A stretch of DNA of 64,000 bases from Phorcus lineatus. Its lineage: Eukaryota > Mollusca > Gastropoda > Trochida > Trochidae. Of the stretch, positions 1 through 64,000 are shown piece after piece. Within the stretch, counting starts at the first letter, position 1; every line of letters begins with the position of its first letter. Below the pieces are notes generated by a model. That model was not told the origin of the DNA. It worked only from the letters and a program-made list of their open reading frames with translations, and ran no database searches. Made by a program: the position numbers and the translations under genes. The stretch is taken from positions 32,371,764-32,435,763 of the forward strand of contig OV121092.1 of NCBI GenBank assembly GCA_921293015.1. The letters are read 5' to 3'.

Positions 1-595
1 ATATTAACTACATATGATTCAATTTAAGATTAAGAAAATATAAAATTGAAAAAGAAGTTGAAACCCCCAAAAGGCACACAATATGAATGGAATATGTACC
101 AAATTTGGTGAAGATTGGTCATGTAGTTTTCAAAGTTATGCTCCAAAAACTAACCCTACCCTTTAAAATGACAACTTCAAACTGTTGCCAAGGAAACAAA
201 AAAACAATTGAAAAAGAAGTTAAAACCCCAAAAAGGCACATCTACATGATATGAATGGGATGTGTACCAAATTTGGTGAAGATTGGTCATGTAGTTTCAG
301 AGTTGTGCTCCGGAAACTAACACTACCAAAACTGTTGCTATGGAAAAATAAAATTTAAAAATTTAAAAAGAAGTTGAAACCCCCAAAAGGCACATCTACA
401 TGATATGAAGAGGATGTATACCAAATTTGGTGAAGATTGGTCAAGTACTTTCAGAGTTATGCTCCGGAAACGCTCGGGAATGCCAACGCGGACGCAGACG
501 CGAACTCGGCCAAAACCAATAGGTCTCCCGACCCTTCGCGGGTAGACATAATAACGGATAGATAAACAGACAGACAGAGAGTGATTTAATAGAAG
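1..595. repeat. Interspersed repeat with ~160-bp internal tandem units
   Basis: Three imperfect copies of a ~160-bp unit begin near 46, 209 and 365, each opening with a variant of 'aaaaagaagttgaaaccccc' and containing 'accaaatttggtgaagat'. A distinct non-repeated end follows (about 470-570, 'cgaccCttcgcgggtagac'), then a short 'acagacagacagag' run. Repeats with this core are common in bivalve and other marine invertebrate genomes (recalled knowledge, not searched). It lies downstream of the last visible acid phosphatase exon, so it is probably intronic. No coding potential was seen. Confidence 0.6.
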
Positions 596-753
596 GGAAT
601 AAATGAAATATCTTTAATCACTGAAATGTTTGAATCATGGTGAATAGAATTATCACTCAAGTTTGTACCTTAGGAAATTCAAGAGTTTAAAGGTTTAATA
701 CAATAACTGATGAAAGTGTTTTTACTTCTTGATGATGATTCAAAATCCCATAC

Positions 754-840
754 CTCACAGAAAACAGCATCTTCTATAACATGTATGCTCTCTCCGTTGA
801 CAATCATTCCTGTAAGTTTAGAAAGCTCCTTGAACATATC
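754..840 (-). CDS. Acid phosphatase exon 6
   Basis: 29 codons between acceptor TTTTCAG and donor GTATGG. It encodes [14 protein letters not shown]... and ends EDAVFCE, matching the family 'L...TG......VYD.LFCE' pattern. No further exon is visible between 1 and 753, so the gene continues to the left of the window. Confidence 0.85.
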
Positions 841-3800
841 CTGAAAAGACATTTAGATTGTAATTTAACTAATCAATAATACCACTTATGTCTTACCCAT
901 CACTTTCAGTAATCTTTAAGGATATGTTTTCATATCTGTATATTTTTGTAGATATTAATAGATATCATGGTATTGTAGGAGCTATGAGGTTACTAATACC
1001 AGGATGTCATTATCAGTATGCTTTTCAATTCTGAAATTATCGTGTTTCCTGTATTTAAGTTTGTAAACATGCAATAGGAATGGTGTGGCATTTAAGGGGT
1101 TAATTTGTCAGCAAAAATCCACTCAAAAGTAAGAGTGAAACTGAAATAGCCTTAAATTATTTTTACATCATTGCTTGTAACACACCACAGGTTTATTTAA
1201 AACTTTTACATTTGACATTAAATACCTTATTTTCCTTGACATAACTTTTGTAATCTTCTGACGTTTGACGCCATTTTTTCTCCATCATTTCAAAGGTTTG
1301 ACAATTACTAATTCCAAATAGCTGAAAATAGAGATGATATTTAAATAAAACAATGTCATCAATTCAAATTTCCCAACAGGTCATTTCTGTTGATGCGTAA
1401 CAGTATAAACAAGTTTTTGCTCTTTATGCATTGTGATATAAAACCCTCAATTTGTTTAACTTTTGGATCGGTAGAGAGTCAAGAATTTAACAAAACTAGA
1501 ATCAAATCACATTTTTTTCCTTTAGAACAGAGTCTTACAAAAGCAAAATCTAATTTTACTTAAAATCTAATAAAAACTCATAATATAATAGAAATGACAT
1601 AAAATATTATAAGACACAAATGCCTCAGTTTCACTTTTGACTCGATAGAGAACCAAGGATGCAAAAAACTAAAATAGAAATAAGACACATTCTTAACTTG
1701 GAAATAAGAGAAAAATAAAAGAATTTACTTCTTATAAATATTGTAATAAAAATAAACATAAAATATTGTTTGCGCCACTGAGCAATATACAAACCATAAT
1801 TACTCTTGAAATTGAAAGCAAACATTGAAGTTCAACTTTTATTTTTGTGGTAGGGTCCTCATATTGTGAATTGGCTGTGAAGGATATATGAGACTGGTGG
1901 GAACTAGGTTACATCCATATAGCAATTGAGAGGCCTGGCACCATAGACAAAATACCATTATTTTCCGTCATTTTTAGTCTTTGAATAATTAATAAAAGTC
2001 ACTACTCAAAAGTTTAAACAAATGAGAAAAGAAACCATATCAAAGAAAAGGGTTTCTATTATAGGCATTCTAGAAGGTGATTTGGTAATTAATAAGGACA
2101 ATTTTTATAAATAAGCAACTTCTTCATTCTGGGAAAGCAACATTTCAACAAAGATTCTAATGTTGTTGTCAAGCAAGAATTTAGAATCTTTGAAACGTCT
2201 CTTTCCCAGTATAAAGATGTTGCTTATCCATAAAAATTTTCCTTATTAATCAAGGAAAAGGTTGTTCATTTACCTGAAACATCAATATTTCATGAAAACA
2301 AAACTACTATAATGACTGACTAGATTTTATCAACCATAATAAAGTACCTTATTGAAAACAGATACAACATTTTAAATATACCCTGCCAGGGGGTTTGAAT
2401 AACTGATGATATTTTTGGCAAGTTTTAAAATGTTACAGAGTCCACAGCAGAGTATGCCATGGCAAGCAAACATATCATAGTCCTTCTAAGTCCAGATAAT
2501 AATGGAATCACATATTGACAGTCACATACTCGGAAACGGGCTAATCATCCCACTGGGTAGTGCACTATGATAATCATTTTAATATTATTGAAACTTTGAG
2601 TTTTCTTGTGTGGCAGATGTATTTTATTGTATATATAATATTTTAGTATCATTACAATTCTCTCTTTTTAGCTATAATATTTATCAAGCACATCAGGGGT
2701 TAAGCTTTTAGAGTTTGACCATAGTGAAATCCCCTTATGTAACTGCCCAAGCCATGACGCTTCTCAGCTAATTGGTCTCACTAACTGCCTGCACATTTGA
2801 ATTCATTCTGCACTGCTTCGACTGACAAGACAGAATTAACAACAGACAGAGTATGTAGCAATTGAGGTTAGTATATATTTACTTTAAAGTGATATTGCAT
2901 TTAATCTTTGCAGTATATTTATCATTAAAATGTATCTATTTATCATAACCTAAATAGGTATTTATCAAGTATAGCATGTAAGTGTGTTATGCATTATCTT
3001 TTACTTGTAATGCTCAAAACATTAAATAAGTACTACTAATATGTTATTATCTTTACTACCCTTTTTATGAGTGTTTGAGATGAGAGAATGTGTTTTAATA
3101 TAAGTTGCTATGTTTTAACTATTATAGGTGTCATTGTAAGTGATGTGAAATAATGCTTTGTTAATAGGTACCATAAATATTTCACATAGCTCTTACTAAT
3201 TATATTATTTTACTACAGTGAAGTCCCCGTTCCTACGGCAGGTGCTGTAACGTCATTAGAGCACACCTCTGTACCACCCACAGGGTATGTGTCTTATGTG
3301 TATTATGTATATATATATTTACATGTTAGTAGCGTATCACTTGCTTCTATGCAATGATCTATATTTCTTATAAACTATTGTACATAGTATCATCACATAA
3401 CGTGTGATGATGTATCGTATTGATTTATATCTATTAATACTTGTGACATAATGTATATTGTGTAATAGCACATCATATTTTCTATTATGTGCTCAGTAGT
3501 ATAATGTGTTATTCATGTCATGAGTAACCATGTTTTTATAAGTAATTGTCATATATCTATGTACTGAGTTGTATGCATTGTGTATATATGTATACTGTAT
3601 TGTGTGATTTATATTATATCATTATATTAATTGTTACAGGGTGTCAGCTCAAATCTTTTGTGAATCACATAAAAGTCCAAGGAAATAAACGTTCCCACAC
3701 CCAGCAGATGTGTCGTCATGTGTTGACCCACGTTCACCCTGCTACACTTGTATGAGGCTGTTTAAGTTTTTCACAGTAATGCGAGTTACTTCCCTTTGTT

Positions 3801-6800
3801 ACTCATTTCCTGTTTACTAGATCTATTCCGATTGTTTCGGACATTTATAAACGTCGGATGACTTTGATTGTTATGAAAATCTCGGTATCAGGGTTTTCGT
3901 AAGCTACCGAAACTTATTTTCCTTTAAACGCTGACATTTATGATTTACAAGTAAGGTGATGTGCTATATTGGACATGTTGAAATGGCCTAACATAAACCC
4001 TGTTTATTATTTCCATGATGGAGGTCTTCAGAAAAAACGCCACCAATTTTTCTGTTTATGTTTTTATGCAACTATTTTATTCTTCTATATTCTGAAAAAT
4101 CTTTCATTTCGGTAGGTGTGATCATGTCTGTTATTACAAAACCCATTTAATCTCATTCATACCCCAATATGACAAATAAAGTCAAAGTAATCTCTGCTAA
4201 TTGCAGAGGGTTAGCCCAAAAAGCTAAAATGAAAAGAAGTAATGAATTTATGGCGTAAGAAACATTTTTCAATTATATGCCTCCAAGACATACATATTAA
4301 AAAGGAGGATGAAAATGTAATGAGAAATGAATGGGGTGTTAAGAGTATCATTGCTCCTTATGCTTCAAATTCAAGAGGGGTTGCTGTTTTACTTAATAAT
4401 AATATAGAACTAGATATACATAGATATAAAACAGACCCAAATGGAAATTACATTGTGGCTGATATTACTGTTGAAGGTATAAGGCTAACCCTTACCACTG
4501 TATATGGACCAAACCAAGATGATCCAGGATTTTATATTTCTCTTTTTGAAACCATAAATGAGTTTGATAATGAATCAAAAATTATCTGTGGAGATTGGAA
4601 TCTCGTTATTAATCCTGATATTGATCTTGAAAATTACAAAAATATTAATAATCCAAAGGCTAGAAAGATTGTAATAGAAAACATAGAGTCTAATAACTTG
4701 ATAGATCTCTGGAGAACAAGAAACCCAAATGTAAGAAAATATTCTTGGTGGAAAAAAAATCCCAGGCAACAAGCCAGATTAGACTTTTTTCTAGTATCTG
4801 AAGATATATCTAATTTAACTGTAGAAACTTCAATATTGCCTGGATACAAATCAGATCATTCAGCAATTTCATTAATTTTCTCAAATGTTCACAGTAGGGA
4901 AAGAGGGAATGGATATTGGAAATTAAACACGTCTCTTCTTTACAATAAAGACTATAACAGACTTGTGAAAGAATTATTGGAGGAAACTAAAGAAGAATAT
5001 GTCTCTGAAAATACTAACACGAAGGACAGTGATGACCTAAAACTTAAGCTTAGTATTTCTGCTGAGTTATTTTTGGAAATCTTTCTTATGAAAGTCAGGG
5101 GAAAATCCATCTCTTTTGCATCATACCTTAAAAAAATTAAAACAGAAAAAACTAGTCGGTTAGAAAAAGATATACAAATTCTGGAGGATGAAATCAGGGA
5201 GAACTTTCAAAATGTCAGCGAAGACACATTTGCTAGATTATCCAAATATATGTCAGAACTTGAAAAAATTAAAGAGGAAGAAGAAAAAGGTAGACAAATA
5301 AGAAATAGAATTCAATGGTATGAAGAAGGTGAAAAACCAACAAAATATTTTTGTCACTTAGAAAATAGAAATTATACAAGCAAACTCATTAACTCCTTAA
5401 TCAATGAAAAAAAAGAACTTTTGACCGATGGGAGAGCTATCCTCAATGAACAAGAAAAATTTTATCATAAACTTTATGCTGCTGATAACATTGATTGTGA
5501 TACAGAAGGAATTTTAAATACTGTTGATACCCCTTCACTAACACCTCTTTTGCGAATAAGCTTGATGAACCCATACAAATGAAGGAACTTTCTGAAACAG
5601 TTAAATCCATGAAAAATAATAAGAGCCCTGGTTTGGACGGCTTTCCTGTTGAAGTTTTCAAATGGTTTTGGAAAGACCTGAAGTTTTGGGTATTCAGATA
5701 TGTTCAGGAAGTTTCTGACAAAGATCAATTATCCTATACTATTAATAGAGGTGTAATAACATGCATTCCTAAACAAGACAAAGATAGAAGGTTTATGAAG
5801 AATTGGCGCCCTATTTCACTTCTGAATACCATGTATAAAATAATAAGCTCTTGTATTACTAACAGACTGAAAAAGACTTTAGATATGCTCATACATTCGG
5901 ATCAAACAGGTTTGATACCTGGTAGATGCATCAGTGATAATGTTAGATTAATGTATGATATCATGTTTGAACTGAAAAAAGAAAATAAACCAGGCCTTTT
6001 AATTCTTATTGACATTGAGAAAGCTTTTGATACCGTTTCTAAGGATTTTATAATTAAAGTTCTAAAAAAATTTGGTTTTGGACCCTACATGATTCAATGG
6101 ATAAATATACTAATGCTAAATGCATCTTCATGTGTAATTCAAAATGGTCATCTTTCTTCTTTCTTTTCTAATGAGCGAGGCTGTAGACAAGGAGATCCAA
6201 TATTCCCATATTTGTTTATTTTTGTGGCTGAAATTCTTGGAATTATGATAAGAGACAATAAAGATATCAAAGGCATTAAACTAAATAATGAAGAATATAA
6301 GATGGGACAATATGCTGACGATACACAATTATATTTAGACGGATCTGAAAGCAGTCTCAAAGCTGCTCTAGATACACTTCATACATTTTTTGAAATGTCA
6401 GGTCTAAAGATAAACATTGAAAAAACAAAGGCCATTTGGATTGGTTCAATGACCGGAAGCAGAGTGATACTATGTTCGGGAAGTAACTTAGATTGGCATC
6501 AGGGTAACTTCAACATCCTTGGTATATTTCTCAATCCTGATTTAAAAGATCTATGGGTAATCAATATTAGAAAAAGACTAGAAGTAATAAAAAGACTTCT
6601 TGCAGGATGGAAAAAAAGAAAACTTACTTTAAAAGGTAAAATTACAGTTTTAAAAACTCTAGCATTATCAACTTTAGTCCATATTTTTTCTGTATTGCCA
6701 ACCCCCCCAAAAGAATTTCTCGACCATTTGAACAATATTATATACAACTTCCTGTGGGATGGCAAGAAGGATAAAATCAAAAGGACAACTATCTGTAGAA

Positions 6801-9800
6801 AATATGAAGAAGGTGGACTAAGAATGATAGATGTCAGATCCTTTATAAGTGCACTCAAACTATCTTGCCTGAGGAGGTATATTAAAAAAACCTCAACTTA
6901 TAATCCAAGTTTATTCCCATTTAATAAGATATTTCTTCTTGGGGCAAATATAGGAAAGCACATATCTGTAGATAACCCTTTTTGGCACGAAATATTAACT
7001 TTATGGGGTAAATACTATAAACAACAACATGTTATAAATACATCTCGGGTAGAAGAAATATTAGTTGAACCCTTATGGTTAAATCATCAGTTCAGACACA
7101 GCAATTTCATAATTGAAAGCTGGTTCAATAGAGGTATTCACACAATTAGAGATATTTGGGGAGATAACAATTTTTTGCCTTTCAATGAAGTTAAAACTCT
7201 TTATGGTATAAAGGGAACAACCCTTGAGTACAACCAAGATAATTTTGAGTATCCCCAAAATATGGAAACACACTCTCTTATTGAATAATTTGTGTAATCA
7301 AAATCTTTCAGTGAGCCAAACTCTTCAAGTTTTACTTTCTCAACAAAAAGGATGCAGAAATTTCTATGACCAACTGATTGCTGATGACTCTCCACTGAAA
7401 GTTTGTCAAAAATGGCAAAATGAACTTAACTCAAATATTCAATGGAATGCTGTTTTCAGAAAATACAGAAATTGTACTAAAGATGTAAAACTTTTAGATT
7501 TTCAGTATAGATTTATCAATAGAGCAATTTACACTAGAAAAGAACTGATGCAAATGAACATAATTGATACAAATATTTGCTCTTTTTGCGAATCAGAACC
7601 TGAGAGTCTGCAGCATGTTTTCATTAAATGTAAATTAGTACATGAATTCTGGAGAAAAGTTGAAAATTTTATGAATCAGCATATAACACATCTGAATATT
7701 TTCATCTCTGACTTAGATATTTTATTCTGTAACAGTTCAGCTAGCCTTCTGGTATCTCATATCATACTAATTGCTAAAAAGTATATACATATATCAAGTA
7801 TTAAGAGAAACAAACTATCTATTGAGTGTTTTATAAGTGTTGTCAAGGATGTTTTTAATGTTGAAAAAATTATTGCATGTAAAAATAATGCATTACCATC
7901 TTTCAACATTAAATGGAGAGCCTTAAATAATGTTTTACATTAGTTACCTTTATCTATATTTAATGATTGCTTTATCATTTTCCAAACCAGTGTTTGATAT
8001 TTAATGTCTATGTATGCTATCAGATGTACACCCACCGAAATGAAATGAATAAAAAGATTTGAAAAAAAAAAAAAAAAAAAATTTAAAATGTTGGATGTAA
8101 GAAATGGATACTATGGGTATGGGTTTATGGAGTAAAAAAGGTTGACCCCTTATAAAAAGTTGCACCTGTCTTTACCAATAGTTCTTTTGAAAACTTTTAA
8201 TTCAAAAGGGTTTAATGAGATACAGGCCAACTAGACCACATCAGGCCCTTCTTGCGAGATGGCATATTCTGATACCATTTTAATGAAGCAAGGTAATAAA
8301 ATCATAAAAGTATTGGAAAGGAACATTTGATACACTTATAATCTAGATATGACTTTGACAATACTATAGGTCTCCTAATTTGCTAATTTTTAAGAACCCG
8401 GAATGCAGCATTGATGAGCTCACATCGCGAACTTAGAATTGCCAACAACAATACTATCACCATTACTCCGAACAATTATGAACAATATAAATAACATCAA
8501 AAGCAAACCTGATCTTTCTCCTTTGGCTGGAAATGAATCGGGAAAGGCTGAGTCTGAGTCCAGGGGTCAAAGGTCGTCACATTGTTGGGAAAAGTGAGTC
8601 CTGCCATGACGCAGTTGGCTGACATTTGGGTGCGGAGGTACGCTGTACTTCTCACATACACCTGAGACATTTGAGAGTGATACATAGAGATAACTTCTCA
8701 CATACACCTGAGACATTTGAGAGTTATACATAGAGATTATTACACAAGTAAGAGTATCATGTCACTTTTATGAAAGAAGTGTGAAATTGTGTATTAACTG
8801 AGCGAGAGCGATGGTTATATACAAATTTACACCAGTTTTCATATAGTCATATTATGACACATTACCGAGTTTAATCATTTTTTTATTACCGATTTCAACA
8901 AAAAACAGTCTGCTTCCGTTGCAAAAGCATACTACAGTGATAAGAACAATAGTTTTCTGTCATCACAGACAAAATATTACGGTAACTCTCTCTGATAGAA
9001 TCTTGGTTAGGTGATAGTGACATGTGCACATATTGAAAATATGTCACTACTTATGTTTCACTCGGTGTGTAATATACCATAAATGTAATTGGGTAACAAT
9101 TATTGTGCATATGAGTCAGATGATTTGATTGGTGTAAATTTATTACATCCAAAAGAAAACCAGTGTTGAGGGTTTAAAAATCTTAAAGTCTTGAGATCAC
9201 GCACTTGTCATGCAAGGAACGAAGAAACCTTCTATTGATAATACTTTTTTTAGTGTGATAATTTTTCCCTTTTTATTTTTTACATATACCTTTCTGCAGT
9301 AGGCAAGCGTGGCAGCCCTATTCACTATTGATTGTGTAGAGATGCCTCAGCTGATACTTATCATGAGTTATAATTAAAGGTGTTCAAACTATGGTTAGTT
9401 GTATATAAATATGATTTATATTACATCCCTTATGTTTACCTTATAATAGAACTTTGAAAATAATCTATTTAATTAGATATAGGGCAAATGTAAATGTTGT
9501 CATAAATAGTGTACAGGCACTACTGCAATTATAAGTGTTTGATGAGAAAACTTGCTCAAAATGCTATACATCAACTATTTTATCTAAAAAATAATAAGCG
9601 AGTTTTATTTAGATGCGACCTCCCTTCACATTTGTTTTTTTTATTAAATGGGCAATGTGAAGGGAAATGCGCATGTTCCACTTTGACACGTGCATTTGTT
9701 GTTTTTTGAAAATGGGCAAATGTGAAGGGAGGCCGCATCTGGAACGAGGCTTTTTACCTCGATCTGGGCACTTCCGTCTTACGATGACGCAATAAAACTT

Positions 9801-12378
9801 GCTTTTCACTAATTGAAGTAATGTAGCTCTAATTAAGAAGGTGACATACACGCAATTCCACTTTTAAATTGGAGGTTGGTCTGTATCGATGTCTCCCTTG
9901 CTTGTGTTTCTGTTTTGAAATATGTTTAGCAGGCAATGGAAGGTAATCAATAGCAATAATACAACGCTGGAAACTGAAAACTTTTTCCACCTTGCAAAAG
10001 TAGGTGGCTAGAGACTTGGCCTAACTCATCCTCGGTAATCTACAGCTAAACATTCCGACACTCTTTCTGCTCACGCTCTGTGACTATTCATCAGGAAAAT
10101 GTGTACAAAGTATCCACCACTTCTTGTTATGAAATGCCAACCCATTGAAACTGATGAATAAGAGAAGCTTGTAATGGTTACGCTGAATTTAACCAGTTTC
10201 AATCAGCACATGCTCAGAAATTTGAATTTGAAATTTGAAAGAAAAACATCTCATCTGATTGGCTCTGAACAAAAAGGCTTGAAATAAAAGCTTGAACTGT
10301 GATTCTATTTCCTCAACGCAAGACAAAAGTATCTTGTAACACATTTTTCCACTGGCTCTCAGGTTGAATCAACATAGCAGTTTCATTGGCTTCCTCACAT
10401 CAAGGGCAGGCAACTCTGTATAGATACATATACACTGGCTCTCAGGTGGAATCAACGTAGCAGTTTCATTGGCTTACTCAAATCAAGGACAGGTAACTCT
10501 GTATGGATTTCCAAGGGGTGACAAAGCAAAGAGCACCAAGGATGACCTAATCACGGAAAGAGAAAGAATTGAAAGATTTGAAATAAGCTACCTCATCATT
10601 TGTGATGTTCCGCAGGTTCAGTTCCCTGTACCAATCACCCAGGTAACGTCCAAGCTTGAAAGCTTGCATTGCTCCTACCTGAAATAGTCAGAGCAATTCA
10701 TCCTTACTGACCTTCATCCACATATAATTTCAAACTTTTCTTTCTAATTCTTTTATTTTCAAAGTTCATAAATAAATAAAAGACACCCACATTCGTAAAA
10801 ACATATATTTGCTGTCATTAAACAAGAATAATGTTGTTTAAAGAAAAAACCTTACTTTTGTCTTGATTGCAATTAATTAGATGAATTTTACAGAATGTGT
10901 ACAGGAAAAGATTTAAAGATATCTTAAAAGTGCAAACATTAGTAAGGTTCCCCCATCCATATGGCTCCCACTTGTCTTCCTGGTTTGGATCTGTCGGGTA
11001 GGTTGAGGCAGGTGTTCTGTCTCCATGTCGGAATAACTGTTCGAAAATAAACCCCAATGTAAATAACAGTAGATGGATGTGTGTTGGGATAAACTATTTT
11101 TCAATAAAATTTCAGGTTCTTAAAGGGGCATTTTAAAAGCTACATTGATGGAAAAAAACCAAGGTCTTATGGATAGTAAACTTTTTATTACACGAATTGC
11201 GACATTTCGCTGTAGATACTTAAACAGCATTATCAAGCAAGTTATACATTTGATTTGATGAAGGCAAATATACATTAATGAGATGTATCACAAAAAATCA
11301 AAAAATCAAAATAATTAATGAGATGGGGTTTATATGTTTCTGTTTTTATGTTGTTTTTAGATGGTGATATTTCAGTTATTGGAAAGAGAGTGGGCAGATG
11401 GAAAGAAAGCATAGTGATGAAAACACAGCAGGTTTAAGAAGAACTAAATTCGGTCTCGCCTCTATCCAGTCCAAGACCTGGAGCATGTACACAAGCAAGG
11501 TCTAGGAATCTGCCTGGGATAGGTCTATGAGTCTCTGAATTGAGCGACCAAACCACCTCACAACAAAGCAACAGTTGAATTATTTCACAATATCATCAAA
11601 TACTTAAAGGCACCATTCGAGCGGCTTTCATTCGCCATCTTGAAATGTTAGCATTGCGAGGAATCAAATGTGCTGTATTATGCTAATTCATTGACAAAAT
11701 TAAGAAATAACTAATATATTGATAGAAGAGGGGCATATTTAGAAATGATTCATAAAAAAAAGTTGTTAGTTACGACAATGTTTTTTCGTAGTAATGCATT
11801 CCACATTCGTAGCTCCGATGATTGGCTTCATTTCATGAAGTTTTTCTATTTTGATCGATACACTAGATTCTTTGTCAAATTGTTAAATCTTGAACAACAG
11901 AAATGTTTATCTCATGTACATATTTGAAATTTAGTGTGAAAAGAATCATGTAAAAATCATATATGTTTGTTAACAGGAAAGTCCTCCTGAATTTCGTTTC
12001 CACAAAAAATACCCCGCTCGAATGGTCCCTTTAAACCACTTACCTTCTTGAAAATTAAATTGACAAATTTCAGTACATCAATTGACTAGTAACGACTGAG
12101 GAAGAATATATATACAATGAATTAAATAGTTTGCTCATATTTCTATTTCTTTATTTAAATCGAATTTTTAAAAAAAAAGAAGAATAAAACGGTGACAATT
12201 TTACTTTGGAAAGGAGTTGCTGTTATAAAAAAAATATACCAAATTATTAACTCACGAGTTGGACAAGTTCGATCGTTGTGTTTTTCACTTCTGCAGATGT
12301 CACTGTCAAAACCACTGAGGCAAGAAACAGGAAGGCAAGTTGTCCAGTCGAAATCTCGACATTCTTGGAGTACAGCAT
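754..12378 (-). CDS. Histidine acid phosphatase (prostatic/lysosomal acid phosphatase family), N-terminal half, six exons
   Basis: Six minus-strand exons (12378-12256, 11036-10938, 10678-10592, 8661-8509, 1321-1226, 840-754) all have AG/GT borders and all join in phase 0, giving 215 codons without a stop. Exon 1 starts at an ATG and encodes a hydrophobic signal peptide ending near TVTSA. Exon 2 opens with LFRHGDRTP, the family's catalytic RHGxRxP motif, whose histidine is phosphorylated during phosphomonoester hydrolysis. Exon 4 carries [15 protein letters not shown], the counterpart of the conserved YxRSTxxxRTxxSA block. Exon 5 aligns with the NCP..E segment and exon 6 ends in FCE. N-glycosylation sequons (NTT, NLT, NIT, NVT) fit a secreted or lysosomal enzyme. 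The C-terminal half, with the catalytic His-Asp pair and any membrane anchor, lies left of base 1. Intron 4 is about 7.2 kb because a LINE sits in it. The family call is firm; substrate and location are inference. Confidence 0.9.
1226..1321 (-). CDS. Acid phosphatase exon 5
   Basis: 32 codons between acceptor TTTTCAG and donor GTATTT. It begins [17 protein letters not shown], aligning with the family 'L...NCPRFQEL..E' segment that directly follows 'EDQ', so no exon is missing between this and exon 4 despite the ~7.2-kb intron. The rest is charged helix. Confidence 0.85.
2082..2254. repeat. Foldback (long inverted repeat) element
   Basis: About 80 bases on the left ('aattaataaggacaattttt', 'ataagcaac', 'ctgggaaag', 'agattctaa') recur as the reverse complement on the right, with a very short spacer. 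It lies in acid phosphatase intron 4. Non-coding MITE-like hairpin. Confidence 0.75.
2700..3760 (+). other. Possible non-coding exons or LINE 5' region
   Basis: No long ORF. Splice-like borders occur in order on the plus strand: a donor GAG|GTTAGT near 2866, an AG-bounded segment about 3221-3283 flanked by TACAG and GTATGT, and TTACAG at 3640 followed by a segment to about 3755. They do not share an open frame. This could be an unrelated transcript, the 5' region of the LINE that follows, or chance. Low support. Confidence 0.2.
4171..5582 (+). pseudogene. LINE ORF2, endonuclease and linker part
   Basis: A short ATG-started frame at 4171 encodes VISANCRGL, the first endonuclease motif, then stops. 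After a frameshift the reading continues from about 4242 with CLQDIH, TTVYGPN, GDWNLV, RLDFFLV and GYKSDHSA, the remaining apurinic/apyrimidinic endonuclease-like motifs, including the catalytic Asn, Asp and SDH His. A charged, partly coiled linker follows ([12 protein letters not shown]..., [11 protein letters not shown]). The frame ends at 5582; homology passes into the next frame at a T run near 5550. Function known for the family: nicking target DNA to prime reverse transcription. This copy cannot make the whole protein. Confidence 0.88.
5579..7288 (+). pseudogene. LINE ORF2, reverse transcriptase part
   Basis: Motifs in order: [35 protein letters not shown] (motif A, about 6008-6031), [14 protein letters not shown] (motif B), QYADDTQLY (motif C, YADD 6311-6322) and [15 protein letters not shown]. 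The catalytic aspartates of motifs A and C are all present. The thumb/connection region continues ([34 protein letters not shown]), typical of L1/Tx1-like elements. The frame is lost near 7240, where homology moves to the next frame. Confidence 0.9.
7224..7943 (+). pseudogene. LINE ORF2, C-terminal zinc-knuckle part
   Basis: After the frameshift the homologous frame starts about 7240 ([10 protein letters not shown]). It contains [18 protein letters not shown], the CxxC...HxxxxC knuckle found near the end of many LINE ORF2 proteins, thought to bind nucleic acid. It ends at TAG 7941-7943, followed by a ~120-bp 3' UTR and the poly(A) tail. The fragment at 42439-43450 has the same architecture. 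Confidence 0.85.
8509..8661 (-). CDS. Acid phosphatase exon 4 (YVRST block)
   Basis: 51 codons between acceptor CTCAG (8663-8662) and donor GTTTGC (8508). It contains VYVRST...RTQMSA, the second conserved active-site arginine block, then AGLTFP, and ends [11 protein letters not shown], equivalent to the family 'P(I/V)H..P..EDQ'. The acceptor and first exon bases lie in a 46-bp tandem duplication (8648-8740), so an identical second AG is present at 8709-8708. Using it would shift the frame. Confidence 0.92.
8648..8740. repeat. 46-bp tandem duplication over a splice acceptor
   Basis: 'cttctcacatacacctgaga' starts at 8649 and again 46 bases later, and both copies continue through 'catttgagag' and 'tacatagagat' with about one difference. 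On the minus strand each copy holds 'CTCAG|GTGTATGTGAGAAG', the acceptor and first bases of acid phosphatase exon 4. Confidence 0.9.
9612..9740. repeat. Short foldback element
   Basis: Inverted arms of about 23 bp ('cctcccttcacatttg' and its complement) with one mismatch, 129 bp overall. It lies in acid phosphatase intron 3. Non-coding. Confidence 0.7.
10350..10512. repeat. Local tandem duplication (~83-bp spacing)
   Basis: 'cactggctctcaggt.gaatc' followed by 'tagcagtttcattggctt' and 'caactctgtat' or its variant occurs at 10350 and at 10433. It lies in intron 3, just downstream (minus strand) of exon 3. Confidence 0.75.
10592..10678 (-). CDS. Acid phosphatase exon 3
   Basis: 29 codons between acceptor TTTCAG and donor GTAGCT. 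It encodes [17 protein letters not shown], matching the family's 'G..Q...LG.YLR.RY' helix. It ends at an NIT glycosylation sequon plus NDE, and joins in phase to VYVRST of exon 4. Confidence 0.88.
10938..11036 (-). CDS. Acid phosphatase exon 2 (RHGDRTP catalytic motif)
   Basis: 33 codons between acceptor AACAG (ending 11037) and donor GTTTGC. It encodes LFRHGDRTP followed by a YPTDPN...W..GWGNLTN block, the usual spacing between the active-site loop and the GxGxLT segment of histidine acid phosphatases. All the expected catalytic residues of this segment are present. Confidence 0.92.
11158..11240 (-). mobile_element. Degraded Penelope-like 3' end (stem-loop + GAAA + poly(A) signal)
   Basis: On the minus strand: TTGATAAT, then stem GCTGT/ACAGC closed by a loop, then GAAA (11208-11205), TGTCGCAA and AATAAA. 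This is the same order as the hammerhead-like 3' ends at 53157 and 58300. The ribozyme core is altered, so no activity is expected. Assignment to a PLE rests on this pattern only. Confidence 0.4.
11604..12034. mobile_element. MITE, TTAA-bounded, ~21-bp terminal inverted repeats
   Basis: The left end TTAAAGGCACCATTCGAGCG matches the reverse complement of the right end (TTAAAGGGACCATTCGAGCG) with two differences. Length is 431 bp with no transposase. The TTAA at both ends suggests a TTAA target-site duplication as in piggyBac-type elements (inference). It lies in acid phosphatase intron 1. Confidence 0.8.
12256..12378 (-). CDS. Acid phosphatase exon 1 (start codon, signal peptide)
   Basis: 41 codons from ATG at 12378-12376. 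Residues about 13-29 are hydrophobic ([17 protein letters not shown]), a good cleavable signal. The exon then reads [13 protein letters not shown] and stops at donor GTGAGT (12255 downwards). The 'ELVQL' end leads directly into 'LFRHGDRTP' of exon 2, as in the family pattern of a beta strand before the catalytic motif. The 5' UTR and promoter were not identified. Confidence 0.8.
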
Positions 12379-13318
12379 CACTTCTGCCAACTAGTTTGGC
12401 GCTGGATTACGATTCTAATAAGATCGAAATTTCTACCGCCATTAAATGGGTAATATTTGATGCTTGAACGATGTTTCCATCGGATGTTATTGTTCACACG
12501 TGTGTTCTATAAACAATCAAAGGGGGGCAACTCTCTTCAAAGTCGCTTTATAAACAACCGCAAAAAAATAATGAAAGTTACCTCTTCTTACATGAGCACA
12601 GGAGGACCAATCATACGTATATGTACATGTAGATTTGACATTTACCTTTTAATCAATACCTACTATACATATTTTATATTAGTTAGATGGTAATCTCTTG
12701 TCTAAATTTAAAAGACTACAAATTAAGATGCTGCGCCCGACTTGCAGGGTGCTCCAATATCATTGTTCTCATAGATGCAAGCTTTATGGTGTGTTTAATG
12801 TTAAGTGTTTATGCGGATATATCTCATAAGATATGATTTTAGATATTTGAATAAGAAAAATCCTAATTACCAAAGTTTTAGAATTGTGGCCGGAAGATTT
12901 GGTGGAATGTGAGTACATCTTTTCTGTGCAGGTGAACCTAAAATTAGCTAGACTGTTTTAAAGGGACAGCCCTACCTATATCGGGGAATTTTATGTAAAT
13001 TAAAATTCAATGAGACATTCCCGAAACGACATATTTTTTGTTTGTTACTGAAAAAATATATTTCTCATAAATTTATCTCGATCGAACAATTAAATTTATA
13101 TCTATCTTGTGTAGCTTTTAGATAGGCAAATTATATTTGATGGAATTCTATAGGAGCGAGTTACGGAAATCTTAACGCGCCAATTTTCCAAATTTAAATA
13201 TTTTCAAAATGTTTTTGTATGATGCAAGCCACATCATGTATATGAGCGCTACTCTCATTTTGATCACGCAAAATAATATTTTTATATGAAAGATAATGGA
13301 ATATCATATAAAATATTT
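12379..13318. other. Upstream region of the acid phosphatase gene, no gene seen
   Basis: AT-rich, and open frames are short. It must contain the minus-strand promoter and 5' UTR of the acid phosphatase gene, but no clear TATA box or initiator could be picked. Confidence 0.4.
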
Positions 13319-13422
13319 AAATATAATATAATATAATATAATATAATATAATATAATATAATATAATATAATATAATATAATATAATATAATATAATATA
13401 ATATGACATGACATGACATGAC
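13319..13422. repeat. Pentanucleotide microsatellite (ATATA)n changing to (GACAT)n
   Basis: About 85 bases of a pure 5-base AT repeat are followed in register by four GACAT-type units, then degenerate 'atatgatatg' sequence. The open frame on the minus strand here is only the repeat. Confidence 0.95.
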
Positions 13423-13779
13423 ATTATATGATATGATATACTATAATGATATATGATAACCGCATGTCCTTTTTTGCTCGTAATGTCTTTTATGATAAGA
13501 AAAAACATGAAAACAAACCGTCATTTAACTTAGTCTTAATTTCACGTGTTGAATATATATGCTCGAGGTTGTTTCATGGCTATATTTGTCGATTGAATAG
13601 TTGACATGGCATCGCACGTACAAATGCAATTTCCCATCTAAACGCTGATGTAGGTTTCTCGTCTCAGCCTTAGTTTGGGGAAGGGGAGGTGACGGTTATC
13701 ACTAATGAACATTTTAACAGGCCTAGGGATAAGGGTTTTGCTCGTATCGCATAGAGTCTACTTTAATAGGTTAAACCTT

Positions 13780-13897
13780 CCATCAAGGGTGACATAGGGA
13801 TATATTAGACCCACTTTATGTTTTGTGCAACGAGCCGGAGGGGAGTTGTATTGAAACTAACACGGGTCTAATGTATCCTTATGTCACCCTTGACGGA
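13780..13897. repeat. Foldback element
   Basis: 'tcaagggtgacata.ggata' and 'ttagaccc' at the left recur as the reverse complement at the right ('gggtctaatgtatcc', 'tatgtcacccttga'). Length is 118 bp. Non-coding. Confidence 0.7.
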
Positions 13898-15440
13898 CTG
13901 TTATTACGAATTTAGCTTACCAAATTTAAATCAACCCAATCAAATATAGAAACTAAATTAAACTACATCTTTTTTAGAGTACAGAGAAAGATTGTCAGCG
14001 CTTGAACAGCCGCTTCATATATAAGAGGCACGCCATTTAGCACGCTTTGACGGGCATACACATTTTTCACTCCGCTCAAGAGGGTGATATCAGTATTTAT
14101 CCAGGGTCACGTGGACTAATAGGTGATCGAGATTCTTTCATGGGATGGGATAAAAGTCTTTTAGAAAAACCAGATTGTAGCGATGAAAAGCCATTCCCTC
14201 CAAACAGCGAGCACTAGTCATAAACAATCTCGTTACGACTAGCTGTAATGATCCGCCATTACACAAGAGAATTACTGATTGAGGTCATGTCCAGTTGCTC
14301 TTTGACAAATAACGTTAAAATTTGGTAACGAAGTCAGCTTTGAACTGAACTGAACTTCGAAATAAAGATTTAGGTAGATTTCTGACATAAATAATAGATG
14401 ACTTGAAAATATGGAAAATACTGGAAGCTGAAATAATGTCCCTCGCTACAGAATTCAGATTTCGCCCTTTCTAAAAACAATTTTTTAGAAGATGAATTAC
14501 ATTTTTATGTGTATTAAGAATAATATATACGCTCAATTTTGAATGTAAAAATAATGCATCTCCATCTACTCTTTGCAAAATGGAAATGAAAATCGTTTAC
14601 ATTTGTGTTCAAAGTATGTTAGAGAAGCTTTCTTGTTACTATGTTCACTACTATGATTCCATGCATATATTTCTAAAGACTCTAAATATGTATTGTTTAT
14701 TTATTAGTGCCAAACCTGTACGTTGATAAAAAAAAATTCTTGTACATTTGTGGCCTTTATACTAAATAAACTTCTATATCATTAAATACTTTGCCCACCT
14801 CTGCTTTAATTAGAGCACTTTTCGGACCTGAGATGAAGAAATCTGTTTGGATGAATCAAAGTAAGTTTTGAATTTAGCGACGCTGATTTAAGGGTTACCT
14901 TTTGAACATAACATAAGCTTCGGGAAACCTAGGGTGTTTCGATTGTTATATAAATGCGAACACAGTCACATCTCATATTAGCACTGTGACACGACAGCTG
15001 CCTCTGTGACAGGGAGCAAGTTTCCCAAGGAAAGATGATAGCTTACATGTCATAGAAATAGAACCGGCCTGTCTCCTTCGTGATAGGTAATTATTAGCAA
15101 CACTCTCTTCGAAGGTTTGATTTGATGATAATGTTGACTTCGCCATATATCAGAATGCCTATTTTACGGTGTTCTTTTGGGTTGTGGGAATCGAACCCGC
15201 GACTTTATCATGATTTTTTGGTTGATCATCATTTAAAATTTGCAGTATTATCACAACTGATTTTTAGGTATACTTGGAATAAAATCGAGAATGCTTGATT
15301 GGTGCATTCCTGGAAAAATACATTCCAGAGCTTGATGTTTTTGTACATATTTAATTACTTACCTATTGTTTTTGTTCATATTTAATTTCTCACCTGTTGT
15401 TTTTGTGCATACTTAATTGAATCTATACCTATTTATACTG
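13898..15440. other. Non-coding stretch with a possible core promoter
   Basis: No convincing exon. A TATA-like 'gttatataaatg' near 14947-14958 precedes GC-richer sequence, but no downstream ORF or donor ties it to a gene. Confidence 0.2.
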
Positions 15441-15444
15441 TACC

Positions 15445-15525
15445 AAACATTTTGTTCATTATCCCTCCGAAGAAGGCGCAAGGAGTAGCCCAACGTCATG
15501 TGAATAAATAAAGAAGTTGTCATCC
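15445..15525 (+). mobile_element. Degraded Penelope-like 3' end
   Basis: 'ccgaagaaggcgcaaggag' then 'agcccaacgtcatgtg' and 'aataaataaagaagttg' follow the order stem-loop, (GAAA), CGTC and poly(A) signal seen at 25650-25735. The core is eroded. Weak call from pattern only. Confidence 0.3.
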
Positions 15526-15639
15526 GTAACATTGTCTTGTATAATTTCGAAGTTTAAGAAATGTTAAGAATATTGTTAATTATTAGATCAAAAGTTTTTT
15601 AAAATAAAGTCTTACTTATGATCTAAATTTATTTCCATT

Positions 15640-15910
15640 GTTATAGCGCACAGCAGGTATCCTGTTTGAATGGGAAAAATCAAGCCCCCTAGGTCAAAAA
15701 TATTAGTCATTGTAAAAGAATTATTTTGGTCTTCTGTATGCATACACATCTCAATATGCGAACCATGTCCTCTTATAGGGGATTCAACTAATGAACCTCC
15801 AGTTCGGCATCTTGTTTTTTCCCCCTTTTGGTTGGTACGCCGCGAATGGCTGAAATATTGCCCAAGCAGCGTTAAACAATATCTCACTCGCTCTTCTGGT
15901 TGAAAATGAC
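15640..15910. repeat. SINE-like interspersed repeat
   Basis: It contains 'gccgcgaatggctgaaatat' and 'agcgttaaacaatat', phrases recalled from the tails of abundant molluscan short repeats, and a B-box-like 'ggggattcaactaatgaacc' in reverse sense. Open frames on both strands here are short and not protein-like. Confidence 0.35.
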
Positions 15911-16082
15911 TAATGTTCAATCTCATTGAAACCAGTTCAAAACTTATCACTCTCTATTCGCTGCGTTTTTTGTCTCAGAGAAATTAGATCGAAACTTTTC
16001 ACTCGTACACGGCGAATTTTGAGCCGATTCAAATTGGATTGACTTATTTTTTCAACCAAGGAAAGATGAATATATCTGTTGA

Positions 16083-16413
16083 TAGAAAATCAACTTGAAA
16101 CCGCTGATCGAGTTCCTTCCATGTAACCTGATCTCCTTCGGGCCAAATCCCTCGTATGGCTGGTGGCTTGATATTCGTGGCTATGCTCACCTGTTATTTT
16201 TTCAGCCAATGTAATGTCGTTAGATAAGGCGCATGAAGCTACCAGCTTTAACTCAACGGATTTTTCCATCCGGGTTGTGTCGCTGTTGCTGAATACGAGT
16301 CGTCTCATTGGCTGGTTAGATAGCTAGCGATACGAGGGTTTAGGCTTGAATGAGATCAGGGTATATGGAAGGAGCTCGATCAGCGGATTCAATTACGCTG
16401 ATGTAGCAGAATG
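16083..16413. repeat. Foldback element, 'ATCAGGGTATAT' family
   Basis: The left arm 'ccgctgatcgagttccttcc' and 'cctgatctc' is the inverse of the right arm 'gagatcagggtatatggaag' and 'gagctcgatcagcgg'. The outer part 'tacgctgatgtagcaga' is shared with the elements at 33784-34049 and 38280-38455. Confidence 0.75.
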
Positions 16414-16766
16414 TTGAAACGCAGGCACCATTTTAATCATTTTTATCATATAGCATTTACGTCGTTCCGTTTCCAATCCATTACTTTATCAATTAAATTG
16501 CGTGCTTATTTGAGAATGCACGTCCTTTCTCGGCCTCGGGTTCATTTACCTACCTATCGACTCGTTTGCGAGCAAGAAATATGCCCGTCAGTCAAAACCT
16601 ATCTAAATTTTGGGAAAGATTCATCCAAAATTATGAAATGAGTTGATTAAGCATGCTAGGTTCCTGTATCTGGAAGAAGGGCAGACGCCGTGATATGTTT
16701 CTAGCTCCAACTTTATTAGCAGTTTGATATCAAAACGTTACAAATTTGAACGAAAATGATAATGAC

Positions 16767-16772
16767 GACAAC

Positions 16773-16804
<32 letters not shown>

Positions 16805-16845
16805 CTATGATGACGACGACAATGATGGTGATGATGATGAAAAAG
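16767..16845. repeat. (GAT)n-rich microsatellite
   Basis: A run of GAT/GAC triplets. The ORFs over it are Ile/Val runs of the repeat, not genes. Confidence 0.9.
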
Positions 16846-16899
16846 ATGGGCATAATGATCATGAAGGTGGCGGGAGTGATGATGATGCTGCTGCTATAA

Positions 16900-19800
16900 A
16901 CACCATATGGTCTTTCCATGCATAATGTAATGCAATTAGACATAGGAAATTCAATCTAAAAGGCTTAATTCTGCAAATTGGTAATGGTAGTTGAATGACG
17001 ATCGATGCATCAAAAGAGATATCGTATTCCCTGAACACAATTGTCATTTTTTCAATCATCATTTTAACGACATCAAACCAGATATATTATTGATATTCAT
17101 CGTTCAAGTATTCTCTGCTTTAGAATGAACACAAATCCGGCGGATATTGATCACAATATAGCTGTTCAGAACACATACTCATTTCCGGTATTGCACTTTA
17201 GTGGGCAATGAAGTTTGAATAGAATATAAACCTCGCTCGCTCATCAATCACATTTATTTGTAAAAATAATTTACTAATGTTATCGTCTTTACATATGGTA
17301 AGGGAGATTTTAAAATAGCTTGTCATTTCTGACTGGCCGTAGTTATGATAAGAGAGTGTTTTTGCTAATAGGGTTATAGTAAATTCTTTTGGAAGTTCAT
17401 GCCGATTTTATAGTGATGATAAGGGGATGACACAAGGATCATTGAACAATAACCAGATTTGTACAAATCCAGTTCTGTTTAACTTGAAGGGACAGTAGCA
17501 CATTATTATAGATAAAGAAATGATCTCTCTAAGACGAAGATAATTGTTATAATTGCAAAACATTTTTTTCATAAAATGATACAGTTCCAAAACGAAGGTA
17601 CCAAGTTCAGTTTGGCTATATTAAACTATTTTCTTCCCTCAAATGATTAAAAGTCGTTCACACAAAAATGGCCGCCAGTGTTTTCTGCTTGATACTTGAC
17701 AATTTCCTCTAGGACTACGGATAATCGGATTGAATAATGAGAGGTTTGAAACTCTTATGATACATTTTCAATGTAATGGTTGTAGGGAAAATCTAACGAA
17801 CAATTGTTTGATAAAACGTGCAACTGCATCTTTAAACTACGAGTCTGAGGATAAAAGGTACGAAATATTATATATATCAGTATATGTATAACTATCTATG
17901 TTTTGTTTTGAACAACATCCCCAAACGAGTTCCTATCCATCCACGGTAGCCAAGGCCTTAATGTTTCGTGAATGCCTACATCGGACTATTCGGTTCCTGG
18001 TAACCTGGGAAGGTGCCTATCCTCGTAGCAAAAGAATTGTTCAACTTAATTTACGAGAAACAAGTTAGAACCTTTTGAGAGCCTTTATCTTGTACGTTTT
18101 CCTCGGTACAAAATTGATTTCAGTCAGACTGCTTAATCTAATTATTGCCCTCGATTGGTAACAGTGATTGATATCGATGTGTACATACGATGCTATCCGA
18201 TAATTGTAACAATGCAAGATTGCTCTAGTATGTCAATATACCTCGGATACTAAACCAATATAATATGATATATTTAAAAATGTTACAACTGTCTTTTTCA
18301 ATTCAACTAAATTTAATTGCCTTATGTTCTTCACACAGAGGACATCTTATTTGCTACGGGCCTGCAAATATCATGTAATTTGGGTTTCGTTTCAACGTCA
18401 ATAGAATAACTTCAGCAAGACTGACAATGGATCGCCCACCATCCATGTGTGAAATAGCCATTCTTGAACTCATTTTGGCATTGTCTGGTCACTCGTGCAA
18501 AAATTCGAATTTTGGTATTTTGATATAGACAGAAGGGACCACATTTTCGGAATTTCGATATCGTTAAATGTTGAATAAAATTTCCATATCGACTCTCTGA
18601 AATTAAAACCAACATAATCACATTGACTTTGTGCTAAGAAACAAACCTGACTAATTTTTAAATAACTTGATAAATTATAAAGGATTTTATGGAGAAAAAT
18701 AATGCCTGGGATCGCTTTGTCTAGACACTGGTCTGTTGTAAGGTTACTCACTCATCAAACAAGACGGTTCTTAATTGCAGGAAGCGACTTGACATTCGGT
18801 AAGAGTATCCAGCTGCCGATCTCTTTCTGCACTTACTTCTTGGGTTCACAATGTCATGAGACACAGGAAAGGATGGATCTACCATACTTTGTTGATGTCA
18901 AAGAAAATTGCCTTCGGCAGGTTATAGCTTTTACATTGTCTCCTAGCCTTTAAGCAGTAACCAATAATGGTAACACTTTGAGGTATCTTGACAAGTTCGC
19001 CTAGATCATCAAAGTATCGAAGGTTTGGCGTTGATTCAAGGTGACAAAGTTATGCACTTACTGCAGTGCCCGTTGAGGTTCCCAATTCTATCTGATAACT
19101 GAAATCACTGTGCATTTTACGATTTTAAAATACTGTAAATGTGATAGTTTAAAGAAGTAGTAAACAAAATTTGGTCACGTGACAGTCGAGAGTAACATAA
19201 TTACATAACATAATAACATAAAATCTTATTTTGACGCCAACATTTGAAATTCAAAATAACTCGATGCATTACTATGTATAAAACATTATAGCAGATTCTG
19301 CTTAATAATCATACCTCGTTTCGTTATGATCCGACAACTGCTCAACCGGGTTCATATCGTGTGACTTTTCCTTTTCGAATTTGCGACGAGGCTAAGATAT
19401 CACTGTAACGATTTGACATCTAAGAGGGATCGACAAATGCGTTCAACGTGAGAGTTTAAAATCATAACGATGCGATTTCCCTTCTAATATCACCTCATTG
19501 TAATTTCAAGACCGATATGAGCTTTCCTCTTCACGATATACTTTGTGATGTATTTGACTCGAAAATTCACTTAGCATCATTTTGCCTTTTAAAATCATAA
19601 TACACTAAACACAAGAGAGGTAAAGAGTTCCAAACAATACGTTGTCACTGCACTAAATATCTAATAGTTCTTTTACATAGGGGTTGCATGTGGATGATCA
19701 TATAATTTTGGTTTATATATGAATTATCAACTCAATTGATAATATTTTTTCTCAACTACTAACTCAACTCAGTTTTTGGAATTGGAGGTCGTCATTTGAC

Positions 19801-19940
19801 ATTTTGGTAACGTAATGGTCGTTGATTGCCTTGAACCTTTAAGTCACAGTCGAATTCAATTCATTTCCTTGTCCGTTGTGTGGCGGTTTTCAGACAATGC
19901 GTTCAGGAAATGCTTCAGGTGTAGGAGTGCTTAAATACCA
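16900..19940. other. No gene seen
   Basis: AT-rich sequence with only short open frames on both strands. No domain, splice chain or clear repeat was recognised. Confidence 0.4.
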
Positions 19941-19943
19941 GGG

Positions 19944-20036
19944 CCTAGATTTTCGAAGCTCTCTTAGCACTAAGATTGTCGTAAGTACCATACATTAACA
20001 TCGGCTTAAAACTAGGAGAGCTTCGAAAATCTAAGG
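19944..20036. repeat. Short foldback element
   Basis: 'cctagattttcgaagctctc' at the left and 'gagagcttcgaaaatctaag' at the right form an almost perfect hairpin of about 90 bp. Similar hairpins are common in marine invertebrate genomes (recalled). Confidence 0.7.
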
Positions 20037-20304
20037 TTTAATGTGACTTAGTGTGACACTTAGCCAAGTATCCAAGTATGTAAGAGGTTATTTTTGTTAA
20101 AAGTAAAATTTACATGTAAGAAGTAATAAAAATTAAAGGAGTAAAAAAAACCATTTGTTTTAACTAACAATGACCTCGCCTGTAAAAAGTAAGATAAACA
20201 AGTAAAAAGTAAAAAAGAATAAAAATAAAAATAACAATAGAAAAGGAGTAGAAAATTACACCTGATCAACAGCTCTGAACACAAGTAATGTTTGTTCCTT
20301 TGCA

Positions 20305-20772
20305 TTAACGAGCCACTCCGTGATTTTCATAACATATTATTTACCTTTGATACGAACCTAAATGTCATACGTGGTGATATAAAATCAAAACATCTTAATT
20401 TTAATGTCCAAAAGACATATATATGACAAATAATGGTTTTCTATGAAAATCTAAAAACAGCCTTATAAATACACAGAGGTGCAGATATCACGTCCAATAT
20501 ACATGGATACTAGTTATATAAACTAACAAAAAACTATCAACTCCTAACTGCCCTCCTGGCTATTTTTTATAAGACTCCAAAATTACGTTTGGCTATTTGA
20601 CGCGCGCCACTGTCCGGTTTTCGATCATAATTGCGTCGTTCTACCTTCATATTGTCACTGTAAAAAAAACCAAATGTGTCTTTTTGGTAACAGTCGATAC
20701 TTCGCGATCATATGACACCACTGTTCAAGTTTTGCATATAGGACTCCAACAATTCACGGAGTGGCTCTTTAA
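20305..20772. mobile_element. TTAA-bounded MITE, 'AGAGCCACTCC' family, copy 1
   Basis: It starts TTAACGAGCCACTCCGTGA and ends CACGGAGTGGCTCTTTAA, giving inverted ends of about 19 bp. The internal part ('caaaacatcttaa', 'ccaaaagacata', 'gacgcgcgccactgtccggt') is shared with copies at 26749-27204 (opposite orientation) and 57035-57482. It is non-coding. TTAA at both ends fits a piggyBac-type target duplication (inference). Confidence 0.85.
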
Positions 20773-21001
20773 GTCAACGTGATTGTGCTGATGTTTTCTC
20801 AAAGAGTCGATATGTCTTTAAATAGTCGATACATTTGGTCAGAGCTTGCCATTGGCTTAACTGTATGTATAATTATGAGTATTTGAGATTGAATTTGACC
20901 AGAAATGCTGAAATATTGAGCGGAGAGACTTTGACGAGAACATTGATTATGCTTATTGTATGTGTGGAAAACGATTCAGTGTATGTGATTAACCTTTTAA
21001 C

Positions 21002-21439
21002 TGTCCCCGCCGCAACGCGGAACGTGGGCGCCGCAACGCGGAACGGGGGACTATGAATTCAGAGGCGTCTGTCCGTACGTCCGTAGATATGACCTTGACG
21101 TTATTTTCAAGGTCACCACGACAAAATCGTGAAGCTTAGCACCTAGAGTGTTCATATTTGGTGACAGGTTTCAATGGAGAAAGACTGAGACGCCAGTCTA
21201 CTTTGATGACCTTGACCTCAATTTCATAGTCACCATGACACTTTGACCACTAGGTAATACATTGTTAATGCGATATCTCGTAAAGCTAAGCACCTAGAGT
21301 GTTTATATTTGATGACAGCCTTCAAGGGAGGAAGACTCAGACGCCAGTTGACATTGTTGACCTTGACCTCATTTTCAAGGTCACCATGACACTTTGACCA
21401 CTGTGTAATACATATTTCATACAATAACGGCGGGGGACA
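21002..21439. mobile_element. Inverted-end repeat with ~165-bp internal tandem units
   Basis: The ends TGTCCCCGCCG and CGGCGGGGGACA are inverted. Inside, 'gaccttgacctcattttcaa' plus 'ggtcaccatgacactttgac' and 'aagc.tagcacctagagtgt' occur two to three times about 165 bp apart. This type of repeat is frequent in bivalves (recalled). Non-coding. Confidence 0.7.
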
Positions 21440-21459
21440 TTGCCATATTAGTGGCAAAC

Positions 21460-23088
21460 ACTTGTTTTATATGCATGTGTCAGATCTAATTCAATTATCC
21501 ATGAAAGCTGAATGATATCTCATTTTTCCATACTCTTTATAGAGATAATTTCGATTAACAAATAATGTTTTGCATTACCAATGACGAGTGTTCCAGTTAG
21601 AGTTTTAAAGCTGGTTTCGTAAGCAATATCCCGAATACAGTTTTAAGGTTATTTGAAACTAGGCATCCGACAAAACAGTATTGCATTTATTGATTATTCA
21701 AACTTATTAATCGCAACCAAATTTGAAATATTAAAACCAGGGAATGCTCAATAAGGCATGATAACAAACTGCAAATTATTAAAGTTTACGAATTAATCAT
21801 TATGCTAGATATCAGTATGAAATATCACTTATATTGAGTCAAGATATCATATCACGATTCACTTTAATATTTCATTTACATTAACAAAATTGTAACAACG
21901 TGATATAAGTTAAACAACACACTATTAGTATTTATGAATAGACACAGTTGATAGCCTTCAAAAACAATGATTGTATTATTACATTTTCCTCCCGAAATAT
22001 TATCTGTTATTTTGTTACATAGCTTTTTATTTATGGTTAATGTGTCGTGGCAAATAAAATATTAAAACTAGCGAGTTTGCAGCTGCAACCGGAGAGTTGG
22101 TCACCTACTTGTTTATTCTAATACAGATATCAAATAACTCTGTTGAATTTGAGGCATCATGAAATGAACCACTTAGGTCGTAATTTCGCTTCAGAAATAA
22201 TTGATAAATATAACACTTTTGGTAACTCGAGAAATTTACAAATCTCGAAAATTCCAATTTAGAATTTTACTTTCCTATTAAGTTATCAGGAGCTCAAAAA
22301 ATAGTAATGTATAATTGTATATTCTTTAAAGGTAGGTGTATACGTTTCGATATGAAAGGTTTGTTCAAAATATCAGGAAATCTTGATTTTGATAACGTCA
22401 CTTCGTCTGTCCAAACTATTTGTTAAAGAACTTCTAGCCATATGGTATTAAAATTTCAATCGGAAAATTATCTTAGGTAAAGCATATGTAAGGATTCCTA
22501 ACTTTCTAAAAACGCAGAATAACTTATATTTTACGTCGCAATAACCAGTTTGCACTGTAAAAGTAAAAAATCAGCGGGGGCCAAACAAATTGAAAAACTA
22601 ACCACTTAGATTTAGAATTTTTCAAAGGTTATTATATTATATAAGTATACACTGAAGATCAATACAAAGTTGTCACTTTTTAAACTGCAATTGCGTAGGT
22701 TTATATACTGAATATATACATCTTACATTGCATACACTAAGTCGAAGCTTTTGGGTTTATTCTAATTGAGATAATTGTATATACATAGATTTTTTGTGAA
22801 ATTACGAAGAGGAAAATAATCATTCGGCCTAGCTTCTTGTGCATTGGAACGGGACACAGAGATAAAATAACGCGTAATAATCGATGTTCTCAATGATGAT
22901 ATTTTGTAAAAACGAATAAACTGCAAAAAATAGATGGCAAACATGTCGATAACATCTGAAAACTGACAAAACGGGGGCAATGAATACCTTCGTTAAAATG
23001 TTGCCTGGTTTCTTGCATTTCTAATGACAAATATTGTAATAATTGACATATGTTTATAAAGACATTGGATACTTACAGAATAGAACAA
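21460..23088. other. No gene seen
   Basis: AT-rich. Only short open frames without recognisable domains. Confidence 0.4.
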
Positions 23089-23359
23089 AATTGTAGTGTA
23101 TGGCCTCACAGCCTGGACATCAACAATGTGGCTTTGACAAACTTAACCATCTCCCTACAGTCCAGATCTGGCCCTAAGCCACTCCCATCTGTTTCGCAAT
23201 TTGAACATACACTTACGTGGTACAAGACTTGTGGATGAGGTTGAAATCAATGCCGCTACTGAGGCGTGGCTGAGGGACCAGTCACTCCCTCTAACGCAAG
23301 GTCTCAAAGACAAATGGGCAAAGTGCGTCGAGGTCCAGGGAGATTATATTGAAAAATAA
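23089..23359 (+). pseudogene. Mariner-type transposase, C-terminal fragment
   Basis: One frame reads P(S)PYSPDLALSHSHLFRNL, then LRGTRLVDEVE, EAWLRDQ, WAKCVEVQGDYIEK and stop at 23357-23359. This is the mariner pattern of 'PPYSPDLAPSDYHLF' (containing a catalytic Asp), 'LRG..F..DEEV..AV..WL' and a final 'KCIE..GDYVEK'. Just upstream, another frame gives a WPHS...QQCG remnant of 'DNARPH...QQ', so at least one frameshift near 23150 breaks it. The N-terminal helix-turn-helix part is missing, and the flanking inverted ends were not found. Dead fossil. Confidence 0.8.
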
Positions 23360-23900
23360 AACTCAATATCACAACCATTGGCTTCTGTTTTATATACACT
23401 TTTCTGAACATACTGACTTTCCCTCGTAGAGAAGTATCATCCTTATAATTTATGACTTGCCTTGAATAGATTATAGAATAACACTGTTTTTCGAACAAAC
23501 TATTTTCTGTTCTAAGAATGTTAACAAAAAGGTAAATTTGACCTCCATTGTGTTGGTCAACGAGCGACCATATGATATTTCTCAACTAATTATCTCCTCC
23601 GCCACCTGCAAATACCGCTCGTAAATTACTGTCATCGTGTAATGTAAAAAGGTATATGGTAGATACTTAGCTTGAAACAAATGTGTACTACATATATATT
23701 TACTATACAAACTAATCATCTCAATCGTAATTATGATATCAACAACCTAGCGCAGAAAAATACAGAAGCATATGAAAAGTGCATGAATTTCTTATCTCGG
23801 GAAACATCTCGTGCTATTTCGTCTCAATTCAAAATTCAAAATTGAAATACTCAACAACATTATCATATCTATTTCTTAGATAATATGGAAGAACACCGGG

Positions 23901-24013
23901 GGTCGTTGCTCAAAACAACTTAACACTAAGGTTAACCTAAGTGCAATCTTTTAACACTGTACTAAGGCTACCTTAGTGACTTACGGCCACTTTAGTGTTT
24001 TGTGCAACGGGAC
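23901..24013. repeat. Short foldback element
   Basis: 'gtcgttgctcaaaaca' and 'taacactaaggt' at the left mirror 'tttagtgttttgtgcaacgg' at the right. About 113 bp, non-coding. Confidence 0.65.
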
Positions 24014-25212
24014 CTAGGTCACAGTAAGTTGGTTGAGAAACATTCAGCGATTTCCATTTGACAAAGTCAAAGTCTTTTTTTTCAGTATTGGAGGCCTCGT
24101 GGCCCAGAGTACAACAGTATTGAAATACATATTGACTGTGCGGAATACAAGTATATAATTTACAAAGCATATTCAGATTTTACAAACACATGTACATTGT
24201 AGTGCTATGAAAGTTTCTTGAACACACGAAATTTTGTGGTTCAGTATGAAAACAGATTTCTTTTATGTAAATTGTTAGTCATTTCCATTTATATAAAATT
24301 TGTTAATGGTAAAAAATTGTAAAACACTATTATTACTATATCTGTTTTTACAGTGGACCGCATATAGATGCTAGTACAGGTACAGAAATTCATTTAACAT
24401 TCATTCTTTTCAAATACAATGCCAGTACTTTTGACACGTCTATGCTTACTGACGTCATAAGTTGCTGAATTCTTTCTCGGGATTTCCATTAGACATTTCC
24501 TAATGTAATTTTAGAAAACACATCAGGAAGCAGAGCTCTATATCAATTATCAATCCCATCCCTACGACTGTCCAATATCTACGTTTCATATTCTTCAGGG
24601 ATGGTTAGAATAAAATATCTAAATTATGAAAAATAACTTCTAAAAGTTTGTGCTTCAAGTTCCAATTTGCAAACCTCCGTATTAAAACATCATCGCTTTA
24701 ATCCATTTGGCAACGTAGACATGACAAATTGTATGTTTTTGTGAAAGATGAATGTGTTTCGGAGTGGACGGGTAAAGCGTGGAGCGCACGTGGAGAACAA
24801 AGGTTGCAATGTCTGATCACGGAAAAAAAAGGGTATAAGTTATCAATCCCATCAAATCGTAAAACAATGACATTGCACATGCATGGGCGAATCCAGTTTA
24901 ATAGTGTCTTTAGCCAAATAGCACCGAATATTCTTTCATTTTTTGCATAATATGTTCTTTTTATATATGCTGTAATACAATGACAAATTTTAGTTTCGTG
25001 AAGTCGTTATGGATTCTGATATGTATAACCGGTAGCATCCCCTTCAAACACCTTTTTAACTCGAATCGATTGCCTTTTATGTCATGTGTATCCAGTTTCG
25101 GTCCCTGTAGTGTGCCATAAATCCATAGCTTTATTAAGCAGCAAGAGCTTGCGATACTTCAGTGTGGAGCTCACTGCGTGAATCGTGTCATGCGCACGGT
25201 GTTTCGTTACTT

Positions 25213-25316
25213 CTCTATATAATTGCTCGTGTACAATCGCGTGTGGTTTTATAAGATAAAGAATCGCGGAAATAGAGCGGATTTCCCTTTCAGTGTTGAA
25301 GTGAAATTTCTGAAAG
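25213..25316 (+). promoter_or_regulatory. Candidate TATA promoter and non-coding first exon
   Basis: 'tctatataatt' (25213-25223) lies about 30-100 bases upstream of AAAG|GTAAGTTTTG, a strong donor ending an exon at 25316. No ORF starts here, so it would be a 5' UTR exon. The next plus-strand gene is the GPCR at 35.7 kb, whose coding exon begins with an acceptor and so needs an upstream exon. A second candidate donor is CAG|GTAAGTAT at 33043/33044. The link is speculative. Confidence 0.25.
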
Positions 25317-25649
25317 GTAAGTTTTGAGAGAGTTCAGACATTCATTTTATTTTTGTAATTCATTTTTTCCAAAAGATTTCTTAATCAATCTTCAATATGT
25401 TTTCAGTTTATCTGTCAAACTGTAGGTTGTACTGAATGTTAAACTTGATTCCAGTCAAATTACTTTATGTTTTGTAAAAGTAGAATTGATGGTTTAAATG
25501 TTTAAGTATGAGATATTCCTGAAATTTAAGATAAAATTTTATATTAAATGTATCATATTGTTTGCTTTGTTAAATTTCCTCGTTGTGCCCAAACGATTTA
25601 CTTTGTTACAAATGTTTTTTCTTTTCTCTTAAGTCGAATTACTGTACAT

Positions 25650-25735
25650 TTACATATGCTTGAAAACCGTATAAAGTGCTATACCGAAACGTCGAAAATA
25701 TGTTAATAAAGAAGTTGAATATCCATAAAATATTG
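25650..25735 (+). mobile_element. Degraded Penelope-like 3' end
   Basis: Order on the plus strand: stem GTATA/TATAC closing a 6-base loop, CGAAACGTCG, then 'aataaagaagttgaatatcc'. It matches the pattern at 58300 (minus) and 15445. No CTGATGA core remains upstream (TTGAAAA). Confidence 0.4.
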
Positions 25736-26748
25736 TACTTCAACATTTACAATCAATTGTTAATTCTAGTGGCAGATTAATCCTAGGTTTGGAATCATTG
25801 TTTCATTATCATGTTTTCTTCTTATTCAGGGAATTATGAATTAAAAACATGTTCATAGCAGTAATCAACAATTTAAACTTTAACTGTGAGACTAAAAGTT
25901 TTGGGGACCATTGTCATTTTTTTACTGAAACACAGCAATGGGCATATTGAAACAACCACAGGGGACTCTGATGTATGTTAAAATTATGTTTATTTTTAAG
26001 TTGCACCATGATTTACATTAAAAGCGGTATGTAATACATAATACGTAAACAACACTTATTCACCCTTTCTTTGGCATCGGGGAGAAATGTCAATTTAAAC
26101 AAGGTGATTCAATTATTAAATACCAGTGACACTTCATTTGATATTGTAAATGTCACAATGTGAATTTATGTTTGACCTATGTTAACATACAAACAGTTTC
26201 AGAGTTATATACAAGAAAGTAATGTAGGGATATTTAATATCTCTGTTTATGGTACAGTACTCGCTAATATCAAATTATCATATTTTGTCTCAATTAAAAC
26301 ATCACGCAATTATTACTAATTCTTTGTTATTGAACAATTACTTACGTTGTGTGTTAATGTATTCAGATTATAGCGGAATAGGTTGTCTAAATATGAATTA
26401 AGTTGTTCTGTTGCTTAAAATACGTAACTAATCTACTTTATCATCAAATTAAATACTACTTTTATAGCTATATCATAAATACAAGAATTATCATGACAGT
26501 TACCTTCTGGATTATAAAATTGATAATCGTTTTGGACTTTGGACAATAGAAGAGTCAAAAGAACGTATTAAACTGAACAAATCTTATAAAATAACGCCAA
26601 AAATCTAAAGCTACATGTAGATTCAAATAATTTGGCCTATTGGTTGTTTTCGAACCAATTATCTTATCTATGAATTTTAATCATACGCATTGTATCAAGT
26701 AACTCTGGTGTCAAACAAGGAAGACACTCTATGTTAAAGACTGTCCCT

Positions 26749-27204
26749 TTAAAGAGCCACTCCGTGAGTTGTTCGAGTCATATATGAAAAACTAAATCAA
26801 TGGTGTCATTTGATCGCGAAGTATCGACTGTTACCAAAAAGACACATTTTAAAGCTTGTAGGTTTTCTACAGTGCAATATGAAGGTAGAACGTCGCAATT
26901 ATGATCGAAAACAGGAAATTGGCGCGTGTCAAATAGTCGAACGTAATTTTGGCGACTTATCTAAAACAGCCAGGAGGGCAGTTAGGAGTTGATAGTGTTT
27001 TACTAGTATCCATGTATATTAGACGTGATCTCTGTGCATTTATAAGGCTGTTTTTAGATTTTGATGGAAAACCAATATTTGTCATATAAATGTCTTTTGG
27101 ACATGAAAAGTTAAGATGTTTTGATTTTATATCACCACATATGACATTTAGAGTCGTATCAAAGGTAAATAATATGTTGTGAAAACCACGGAGTAGCTCT
27201 TGAA
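26749..27204. mobile_element. TTAA-bounded MITE, 'AGAGCCACTCC' family, copy 2 (reverse orientation)
   Basis: It starts TTAAAGAGCCACTCCGTGA; the right end is mutated (GGAGTAGCTCTTGAA). The interior is the reverse complement of the 20305 and 57035 copies. Its left TTAA directly abuts 'gactgtccctttaa', the end of some other TTAA-type element. Confidence 0.85.
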
Positions 27205-27209
27205 TAAAG

Positions 27210-28423
27210 TAATCTAATGCAATGTACCAAAGTTCAACTGTTGGTTCAAATGGTTCTGACATCCTGGGAACAAGCTCATCACATCGCATCCATTTAGAAG
27301 ATAAATCCATTTTGTTTCTAATTTTGGGGTTGTATGTCGTGCATTTTTTTTACCTCTAAAATCATTTCCAAACCGGGTATGAAGTCGAACATGACTGATT
27401 AGAAAAATAATGAGGAACTTATTTGCTTTGCGCAACAGCAATTTGATTAGGTTGAACCAGACCAGACCGGTTCCACTTGCTTTCGAAACTACGGTGCAGT
27501 TCCATTTTCAACGACCACACTTCAATAAAAAAAATGTCAGAACTTACACCAAAATGGTTTTAAATAAAACTCATATTTTTGTCATTGAGGATAATATCAT
27601 TAGAATACAGATTTTCTATATCGTTGGAGTTACGAGTTTCACGTAAACACACAGGTCGACCTATCACCCCTACAAGACCGACAAGGACTGACCCAATCAA
27701 CGTTACTCAAAAGTAAATGATCACTACAAGTGAAATGTTTGATACTTTAAAAATGCGGATAAGAAAGCTTTATTTTGGTCAGATTAAAGTGGCACAAAAC
27801 ATAGTCACTTTTAAATTACAGGTAGAGGCGGGAGGGAAATGGAAGACTTTTTCAAAATTGAAGTATAACGTACGTCACTTCACTATTATGGTACGAAGCG
27901 AACTCGTTTGTAAATTAAATTTAGGGCTGAGAAAGCATTACATACAACCCACGAATAAAAAAAGAAGAATGGATTCATCTCTTAAATTTCACCAAAATAG
28001 GTTTCCAGAATGTCGGTTAAAGAATATCGAAATCCATGTTGGCGTTGTCTGCAAGGTTATTCAAACAGTAAGTTCACTGAGTGCAGTTTGTATACGTGCG
28101 CGGATGAATGTGAATTGGTCGTAAATATTTAGAGGTAATTATTAGGGAAATAATTACTCCAAAATTGAAGGAACAATCAGAAAGCAGTGTTTCATTCTAG
28201 TTATTGTGTCATGTTAAAATATGTTTTACAAATTATGACCATGGAAACAAAGGGAAATTTGAGGTGGATGCATTGAACGTGTTCTTGCCGCACATTAGTC
28301 TTTTCCCACATACCGTTTATATATACTGAAAGATCTGTTCACTTAAATCGTTAAATTTTGGCTTGTGTCTGGTTAATTCAGATTAAATTTAACTCTCGAG
28401 TGCAATGTTTAATCACTCAAAGA
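27210..28423. other. No recognised gene; one 135-codon open frame
   Basis: A plus-strand frame at 27717-28124 is open for 135 codons and rich in Lys, Arg and aromatic residues. No motif was recognised and no splice context is clear. It may be chance or an eroded element. Confidence 0.2.
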
Positions 28424-28657
28424 CATGTTTCCCAAGACGTTTGCAATAATATCTGGAATCTGCGTGCATTCTAGCCCACAATAGTGAAGTTCAAGACACC
28501 CTACACTATGTCTTTGTCGAGCGTCAAATCCTTACCACGTTATTTCGCAAAAGCCATGACGTAGAACACATGAAATTTCGCAGCTGAAAAAAACAAAAGG
28601 TGAAAAACTCAGTGAAAAATGCGTCTGTCATACGTATCGGCGCTGCAATTACTAGGT
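28424..28657. repeat. Partial copy of the MITE at 61499-62079
   Basis: 'gacgtttgcaa', 'gcattctagccc', 'gaagttca', 'ttaccacgt.atttcgc' and 'atgcgtctgtcat.cgtatcggcgctgcaa' occur in the same order at 61580-61855. The terminal repeats are not visible here. Homology ends at the SINE that follows, which may have interrupted it. Confidence 0.65.
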
Positions 28658-28660
28658 TTC

Positions 28661-28915
28661 CTTGGTCCTGTGCATAGCTCAGTTGACCGCTATCAGTGAA
28701 GTTCAGCAACGTCTGGCGTGGCTCGCCGGATGGGTGGGTTACCCGATCATTGCTGTATTAACTGAGAGTTCAAGGGTTATTCCCTGCCCCACACTGAGGC
28801 ACGAGTTGAGAAGCTTGTGGTGTCTCCTTAGGCAAGAGACTTTATTCAAAAAGTGCCTCTGTTCACCCAACAGAACTAATTGGGTACCTGGTGTAGATTG
28901 TGTTGGAGGTGAGGA
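28661..28915 (+). mobile_element. tRNA-derived SINE
   Basis: An A-box-like 'catagctcagttga' with tRNA-like sequence to about 28715 is followed by a body containing 'gagagttcaagggttattcc', 'tggtgtctccttaggcaaga' and 'aattgggtacctggtg', phrases recalled from SINEs spread through molluscs and other marine animals. No perfect B box. The apparent 91-codon frame across it is not a gene. Confidence 0.6.
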
Positions 28916-29282
28916 AAATTGTATTCTTAAATATTAGCATTGGAAATTTTACAATTTGATCCTATTTGTCTATTTCTTCTTCCGAATTAGATAAATTCCA
29001 AATCCAACAATCCAACAATCCAATGGCAGGTTGCAGAATGATTATGTTATACAAAAAGGAGTATTGTAAGTACAAATGAAATCGACGTTCAAACGAATTC
29101 CAAATTTCGTAATTCTTGAACTAAGATACACAGGAAGTTGAACAAACTTTTAGGATGCTGCGGTATAGAAATCTAACAGATGAATAATAAAAAAATATTT
29201 ATTTAAATTTTGTATTTTATTTAATAGTAGTATGCTGGTGATGATATCACGCCCATAATGAAACTGCAAATATTTATCTTAA

Positions 29283-29553
29283 TTGTGAGGTGAGGTGATA
29301 TGGGGTTTAACGCCGCTTTCAAAAGTATTTCACTTATATCGCAACTGCTAGTATTATTGCAGTGAGAAAGCCCGCAAAACCATTCTGGCTATGTACTGCG
29401 GTGAAACCTGCGAGCATCGGCTGGAAGTAGAAAACCATGGGAGGTACTGCACTGAAATTCAGTGAAGCATTGCACCCAAACCTGACTGCATGTAGAACAG
29501 TTCTAAACTGATTTTTCACGTTGCTTGTCACCCACAGTACCATCAGCATGATT
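29283..29553. repeat. 'GTTTAACGCCGC' interspersed repeat
   Basis: 'ggggtttaacgccgctt', 'tagtattattgcagtgagaa' and 'gaaacctgcgagcatcggct' recur, reverse-complemented and diverged, at 37325-37470. Possibly a SINE or MITE body; no tRNA head was seen. Confidence 0.6.
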
Positions 29554-29850
29554 AGATCAGGCGTCTGTGCGCATGTAGTTTAAAGGGGTAGTGGAACGTT
29601 TTTAGGTGAGCAAGTGATCTCACGAAAACGAACATAGTTACCTATCGAAAGGTAGTATTTCTAAAATGAAAAGAAGTACTTTAAAAACGAGCGTGAAATT
29701 TTGTTGAAAATAAATTTAGTTGAAAACATGATTTCATGTAACAAGCCTTAAAGAGAATTGATCTCGTTTCCTTGGATTTTACAATTTGACAAAGAACAGC
29801 TTGCTAAAAGTCAATAAATAGTTGAGGTTTTTCCTGGTACTTCGACTATA

Positions 29851-30290
29851 TTAAAGACACAGAGTATGTTTTATGATTGTTCATGAGGCTTAAGTAAGAA
29901 TAAAACTGCCTTAAATCCTGAGTTTAGTTCAAATTACCCGTCTACATTAAAATTACGATATTTTCATGTTTTCAATGATAAATTAAAAACAGTCATATAA
30001 GTGTTTGGAAGTCGAAATTGTGCGTCCAATTTACATGTATATTAGTTAAATGACCTACTTATCACTACCAATCAGTAATTGCCTTTGCGTCTGCTGTAAA
30101 TTAGTTTCCAAAATTACATTGTCCGGTTTTCGATCACAAATAACGACTCTAACCCGTTTGTCGTATGTATACCTAACTAATAATCACTAAGAGTCTGGTT
30201 TTTAGAAACAACCCATACTTTTTATGAAATAACACCAAAATATGAAATTGATCATATTTGACTCAAACAAGATACTCTGTGGCCCTTTAA
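29851..30290. mobile_element. TTAA-bounded MITE, diverged relative of the 'AGAGCCACTCC' family
   Basis: It begins TTAAAGACACAGAGTAT and ends ATACTCTGTGGCCCTTTAA. Inside, 'gtgcgtccaatttacatgta', 'gtccggttttcgatca' and 'tttgactcaaacaa' align with the three better copies, so this is an older subfamily. Confidence 0.7.
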
Positions 30291-31230
30291 GCTTTGTTAT
30301 GGAATGACCGGGCATTGCTGATCATTCTAATGAAAAATCTTTTCACAAATTGTGTATTCTCTATCAATGCACATATGTTCAATGTAGATAGGAAAGACTC
30401 TTACACACATTAGTTTTACGTAAATATAGAATACGAATACCTCTTGTAATTGCTAACGATTGCCACTCAGGTAATTATCTAATTATAAAATATTATATAT
30501 AGACCGAAAGTAAACAATGAAACAATGCAATACGACCGCTTGATCGACAATATGTATTTTTTCGACCTTAAACGACAGCCACTTTGGTTTATGAAACAGC
30601 AACTGTTGTATTCTGTATAATCTGCGAATTTTCAAATGTACATCAATTTCAAAAGGGGTCATCCTTTAAATTCAATATTGGGATTAAGATAAATTTATAA
30701 TGTTCATATTATTAGATAAGCCGATTTCATCAACCAACTATTTAGCGAATTCGGCCGTCTTTTTAAAATCATTGATAAAAGGTCGACAGTAAAATAATAT
30801 CAAGCAATTTATTGGATCAATATAAAACCTAAGTGATTTCAAATGATATAAAATAACTGAAGTTAGTTCAATATAATGGGGTATGATATTGTCACGTTGT
30901 AATTCAGTAAATATGCAGCTTTTTATAATTTCAAGTAATATTAATAGTCCCCAAAGATAGCCCTCGTAGCCGAATATACGGCTCACTTAGACCAAAACTA
31001 TCTTCGAAACATATCAATTAGCGATACCAGATGTCATCTGATTGACAGAAGTGATGTTTGCACGGCTCTTGTAGTCAACGGTTACATGAACAAACCAAAT
31101 GCAAATAGCTGAACGGATGACAGATTCCGAATTCGAGATAAGGATTCATGAAGAACCAAAAAGATTGATGTGCTGGTTATTTAAGTTGAGTTTTCTCATG
31201 CGTTTTAAAAGCTGTAACTATACACACCTA

Positions 31231-31605
31231 CCCTCCAGCAACATTTGGTTTTCTAGCCTGTCTCACCATTTCTACATGAATCGTGTTTGAATAAAGGTTT
31301 GCAACCGTTTCTATCCAAATGACATCTATTCTGAAACATAATTCATCACAAAATGTAAGAATAGGTTTAAAATAGATTATAAAACCATGGATCGTTCTCA
31401 AACGTTTTATACTATACATTCATGCCATCTAGCAACATTTGGTTTTCTAACTTAGTTGCCGTCATTTCTACATGAATCGTGTTTAAATAAGGTTTGCAAC
31501 CGTTTCTATCCAAATGACATCTATTCCGAAAATTAATTCATGAAAAGATGTACGAATAGGCTTAAAATAGATTATAAAACCATGGATCGTTCTCAAATTC
31601 CCTAA
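31231..31605. repeat. Tandem duplication, ~195-bp period, two units
   Basis: 'agcaacatttggttttcta', 'tttctacatgaatcgtgttt', 'gcaaccgtttctatccaaat' and 'aaaaccatggatcgttctca' occur in the same order in both halves with scattered differences. Non-coding. Confidence 0.85.
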
Positions 31606-33783
31606 AAAAAATTCCCTAACGACAGTTGTTAAACCAAGAAGCCAAACGCGCCATGACAGGAATAAATTGGCCCAGGAGGTACAAGTTGTAAGGTTTCAAA
31701 TGTGTCATTACCCGAGGCGTTGGTTTCGTTTGAAATGGCGAAAGGGGATACAATTATTGATGTAGTCGATACCTTATTAATATATGAGTCATCGTTACTA
31801 CGTATTCGATCTTCTTACCAGTATCATATATACTTCAAAGCGTGGAGTAGGAATTAATTACGATCCAGTAAGGTTAAAGTATTGACATATATATCTGATT
31901 TACGAGATGAAATAAACATGTTATCTGATAACAAATGTCAACCCTTCTTTTCTTGATATTCCAAAATGATTTTTAAAAATTTCTTGAAGTAAAGTAATCT
32001 CAAGACGGAATTCTACTGATAAATGATTTAACAAAGACATGAACTTTATATCTTAAAGACTCTATTAAAAGTTAACTAACTCGTCGTATAACGGGTTTTA
32101 GTATTTCCAAGTACACTCTTATATATTAAAAAATCCATAGCACAACATGACCTAAGACTGCTATTGCTTTCTAGGTTCAATGGAAATGGGTTGATTGTCG
32201 TGTGGACAAACAGTTCTTTATTTGTTGGATTGATTTTTTTAACAAAAAACTATCGTAAATGGTTCTAAATGAAAGGAGATGCACATTGCCAAAAGACTTT
32301 TGTTACAAGGCTGTGCTCGTTTTCTATTCTATAATACTTACCTTGACAGAATACAAAAAGGATGATTTCAGAAATTACAATCGTCAAAGAAATAATGACA
32401 CTGTCCCACTTGTCCCAGTTCGATGTTTAACTGGAAATTCCTTTCTTCACAATGGGCAATTTGTGGAACATCATTCAACGAAGCACTATCATAAGTGGCA
32501 GTTATAGTTGCTTTTAGTTGGTCAGAGAGAAACAAAGAAATCATAGTTACTGATTAAATGATGCGTGGAGTTTCATTAATGGTTATTTCAGATTAACCTT
32601 TTAGTACAAAACAGGTCTAGAGTATTTAAGCGTACTTTTTGTTATTGACCGTTTCAGCAATGCCCATTTAACTGGAAACGTGTCTAATGATTATTACTTG
32701 ATCACTTAAGATGTATATAGAGATACTTCGATATCTTAATAAGTATGGCGTTACTGAATGTCATTGTTCGTAAGACAAAATAGAACAATTGAAAATGACC
32801 ACAAAATAACCTGTTTTGTAAGTAAGTAGTCTTTTGCAGATCATAGACAAAAAGCGATAGTGATTATAGTTAAGCTTTCACTTTATACGTATTTTGAGTT
32901 ACACTGCATGGGAATGAACTCATGGAAATGATTGAAAATACTGTTTTATAAAATTCCAATCTCAAAAAGACCTTGACAGTTTCTGACATATGCTCCTATT
33001 TATCAATGGGACAGAAAGACTGAGACAGTGTTATCAGGAACAGGTAAGTATTCGAAGTCGACAATCTAGCCCGTAAAAGTATAATAAAGCAAAACATGAG
33101 TAGGTAAATCAATTGACTAGGTTCGAAAAAATGGTTGCTTTTACATCTCACACTGATCTATCAATTGTCAATCGTTGCATAGCAAATGTGAAAATATGAA
33201 GAGGAATTAAATGTGTAGGAATTAGACAATTCTGAATAACGAAATGAAATTGACATGGTTGTTATTATATAACCAACATTAAAAATCGGATTTATACGTC
33301 AAAGTCATTGTATATTTGTACTATCTGCCAGTCGCACAGGCTTATGTCCTCACATTTTCAATGGCAGGATAGAACTACAGTTTAATTTAGATTTGTGACA
33401 TCTCATGATATTTGTTCACTTCTTTTGAATAAATCCCTCAAGTTGTAACAGGACCTTCAAATGCCTTTTTTCCATTGCCCAGAGATGTATATTTTAAAAC
33501 GGAAACATATAACACAATGATTTAAATGGCCATCCGAATTTGTTGAGTCACACATCATTGCGAAACGTCTTTGACAAATCGGGAACCTTCCGCCAGTTCT
33601 TATTATTTGCGTCGCTGAAATTATAAGGTTAATCATCTCTCTGTGCTAGGTACATTCTAGTGAGATTAGACTGTAATTCCTCTGAGTAAGGCTCGAAATG
33701 ATTTCTTGTGAACTTTTTTCGCTCTTTCTTATCGATAAACGATTTTGTTATATAACATTATTGGAGTATCATACAGAATTGCA
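31606..33783. other. No gene seen
   Basis: AT-rich with short open frames only. One good donor-like site, ACAG|GTAAGTATTC at 33043/33044, could end a 5' UTR exon of the GPCR downstream. Confidence 0.3.
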
Positions 33784-34049
33784 TCCTGCTACATCAGCGT
33801 ATTGGTCTCCGCCTAGTTCCATCATATACCCTGATATCCTTCCGCCTAAAACGCTCGTATCGCTTACGGCTGGATGCTCATGGCTATTTATAGCCTACGT
33901 TGACATTTGTTTGAAATCTCATCCGGGTGGTGCCGCTATTGCTTAAGCCGAGTCATCTCATTGGCTTGCTACGAGCGTTTTAGGCCGAAGGATATCAGGG
34001 TATATGATGGAGCTGGGCGGAGACAAATACGCTGATGTAGCAGGATGAT
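33784..34049. repeat. Foldback element, 'ATCAGGGTATAT' family
   Basis: The arms are about 80 bp: left 'gctacatcagcgtatt', 'ccatcatataccctgatatc' and 'cctaaaacgctcgta'; right is the inverse ('tacgagcgttttagg', 'gatatcagggtatatgatgg', 'aatacgctgatgtagc'). The apparent ORF across it is an artefact. Confidence 0.85.
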
Positions 34050-35002
34050 AGAGTTGAGTTTAAGTGCTCCTGTAGGACAGTGATATCATGTATATATTCG
34101 ATAGACCATCGTAGCACGTGCAGTACTGACACAGCACCCTCTGGTGGTCTAGGATGAGACACAGATAGCGCATATCTTTCGACATAACTCTCGATTCTTA
34201 CTCAAGTAATCTACCTCTTATCTTCTGTAACAGATATTTACGTATTCAGGTAGTAAATTTGATTTGTAAAGGCCGTTGCATTAAATCCGCATGAACTATG
34301 CAATATCGGAAATATGAAAATGTTGCTTATAAGCAGAAAAGCGGAAACGGCAGCCGCTTTGATCAATTTAATATCAATGCTCACGCTGTGTTATTAAATC
34401 GGTTAATTTATAATATTGCTTTCATAAAACATATTTCATTCTTTGTTCACAGTTCCGAGTTGAGGTAAATTCAATAGCTGCACACAATACAAGTTCAGTC
34501 GTGTTCAACTGTCCATAATTTATCCCGTTTGTGCACAGCTAACCATAGATGTTTTATATGTCCATGCCGACAGAGGCTGTCTAAAAGTTTTAAATGTTGA
34601 TTTGGGGTCGATTGTAAAGAATGTTAAGTATATCATTGCATCAATAGAAAGCTTAAGTGAATGCATAAGTTCTCTTAAACCTTAAAATAGCCAATTTAAA
34701 CCGTAAAAGCATGCACTAGTGCCTTTAAGGTTTAAGGTACAAAATTGACGAATACAGTCATTTAGTGCCGTCTTTCTACTTTATCTTGGTCACTTTATTC
34801 TGAATGAAAAACTTTGAACTATTTCCTTTTTAAATTAACTTAGTTCACGTTTTCAAGGTATGGTAATACGTCTATCCATACTAGATCTAAACATTTTCTT
34901 TACTTAATTTGTCATTACGCAGAAAAAGATAAGGTGAATAAAGTGATAGTTATAGTCATACTTTCAGCGTTGTAATTGGAAATTTCAACGTGGCTTCTCA
35001 AT

Positions 35003-35285
35003 TGAATATTTTTCTCTTCAATGCATTGTAAGGTAAATGGTCTTAGAAAGTGTATAATTATTATTGCTATGTTTTTAATTTCCAAATACACCGAAAATGA
35101 GTTACGAAAAAATTTGTCCTAAACATTATTTCAATTTAATATTTTTCTCTTCAATGCATTGTAAGGTAAATGGTCTTAGAATGTGCATAATTATTATTGC
35201 TATGTTTTTAATTTTCAAATGCACCGAAAATGAATTAAGAAAATTTGTCCTCAACAAACATTATTTTGCCATATGTTGTTGTAAA
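35003..35285. repeat. Tandem duplication, ~133-bp period
   Basis: 'ttctcttcaatgcattgtaa', 'ggtaaatggtcttagaa', 'ttattattgctatgttttta' and 'caccgaaaatga' are repeated about 133 bases apart. It sits about 400 bp upstream of the GPCR exon. Confidence 0.85.
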
Positions 35286-35706
35286 AAGTCTATCATATTT
35301 ATTTGTTAGTTGTGTTCTTTCAAGTAGAAATTTTTTCTGTCAAATTCTTTCATAACAACAGTTCCTTGTGTTATTTGCTTAGTCAATCAAAATTCTAACC
35401 ATAGTGTTCATGTTTTTCCCTTAGAAATGTTATATTTTTTGTTTATCACAGCTTTTCAAAAGTATTTGGTATAAAATGAACAAAAGAAGTCATGAACTGA
35501 TCATGAACAAGAAACTTTGCGATGAAAAGATCGAAGTAGTAGGTCATATGCATTGTTGGAGTTGAAGAACAAAACAATTATGTTACAATGAACGAAGTTA
35601 TCAAAGGACCATTATGATTATAAAGTCAAAGTTCTTAACGGCTTAGTTTAAAAAAATACATTATCTTATGATTTTACTTTTGTCTTTCAGGTACATTAAA
35701 GCCACC

Positions 35707-36771
35707 ATGGCGGTTGTAACAACAGTGGGCTACGATAGCTTTACCGATTTGGTTCATACAAACTACTCTCTAGGTATCACATCGAATGGAACACATGACA
35801 CAAAAATATTCGCAGTATCCAAATTCCTACGGAAGTACTTTATTTGGTTCATTTTTGCCTTTGGATTCCCTGGGAATCTTCTTAGTCTATTCGTGGTTAT
35901 ACGGATGGCTCGACGAAGATTGACAACTTCTTTATTCTACGTAGCTCTTCTGGCTGTCACAGACAACGTGGCCATAATATTGAAAATCATCGAGAACCAG
36001 ACTAGCGCTGGACAGATAGCAATTAGTCCGATTCGATGTCAACTACTTTTCTTTTTCGGACTCACCTTGGTTGCGTTTGCAAACTGGATCCTGATAGTGA
36101 TGTCAACAGAAAGATTCACTGCAGTTGGTTTCCCACTGAAGGTTGGTCTGATATGGTCCTTAAGAAGAGCCATGGCGATAATCGGAGTTGTGTTCCTGTT
36201 CCTCTGTGCTGTGCATGTGCATCTGTTCTTCACCGTTGGCGAAAGCAGGGGTGCATGTAGCAAAAAGCTGGAATACAAAAGCTTCTTTTATCCTTGGTGG
36301 TTCTTTATAAGCGCCTCGATATTTTCCTTTATTCCTGCAATCAGCATCCTCTTTTTCAATATTCTCATCATCAAGCTAATGAAAAAATCTGGAATCAAGA
36401 GAAAGGCCTTGCTCTCTAGAGCTGATCCAATAGTGAGCGAGCTAAGACAACAGGAGAACCAGGTCACAGTTATGCTTCTCACATTAGCTGTCGTATTCAT
36501 AATACTAACAGTACCAAGATGTATATATGTCTTAAGTTTAAACTACTGGAAGCCTAAGGACACTCTTGGTTGGGCAAGAAAGGATTTTATAAGCGTTCTC
36601 ACGGGCGTTATTGCAGATTCAAATCATGCGGTGAACTTTTATTTGTATTTTATTTCTGGCAGGAAGTTCAGATATCATCTATCGAAACTGTTCAGATGCA
36701 AGATAAGGAAGAGAACGCAAACTGACTTATCAAATGGACTTACCCAACTCTCCGATATGGCTTTGTCGTAA
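35707..36771 (+). CDS. Rhodopsin-like (class A) G protein-coupled receptor, probable neuropeptide receptor
   Basis: The 354-residue receptor lies in one coding exon. The frame is open upstream to 35668, but a TTTGTCTTTCAG acceptor ends at 35690 and the ATG at 35707 has an excellent context (gccaccATGG), so I start there. The N-terminus carries NYS and NGT glycosylation sites. Seven hydrophobic segments follow, at about residues 45-66, 76-96, 112-133, 154-176, 195-222, 253-276 and 293-316. Landmarks: GN57 in TM1, D86 in TM2, C111 and C184 for the conserved disulphide, ERF 135-137 in place of DRY, P210 in TM5, P270 in TM6, and N310FYLY in place of NPxxY. The C-tail is basic (RCKIRKR). Poly(A) signals lie at 36824 and about 36840. 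Family is clear; the ligand is unknown, with peptide receptors of the FMRFamide-like group the nearest by feel (inference). The 3' flank is duplicated at 63.06 kb. Confidence 0.9.
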   Translation: MAVVTTVGYDSFTDLVHTNYSLGITSNGTHDTKIFAVSKFLRKYFIWFIFAFGFPGNLLSLFVVIRMARRRLTTSLFYVALLAVTDNVAIILKIIENQTSAGQIAISPIRCQLLFFFGLTLVAFANWILIVMSTERFTAVGFPLKVGLIWSLRRAMAIIGVVFLFLCAVHVHLFFTVGESRGACSKKLEYKSFFYPWWFFISASIFSFIPAISILFFNILIIKLMKKSGIKRKALLSRADPIVSELRQQENQVTVMLLTLAVVFIILTVPRCIYVLSLNYWKPKDTLGWARKDFISVLTGVIADSNHAVNFYLYFISGRKFRYHLSKLFRCKIRKRTQTDLSNGLTQLSDMALS

Positions 36772-37995
36772 AGGAATTCAATTTGTGTGTCAAGATTGTT
36801 GTGATATTCACGAGGCAGAAAAAAATAAAAAGACATCCTGGGAATAAACCATTGTCGGTGTATGTACATGTATGTTTTTTGTCGAAAATCAATGTAGTTT
36901 TCCAATCCGACCATGAATATACGACCTTATTTCTTATTACTTGCATCATTGTTTAAATCACCTGTGAAGTTTCTAATTTAGAGATCTCATTAAACGTTAA
37001 CTGGTTGACACATTCGTCAGTTTTCCTTTCTTAAAAAAATTCATAATGTGAGTTTGTTTTATGCCATAATTGAAGGCAAGTATAATTCATGACAAACCAA
37101 GTCAACTTATTTTCAAGCTAGTTAAATGTGTACTAACAAAAAGTCTTAACCAGAACCCAAGAGCGCAAAATGAGTGAAGGTTATTCCTTACCATGCTTCA
37201 GAACTCATTCCTTTGACTCCCAATAAATGTAACTAAAATGTATTTCAGGAGTTAATATTTATATAATTTCTCGATTGAACATTCTAAAGAATTTACATTA
37301 ATGTCATTTCAATGAGTGATCAGTTAATTTGGTAGCACCCATCACTTCGCTAGTTCCAGCAGATGCTTGCAGGTTTCTCCCTGCTCTCTCCTTGCAATAA
37401 ATACTAACAGCCGTAAAATGGGGAAGTACTCTTTTAAGCGACGTAAAACCCTAAATCACCCCAAATCAATTACATGGCTTACATTTTTCCGAATCTGACC
37501 GAAATCATAATTCTATCGTATGATTCATAATCATAGTGACACTTATGTCATTTGGTGCATAGTCTCGACTTCAGAGATATTGCATGTTAAGTGCCATAAC
37601 ACCTTTAGAGTCAGACACTTGCGCATTCTGTATTCCAAGACTGGAATAAATTTTCAACATATCATAAAGTCAACAAATCTAACCATTGGGTTCATGCTTT
37701 TTAAAATGTTCAAACATCTTAATCCCATATAAGTGAAAGAAACTGACTTCGAAGAACGTTAGATCAATGGGGCAAAATTGCCATGAGAATTCCATTCATC
37801 TATCTACACTTGAGCAACGCGTCTAAGACACACAGACTTTTGAACGCAACTTGTATGTGTCAACAGAGCTCCTACGATAGCTGTATCGTTACGAAAGCTA
37901 TCAAATCGTAAAGATACCGCTATTTGACGGTACGAAATGCACCATCCTAGTAGGATACCATTCTATACAATACGACCTAGATACACAATTTTAGG
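36764..37995. repeat. GPCR 3' flank, source or partner of a diverged duplication at 63057-63760
   Basis: Shared blocks in the same order: 'gggaataaaccattg', 'agagatctcatta', 'tggttgacac.ttcgtc', 'cataatgtgagtt', 'gagcgcaaaatgagtgaa', 'tctacacttgagcaa', 'aagacacacagact', 'caacagagctcc' and 'ggccaaataaacaattttaa'. About 550 bases (near 37230-37790) are present here and absent from the other copy; they include the repeat at 37325-37470. Confidence 0.75.
37325..37470. repeat. 'GTTTAACGCCGC' family, reverse copy
   Basis: Read on the minus strand it matches 29283-29430 ('tagtatttattgcaaggaga', 'gaaacctgcaagcatctgct'). It is located in the segment missing from the 63-kb duplicate, consistent with insertion after the duplication. 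Confidence 0.6.
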
Positions 37996-38279
37996 GATTT
38001 TTTTGTTTTTCGGCCAAATAAACAATTTTAAGTTCAACGATGCGTATCACAGGTAGCATATCAGGATACATATTGTCAGATAAAGTATCACGATTCTCGA
38101 TACTGCGATATATTGACACAGCTTTAGCTTATATTTGCAACTAGCGGTATCAATACGTAAACAGGGTAGGGTTTTTTCGAGGTATTTGATTTATCCTCTT
38201 GGATTACGACTTTTTCTTAAAAATAGTTGCTTAACAAGACCATGAATACCCACCCATCATCGCTACGAGGCAACGGATC

Positions 38280-38455
38280 CGATTGATATCAGGGTATTAT
38301 AGGAGGTTACAGATACAAATACGCCGACGGAGCAGGACAAGTAAAGACAGTAAAGAAGAAATTCACTTAAAGGCACTATAGCATGGCTCGAAAGAGATCA
38401 GGGTATTAGGAAGGAGCGCGAGCCGATTCATATACGCTGATATGGCAAGATGGAT
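38280..38455. repeat. Two solo arms of the 'ATCAGGGTATAT' foldback family
   Basis: 'gatatcagggtattatagga' with 'aaatacgccgacggagcagg', and 'gagatcagggtattaggaag' with 'atatacgctgatatggca', occur in the same orientation about 100 bp apart. They resemble one arm each of the hairpins at 16083 and 33784. Confidence 0.6.
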
Positions 38456-38986
38456 TTGATCACAACAGCATCATTAGTGGCTGTTTTTCCGGTGTTTCCA
38501 GGCGAATATCCTTTAATGGGCCTTGATATAGCCATGCATTATATTGGCTATGGCTAATGGTATTCATGATTAGTCACGTTATCTTTCCTTTAATACTAGA
38601 CACAATTAATAAGGGATGTTATAAGTTTTATTATTTCTTATTACATTATATGGTCAAACGGAATGTATCTTTATTCATAATTAAAAAATATGCTTAATAT
38701 ATCCGTGACATTTTTGTCCAGTATATAAGTCCTTTAAGTTTGTCTTTTATGTCGTATCGTATATATTTTAGACAATACAGATAGATAAAGCTTTTTAGTA
38801 AATTACGACGCCAGTCTCTTTATTTTCAAGTACTATGGTAGAGAAAATGTAACAATAGTAATCGACATTGAAATAACTTCCACACGTTATTGTTTACATA
38901 TCATTATCTTAATTAACCAATCCTTATTTCATACCGAAAAGGCTACAGGGCTTTAGTACATAAATAAACTACAGTTATATACATAC

Positions 38987-39588
38987 TGTTACGAGTGGAT
39001 TCAGGTGATAAAGTTAAACCCGCTCATAAACAAAGAAAAGACCAGCAGGAAATAGTACCAGGTTTAATACAAGAGTAAATTGGTATAATATGGCAGATTA
39101 ACAGTAACAATTACCAAGCAAGATCAGAAATTGTACCTTATTATTCAGGGTCACATAGTTATTTGCAGTTAACACAAATAAATCCAATTTCAGAATAAAT
39201 GCACAAATATCCAAATTCAAGTATCCGAAGGGTAAGGTAAGGTCCAAAACGAATTCTCCCAGAAATGATAAATTACAGGGGTTTTATACTAAATGTTAAA
39301 TGTTTAGCTATGGAAGTAATTGGAGCTTGCAGCTTGAGTGTTGAAGCGATAAGCTACTAATTAAAATCAAAGCCCAAGCTGATTAGACAACAAGCTGGAT
39401 GTGCTAACAAATAGGTAATAAGCTTTCAGCTGATAAAACATACAAACATGTTATTTTTGGTATTTGGGAGATATGTATAAAATATATGAATAATAATGGT
39501 TAAAACATGTTATCATAACAATACATACATACATACATATGATGGAATCACATCATGACAACCCCAAATATGACTCCCTCTTATAACA
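38987..39588. mobile_element. Candidate solo LTR
   Basis: It starts TGTTACGAG and ends CTTATAACA, short inverted ends of LTR type (TGTTA...TAACA). About 600 bp, no ORF. Phrases near the right end ('catcatgacaaccccaaata', 'tgactccctcttataaca') recall molluscan LTR ends. No clear target-site duplication was found, so the borders are uncertain. Confidence 0.35.
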
Positions 39589-39599
39589 ACACATGTGTA

Positions 39600-42438
39600 A
39601 CCAGTACAAACCAGTCAAGCATGACATACCGAAACCCTATTAGACATAATGGACTAAACCAACAGTACTGATGAAACATGTTTATTTTATGATACTGGGG
39701 TGAAAATGTCATGAGACATAAATAAATGAACCACAATTACTACCAGCGCCATGGTCAATTTGTAGCAGCTTATTTCTGTCCACTCATTCTATTGATTAAA
39801 GTCTCGCTATAGTTCTGATATAACCACGAGATGTAGATATTTACTCGACAGCTGCACTCTAGACATCACAAAGATGTTACTGTTACTAAATTTGCTGATT
39901 TTGTATCTTTTGAGTTGGCATGAAGGCATATTCAACAACTCTAGTCAATATTTAGTTACTTTGATACTTGTTAACACTTGAATTGGACATCTGCCACATT
40001 CACCATCTACCGTTACGTGGACTGTATTCAATTTAACACCAAAATATTTCTTGCATGTTTACATTAATTTACTCTTTCAATTTGATTTTCAAATTTCTGC
40101 CACATACGTCAACATTGTTTTTTTAGCACCAAATAATATTCAAAAGTTTCTGAAATTAATATCTCTATGTGAACTAATATTTTTCAAGCCAAGCATGAAT
40201 AACGTATTTGGTCCACTTATTTCCATTTGTAAACTGCAATGTCATAATGTATCAAACAACTATTTTCATGACGTAGCCAGGGCCATGAGGCCATAAATTC
40301 GAAAAACCTGTTTGTCTCTTTGTCTGCCAGGGCCATGTTTTGTTTAGACAAGATATTGACCTAATGAATGTAATCCTACCTAATCCAAGATGTAAATTGA
40401 ATACATTAACATTCTTTAACGAAAAGGTAATTCAATACCACTACAACTTATCAGAGAGTTTAATTTTAACCCTTGGGATGTAAACCAGTCGTTAACTCCT
40501 GCCCTAATAGTCTGTGAAATGGCACATCGGCTTGATAGCTTTTCTGGTAAGCCATTTGTTATCTGAAGATCCGAACCAAGGGTAACTATATTTCCCGAGT
40601 GTGTATGCTATTGTAAAAGAGTGAAACTGGTAGTTTTATAGGTCAATGGTTGACATTGGATTTAGTTTTTGTTTTGTTTTGTTTTACATTTTCATTATGA
40701 AACAGATATTTGGGGACAATGAATCCCAAAACATTTCAATCATTTAGCTAACTTTCGATTCTTCGAAGCGGGATGAGTTACTTCTGAGGCAATGCTAAAT
40801 CCATAATGTTAAAAAGGCTATAGGGCTAAAGCTTCACACAAAAGTACCTCTCATCGATACGCCATTAAAGATAATTCAGTGGCACATTAAAAAATTACTA
40901 TATATACATATTAAAATACCATTTCAGCTGTAAAGATAATATCACGTTACTTTTGTGCTACACCTATTTCCGAAAGAAAAAGTTGAGTGAGTTGAGTGTC
41001 AAGGTCAAAGCAACCTTTGTGCGACAGAAAGAAGGAGAAAGAATACAAAGTTGAAGGTTAAAGAAAGGGTTAAGGTGAAAGCGAAAGCCTTGAAAAAAGT
41101 GGAAATAATGCTCCACATCTTTCCACATGCCTTCTAAATTAGTTGGCGTACACCACATTGCCATATCGGCGACATCGTGTGGGAAGTAAATATACTTTTT
41201 ACTTACCAAAAATATTTCTTGAAACATAAAACACAAATTTACGAGAACAGTATGTAAACGCTAGCTATGTTGTGAAATGGCATATGGTTATAAAGGATGG
41301 ATACCTTAGATACAGTCAATAATAAGGATTGGATTGACCCGGAACTTCACATCTTTATCCGGTATATTCGTAAGTCAAGATGAAATTGCATCTAATGAAA
41401 AGGATGTGGATTCTAGAATGTGTCCAAGGGTTAAATATTAAACTTGATACTTGAACTTCGCCACGAATCAAACACTGTTTCACTCAGTCATGCTAGCAAA
41501 GAAATATGGCAATTCTTACACAGAGTGAATATAATCAACATAAAATGACAGTACTTTTTAACCTCTATCAAATGCATCATATAAGTTAGGATCTAAAGGT
41601 CAAATGAACAGTGGAGATCTATTCAAAAGTTTTCAACCCTTTAATGAGACCCCGGGTAATTTTCGAAATGATCACCATGTCGAACTCGAAGAGAACCTTC
41701 GTTTATTGACAGAGAAAGTAACCAAATTTCTAACCAAAACGAACAATGTTAGCTTGGTACCTGGTGCGTCAAGTCTAACAACTTTTGTTTCGATGGGAAA
41801 TGATGTTTGCGCATATCCAGTAAGAAAGATTTTCTCAAATTTAAATCTGAAAGTGCCATTCACGAGAGGTAAATTAAGATGGTGGGGGGATTCTACAAGT
41901 AGGTCAACACATTGTGTCAGCAGTATAGAAACGTTATTCCATTTAAAGACTATAGAATTACAAAACATATGAACATGCACCTTGTGGGTGATTTACATTT
42001 AATACTAATTAAGATTTAGTTAGGTTAGTCTTAAATAAAAATAAATATCAGGATCCTTGTAAAATCGACATAAACATTTGACTTATAGCATACCAAAAGG
42101 CATACAAAGGAAAACTTCCTTTTCATGAGTTCAATGCTATTACAAGCTGGTTAGGTAGTATAATTATCTGCAATATATTTATGATGAAAATAACATATTG
42201 GTGTTCTACCATTGAAGAAATTAATGTCAATTTAACAAATTTAGCAGATACTTCATTATATGAATTTACTTAATCTAAAAGTCAACAGGAACATTGGTCT
42301 TTGTAAATCTTTGTGATCAAACAGTTTATCTAATAATAATTCTATTGGCGTGAATATTCAAGCGTGAAAGACTTGCATTTATGGAAAAGAAATCATAATT
42401 TAATGATAAGTTATGAACTTCCATGAAATGATCTCACT
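39600..42438. other. No recognised gene
   Basis: Open frames at 40964-41236 (minus) and 41604-41972 (plus, with an equally long antisense frame) show no known domain or splice context. A short duplicated phrase 'agccagggccatg' lies near 40275-40337. Confidence 0.3.
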
Positions 42439-43450
42439 TTGTTCAACTTCCAAAAACGAGGATTACAAAGAACAAGTAAACTGATAAAAAAATCTTTTTG
42501 GAGAGATGTTATAACCAGTTACGCAGAACTGCGAAGTGACGATATATCTGATATCAGTTCTTTCTTAGAAACCCCATTGATGAATTTTGTTGCAAACAAA
42601 GATGTAAATTTCTTTATCCGGTGGCACGATAAAGGACTAAAACATGTCTATCAAATTTTCACAAAAACATGTGAAATCAAAGAGTATGAATTAATTCAAA
42701 ATGAATTCAATATACGCGATACATATCTAGCTTATTTCAAATTGCTTAAATATCTTCCCAATGAACATATTTCCACTTTGAAAAATCAACACCAGATTCT
42801 CCCTATGATCATTCCTGTGCGAAATTGCAACTTATTAGAACGTCTTATTCGCTCCGAAGATTGGAAATTCATATACCAACTCTTGTGTGAACAACATCAG
42901 GTCTCATTGAAAATATTATGCCATAAATGGGAAAGGAAACTTAACCATGTCACTACGAAAAAGCACATGTCAAAGTGCTTCGAGATTAATCAAAAATCAT
43001 CTATCGACAACAAAATCCGAAACTTTCAATATCGACTTCTACACAGAATAATTGTGACTAAATCTTTTCTTTACACCAGTGGGCAAAATGATGATCAGCG
43101 ATGCTCTTTATGTGAATGTGAAAATGAAACGATTGAACACTTGTTTTATTGCTGCTATAAAGTGCAGTTACTTTTAGAAAACTGTCGGATATGGTTTGAA
43201 AATGAAAACGGTCATAATATTGATTTTAATCTCTTCTCATTTCTCCTTGGCGACCCCAACGAAAGCATTCTTGTCAACTTTCTATTTACTATCATTAAAA
43301 AGTACATCTACAGATGTAAGTGTATGACCAAAGAATTAAACTTTAAACATTTAAAAAACATTATAAAGTTTCACTGATGTTGAAAAATATATATTTGGTG
43401 AAGATAATGAAACATTTTTGAAGAAGTGGACTGGCTGCTTCTCTACTTAA
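42439..43450 (+). pseudogene. Second Tx1-like LINE, ORF2 C-terminal fragment (5'-truncated)
   Basis: The 312-codon frame at 42439-43377 aligns in layout with the C-terminal third of the LINE at 4-8 kb: SFWRDV..., ETPLMNF...FFIRWHDKGL, EF..R..YL.Y.KLLKYLP, NFQYRLLHRI and the knuckle CSLCECENETIEHLFYCC. A frameshift near 43369 moves homology to the next frame (FTDVEKYIFG...LKKW), which ends at TAA 43448-43450. No RT or endonuclease motif is present upstream, so the copy is 5'-truncated. It is a different family from the first LINE. Confidence 0.8.
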
Positions 43451-43735
43451 CCCTTTCTATTATCTCCCCTATCTTTCCACTTTTTCTCTATCCTCTTTAG
43501 TTTATCTCTGTCTCCTCATTTCTTTCTTTTTCTATATAAGGTAATAAGTTTACACACGATGTATATTTAATTGGACTTTGACACTCACAATTAAATTTCT
43601 TTCTCCTCATGAACAAAACTAGCAAGCAACAAAACTATACCACAAATGATAACCTTTTACCACTGATGGATTATCTGTGTATTATAATCCAGAGGAATGT
43701 TTGCACTTATAATTAACTCTTAGTTTTGTTCATGA
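43451..43735. other. Pyrimidine-rich flank, no gene seen
   Basis: Starts with a T/C-rich tract (43440-43540), then AT-rich sequence before the tandem array. Possibly the 3' UTR of the truncated LINE. Confidence 0.3.
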
Positions 43736-44585
43736 CAAATCAACATCTATCATTAATATGTTGCCAAAACAGTACCATACATAATTAGAACATGAGAATA
43801 TATAATAACATATGTTTCAAAACCAGTACCTTACATGATTAGAACATGAAAATATCAAATTAACAGATGTTGTCCTAACAGTCAATACAAAATTAGAAAT
43901 TGAGAATGTTAAATTCACAGATGTTGGCAGAACCAGTACCAAACATAATTAGAACATGAGAATATAAAATTAACATATGTTTCCCGAGCAGTACCTTACA
44001 TGATAAGAACATGATAATATTAAATTAACAGATGTTGTCCTAACAGTACAATAAAAAAAAATAGAAAATGAGAATGTTCAACTCAAAGATATTGGCCAAA
44101 CAGTACCAAACTTAGTTAGAACATGATAATATTAAATTAACATATGTTGCCATACCAGTACCAAACATGATAAGAAAATGAGAATGTTAAATTCACAGAT
44201 GTTGGCCAAACTGTAACAAACATAATTAGAACCTGAGGTTATTAAATTAACATATGTTTCCCGAGCAGTACCTTACATGGTTAGCAGATGAAAATATCAA
44301 ATTGACGGATGTTCCCGTAACAGTACAATACAAAATTAGAAAATGAGAATGTTAAATTCACAGATGTTGGCAAAACAGTACCAAACATTATTAGAACATG
44401 GGAATATTAAATAAACATATGTTTCCCGAGCAGTAACTTACATGATAAGAACATGAAAATATCAAATTATCAGATGTTGCCCTAACAGCACAATACAAAA
44501 TTAGAAAATGAGAATGTTAAATGAACAGATGTCGGCAGAACAGTACCAAACATAATTCTAACATAATTATATTAAATATTGCGTG
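43736..44585. repeat. 55-bp minisatellite with a three-unit (~165-bp) higher-order pattern
   Basis: Units of about 55 bp share 'cagtaccaaacataattaga' and 'acatgagaatattaaatta'. Three variants alternate, marked 'catatgtttcccgagcagta', 'cagatgttgtcctaacagta' and 'cagatgttggcaaaacagta'. 'catatgt' marks occur at about 43808, 43974, 44141, 44251 and 44415 (steps 166, 167, 110, 164), so one trimer has lost a unit. Non-coding. Confidence 0.9.
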
Positions 44586-45621
44586 TTATCTTTACTTTGT
44601 TTTGGTTGCCCTGCCAAAAAGGGTGATAATATTGTTAAATGTTCGTCAAGTGGAATCTGTGCTTCGTATATACTTCTACTTAACAAACAACTAGATAAAA
44701 AAAGTTATTTTAAATCAAACGTCGTTTAGGATATGTTTATTGATGAACTAACTTTGAAGTTAAGGATTTAGATTAATAGCACAATCGAGCATCATTTATC
44801 GTTACATCAATTAAGTTCTGCGATTACAGCAGCCAAAAAATCCTGCAATGGTTTATTCAACGACTGATTCTGATAGTTTAAAAGCATTTCATATAATTGT
44901 ATTTACACGGAGTAATTTCCAACAATAGGCTGATTTATGAGCGGAATATTGACATTTTATTCAAATTATTCATTGCCTATAATATTAAAAGGAAGCGTTC
45001 ATGCATTTTGTAATGCACTGCCTACGATACTAAATAACCAGCTTGATTTGTTTTCATCGTGTTGAATAATGTGTAAAGCTATAATGTGTATGTTTCTGCA
45101 TCTCATTCCATTCCAGGAACATTAACACATTGGTCAACTTTTGAATAAAAATTGAAAAATTGAAAAAAATAAAAAATAATTAGTAACTCAATACATTACA
45201 AGATAACCTTGGAGCGAACAACATCTTATGTCAATGGTTTTGGACTAGAACATTCCGTAAATGTTTTATGGATATTGCCTAAACAAGCCCATATTTTCGT
45301 CAGATTGGGAACAAAGCTGCCATCTCCGCGTTAAGATAACATTTGACATCAAAGTGCCAGGGTTATCCTCAATCAAGTTAGAAGTTCCTTTCAACTTAAC
45401 AATAGGACTTTTTTCAAGGCCAATATACAACGATGACCTTGAATCTATTCTTAACAGACTTTACAAAGATAAAGTTTGGTACAAAATGATGACTATATTT
45501 CGCTAAAGAATAGATAGAGGTAGCAATTGAACAAATAAAGGGGGATAATTCAATATACAAAGTATCCTGATGAAATGTCCAAGGTATGATACGGTATGGA
45601 CGATGGGAGATGATTGCTTAG
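44586..45621. other. AT-rich spacer, no gene seen
   Basis: A-rich ending 'ttgaataaaaattgaaaaa' at about 45143-45175 could be the 3' end of the LINE fragment upstream (which would then contain the minisatellite) or an unrelated tail. Confidence 0.3.
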
Positions 45622-46016
45622 ATGACCAACAGGGAAAATTACGTCACTGGTTGTTATCCCCTTCTTGAAATCATCTCCATAACGACACGTCATCATAAAG
45701 CATCGAAACCAGCGACACTGATAATAAAAGTCTTAATTACAATGAAATCACGCAGAAAACGGAGAGATGAAGTCATCCTTACTCTATTGCGACTCGGCCA
45801 TTGTGGCCTCAATGCATACAAACACATTCTGGACAAGGATGTATCTCCCATGCGCCACAGTTGTTTAAACAATTGTCCAAAACTGTATTTCACTTTTTAA
45901 TTGAGTGTGAAGGACATAATGAACACCGAGAAGATCTTAAAGACGTTGTGACAGCGAGATCAAGCACCTACAATCTTAGGGCTATTCTTGGAGACAATTT
46001 TATTCAATCAATATAA
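45622..46016 (+). pseudogene. LINE 3' end of another clade (I/Jockey-like), frameshifted
   Basis: One frame gives RRDEVILTLLRLGHCGLNAY, the pattern of the RNase H-distal 'RRDEVILTRLRIGHTRLTH' segment of I/Jockey/R1-type elements, then HSCLNNCPK. After a frameshift near 45885 the next frame continues TVFHFLIECEGHNEHREDL, completing a CxxxC...HxxxxC knuckle, and RAILGDN to a stop at 46016. Only the last ~130 codons survive. The clade call is tentative. Confidence 0.65.
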
Positions 46017-49000
46017 TCATATGCTTATATCATGAAATACAAGATTTCTTTTATCGCACATAACAATAACTTTGAAATGAAAAATAGCCAATATTTTTAG
46101 TCTAATTTTGCGAAATATCACATACAACGTATCAGACAAAACAGATCTAACACCCAAGATTATCATCAATTTTAAATATCAAAAGTATTGAAATTAAACC
46201 AAAATTAAAATTAACGTCAAAGTCAAAAGTCTGAATGTGATTAGAAGCAAGATCTCAAATGAACAGTTTATTGTGTAGAAAGTATGTATCCACAAGACAC
46301 ATCAAAGATCGATCATCACTCCAATTGAATACCTATGAAAAACGTTTTTTTCAAGTCGTGCAAACCTCAAGGTTGTGGGGAAAATATACACTACATAAAA
46401 CCTAAAGGTATCAAATAAATTTTGACAAGTTATCAATAATAAGAATTATATAAAAATTCTATAATATGATAAGTTTTAAATGACACTCTGTAAATATACC
46501 CTGTTGCGATAGAATTATGTAAGCTGTAAAGGTATACATTTTTTCTTTAATTTGTAACTTCGAAATAACAACTTTTCAAAAACAGTTCAATATCAAGTAA
46601 GTGAGTTGGGGTTTAACGTGTTTTGAACAATAGTTATTAAACACGTGGATGACAAGCATCCAAAAGAGAGTTGACAGATCAGGGAGAAAGGGATCGATAG
46701 GATGAGGGAATCAATTTCAAACCATTTGAATTGACGTATAGGTACGTTAGAAATCAATAACATATTTTGCTTTATTTATATATGCCATATGCATTTCCTT
46801 GATATTGGCTTAACCAGATTCATAACGCATTAAATTTCAAAATATTATTATAGTATAGATATCAATTATATGTAAATACTTGATTCAATAATGATTGAAT
46901 TATAACATACGTTGTTCGAATCCAGGACTGTTGATAAACAATTATCGGATTACACGAAATGCAGAAATTCGCAATAATGTGATACTGAAGGTATGAATCA
47001 AATACCTTCAGGAAAGATAATAAGCAAACCACAAAAATATACAAACAAAATAGGACACATCTTACCATTGATGGCCTATCAGCTCTATAAATCATATAGT
47101 TATTCAGAAGTTTAAGAAAAACGATGACATTTTAATTTAGCTGTTGGTCCTAAACATTACACGCCCACATCTTTCAAGTAAAAGGCGATAAAATGGTGTC
47201 CGAACATAACCGTTAATATCTCTTAAATGACATTCTGAATTGTTCGTCTGCCTCTTTTTCGTGTACAAGTTCAAGGACGTATGTCCATGTAGCTCCGCTC
47301 AGTGACATATAATAATTTATAGAATTCATAACAAATGAACAACAGCATGAAAGAGGCAATTTGTTTAATTGAGAGGATGATGCCATTTTTATCTAAACAT
47401 TTAGAAAATCGATGTTTTGAAATTCAGAAAATTTTAACATCAACCTGTTAGTCAATGATAAGCTCAATGATCCTGTTAAATGTGGACTGTAATTGCAAAT
47501 GAAGTTACGAAATTGATATTTGCACTAAGGTACCAACTTTAGGGATGCAACTGTATGTATTTCTTCGATTCAGCGCTTTAAATTTTGGTCTGTGGTGCAG
47601 AATATTAATTAACATCTCTCTCACGTCTGTTCGAATCTATAGAGTTTTTCTTTATTTTTTAAATCGAAAATCAGACAATTAAACCACGCGGAATATGTTC
47701 AAATCTTTTTCTGAAAACGTAGGGTATTCGGGAAGAAATTGGAGGCGATAGTGATGATACGTTAGTTAAGCAGTAATTGTCTACATGACAAGAGTAACTG
47801 CAAGTATATCAGGCTATTTTTCGATTTCCATTGAACGTTTTATAAATTTTCTGTAAGTTTATGATTAAGCAAGCCGAAGTCCATGTTATTGATTCACACA
47901 AATGGTATTTTAGAACGCATGGAAATCGAAAAATATTTCTGAAAAGGAAATTAGACTAAAATTTATGGAATATTAAAAGATAAAGAAGTTCGTATGTTAA
48001 TTTCAAGAACCTGCAGTTAGATATGGTTAAAACCAGGACTAGATGAATGAGAACTTAAAATGTATCAAAGACTCTCATTTCTAAATGTAGGGTGACAAAA
48101 AACATTGATTATGAAGAAAAATTAAACTAAATTAAAAATTCAATAAAAATAATGATCCAGTGTAAGCAAGGGGTTATACAGGTGTTCGATATATAAGAGC
48201 ACTGTCCCTAGTAGATAATTGAATCGTGTAACGGTGAAAGATTAAAGTAAATATGTCAAACTGACCTAGTCTGGATACGCCATGGCTATAGTTACCTAGG
48301 AAAGCCGCTGACGTCATCATATCCGCCATGGATTGTGCATGATGTTTTCTGACTTTGTAATATACCTGAAACGTCCAACGATGAAATCCACATCATTTCT
48401 ACGTACTACCCTTAGATGCTCCGTTGTCTAATGACATGTCTGAAGCTTAGTGTTAAGCAATCTTGAAGATGCGAGGGGTGTTCAATAAGTAATCTGTCAA
48501 TTATGTTATCTAAACTAAACGAATCACTAGCAAAGTCACAGCCAATTTTTGCATGGTTAATATATCCTTGGATAGAGTTATCACCCTAGCACATAGGGTA
48601 ATAATATCTTATAAATTCACCAAGAACTAATAATTTCTTTCATATGAACCTTACTGATCTCTGGGTTGTTGTTTCACAACAAAACTCAACAGCGGGTAAC
48701 TTTAGCATACAGGTGACATCAACCATATGTCTACGTTTAGAGATGACTGTACACGGGCCAGTCTAAAATCTTGGATTATATCGGACGAAGCTCCCATAGA
48801 ATATATCTACATATTGACATTCGCTCTGTACCATCAATGTCAAATCCGATGTGGCGTTGTTTATGGTCTTCATGCAACGAAGAGATAACTGTCACATATC
48901 CCATCACTTTCCTTTTATTGTCACAATGGGTTACCAATCAATATCGATTCTTCTATTAAAAGTAGCAGTTGATTAGCTTGTAGAGATTATTCATGATATT

Positions 49001-49380
49001 TTTGCTACAATTTTGACGGTTATTAAAGTTGATGATGACGAACATTGGTTATCGACAGTTACAACATTTCACGTGACTTTATGTCTTTTGCAATGTTTAC
49101 AAACATACATGGATATTCCCCTTTTACATGTCATGTACAAAACAACAAGGTTTCAACTATGACGTTTCAAACATTATTTGCAACATATATATTATACAAT
49201 TTTCGATATGTCAATCAATATAAGCAGTTTAAAGGTTCATATGATACATACATGACATATCATGATACAAACCTATTGTCAAGCAAATGGTAACATTTGA
49301 TTTCTTTTTCTGTGATGTCCAATTACTTCCCTTAAAACACGCGCTAAAATGTCTTTAAACAATAGATATAACTGTAACCA
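46017..49380. other. No gene seen
   Basis: AT-rich with only short frames. A short inverted pair 'tttttcgatttccattgaac' / 'catggaaatcgaaaaat' lies at about 47818-47935. A 'ggggtgttcaataagtaat' phrase at 48476 recalls a mariner end, but no partner end was found. Confidence 0.3.
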
Positions 49381-49382
49381 GA

Positions 49383-49523
49383 AGCTGATACTCGGGTTAA
49401 TATACTGAATATATATATATATAATAATTATAAAGATAAATATCCTTAATAACGGGATGCTGCTGTTTTGGATTATTAAGTCTCCAGGAGCTGATACTCT
49501 GGTTAATATACTGAATATATATA
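49383..49523. repeat. 106-bp tandem repeat, left part, interrupted by the PLE
   Basis: 'agctgatactcgggttaata' with 'tactgaatatatata' occurs at 49383 and again 106 bases later at 49489. Between them lies (AT)n plus a 61-bp block (49423-49483). The second unit is cut in its AT tract by the PLE. Its 61-bp block reappears at 53929-53990. Confidence 0.85.
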
Positions 49524-49524
49524 G

Positions 49525-50607
49525 ATGGACAGATTATTTGGATACATCCAAAACACCTATGGACATATTTTCAAAGACAGAGAAGAAAAAGAAGTTACCC
49601 AGGCGGCGTCCCAAAAGAAGCAGTCAATCATAAAGTTATGGAAGAGACAGCTAAACAGCCGAAGGCAAGCTTACAATGAAGCTATTCGGACAAAGGGAAC
49701 GGCAGACATTTTCCAAGCATATTTAGAAAGAGAAACTCCGTTTATTCCAAATAAATTCATGGAACTCTTTGACTGTGAGAAAAGCTTAGATGAAATAACA
49801 AGCTTTGGAATACGCCAAATGGAAAAGGAGTGTGAAAAACTCCTCAAACAACACAAGGTTAGTGTTGAAAAGTACTCAAATATCGACGAGGAAATGACCA
49901 TATTGTTGAGTGAGATATCTTCCGGCCCTATCCAAGAAAAACTACAATCATTCTGGAAATTGGATACGCAACGCACTGACAACAAAATAATGAACCAGTG
50001 GGCCAAAACAGAAACATGGTTGATGGAAGCTCCAACACGAGACATCAACACTGACAGTCGCCCAATGGGGAACCATCAACGTGGACAACGATGGCAACAA
50101 AGGCGTCCACAAAGGCCCCAACAAAACAGCAGACAACAATGGCCTCAACAAAACAGGAGACAACACCGGCACAGAGAACACGGACGACCACAAAGGGACC
50201 AACCTCACCAACAGAGACAAAGACAAAGGGGCCAATCTACTCAACAGTGGCAGGAACAAAGGGACCAAACTACTCAACAGAGGCAGGGACCTGTCCAACA
50301 CCAGAACCCAACAAACCAAAGTCATGCCCCTACCACAAAAAGAAGATGGGAAGCAACCACAGAACAGCCTTTTCAGAACACCAGGTCCCGTCATCCATCT
50401 AATAAGGAAGCAACTGTGACAGTAAACAACACAACTGAACCAAACGTCGAGAAAACACCCGACCGACACGCGTATGACAATGGTACAACATACATTGGCA
50501 AACGGACAAATGGTGGCATTTTTTATAACCTTCCTTTTTTAGGAGGGAAGAAGAAGTCGAAGGACAAACCAGGGGCGACCCCTCGGAATTATGCACACCG
50601 ATCGTAA
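49525..50607 (+). CDS. PLE ORF1: predicted RNA-binding, Gln/Arg-rich protein
   Basis: 360 codons, intact. An in-frame TAG directly precedes the ATG. Residues 1-175 are charged and helical (EEKEVTQAASQKKQSIIKLW..., EKECEKLLKQHKVSVEKY). Residues about 184-253 are almost only Gln, Arg, Pro and His in QQR/PQQ repeats, a likely RNA-binding linker, encoded by caa/agg-rich repetitive DNA. The C-terminus is NLPFLGGKKKSKDKPG..TPRNY. No known domain was recognised. The equivalent position in other retroelements is held by a nucleic-acid chaperone. Codons CCT TTT TTA at 50533-50541 form a slippery heptamer where the RT frame (-1) opens. Antisense frames here are shadows of the skewed composition. Confidence 0.7.
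   Translation: MDRLFGYIQNTYGHIFKDREEKEVTQAASQKKQSIIKLWKRQLNSRRQAYNEAIRTKGTADIFQAYLERETPFIPNKFMELFDCEKSLDEITSFGIRQMEKECEKLLKQHKVSVEKYSNIDEEMTILLSEISSGPIQEKLQSFWKLDTQRTDNKIMNQWAKTETWLMEAPTRDINTDSRPMGNHQRGQRWQQRRPQRPQQNSRQQWPQQNRRQHRHREHGRPQRDQPHQQRQRQRGQSTQQWQEQRDQTTQQRQGPVQHQNPTNQSHAPTTKRRWEATTEQPFQNTRSRHPSNKEATVTVNNTTEPNVEKTPDRHAYDNGTTYIGKRTNGGIFYNLPFLGGKKKSKDKPGATPRNYAHRS
50535..50541 (+). promoter_or_regulatory. Candidate -1 ribosomal frameshift site (TTTTTTA)
   Basis: In the ORF1 frame the bases fall as CC-T TTT TTA, the X XXY YYZ phase needed for -1 slippage. After slippage the next codon is AGG at 50541 and the frame stays open through EEEVEGQ... into the conserved PLE N-terminal block VKVINLSSFDFT. 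A small hairpin AGGGG/CCCCT (50571-50583) lies about 30 bases downstream, farther than usual. An ordinary indel could give the same picture. Confidence 0.4.
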
Positions 50608-52897
50608 AGGTAATCAATCTATCTTCTTTTGATTTTACCCAAGAGCAAATTAATCTTCTAAAATTAGGACTTAAATTCACCCCTACCCCTAAATCAGATC
50701 CTAGAGAACTAAATAGGGACGTAGAAGAATTTGTTCGTAAACTAAGATTTAAAGAATATTTCTCTAAAGAAGATGATGATGATGATGAAAACATACAACT
50801 AGAGGCAACTCGAACCCCAGACCCAAACAAACCCTTAGTTAGAAATAAATCAAACAAACAGCCCCCAAGGAGTAATAATAAAACCCTTGAAACCTTTATT
50901 GATTACTTATAACACCAGCCAACTCATAATAAAGGAAAAAGTAAATCCAACTTACCAAAAGAGAGTCAGACTGCTCTCTCCCAATTAAAGATAATCCTGA
51001 TATAATTATCAAAGAAGCAGACAAAGGAGGGGCTGTTGTCATTATGGATAGGGATTACTATGAAAACAAAATTAATGACATGCTTAACGATAAGCAAATA
51101 TACAAATCTTTACCTAAAAACTCTGACTCAAAAATAATGTCCCAACTAAACAAACTTCTCAACAAATACGAGTGTGAACTCACAGATGAGGAACGCAAAT
51201 ATATAACAAATTTTGAATTTAACTCTAGTAACTTCTATGGTCTCCCAAAAGTACACAAATCTGAATTGATTAAGTCAGCTGTAAAAGAACAAAATTCGGA
51301 ATAAGTTTGGTTAAAGACACCAGAGGACTTAAAATTTCGCCCAATAATTGCAGGCCCACAATGCCCTACACACCGCCTAAGCAATTTGGTAGATATCCTT
51401 CTTCACCCACTCCTTGAACATGTAAATAGTTATGTTAGGGACGATCTAGATTTTCTAAAGCATATTCCAGATAGAGTCGCAAGTGATACAATCCTAGTTA
51501 GCTTTGATGTGACTTCCCTATACAGTAATATCCCACATGAGCTAGGCAAAACTGCACTAGAATTCTGGATTGACAAACATCCTGAGTCAATCCATCCACG
51601 TTTTAGCAAAGATTTCACCCTTACATCAGCTGAATTTATTCTAGAAAACAACACATTTCAATTCAATCAAAATTCATATCTTCAAATTCTAGGTACGGCA
51701 ATGGGGACAAAATTTGCGCCAGTCTATGCCAATTTAGTACTAGCGTACCTAGAAGAAAATCTCTATACTACCATAGAGGAAAAATTCGACAAGAATTTTG
51801 CAAATGAATTCATCTTAAAATGGAAAAGATACCTTGATGATTGTTTCACATTTTGGGAAAAATCTAAAGGGGACATATACCAAATATATGACATTCTACA
51901 AAACATGCATCCCAACATCAAATTCACAATGGAAACAAGTGAGACAGAATTACCTTTCTTAGACATACTTATCAAGAAGGATAATACTCACATCTTAACT
52001 GATATTTTCCATAAGACAACAGACACAAAACAATATCTCCATTTCAAAAGCGCACATGAACGACATGTCAAAACAAACTTGCCCTATTGTCTAGCTAGAC
52101 GTGTCTGTGCCATAATTAGCAATGAAAACCTCAGGTCTCTAAGATTAGAGGAACTAAAATCTTCACTATTGCAGCTAGGCTATCCAGAACCTCTTATCAA
52201 AGATGGAATAAATAAAGCACAGGCACTCACTCTTGAAGAGTTACGTACTCCTAAAGATAAAATAAATGAGGACCAAAACACAATCGCTTTTGTGACAACA
52301 CATAATAAAAACAATGCGGAATTATTCCCTGTTATACATCGGAACTTACCTATGCTTAGTCAAGACAAGAGGTTAGGCCAAATGTTGAAAAGAAATAAAA
52401 TCATTAAAAGCAAAAGACAGCCCAAAAATCTTAAACATATCTTAACAAGGGCTAAATATGATGGTATTCAAAACCCAACAGAAAGACCTTCAGTTTCCAA
52501 ATGTTCAAATAAAAGATGTGGCACATGTCCCCATTTATTAGAAGGCTCGTCTTTCACATTTGACAATGGCAAAACATTTGAAATAAAATCTAACTTTGAT
52601 TGCAATTCAAAAAATGTCATTTATGCAATAATGTGCCCTAAGTGTAAAAAATCCTATATTGGTAAAACTGAATGCCTAAGAAATAGGGTAACCTTACACA
52701 GACAACACAATAACGATAGCAGATACCGCTGTTTATTTGTAAATAAACATCTTTCTACTTGTGCAAACGGTGATTTCAAAATATTTCCTTTCTATAAATT
52801 ATTTCATAAATCTAACATGGGCAGTGTCTCAAATGCACTTTTACGACTTGAAGAGTCCTTCATTGACACCTATAGACCCTCACTAAATAAACAATGA
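50541..52897 (+). pseudogene. PLE reverse transcriptase with GIY-YIG endonuclease, disrupted
   Basis: The frame opens at the slippery site and runs to TAA at 50910-50912. Homology continues past it in the same frame, shifts by one base near 50993, then runs ADKGGAVVIMDRDYY, FYGLPKVHK, an in-frame TAA at 51302-51304, RPIIAGPQCPT, LVSFDVTSLYSNIP (motif A), GTAMGTKFAPVYANL (motif B), YLDD (51830-51841, motif C), LPFLDI, H..RRVCAI. It then carries a Cys-rich linker (CSNKRCGTCPHL) and GIY-YIG (VIYAIMC at 52616, YIGKT at 52655). It ends SLNKQ-stop. Catalytic aspartates and the GIY-YIG core are present. This architecture is that of endonuclease-bearing PLEs (Poseidon/Neptune/Penelope type). Confidence 0.92.
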
Positions 52898-53144
52898 GAT
52901 GATTACCCTTAAATCACTGACATATATATCTCTAACTACAATTGAGCTATTTAAAAACAAAAGGGATTATGTCACATTAACATATTGCTCATGGGGTAAA
53001 CTCATAAGAGAGTGATTGTGTCAATCAGAAGACCAACAAGGAAGAACCATGATGTCACCTGATTAGCATAATTTACAATATATCCTTGTACATTGTACGT
53101 ATATTTTGTTATAAAAACGCTTGTAATGCGATGTTAACGATCAT

Positions 53145-53205
53145 ATCGTTTCATCCCTGATGATGCAATACTATTGACGAAATACTAGTATCGGATTAAA
53201 ATGAT
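53145..53205 (+). ncRNA. Hammerhead-type self-cleaving ribozyme motif of the PLE
   Basis: Core CTGATGA (53157-53163) and GAAA (53179-53182). Helix III is TAC/GTA with a 2-base loop, followed by TC (53191-53192), the expected cleavage site. Helix I is ATCC (53153-53156) with GGAT (53193-53196), extended by ATCGTTT (53145-53151) with AAATGAT (53199-53205). Helix II is CAAT/ATTG, but the two core-proximal pairs (T-C, G-A) are mismatched, so this copy may be slow or dead. Hammerheads with very short helix III are known in PLEs. No experiment backs activity here. Confidence 0.6.
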
Positions 53206-53240
53206 TCTTCAAACGACTATGTGAAATATGTTATATTTAA

Positions 53241-53266
53241 TCTATATATATATATATATATACAGT
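53241..53266. repeat. (TA)n tract between two PLE segments
   Basis: About 24 bases of pure TA separate the PLE 3' end from the next fragment. Confidence 0.9.
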
Positions 53267-53634
53267 CGGAGGGGTCCCTAACTGTAGAGGACTTGAGTCA
53301 ATCTGAGGACTTATTATTATCATCATCCGAGGTCTTTCACCAATCCAACACAACTTTATCAAGTGCGGGGGAGGACTCAACTGTATCACAATCGGGAGGG
53401 AGAAGTAATGACAATTTATCAACACCATCCCAGAACACCCTCTCAAAAAGCTTCTGGAGTAAATTCAATTTTATCAAAAGAATTTCTTCAAAAGACGCTA
53501 AAACATATACTCCTAGAAATTACATGTATACAGGTCATGTCACCGGTGCGATTGAAACAAAAGATCAATTGATGGACTGGGACAGACCGGGAAGAAGCTA
53601 CCATAATGACTCAATTCTTAATCCCTCGTAAATA
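53267..53634 (+). pseudogene. Unrecognised Ser-rich open frame, possible fragment of another PLE ORF1
   Basis: An open frame starts right after (TA)n ACAG and ends at TAA 53629-53631. It is Ser/Glu/Asp-rich (SEDLLLSSSEV), then ends with a basic segment FIKRISSKDAKTYTPRNYMY. The KD....TPRNY stretch resembles the C-terminus of the PLE ORF1 (SKDKPGATPRNY). It is followed by a 3' UTR and a hammerhead-like hairpin. It could instead be a host exon (AG acceptor at the AT tract). No domain was recognised. Confidence 0.4.
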
Positions 53635-53755
53635 GCGCATTGTAAGCTAATCAAGCTAACCACTTGTCACTTGCTAATCAATCAAAGTCTATTGTACATT
53701 GTTACATAGTTAAGCATGTGTACCTATATATTTGCCATGTTGTGAAAACTCCACA

Positions 53756-53810
53756 CTGTTGAAAAGACTTGTCATCAAGTCGAAATGCGACGCATCCAGT
53801 CATCATTAAA
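53756..53810 (+). ncRNA. Degenerate hammerhead-like 3' end of a second PLE fragment
   Basis: Stem GACTTG/CAAGTC with loop TCAT, then GAAA (53782-53785), TGC/GCA stem and TC. It is followed by 'cattaaaatgat', the same phrase that follows the first ribozyme. The CTGATGA core is replaced by CTGTTGA plus extra A residues, and helix I does not form well, so activity is unlikely. Confidence 0.4.
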
Positions 53811-53850
53811 ATGATATCTACAGCAAGTGTCGTCTGAAGTATTTTATTTT

Positions 53851-53853
<3 letters not shown>

Positions 53854-53920
<67 letters not shown>
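53854..53920. repeat. (AT)n microsatellite
   Basis: About 65 bases of AT dinucleotide form the right border of the PLE cluster. Confidence 0.95.
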
Positions 53921-53924
<4 letters not shown>

Positions 53925-53928
53925 TATA

Positions 53929-53990
53929 AAATAATTATAAAGATAAATATCCTTAATAACCGGATGCTGCTGTTTTGGATTATTAAGTCT
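53929..53990. repeat. Right copy of the 61-bp block of the interrupted tandem repeat
   Basis: 'ataattataaagataaatat', 'ccttaataac.ggatgctgct' and 'gttttggattattaagtct' match 49423-49483 with one or two differences. The PLE cluster therefore sits inside the second unit of a 106-bp tandem repeat. Confidence 0.85.
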
Positions 53991-54235
53991 TTATATTCCT
54001 TTATTATATCTTTGACTATTACTGTACTTAAACTGAGCAGATGATGAACTGTTCATTACTAAATGTAAGTTAATTGATGAAGTTTATCTAAATGACTGTT
54101 CAAGACGTGCTCCAAGACATAGGAATTATCTAATGATTAATGAATGTACAAAGGAACAAACCCCGTACTAAGCGATCTGCTTAGTTAGTATACCCCCTTA
54201 AGGTATATTTACTTGGATATCTACTTGTAGGGAGA

Positions 54236-54750
54236 TGTAGTAGGATTTGTAACTTGGCCAATGAAAAGCAAGAAGGATTAAGGCCTGTCCACTAAATGGT
54301 CAAGGGGACAGTCAAATAAATGAGGCCCCCTGAAGTTACAAGACCAACCCTTGACTAGATCATCATGATGAATTAGTGGCTTTAAGTGGACATTCGAAAA
54401 CAAGGATGATTCTGTACAATATGTCAGAACACTCAGAAAACAAGTGATTCATCTAATTTGATAGATTAATTTACTTTCTATAAAACATGGGGGATAGGAT
54501 TTGTTCGAGAGTTAGTTAGTTGGTCTTGACTTGTCTTGTCTTTGGAAAATCTTGGGAGTCAAACCCGAGACGACAGGATTGAAGAACCGGGAAATTACCT
54601 TGTGAACGAAATAAGGGAGTTGCTGTGTTCACTGTGTTGCTGTATTTGCTGTGTTGATGTACCCACCGATTAATAAATACCACTAGACGATCACATCATT
54701 TTGGACTCTTTATTTGGACTCTCCAATCACATTGACCTGGTTACATTACA
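54236..54750. mobile_element. Candidate solo LTR
   Basis: It begins TGTAGTAGG and ends TTACATTACA (TGTA...TACA ends). About 515 bp, no ORF, with 'ttaataaatacc' as a possible poly(A) signal 70 bases before the end. No clear target-site duplication. Tentative. Confidence 0.35.
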
Positions 54751-57034
54751 TCCCAAGGGAGGTAAGCTTAGAGCTTAGATTAGGTACCATTGGAGTCCTT
54801 AACAGGTATTGTACAAACAATATAACAAACGTTTAGTGACTTTCGCTCCTTAATATTTTTTTTCGTTACGTTCATAGAGCTAGCATCATGTAAAAAGTTT
54901 TAGTTTGCTTTCGATTTATTAAAAGTTTTGGGGTTTTTTGTAGATGAAGAAAAGACATATTCCTATAAGATATTTACCTACTTAGCATTAATACACATCA
55001 CATCTGACAGTTATTCATTCAACATTGTGGTAAACAATATAAATATCAAACTTCTCGATCATCTTCTAACATTTTCTTTTATAAATATATATGAATATGA
55101 TTTTAAAAATCATCACAACGGTAGTAAATATCTACTAAATTTATTTGTGTTGAATTATTATCCAATTGCAGTAATTAGAAATTTCGAATTTTCTAATAGA
55201 CCCCTTTCCTCTAAGAGGTAAAGTCCTGAATTTACCACATATCTAACCCTTATGTATAAGTGTAAATATGATTATTATTGATCTTAAATTCTTTGAAATA
55301 TTTTCTGAGGAAGTGAAAACAAATTCAAACCTTATGAAAATGATAACTTTAAATAGCAACTCTAACACAGTTGTTGTGTCGTTATTAGCAGTGTAGCTCT
55401 CAAACCACAAAGATAATCTGTTTACTGAATTGTGCCATTTCCAAGGCCTGCGGTGTATTAAAGGGGCATTAGTACGTATTAGTATTACTTTGTACCAAAT
55501 ATAACACCTTCAGATGGTCAAAATATCTAATCATTCAATTAGAGGGGTAATCAAATATCAAGCAAAAACCTCTGGCGGCAATTTTTATGTGAATACTTAT
55601 TCATTTGAGGTATGGAAATGGATTCGCTTAGCCGATTATGGTACGTTCGTTTAAACACTTTTACATTCGATGAAACATTACGTGCAATTTGTAATATTTA
55701 TTTTCATTTTCATGAGATCAATAGTTTTATCTAAAAATATTTTACAGTCCCTTTAAATGGTTCGATATTGATATCGAAAGTAGTTTCGAAGTACTTTCGT
55801 TTTGTTTTATCAAACAGAGGAGTGTATTGTTGATGCTTACATCAACCACTGAGGTTGAAACAGGTAATCATTGCTTTTCTTCTGTCATTTAAAAAATTTA
55901 GATAGATTTAGATATACATAATTAGAATAAATATATTTTACATATAATTTTATTATAGGTGAGGTTCTGTTTAATAACCGAAACCAATAACACCCATTTC
56001 GACTATGACGTCACAGTCCTTTATCTGTAGTGGACAGGAGGGTTTAATTTTCATCTCGTTTTACCACAAAGTACTTTTTACTCACTTTATACTCTCTATA
56101 TCTTGTTAATCGTATTCTATTTCTATAACAAATAAGTCATATTTGTATAAATACAATATCTATATCATATATTGTTCACAGGCTATCACATGAACGATAA
56201 GCGACGTTATCAAACATTATCAGTCAACATATACATACATAGGTATGAGTGGGGACTTCGATAAACAATTCTCTTACTGCATTTATTGGTCATGGGGTCA
56301 AGGATGCAGTTGAAGGCACAACATATGTACATAAATTTGCATTAAAGGGGGTTAATTCATTTTCAAGTTAAACAGACATTTGTCTCTGTGGAACAATGAA
56401 CTATTAGTGTTTATTTTTTAATATTCAATATTTTTTATATATAATAATTTTTGCAGTGTTAAGTACTCAGATACTCATGCTGATAGATAAAGATGGATTT
56501 ACATATATATAATGTACCGCACAATAAATTCATCCTCATTATTTCTCATATTTATTTTTTTACATAAGATGTAGTTTTTGTCACATTGAAATTAATGTCT
56601 AGTTTGTACTTTACAAAGAGTATTAAATAAAGCTTATTTTTATTTGCAATACCTCTTAATTGTTTTTTTTACATGATAGACATATTTCAGTATGATCCTG
56701 AGATGACAAAGCAGAGTATATAAATAAAAACGAAAAACTTCGATTAAGAGTAAGACAATCTAAAAAATCCAATAACGATGTCTTTAATATGACTAGAGAA
56801 CTTTGAAATCAGGAGAAAGCATTAGTTCTTACTGAACTATGATTTTTTTTATATCCTTGAAATAGGTTGTAAATCTTTTTCCCCCCTTTATCAAAGTGCT
56901 CTGTTTAAAATCAGTTTTTGTTTTGTTTTTGTTCCCCCCTCCCCAACCTCTTTCATTCCTTTTTAAACATCATGTATATAATAAATTTGTTATTATTTAG
57001 TATCCTATGAATGCTTCATTTGAATATCAGAGTG
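54751..57034. other. No gene seen; one weak TTAA-bounded element
   Basis: A 97-codon frame at 54928-55221 is AT-driven and unconvincing. 55458-55756 starts TTAAAGGGGCATTAG and ends ACAGTCCCTTTAA, possibly a TTAA-type MITE with only ~9-bp inverted ends. Confidence 0.3.
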
Positions 57035-57482
57035 TTAAAGAGCCACTCCGTGATTTTCGTTACATATTATTTACCTTCGATACGAACCTAAATGTCATAG
57101 GTGGTGACATAAAACCAAAACATCTTAACTTTTCATGTCCAAAAGACATAAATATGACAAATACTCGTTTTTCATGAAAATCTAAAAACAGCCTTATAAA
57201 TGCACAGAGGTGTAGATATCACGTCCAATGTGCATGGATACTCGTTATATAACCTAACAAACACTATCAACTCCTAATTGCCCTCCTGGCTGTTTTAGAT
57301 AAGTCACCAAAATTACGTTTGACTATTTGACGCGCGCCACTGTCCGGTTTTCGATCAGAATTGCGACGTTCTTCCTTCATATTGTCACTGTAAAAAACAA
57401 TAAGCTTTAAAATGTTTCTTTTTGACACCACTGATTAAGTTTGGCTTATTTGACTCCAACAACTAACAGAGTGGCTCTTTAA
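57035..57482. mobile_element. TTAA-bounded MITE, 'AGAGCCACTCC' family, copy 3
   Basis: It begins TTAAAGAGCCACTCCGTGA and ends AGAGTGGCTCTTTAA, and is collinear with the 20305 copy. It lies about 480 bp upstream of the RING gene's first coding exon. Confidence 0.85.
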
Positions 57483-57961
57483 GACTAGGTTTTGCCATTT
57501 CTTATCAAAATGATCAGTTCTGTCATTTTTAATGCTATAAATCTGTCATTATTGTTGACATCCCTAAGTAGTGTATGAAATCCTGTAAAAGATAGATCAT
57601 GCTGTTTTAGGCTTGATTTATAAATAAACCCTTTGGCAATGAATAACTTTTGATTTATTACTTGGTTTTGTGAATAAAAATTTAAACACTGTACTGAATT
57701 TTGAAAATGTCAACTTGTTTTCGAGGTTATCGTAAATAAATGAATAATATAAAATAATAAATTTATTCTATAAGTTAACAAAAGAAAAAAGTCAACCCCA
57801 TTTAACCAGTCTAACATACTTTACTTATTGATTATTTTGAACTTCCTGTATAATCATTCAACCACGTATTACTTCAAAACGTACATGTACGTTTTTTTTA
57901 CAGTTATTAACCAAACAACGTTACAACTTGGACATATTGTTTTATCGTTTAAATTTACAGA

Positions 57962-59814
57962 ATGTCGACTTGCTCAATATGTCTACAACGTCCCAACCAA
58001 CCAACCATGGTATTGCCCTGTAAGCATAAGTTTTGTCACTTGTGTATTACTCAATGGAAAAGAACATGCAATACCTGCCCTTGCTGTAGGGGTACTATGA
58101 CAGAGTTCAAGTTAGTTCGGAGAGGTAAGTTTTTATTCTTCATTAACTTAACATATCTTATCAAATGAACATTTGTATATCATTAGCATCATTAGAATAA
58201 TGTAGATAATTCATCATCTTCTGCTAGTCTACATGTGGTCAAGTCGAATAGAGAACAAGTTCTATGGATTTACAACTTCTAAATCGTTGGAATGCGACGT
58301 TTCGGTGTAGATACTTACACCCTTATCACGCATGTGATATGGACATGATTTGAGAAGGAATATGTACATACTGGAAATAGGTTTATACAATTGAATAGGT
58401 TGAAGTACAACGAGATAAGTATATTGATACAGTTGAGAAGGCCGATACGGTTGATGTGGTTAAGCCTTTTAAGTTAAAAACTGTTTGCTCGAAAGCAATG
58501 CATACAAAACCATGTGGGTGAATTTGACAAGGTGAGGAGGTTTTACAGATAACCTTCACCTTGAATGGAATATGTAGCACAAGCAGCTGATTAACTCTCA
58601 AATTAAGGATTAAACTTTGCAGCGTTGAACACCAGTACTTAAGGGCGACTTAAGTGCAAGTTCATCATTAGTTTTGTTTGCGTCAATAATTTCAACATTT
58701 AAAACAAAATGTTTGTCCCTTTAATTATTCAATTTATGTCACCCTTAAATGAGATAAAGACATGTAAGTAGGGGGACCTATCGACTCCCCATTGAACTTA
58801 GAATGTATTTATGTTGAGTTAATCCATTGCTTACTGGCATTACTCGATCCGTATCTTTATTTTGGAAGTTGCATAACTTTTACATTTATATTTCTATTTT
58901 CGTATAACTATTTTGATACATTCTGAAAACATTCACTCTCTCAGTATAGATACTGTTGACCAAGCTGAAAAAAAGATCAACTTGTCGTAAAACAAAATAA
59001 TATAGTAAGACTTGATCTCCTCTCAATTATGGCTTTTATATTATATTTTCCATTTTGAAAACGTACCTGAATTTTATTCTCACTTTTAGATCTTCAAAAT
59101 GCGCCTACTTATAGCCGACAGGATCTGCTCGCTGTGTTGCTCGTGATGTTCAGCGTAACCTGTGTTTTACAACTGGCTGTAAGATTATTTTCGAAAAATC
59201 AACATGACAAACAAGACATGGGCTTGGCTACATCAGCATCATCATCAGCATCATCATCATCGAGTGTACTGGATTACCTTCTGTACCCATTCACTTTTCT
59301 TCTTCAAGTTTTCTCTATAATTAAAGACTTTCTCCTAACAATATTGTACTACATATATTTACCTATCTATAATACAGGTTGGGTCATTTGGTTTATTGTA
59401 TATTCCTTTTTTATAATTTTGTACGCACTTGTGACATATATATTCGGCTTGATCACTTTTCTGTTTTATTGGTTATGGTATGCAGTTTGTAGCTTTTGCA
59501 ATTTGGTTGCAGCCTTTTCTATCACGCGGCTCACCAAGCCCTCTTTTGATTTAATATTAATCGTATGGTACGTTTTGTGGGATGGTGTAATAAATGTAGT
59601 CTATGTATCGATATCACTGATAAAAAACATCATCGTCATTCTTTTCCTCCTACTTTGTTTCATTATCTACAAACTTGTGGCCAATCTGATATCAGTACTG
59701 GGTGTCACGGTGGTATCTGTAACTGATGTTGGACTTGCTATATTTCCTTTGTTCGTATGTTTTCTTTTGCTGATCGTGATTGATGGAGTATGTGTGCAGT
59801 TGTTAACAAGATGA
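57962..59814 (+). CDS. RING-finger multi-pass membrane protein (probable E3 ubiquitin ligase), two coding exons
   Basis: Exon 57961-58124 (acceptor TTTACAG, donor G|GTAAGT) joins exon 59090-59814 (acceptor TTTTAG) in phase 1, giving 295 residues. The ATG is the second base of its exon, so a 5' UTR exon lies upstream. Residues 4-42 form a C3HC4 RING: C4, C7, C20, H22, C25, C28, C39, C42, with PCKHKFC and CPCCR signatures. Exon 2 adds a first hydrophobic segment (LLAVLLVMFSVTCVLQLAV), a Ser run, and about five more hydrophobic segments with many aromatics. The predicted role is ubiquitin transfer at an internal membrane with the RING in the cytosol; the substrate is unknown. The RING at the extreme N-terminus recalls RNF170-like ligases, but I cannot name the orthologue. 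The stop codon lies in the first unit of the following minisatellite. Confidence 0.8.
58262..58335 (-). mobile_element. Degraded Penelope-like 3' end in the RING gene intron
   Basis: On the minus strand: TGATAAG, stem GGTGTA/TACACC with a 6-base loop, GAAA (58303-58300), CGTCGCATTCC. Same layout as the motifs at 11205 (minus) and 25650 (plus). The CTGATGA core reads TGATAAG. Confidence 0.45.
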
Positions 59815-60392
59815 AGTATGTGTGCAAATGTAGAAAGCTGAAGTGTGTGTGCGATTGTCAAAAAGATGAAGTATGTGTGCATTTATCGAAAAGCTAACAT
59901 GTGTGCGATGGTAGAAAAGCTAAACTATGTGTGGGGTCGTCAAAAAGCTGAAGTATGTGTGTATTTGTCGAAAAGCTGAAGTATGTGTGGGATTGTTGAA
60001 AAGCTGAAGAATGTGTGTGATGTCGAAAAGCTTCAGTATGTGTGCGTTTGTTGAAAAGCTGAAGTATGTGTTGGGTTGTTGAAAAGCTGAAGCATATTTG
60101 CGGTTTTCTAAAAGCTGAAGTATGTCTGCGATTTGTTGAAAAGCTGAAGCATGTGTGTATTTGTCGAAAAGCTGAGGTAAGTGTGCGGTTGTTGAAAAGC
60201 AGAAGTATTTATGCAGTTGTTGAAAAGCTGAAGCATGTGTGTGATGTCGAAAAGCTGAAGTATGTGTGCGTTTGTTGAAAAGATGAAGTATGTGTGGGAT
60301 TGTTGAAAAGCTTTAGAATGTGCCCATTGGTCGAAATCCTGAAGTAAGGGTGCCTTGTTGAAAAGCTGAAGTATGTGTAAGGACGTCAAAAA
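59783..60392. repeat. ~28-bp minisatellite overlapping the RING gene stop codon
   Basis: About twenty imperfect units of the type 'gtatgtgtgcg-ttgt' + 'cgaaaagctgaa'. The first unit is the coding end itself (gtatgtgtgcagttgttaac, aagaTGAa), so the TGA stop and the last six or so codons belong to the array. It is transcribed as 3' UTR if the gene extends that far. Confidence 0.85.
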
Positions 60393-61498
60393 AACTGATG
60401 TGTAGAAGTCGAGTAGATTTTTCTATTATGTCATTCCAAGTTTCTGCTACCGACAACCTTAAAACAAAAAACCTCTTTGACAATAGTGTATCTTTGCAAA
60501 GAAATGAATGTAATGAAAAAAAACGCAATGCTTTTCAACAATGCAAAAAAGATATGATGCAATGACTTACATTTAATGAAATCAAAGTTCCGAAGAGTTC
60601 AGCCCCTGATATCTCTTAGCTAGGATTTTTAGTCGTCTAGCAACTTCATAAACTACATTGATCATAAACTCATCTGTTCCTGTTTTGATTGATTTAAATG
60701 AATTTAATCGAGAACCCAAATTTTGCATAATACAGCTGCAGACCAAAGGTTTGTTCACATACCTGCAAATCGTAGTGCAAATTTCATATATTTTGGCATG
60801 TCTTTGAAGCATCATAGCATTGCGAAAAAGAAATGGATTATTTGAATGCCATACCCAACAGTTAACCGTGATAATTTTTGGCAGTTCACTGAAGTGACCA
60901 GGGGTCAAAACTTCATAAACAGTATTTTTTATTTTCTCTGCTTCTTAATAGGTAATTAACACCTTTAAACACAAGTCATACTTGTTCGTTTGCATTAAGT
61001 CAATAGGATTTTACTGATTTTGTTCACCGAGAGTCAAAATGGAACATTTTAATCGAAATTTTGGGAAATCGGAATTTCGAAAATGTGACCCCCTTCTGTC
61101 CACTTAATCATGCCAAAATTCGAATTTATTCTCGAGAGACGAGACAATTCCACATTAAATTTATAAATGTCTACTTTGCACATTGACAATGGGAGATCCT
61201 GTGTCAGTTCTGCTGAAGTTGGTTTATTGACATTTAAACCAAACCCAATTTACATGATATTTGCACTAAGATACAGTAATAAATGAAAAAACTTTTCATA
61301 TGCAGCTTTAGTCATCGAATCGATTTACCCTTCTTGATAAAATTATTTGAAATTTGGAACTACTCACCATTCTTCACAAAATGTTTTATAGTAAAAGCTT
61401 TTCAAACAATATTTAAAGGGATATTCAACACACAATAAATCAGAGAAACATATCTTAATGTAGTTTGCCAGAAACAATTCCTTGAAAGAAGATTAAAT
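60393..61498. other. No recognised gene; one 108-codon minus-strand frame
   Basis: The frame at 60908-60582 (minus) has a plausible amino-acid mix (Cys, Trp, charged helix RRLKILAKRYQGL) but no recognised domain. It could be an exon or element remnant. Confidence 0.25.
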
Positions 61499-62079
61499 TT
61501 AAAGTCATAGTCTCATTTTTGCAAGGCAAATTGTAATGCATGCTGGACAAATAGTTCACAACTCACAGAAATCTTTCCCCTGACGTTTGCAACAATTTTC
61601 AGAACTCTACAGGCATTCTAGCCCTCAATATTGAAGTTCAAACTACCCTACCCAACCCTAATTTTATCTCTTTGCGAGCGTTAGTCCTTACCACGTCATT
61701 TCGCTAAGGTCGTGACGAAGAACACATAAAATTTCCCAGCTGAATATCCAATGTAAATAGCTAAAAGCTTACGCTTTTTAAAATACAGAAATAACAAAAA
61801 GGTGGTAAACTCAATGAAGAATGCGTCTGTCATAAGTATCGGCGCTGCAAATAATAGATTTCCGGTGTTTCGCACTCACGATTGGATTGCACTTGATTCG
61901 GTACATCATCGGTCTGAAACGGCATACGCCAAAAAGCTGCTTCATCCAAAACTGTAAAACGGGCATAAAAATGAAAATGCAAACGCGACAGGAAATATCT
62001 GTGTTAATGATCAGATTTTGTTCGTGAAGAATAATTAGTTCAGTTTAGTTGCCTTACAAAAATGAGACTATGACTTTAA
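61499..62079. mobile_element. TTAA-bounded MITE with ~30-bp terminal inverted repeats
   Basis: It begins TTAAAGTCATAGTCTCATTT and ends with its reverse complement, with one or two differences over about 30 bp. 581 bp, no ORF. The interior is shared with 28424-28657. It is a third TTAA family in this window, unrelated inside to the 'AGAGCCACTCC' and 'CCATTCGAGCGG' families. Confidence 0.8.
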
Positions 62080-63056
62080 GAGTTTCTTATTTCTTCATTC
62101 ATTAATTAATTAATCAAACTTTCGGCATTTTTTTCATTAATATTTTTAGACGTTTTCCGGCTGTACTACCAGTATTATCCTACAGTATATGAAACTATAT
62201 TTTTCCAATCCTTACTTATAAAAATGTCGGTTGAATTGACTTTTGTGAAATGAAGTGGAGATTTCATTCTTTCAAATTGTAAAATTCAATATTGATGGAA
62301 AAGAGGGGCCTTCCAGCATATATGGCAACTTTGTGATGAAAGATTTATGTAATTAATGGGCCATTTGCTTGGAGTGCATAAATATTTCCCTATGGTTAGT
62401 GACGTTTAACTCTTCATCTGATCAAATATAATTAAAAAATCTAGTCACTTTGTAGTTAGCAAAAAAATACAGAATTCACCCATCGAGGGAATATATTAAT
62501 GCCAATGACTCCACCCGTAAGAGGAAATGTTTTGTCCGACCGATTGTAGAAGAACTTTTCATCTAATTCTTTTCAAATTCGGAATAAAATCATTTGTAAG
62601 AAGGTTATAAGAGTATTAGTGTATTGTATTCATATTTCAGATCATTGTGAAATTTATATTCAAGACTGAAATATAATTCATTTTAATAACAGAAATGATG
62701 CAAATAAGATTTGATTTTACTACTGATAATTGTCAGGGTTAAGATCAACTATAGATCATCTATCTTTTTTACTTTTACTTTAGTTTTTATTTTAATATAA
62801 CTTTATTTGAATTAATATGGAAAAGTTTGATATTGTATAAAGAAATAGTTCAAAGGTGTTGCTTTGCAAACTTAGATTAGTCAAAATAATCGTGCTTTCG
62901 ACATTGATGTTTGTCATGGGATAAGCTGTTATATGTATTTATATGATTAAAAATGTAAATATTTTGCTTGTTTATACCAGAATGAGTCCTACAATCACAA
63001 CTGTCTTTCTTGTAAAGTAATTATCTTAGAAACTATACTTCACCTTTTAACCGGAA
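62080..63056. other. No gene seen
   Basis: AT-rich with short frames only. No GPCR-like coding sequence precedes the duplicated GPCR 3' flank. Confidence 0.35.
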
Positions 63057-63760
63057 GTCATAAAGGAGTTCAATCTGCCTGTCATGTAAGTTATGATGAT
63101 CCTGAGGCAAAATCGTTTTTTAAAACGCATAAAAAAGGGAATAAACCATTGAATATGTATCGCAACACAATGTAGTTTTTCAATCTTTCTATGAAAATAC
63201 GTGCTTATTTATCATTTGAATCATATTTTAATCACCTATGATGTTGCTTATTCAGAGATCTCATTAATCGTGAATTGGTTGACACGTTCGTCTGTTTTTT
63301 TTATCTTGAACAAAGTCATAATGTGAGTTCACTTTATGTCATACGTAGAGGCAAATATAATTCACTTACTTCAGTTAACATAACCAGAGCGCAAAATGAG
63401 TGAAAAGTTTATTCCTGATCATGAATAAAACACATTCAACAAAATAAGGAATTAGTGTGAATCTACACTTGAGCAAACCTTATAAGACACACAGACTATT
63501 GAACGCAACTTATATGCATCAACAGAGCTCCAATAATATCCTGTTATGCATCAAGCTAAATATAACGTATTGTAAAGCTATTTACAATATATAACCAGCC
63601 AATGCTATTAATGATATTTGACGATACAGATATTTGACGGAAGAAACTTATCACAATATCCAATTCAGATACGATTCTATACGATACGGCCAAGATACAT
63701 TATTGTTAGGGATTTTTAATTTTTGAGGCCAAATAAACAATTTTAAGGTCAACGTTACGT
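63057..63760. repeat. Diverged duplicate of the GPCR 3' flank
   Basis: Collinear with 36764-37995 from the base of the GPCR stop codon onward ('taaaggagttcaat' against 'taaaggaattcaat'), with the central ~550 bases of the GPCR copy absent. The receptor coding sequence itself is not present. Confidence 0.75.
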
Positions 63761-63781
63761 ATCAAGATACATGTAGCGCAT

Positions 63782-64000
63782 TATATATGGTCTTCTGATT
63801 GACACAATCACTCTCTCGTGAGTTTACCCCTTGAGCAATATGTTAATGTGACATAATCTCTTTTGTTTTGAATAGCTATTCCAACAAGGAAGTACCATGA
63901 TGATTAGCATAATTTACAATATATCATTGTACATTGTACGTATATTTTGTTATAAAAACGCTTGTAACGCGATGTTAACGATCATATCGTTTCATCCCTG
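63782..64000 (+). mobile_element. PLE 3' fragment with inverted 5' segment, cut by the window end
   Basis: 63881-64000 matches 53033-53158 in direct orientation ('ccaacaaggaag.accatgat', 'gattagcataatttacaata', 'acgcttgtaa.gcgatgttaa'). 63788-63876 matches the immediately preceding PLE segment (53035-52945) but reverse-complemented. The element starts in 'ttatatat'. The sequence stops inside the ribozyme (catcccTG). Confidence 0.85.

Follow-up and report, generated by a model that had tools for sequence, protein, structure and literature searches.

We find that a Penelope-like retroelement of Phorcus lineatus carries a conserved slippery heptamer where its first open reading frame (ORF1) overlaps its reverse transcriptase (RT) frame. 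This heptamer very probably directs a programmed −1 ribosomal frameshift, which would yield ORF1 together with a minor ORF1–RT–endonuclease fusion. The copy described lies in a stretch of 64,000 nucleotides (the window). The genome searched was that of the host itself (958 Mb, 74 contigs) and every copy comes from this one genome; individual places are referred to by L numbers. The features of the window copy are listed below.

49527..50607, + strand: ORF1, 5′-truncated here (open frame 49525–50607), with an N-terminal region common to other families followed by a Q/R-rich basic tail
50529..50607, + strand: 79-nt overlap between ORF1 and the −1 RT frame, from the open reading frames
50529..50912, + strand: N-terminal part of the RT frame, without a start codon and terminated by a stop lesion
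50535..50541, + strand: slippery heptamer T TTT TTA, from the letters read and in-phase conservation across copies
50569..50586, + strand: weak hairpin 27 nt past the heptamer (z 0.13 for 50535–50600), too distant and not significant as a stimulator
starting at 50610, + strand: conserved RT block VINLSSFDFT...GLKFTPTP
50945..51304, + strand: second open piece of the RT with a stop lesion at its end, uninterrupted in L010 over the same stretch
51305..52897, + strand: third open piece, with an RVT_1-like RT core (about 51446–51931) and a C-terminal GIY-YIG endonuclease (about 52613–52879)

The ORF1 frame of the window copy (49525–50607, 360 codons) contains TTTTTTA at 50535–50541, and the surrounding codons (..CCT TTT TTA GGA..) place it in exactly the X XXY YYZ phase, as an earlier note on this DNA had claimed. 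The RT frame lies at −1 to ORF1. It is preceded directly by a stop at 50526–50528 and stays open over 50529–50912, encoding PSFFRREEEVEG...VKVINLSSFDFTQEQINLLKLGLKFTPTP. The conserved N-terminal RT block VINLSSFDFTQEQINLLKLGLKFTPTP is carried in this frame, which bears out the further claim that a −1 slip enters an open frame leading to the RT block of Penelope-like elements without a start codon. The overlap had been put at about 70 bases, close to the 73 nt made up by the heptamer and the rest of ORF1, stop included; by the frames themselves it is 79 nt. A second TTTTTTA at 50519–50525 is out of phase, and one substitution removes it in most other copies.

The window copy is dead, its ORF1 being 5′-truncated and its RT interrupted by a frame change as well as by two stops. 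ORF1 does not natively start at the ATG at 49525: other copies are homologous from about 49527 onwards, and the ORF1 of L010 is longer, hence the assignment of a 5′ truncation. The RT lesions are a stop at 50910–50912, a frame change before the piece that starts at 50945 and a stop at 51302–51304. The 530 codons after the last lesion carry RVT_1 and GIY-YIG matches in Pfam; the GIY-YIG match, C-terminal in the RT protein, scores 30.7 bits, over the cut-off of 22.6, and the RVT_1 match scores 27.1 bits, under the cut-off of 29.6 (E 4.1e-06). Comparison of the RT–endonuclease with the PDB gave one weak nuclease match (E 0.034). Judging by its domain order and its N-terminal RT motifs, which we take to be Penelope-like, the element is classed as an endonuclease-bearing Penelope-like retroelement. 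ORF1 matched no Pfam family above the cut-off and no PDB relative. Its N-terminal region recurs in other families at 12–27% identity to the first alignment row, and a single-sequence AlphaFold2 model of window positions 49525–50085 had a mean pLDDT of 39.7. No relatives were found in viral contigs, GTDB contigs, plasmids or phages.

The surroundings of the element were also inspected. Rfam lent no support to a hammerhead ribozyme, with no match in 47500–56000 (E ≤ 1) or in 52850–53850 (E ≤ 10). By eye, two hammerhead-like cores with unremarkable folds are seen, one (53157–53182) close to the 3′ terminus of the element and one (53755–53790) close to that of the next fragment; the former also matches a core-like hammerhead pattern, and its fold is not significant. 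A direct repeat of 75 nt (95% identical, 49409–49483 and 53916–53990) lies around the entire insert; it may be a long duplication of the target site, or the insertion may have struck a repeat. Downstream of the element, a serine-rich open frame of 143 codons (53200–53631) without a Pfam match possibly belongs to another element nested in the same insert. Elsewhere in the genome, head-to-head copies are found (C9:57206607− with 57207560+; C2:45859621− with 45860970+), and truncated copies are also present.

To follow the junction in the family of the window copy, positions 49525–51300 were used as a query, for which 47 matching pieces were listed. None of the 45 alignment rows that span the site differs in the heptamer, some places being counted more than once. 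Intact relatives are present in the host genome, with reading frames taken as found and without repair. In L010, ORF1 comprises 437 codons from stop to stop (414 from the first ATG) and the RT frame, stop-free to the end of the retrieved stretch, comprises 789 aa in the same −1 relation to ORF1. The heptamer, its phase and the overlap are thus conserved within this genome in copies with an open ORF1 and an open RT.

We then surveyed RT starts across the genome. The RT N-terminus used as a query matched at least 152 places, many with open frames of 750–845 aa. Junctions were taken from 14 places and then from 20 more picked for diversity, and 65 distinct RT starts, matched by N-terminal queries starting at residue one, were classified; selection by search rank and diversity makes this a non-random sample. 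Five belong to a divergent clade without the heptamer (L101–L105), and among the 60 others, 13 show no homology that could be recognised by eye ahead of the RT block. TTTTTT(A/G) is retained in 46 of the 47 non-divergent places that bear a junction and is mutated in one (L090). It is in phase with the RT block in 41 of the 47, as TTTTTTA in 40 and in L089 as TTTTTTG, a poorer slip site than TTTTTTA; in five places (L017, L030, L091, L092 and L106) the letters are kept and the RT phase is broken by an indel. The ORF1 tail reaches the heptamer and reads it as X XXY YYZ in 38 of the 41 RT-phased places. Ten of these 38 are the copies from which the ORF1 tails used as queries were taken, and for query copies without a second copy the identity of ORF1 comes from its long open frame (266 codons in L069, 351 in L080 and 278 in L081). 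The T run is six long in 38 of the 41 places, seven in L066 and L069 and eight in L107. In 19 places an RT-phased heptamer goes together with an RT frame of 740 aa or more; the ORF1 phase was verified in 16 of them, the rest being L073, L107 and L108. L073 and L108 keep the heptamer and show no ORF1 match beside it.

Intact copies encoding both proteins in one frame, a possibility raised by the earlier note, were looked for in the same material. Among the matches listed, none had a complete ORF1 in frame with the RT, the longest open frame being 845 aa (open-frame lists of at least 152, at least 152, at least 121 and at least 93 places). Since a fusion needs about 1,100 aa or more, a full ORF1–RT fusion in the heptamer clade was rejected for the matches listed. 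ORF1 tails do lie in the RT frame through indels in two places, neither of which has a full ORF1. In L107 (one of the 41) about 53 residues are matched upstream of an RT frame of 836 aa, because its T run is eight long, and in the decayed L091 indels bring an ORF1 stretch into the RT frame. L107 (C19:41770695–41771125) is a natural in-frame variant.

Eight places with RT frames of 750–791 aa (L031, L071, L075, L076, L078, L095, L099 and C9:2944952) have no ORF1 junction upstream and are read as 5′-truncated copies. The break in upstream homology was traced for eight of the nine junction-less places tried. In L071, L095, L075, L076, L078, L099 and L031, all with an intact RT, homology to full copies ends 3–43 nt before the RT block. 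In L075 the homology breaks off where the hairpin found in its family has its 3′ base, as if reverse transcription had halted there.

By our own grouping of N-terminal translations, the heptamer is borne by 11 families, with the ORF1 frame verified in 10 (L073 being the exception). The RT cores of seven families are 43–61% identical to that of the window's family. In a tree of RT cores with ten rows (eight of the 11 families and two divergent relatives, midpoint rooting only), the five nearest rows lie 0.76–1.76 changes per site from the window's family. Given these identities and distances, synonymous sites should be saturated, and codons of the NLS block do differ between families. Although the amino acid encoded just before the heptamer varies (P, G, V, Y, D, S or C), this preceding codon ends in T in all 11 families; the Phe codon of the heptamer is TTT in 11 of 11 and the Leu codon is TTA in 10 of 11. 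If families are treated as independent, the joint synonymous probability, using the codon usage of seven ORF1 frames, is about 10^−14 (about 10^−13 without L073), and the true figure is weaker because the families are related. Under the assumption of independence at synonymous sites, the heptamer is conserved beyond coding need. Strict constraint on both overlapping peptides would keep the heptamer without a slip, and against this, free variation is seen both in the tail of ORF1 and in the spacer (54–84 nt) that leads to the RT block. Across representatives the ORF1/RT overlap ranges from 46 to 190 nt. The last stop in the RT frame begins 3 nt (L074), 9 nt (window), 9 nt (L082) or 15 nt (L080) before the heptamer, so that in these four families a −1 switch is only possible between that point and the ORF1 stop. 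We also observed a motif, TTYIG(K/R), at the ORF1 C-terminus just before the heptamer in the window copy (about 50480–50541), L066–L068, L072/L079 and L096; in L082 it takes the form TYVGRA, and in L081 it lies farther upstream. This motif may be a functional tail or a nascent-peptide element.

The divergent relatives show other junctions. In L101–L103 (C41:1448312, C39:4608385 and C9:2036292), an RS-rich or basic upstream frame meets the RT at TAAAATG, a junction of the stop-restart type, in all three, and a pattern search of the genome allowing up to three mismatches found six places, four of which read TAAAATG. In L104 (C37:14462465–14462895), whose RT is 71–74% identical to that of L102, an upstream basic stretch and the RT block share one open frame with neither the heptamer nor a junction ATG, an apparent in-frame fusion. 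In L105 (C5:11338375–11338805), the RT is in the +1 frame relative to another upstream open frame, with an ATG inside the overlap. A 100/100 branch of the ten-row tree splits the eight heptamer-bearing RTs from the two relatives, whose own long branches measure 1.65 and 1.57; beyond it there is no heptamer, and an ATG lies near the RT start. Since the divergent clade has none, the heptamer is a trait of one clade and not a universal one in such elements.

Start codons bear on whether the RT might instead be initiated on its own, through leaky scanning, by reinitiation downstream of the ORF1 stop, or from an internal entry site or near-cognate codon. In the window's family, the RT frame contains no ATG from the upstream stop onwards and no CTG, GTG, TTG or ACG up to +150; the first ATG is at +525 in the window copy and +510 in L039, inside conserved RT. 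Ten of 12 representatives (10 families) have no RT-frame ATG ahead of the RT block. Independent initiation draws some encouragement from the ATGs that do occur in L073 (−102 and +36) and L081 (−51), from near-cognate codons in several families, and from the TAAAATG junctions of L101–L103 and the internal ATG of L105. Nevertheless, it does not fit the window's family, which is without even a near-cognate codon, and it leaves the exact slippery heptamer in ORF1 phase unexplained. We therefore regard independent initiation of the RT as improbable.

The frame might also be changed at the RNA level, either by polymerase slippage on the T run or by splicing across the overlap. The varying length of the run (seven in L066 and L069, eight in L107) would accord with slippage by the polymerase. 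Against this, the run of six found in 38 of the 41 places is short for transcriptional slippage, and the base after it is A in 10 of 11 families, a constancy that is needless for slippage on T. As for splicing, PMC3846280 reports that one Penelope copy contains a spliceosomal intron. Overall, a change of frame in the RNA appears very improbable.

That the frame break is merely a mutation of a dead window copy or of one master copy, with the heptamer incidental, is scarcely credible: the window RT does have other lesions, indels break the RT phase in the five places given above and the T run is longer in L107, but the same −1 arrangement is present in copies with an open ORF1 and an open RT and recurs in diverged families, so that a mutation-made frameshift, which the earlier note had left standing, is refuted by conservation within this genome.

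Programmed frameshift sites may be accompanied by a stimulatory hairpin or pseudoknot, expected 5–9 nt downstream, and we looked for these in the heptamer-bearing families. A perfect 9-bp hairpin lies 7 nt (L074) or 10 nt (L080) past the heptamer, its stems being unrelated in sequence between the two, and the two families are paired in the tree at 80/95. Each hairpin was matched by 0 of 200 shuffles, and the 50-nt folds have z values of −3.3 and −4.4, respectively. Folds of 80 nt are weaker (z −0.9 for L074 and −1.6 for L080), and with the heptamer included z is −1.84 for L074 and −4.31 for L080. L073 has a 50-nt fold with z −2.4, but no stem at the right distance. In nine of the 11 families, including that of the window, no simple hairpin or H-type pseudoknot 3–11 nt downstream was better than shuffles. 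A stimulator of these kinds in the window's family was rejected, neither the folds nor the scan for hairpins and pseudoknots being significant. Slippage would then depend largely on the heptamer by itself, or else on a stimulator of a type outside the scan.

Taken together, the 11 families support the programmed −1 frameshift between ORF1 and RT proposed in the earlier note, as predicted from sequence. In the mechanism that we propose, ribosomes would translate ORF1, with its conserved N-terminal region and basic tail, by standard translation, and most would end at the ORF1 stop codon, 31–70 nt past the start of the heptamer. A minority would slip back by one base on U UUU UUA, the Phe tRNA in the P site and the Leu tRNA in the A site re-pairing, and would go on in the RT frame to produce the predicted ORF1–RT–GIY-YIG fusion. 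ORF1 may then have a stoichiometric or packaging-like role.

It seems reasonably probable, if far from certain, that these families represent a Penelope-like clade organized on a Gag/Gag-Pol plan, in which an abundant basic-tailed ORF1 is accompanied by a rare fusion made through the conserved U UUU UUA, while relatives in this genome rely on stop-restart at TAAAATG, on in-frame fusion or on an internal ATG. If so, what is conserved would be the need to link ORF1 with the RT, and what evolution alters would be the mechanism at the junction. The term Gag is used for ORF1 by analogy only, since there is no Pfam or PDB match.

Penelope-like elements are regarded as a third class of eukaryotic retroelements and as kin of telomerase. 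With a conserved frameshift signal, a sizeable clade of them would possess a defined ORF1, made in a defined proportion to the enzyme, unlike the single-ORF polyprotein form that has been described, and RT frames found without start codons would be accounted for. Annotation of such elements that requires an ATG would miss the RT N-terminus. The families also add an independent set of natural candidate −1 shift sites, most of them without obvious downstream structure. No recognisable report of frameshifting in Penelope-like elements was found in the literature searched, as far as its sources were covered, and an earlier mention may lie beyond its reach; the word Penelope is absent from the covered part of a review of frameshifting (PMC5009743). 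We consider a frameshift-linked RT in Penelope-like elements to be provisionally new, because several central Penelope papers fell outside the search.

The closest parallel is with gag-pol of retroviruses and LTR elements, which share with the present element a U UUU UUA read in the zero-frame phase towards the end of the first ORF, a basic-tailed first ORF, an RT in the −1 frame and a presumed minor fusion. Among animal LTR elements, pol is in the −1 frame in 28 of 51 surveyed, many with classical heptamers, according to PMC5009743. Unlike gag-pol, the element described here combines a Penelope-type RT with a GIY-YIG nuclease instead of protease–RT–RNaseH–integrase; its ORF1 has no recognised Gag match, and a downstream stimulator is evident in only two of the 11 families. 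The order of RT followed by a C-terminal GIY-YIG endonuclease is that of canonical Penelope/Poseidon elements. These are described as a single ORF (PMC11167929), those of Adineta vaga Penelope being 838–842 aa (PMC3846280), whereas the element described here has a separate ORF1 upstream of the RT and in a different frame. The presence of a further ORF beside a Penelope-type RT recalls Athena/Terminon elements, in which additional ORFs accompany the RT (PMC5408684); those elements are endonuclease-deficient and have other ORF types, and the present one bears an endonuclease. Finally, the element resembles HeT-A and other non-LTR elements in which frameshifting is invoked, as it is for HeT-A gag in PMC5009743. 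HeT-A has no RT of its own and is not a Penelope element, whereas the element described here encodes a Penelope-type RT.
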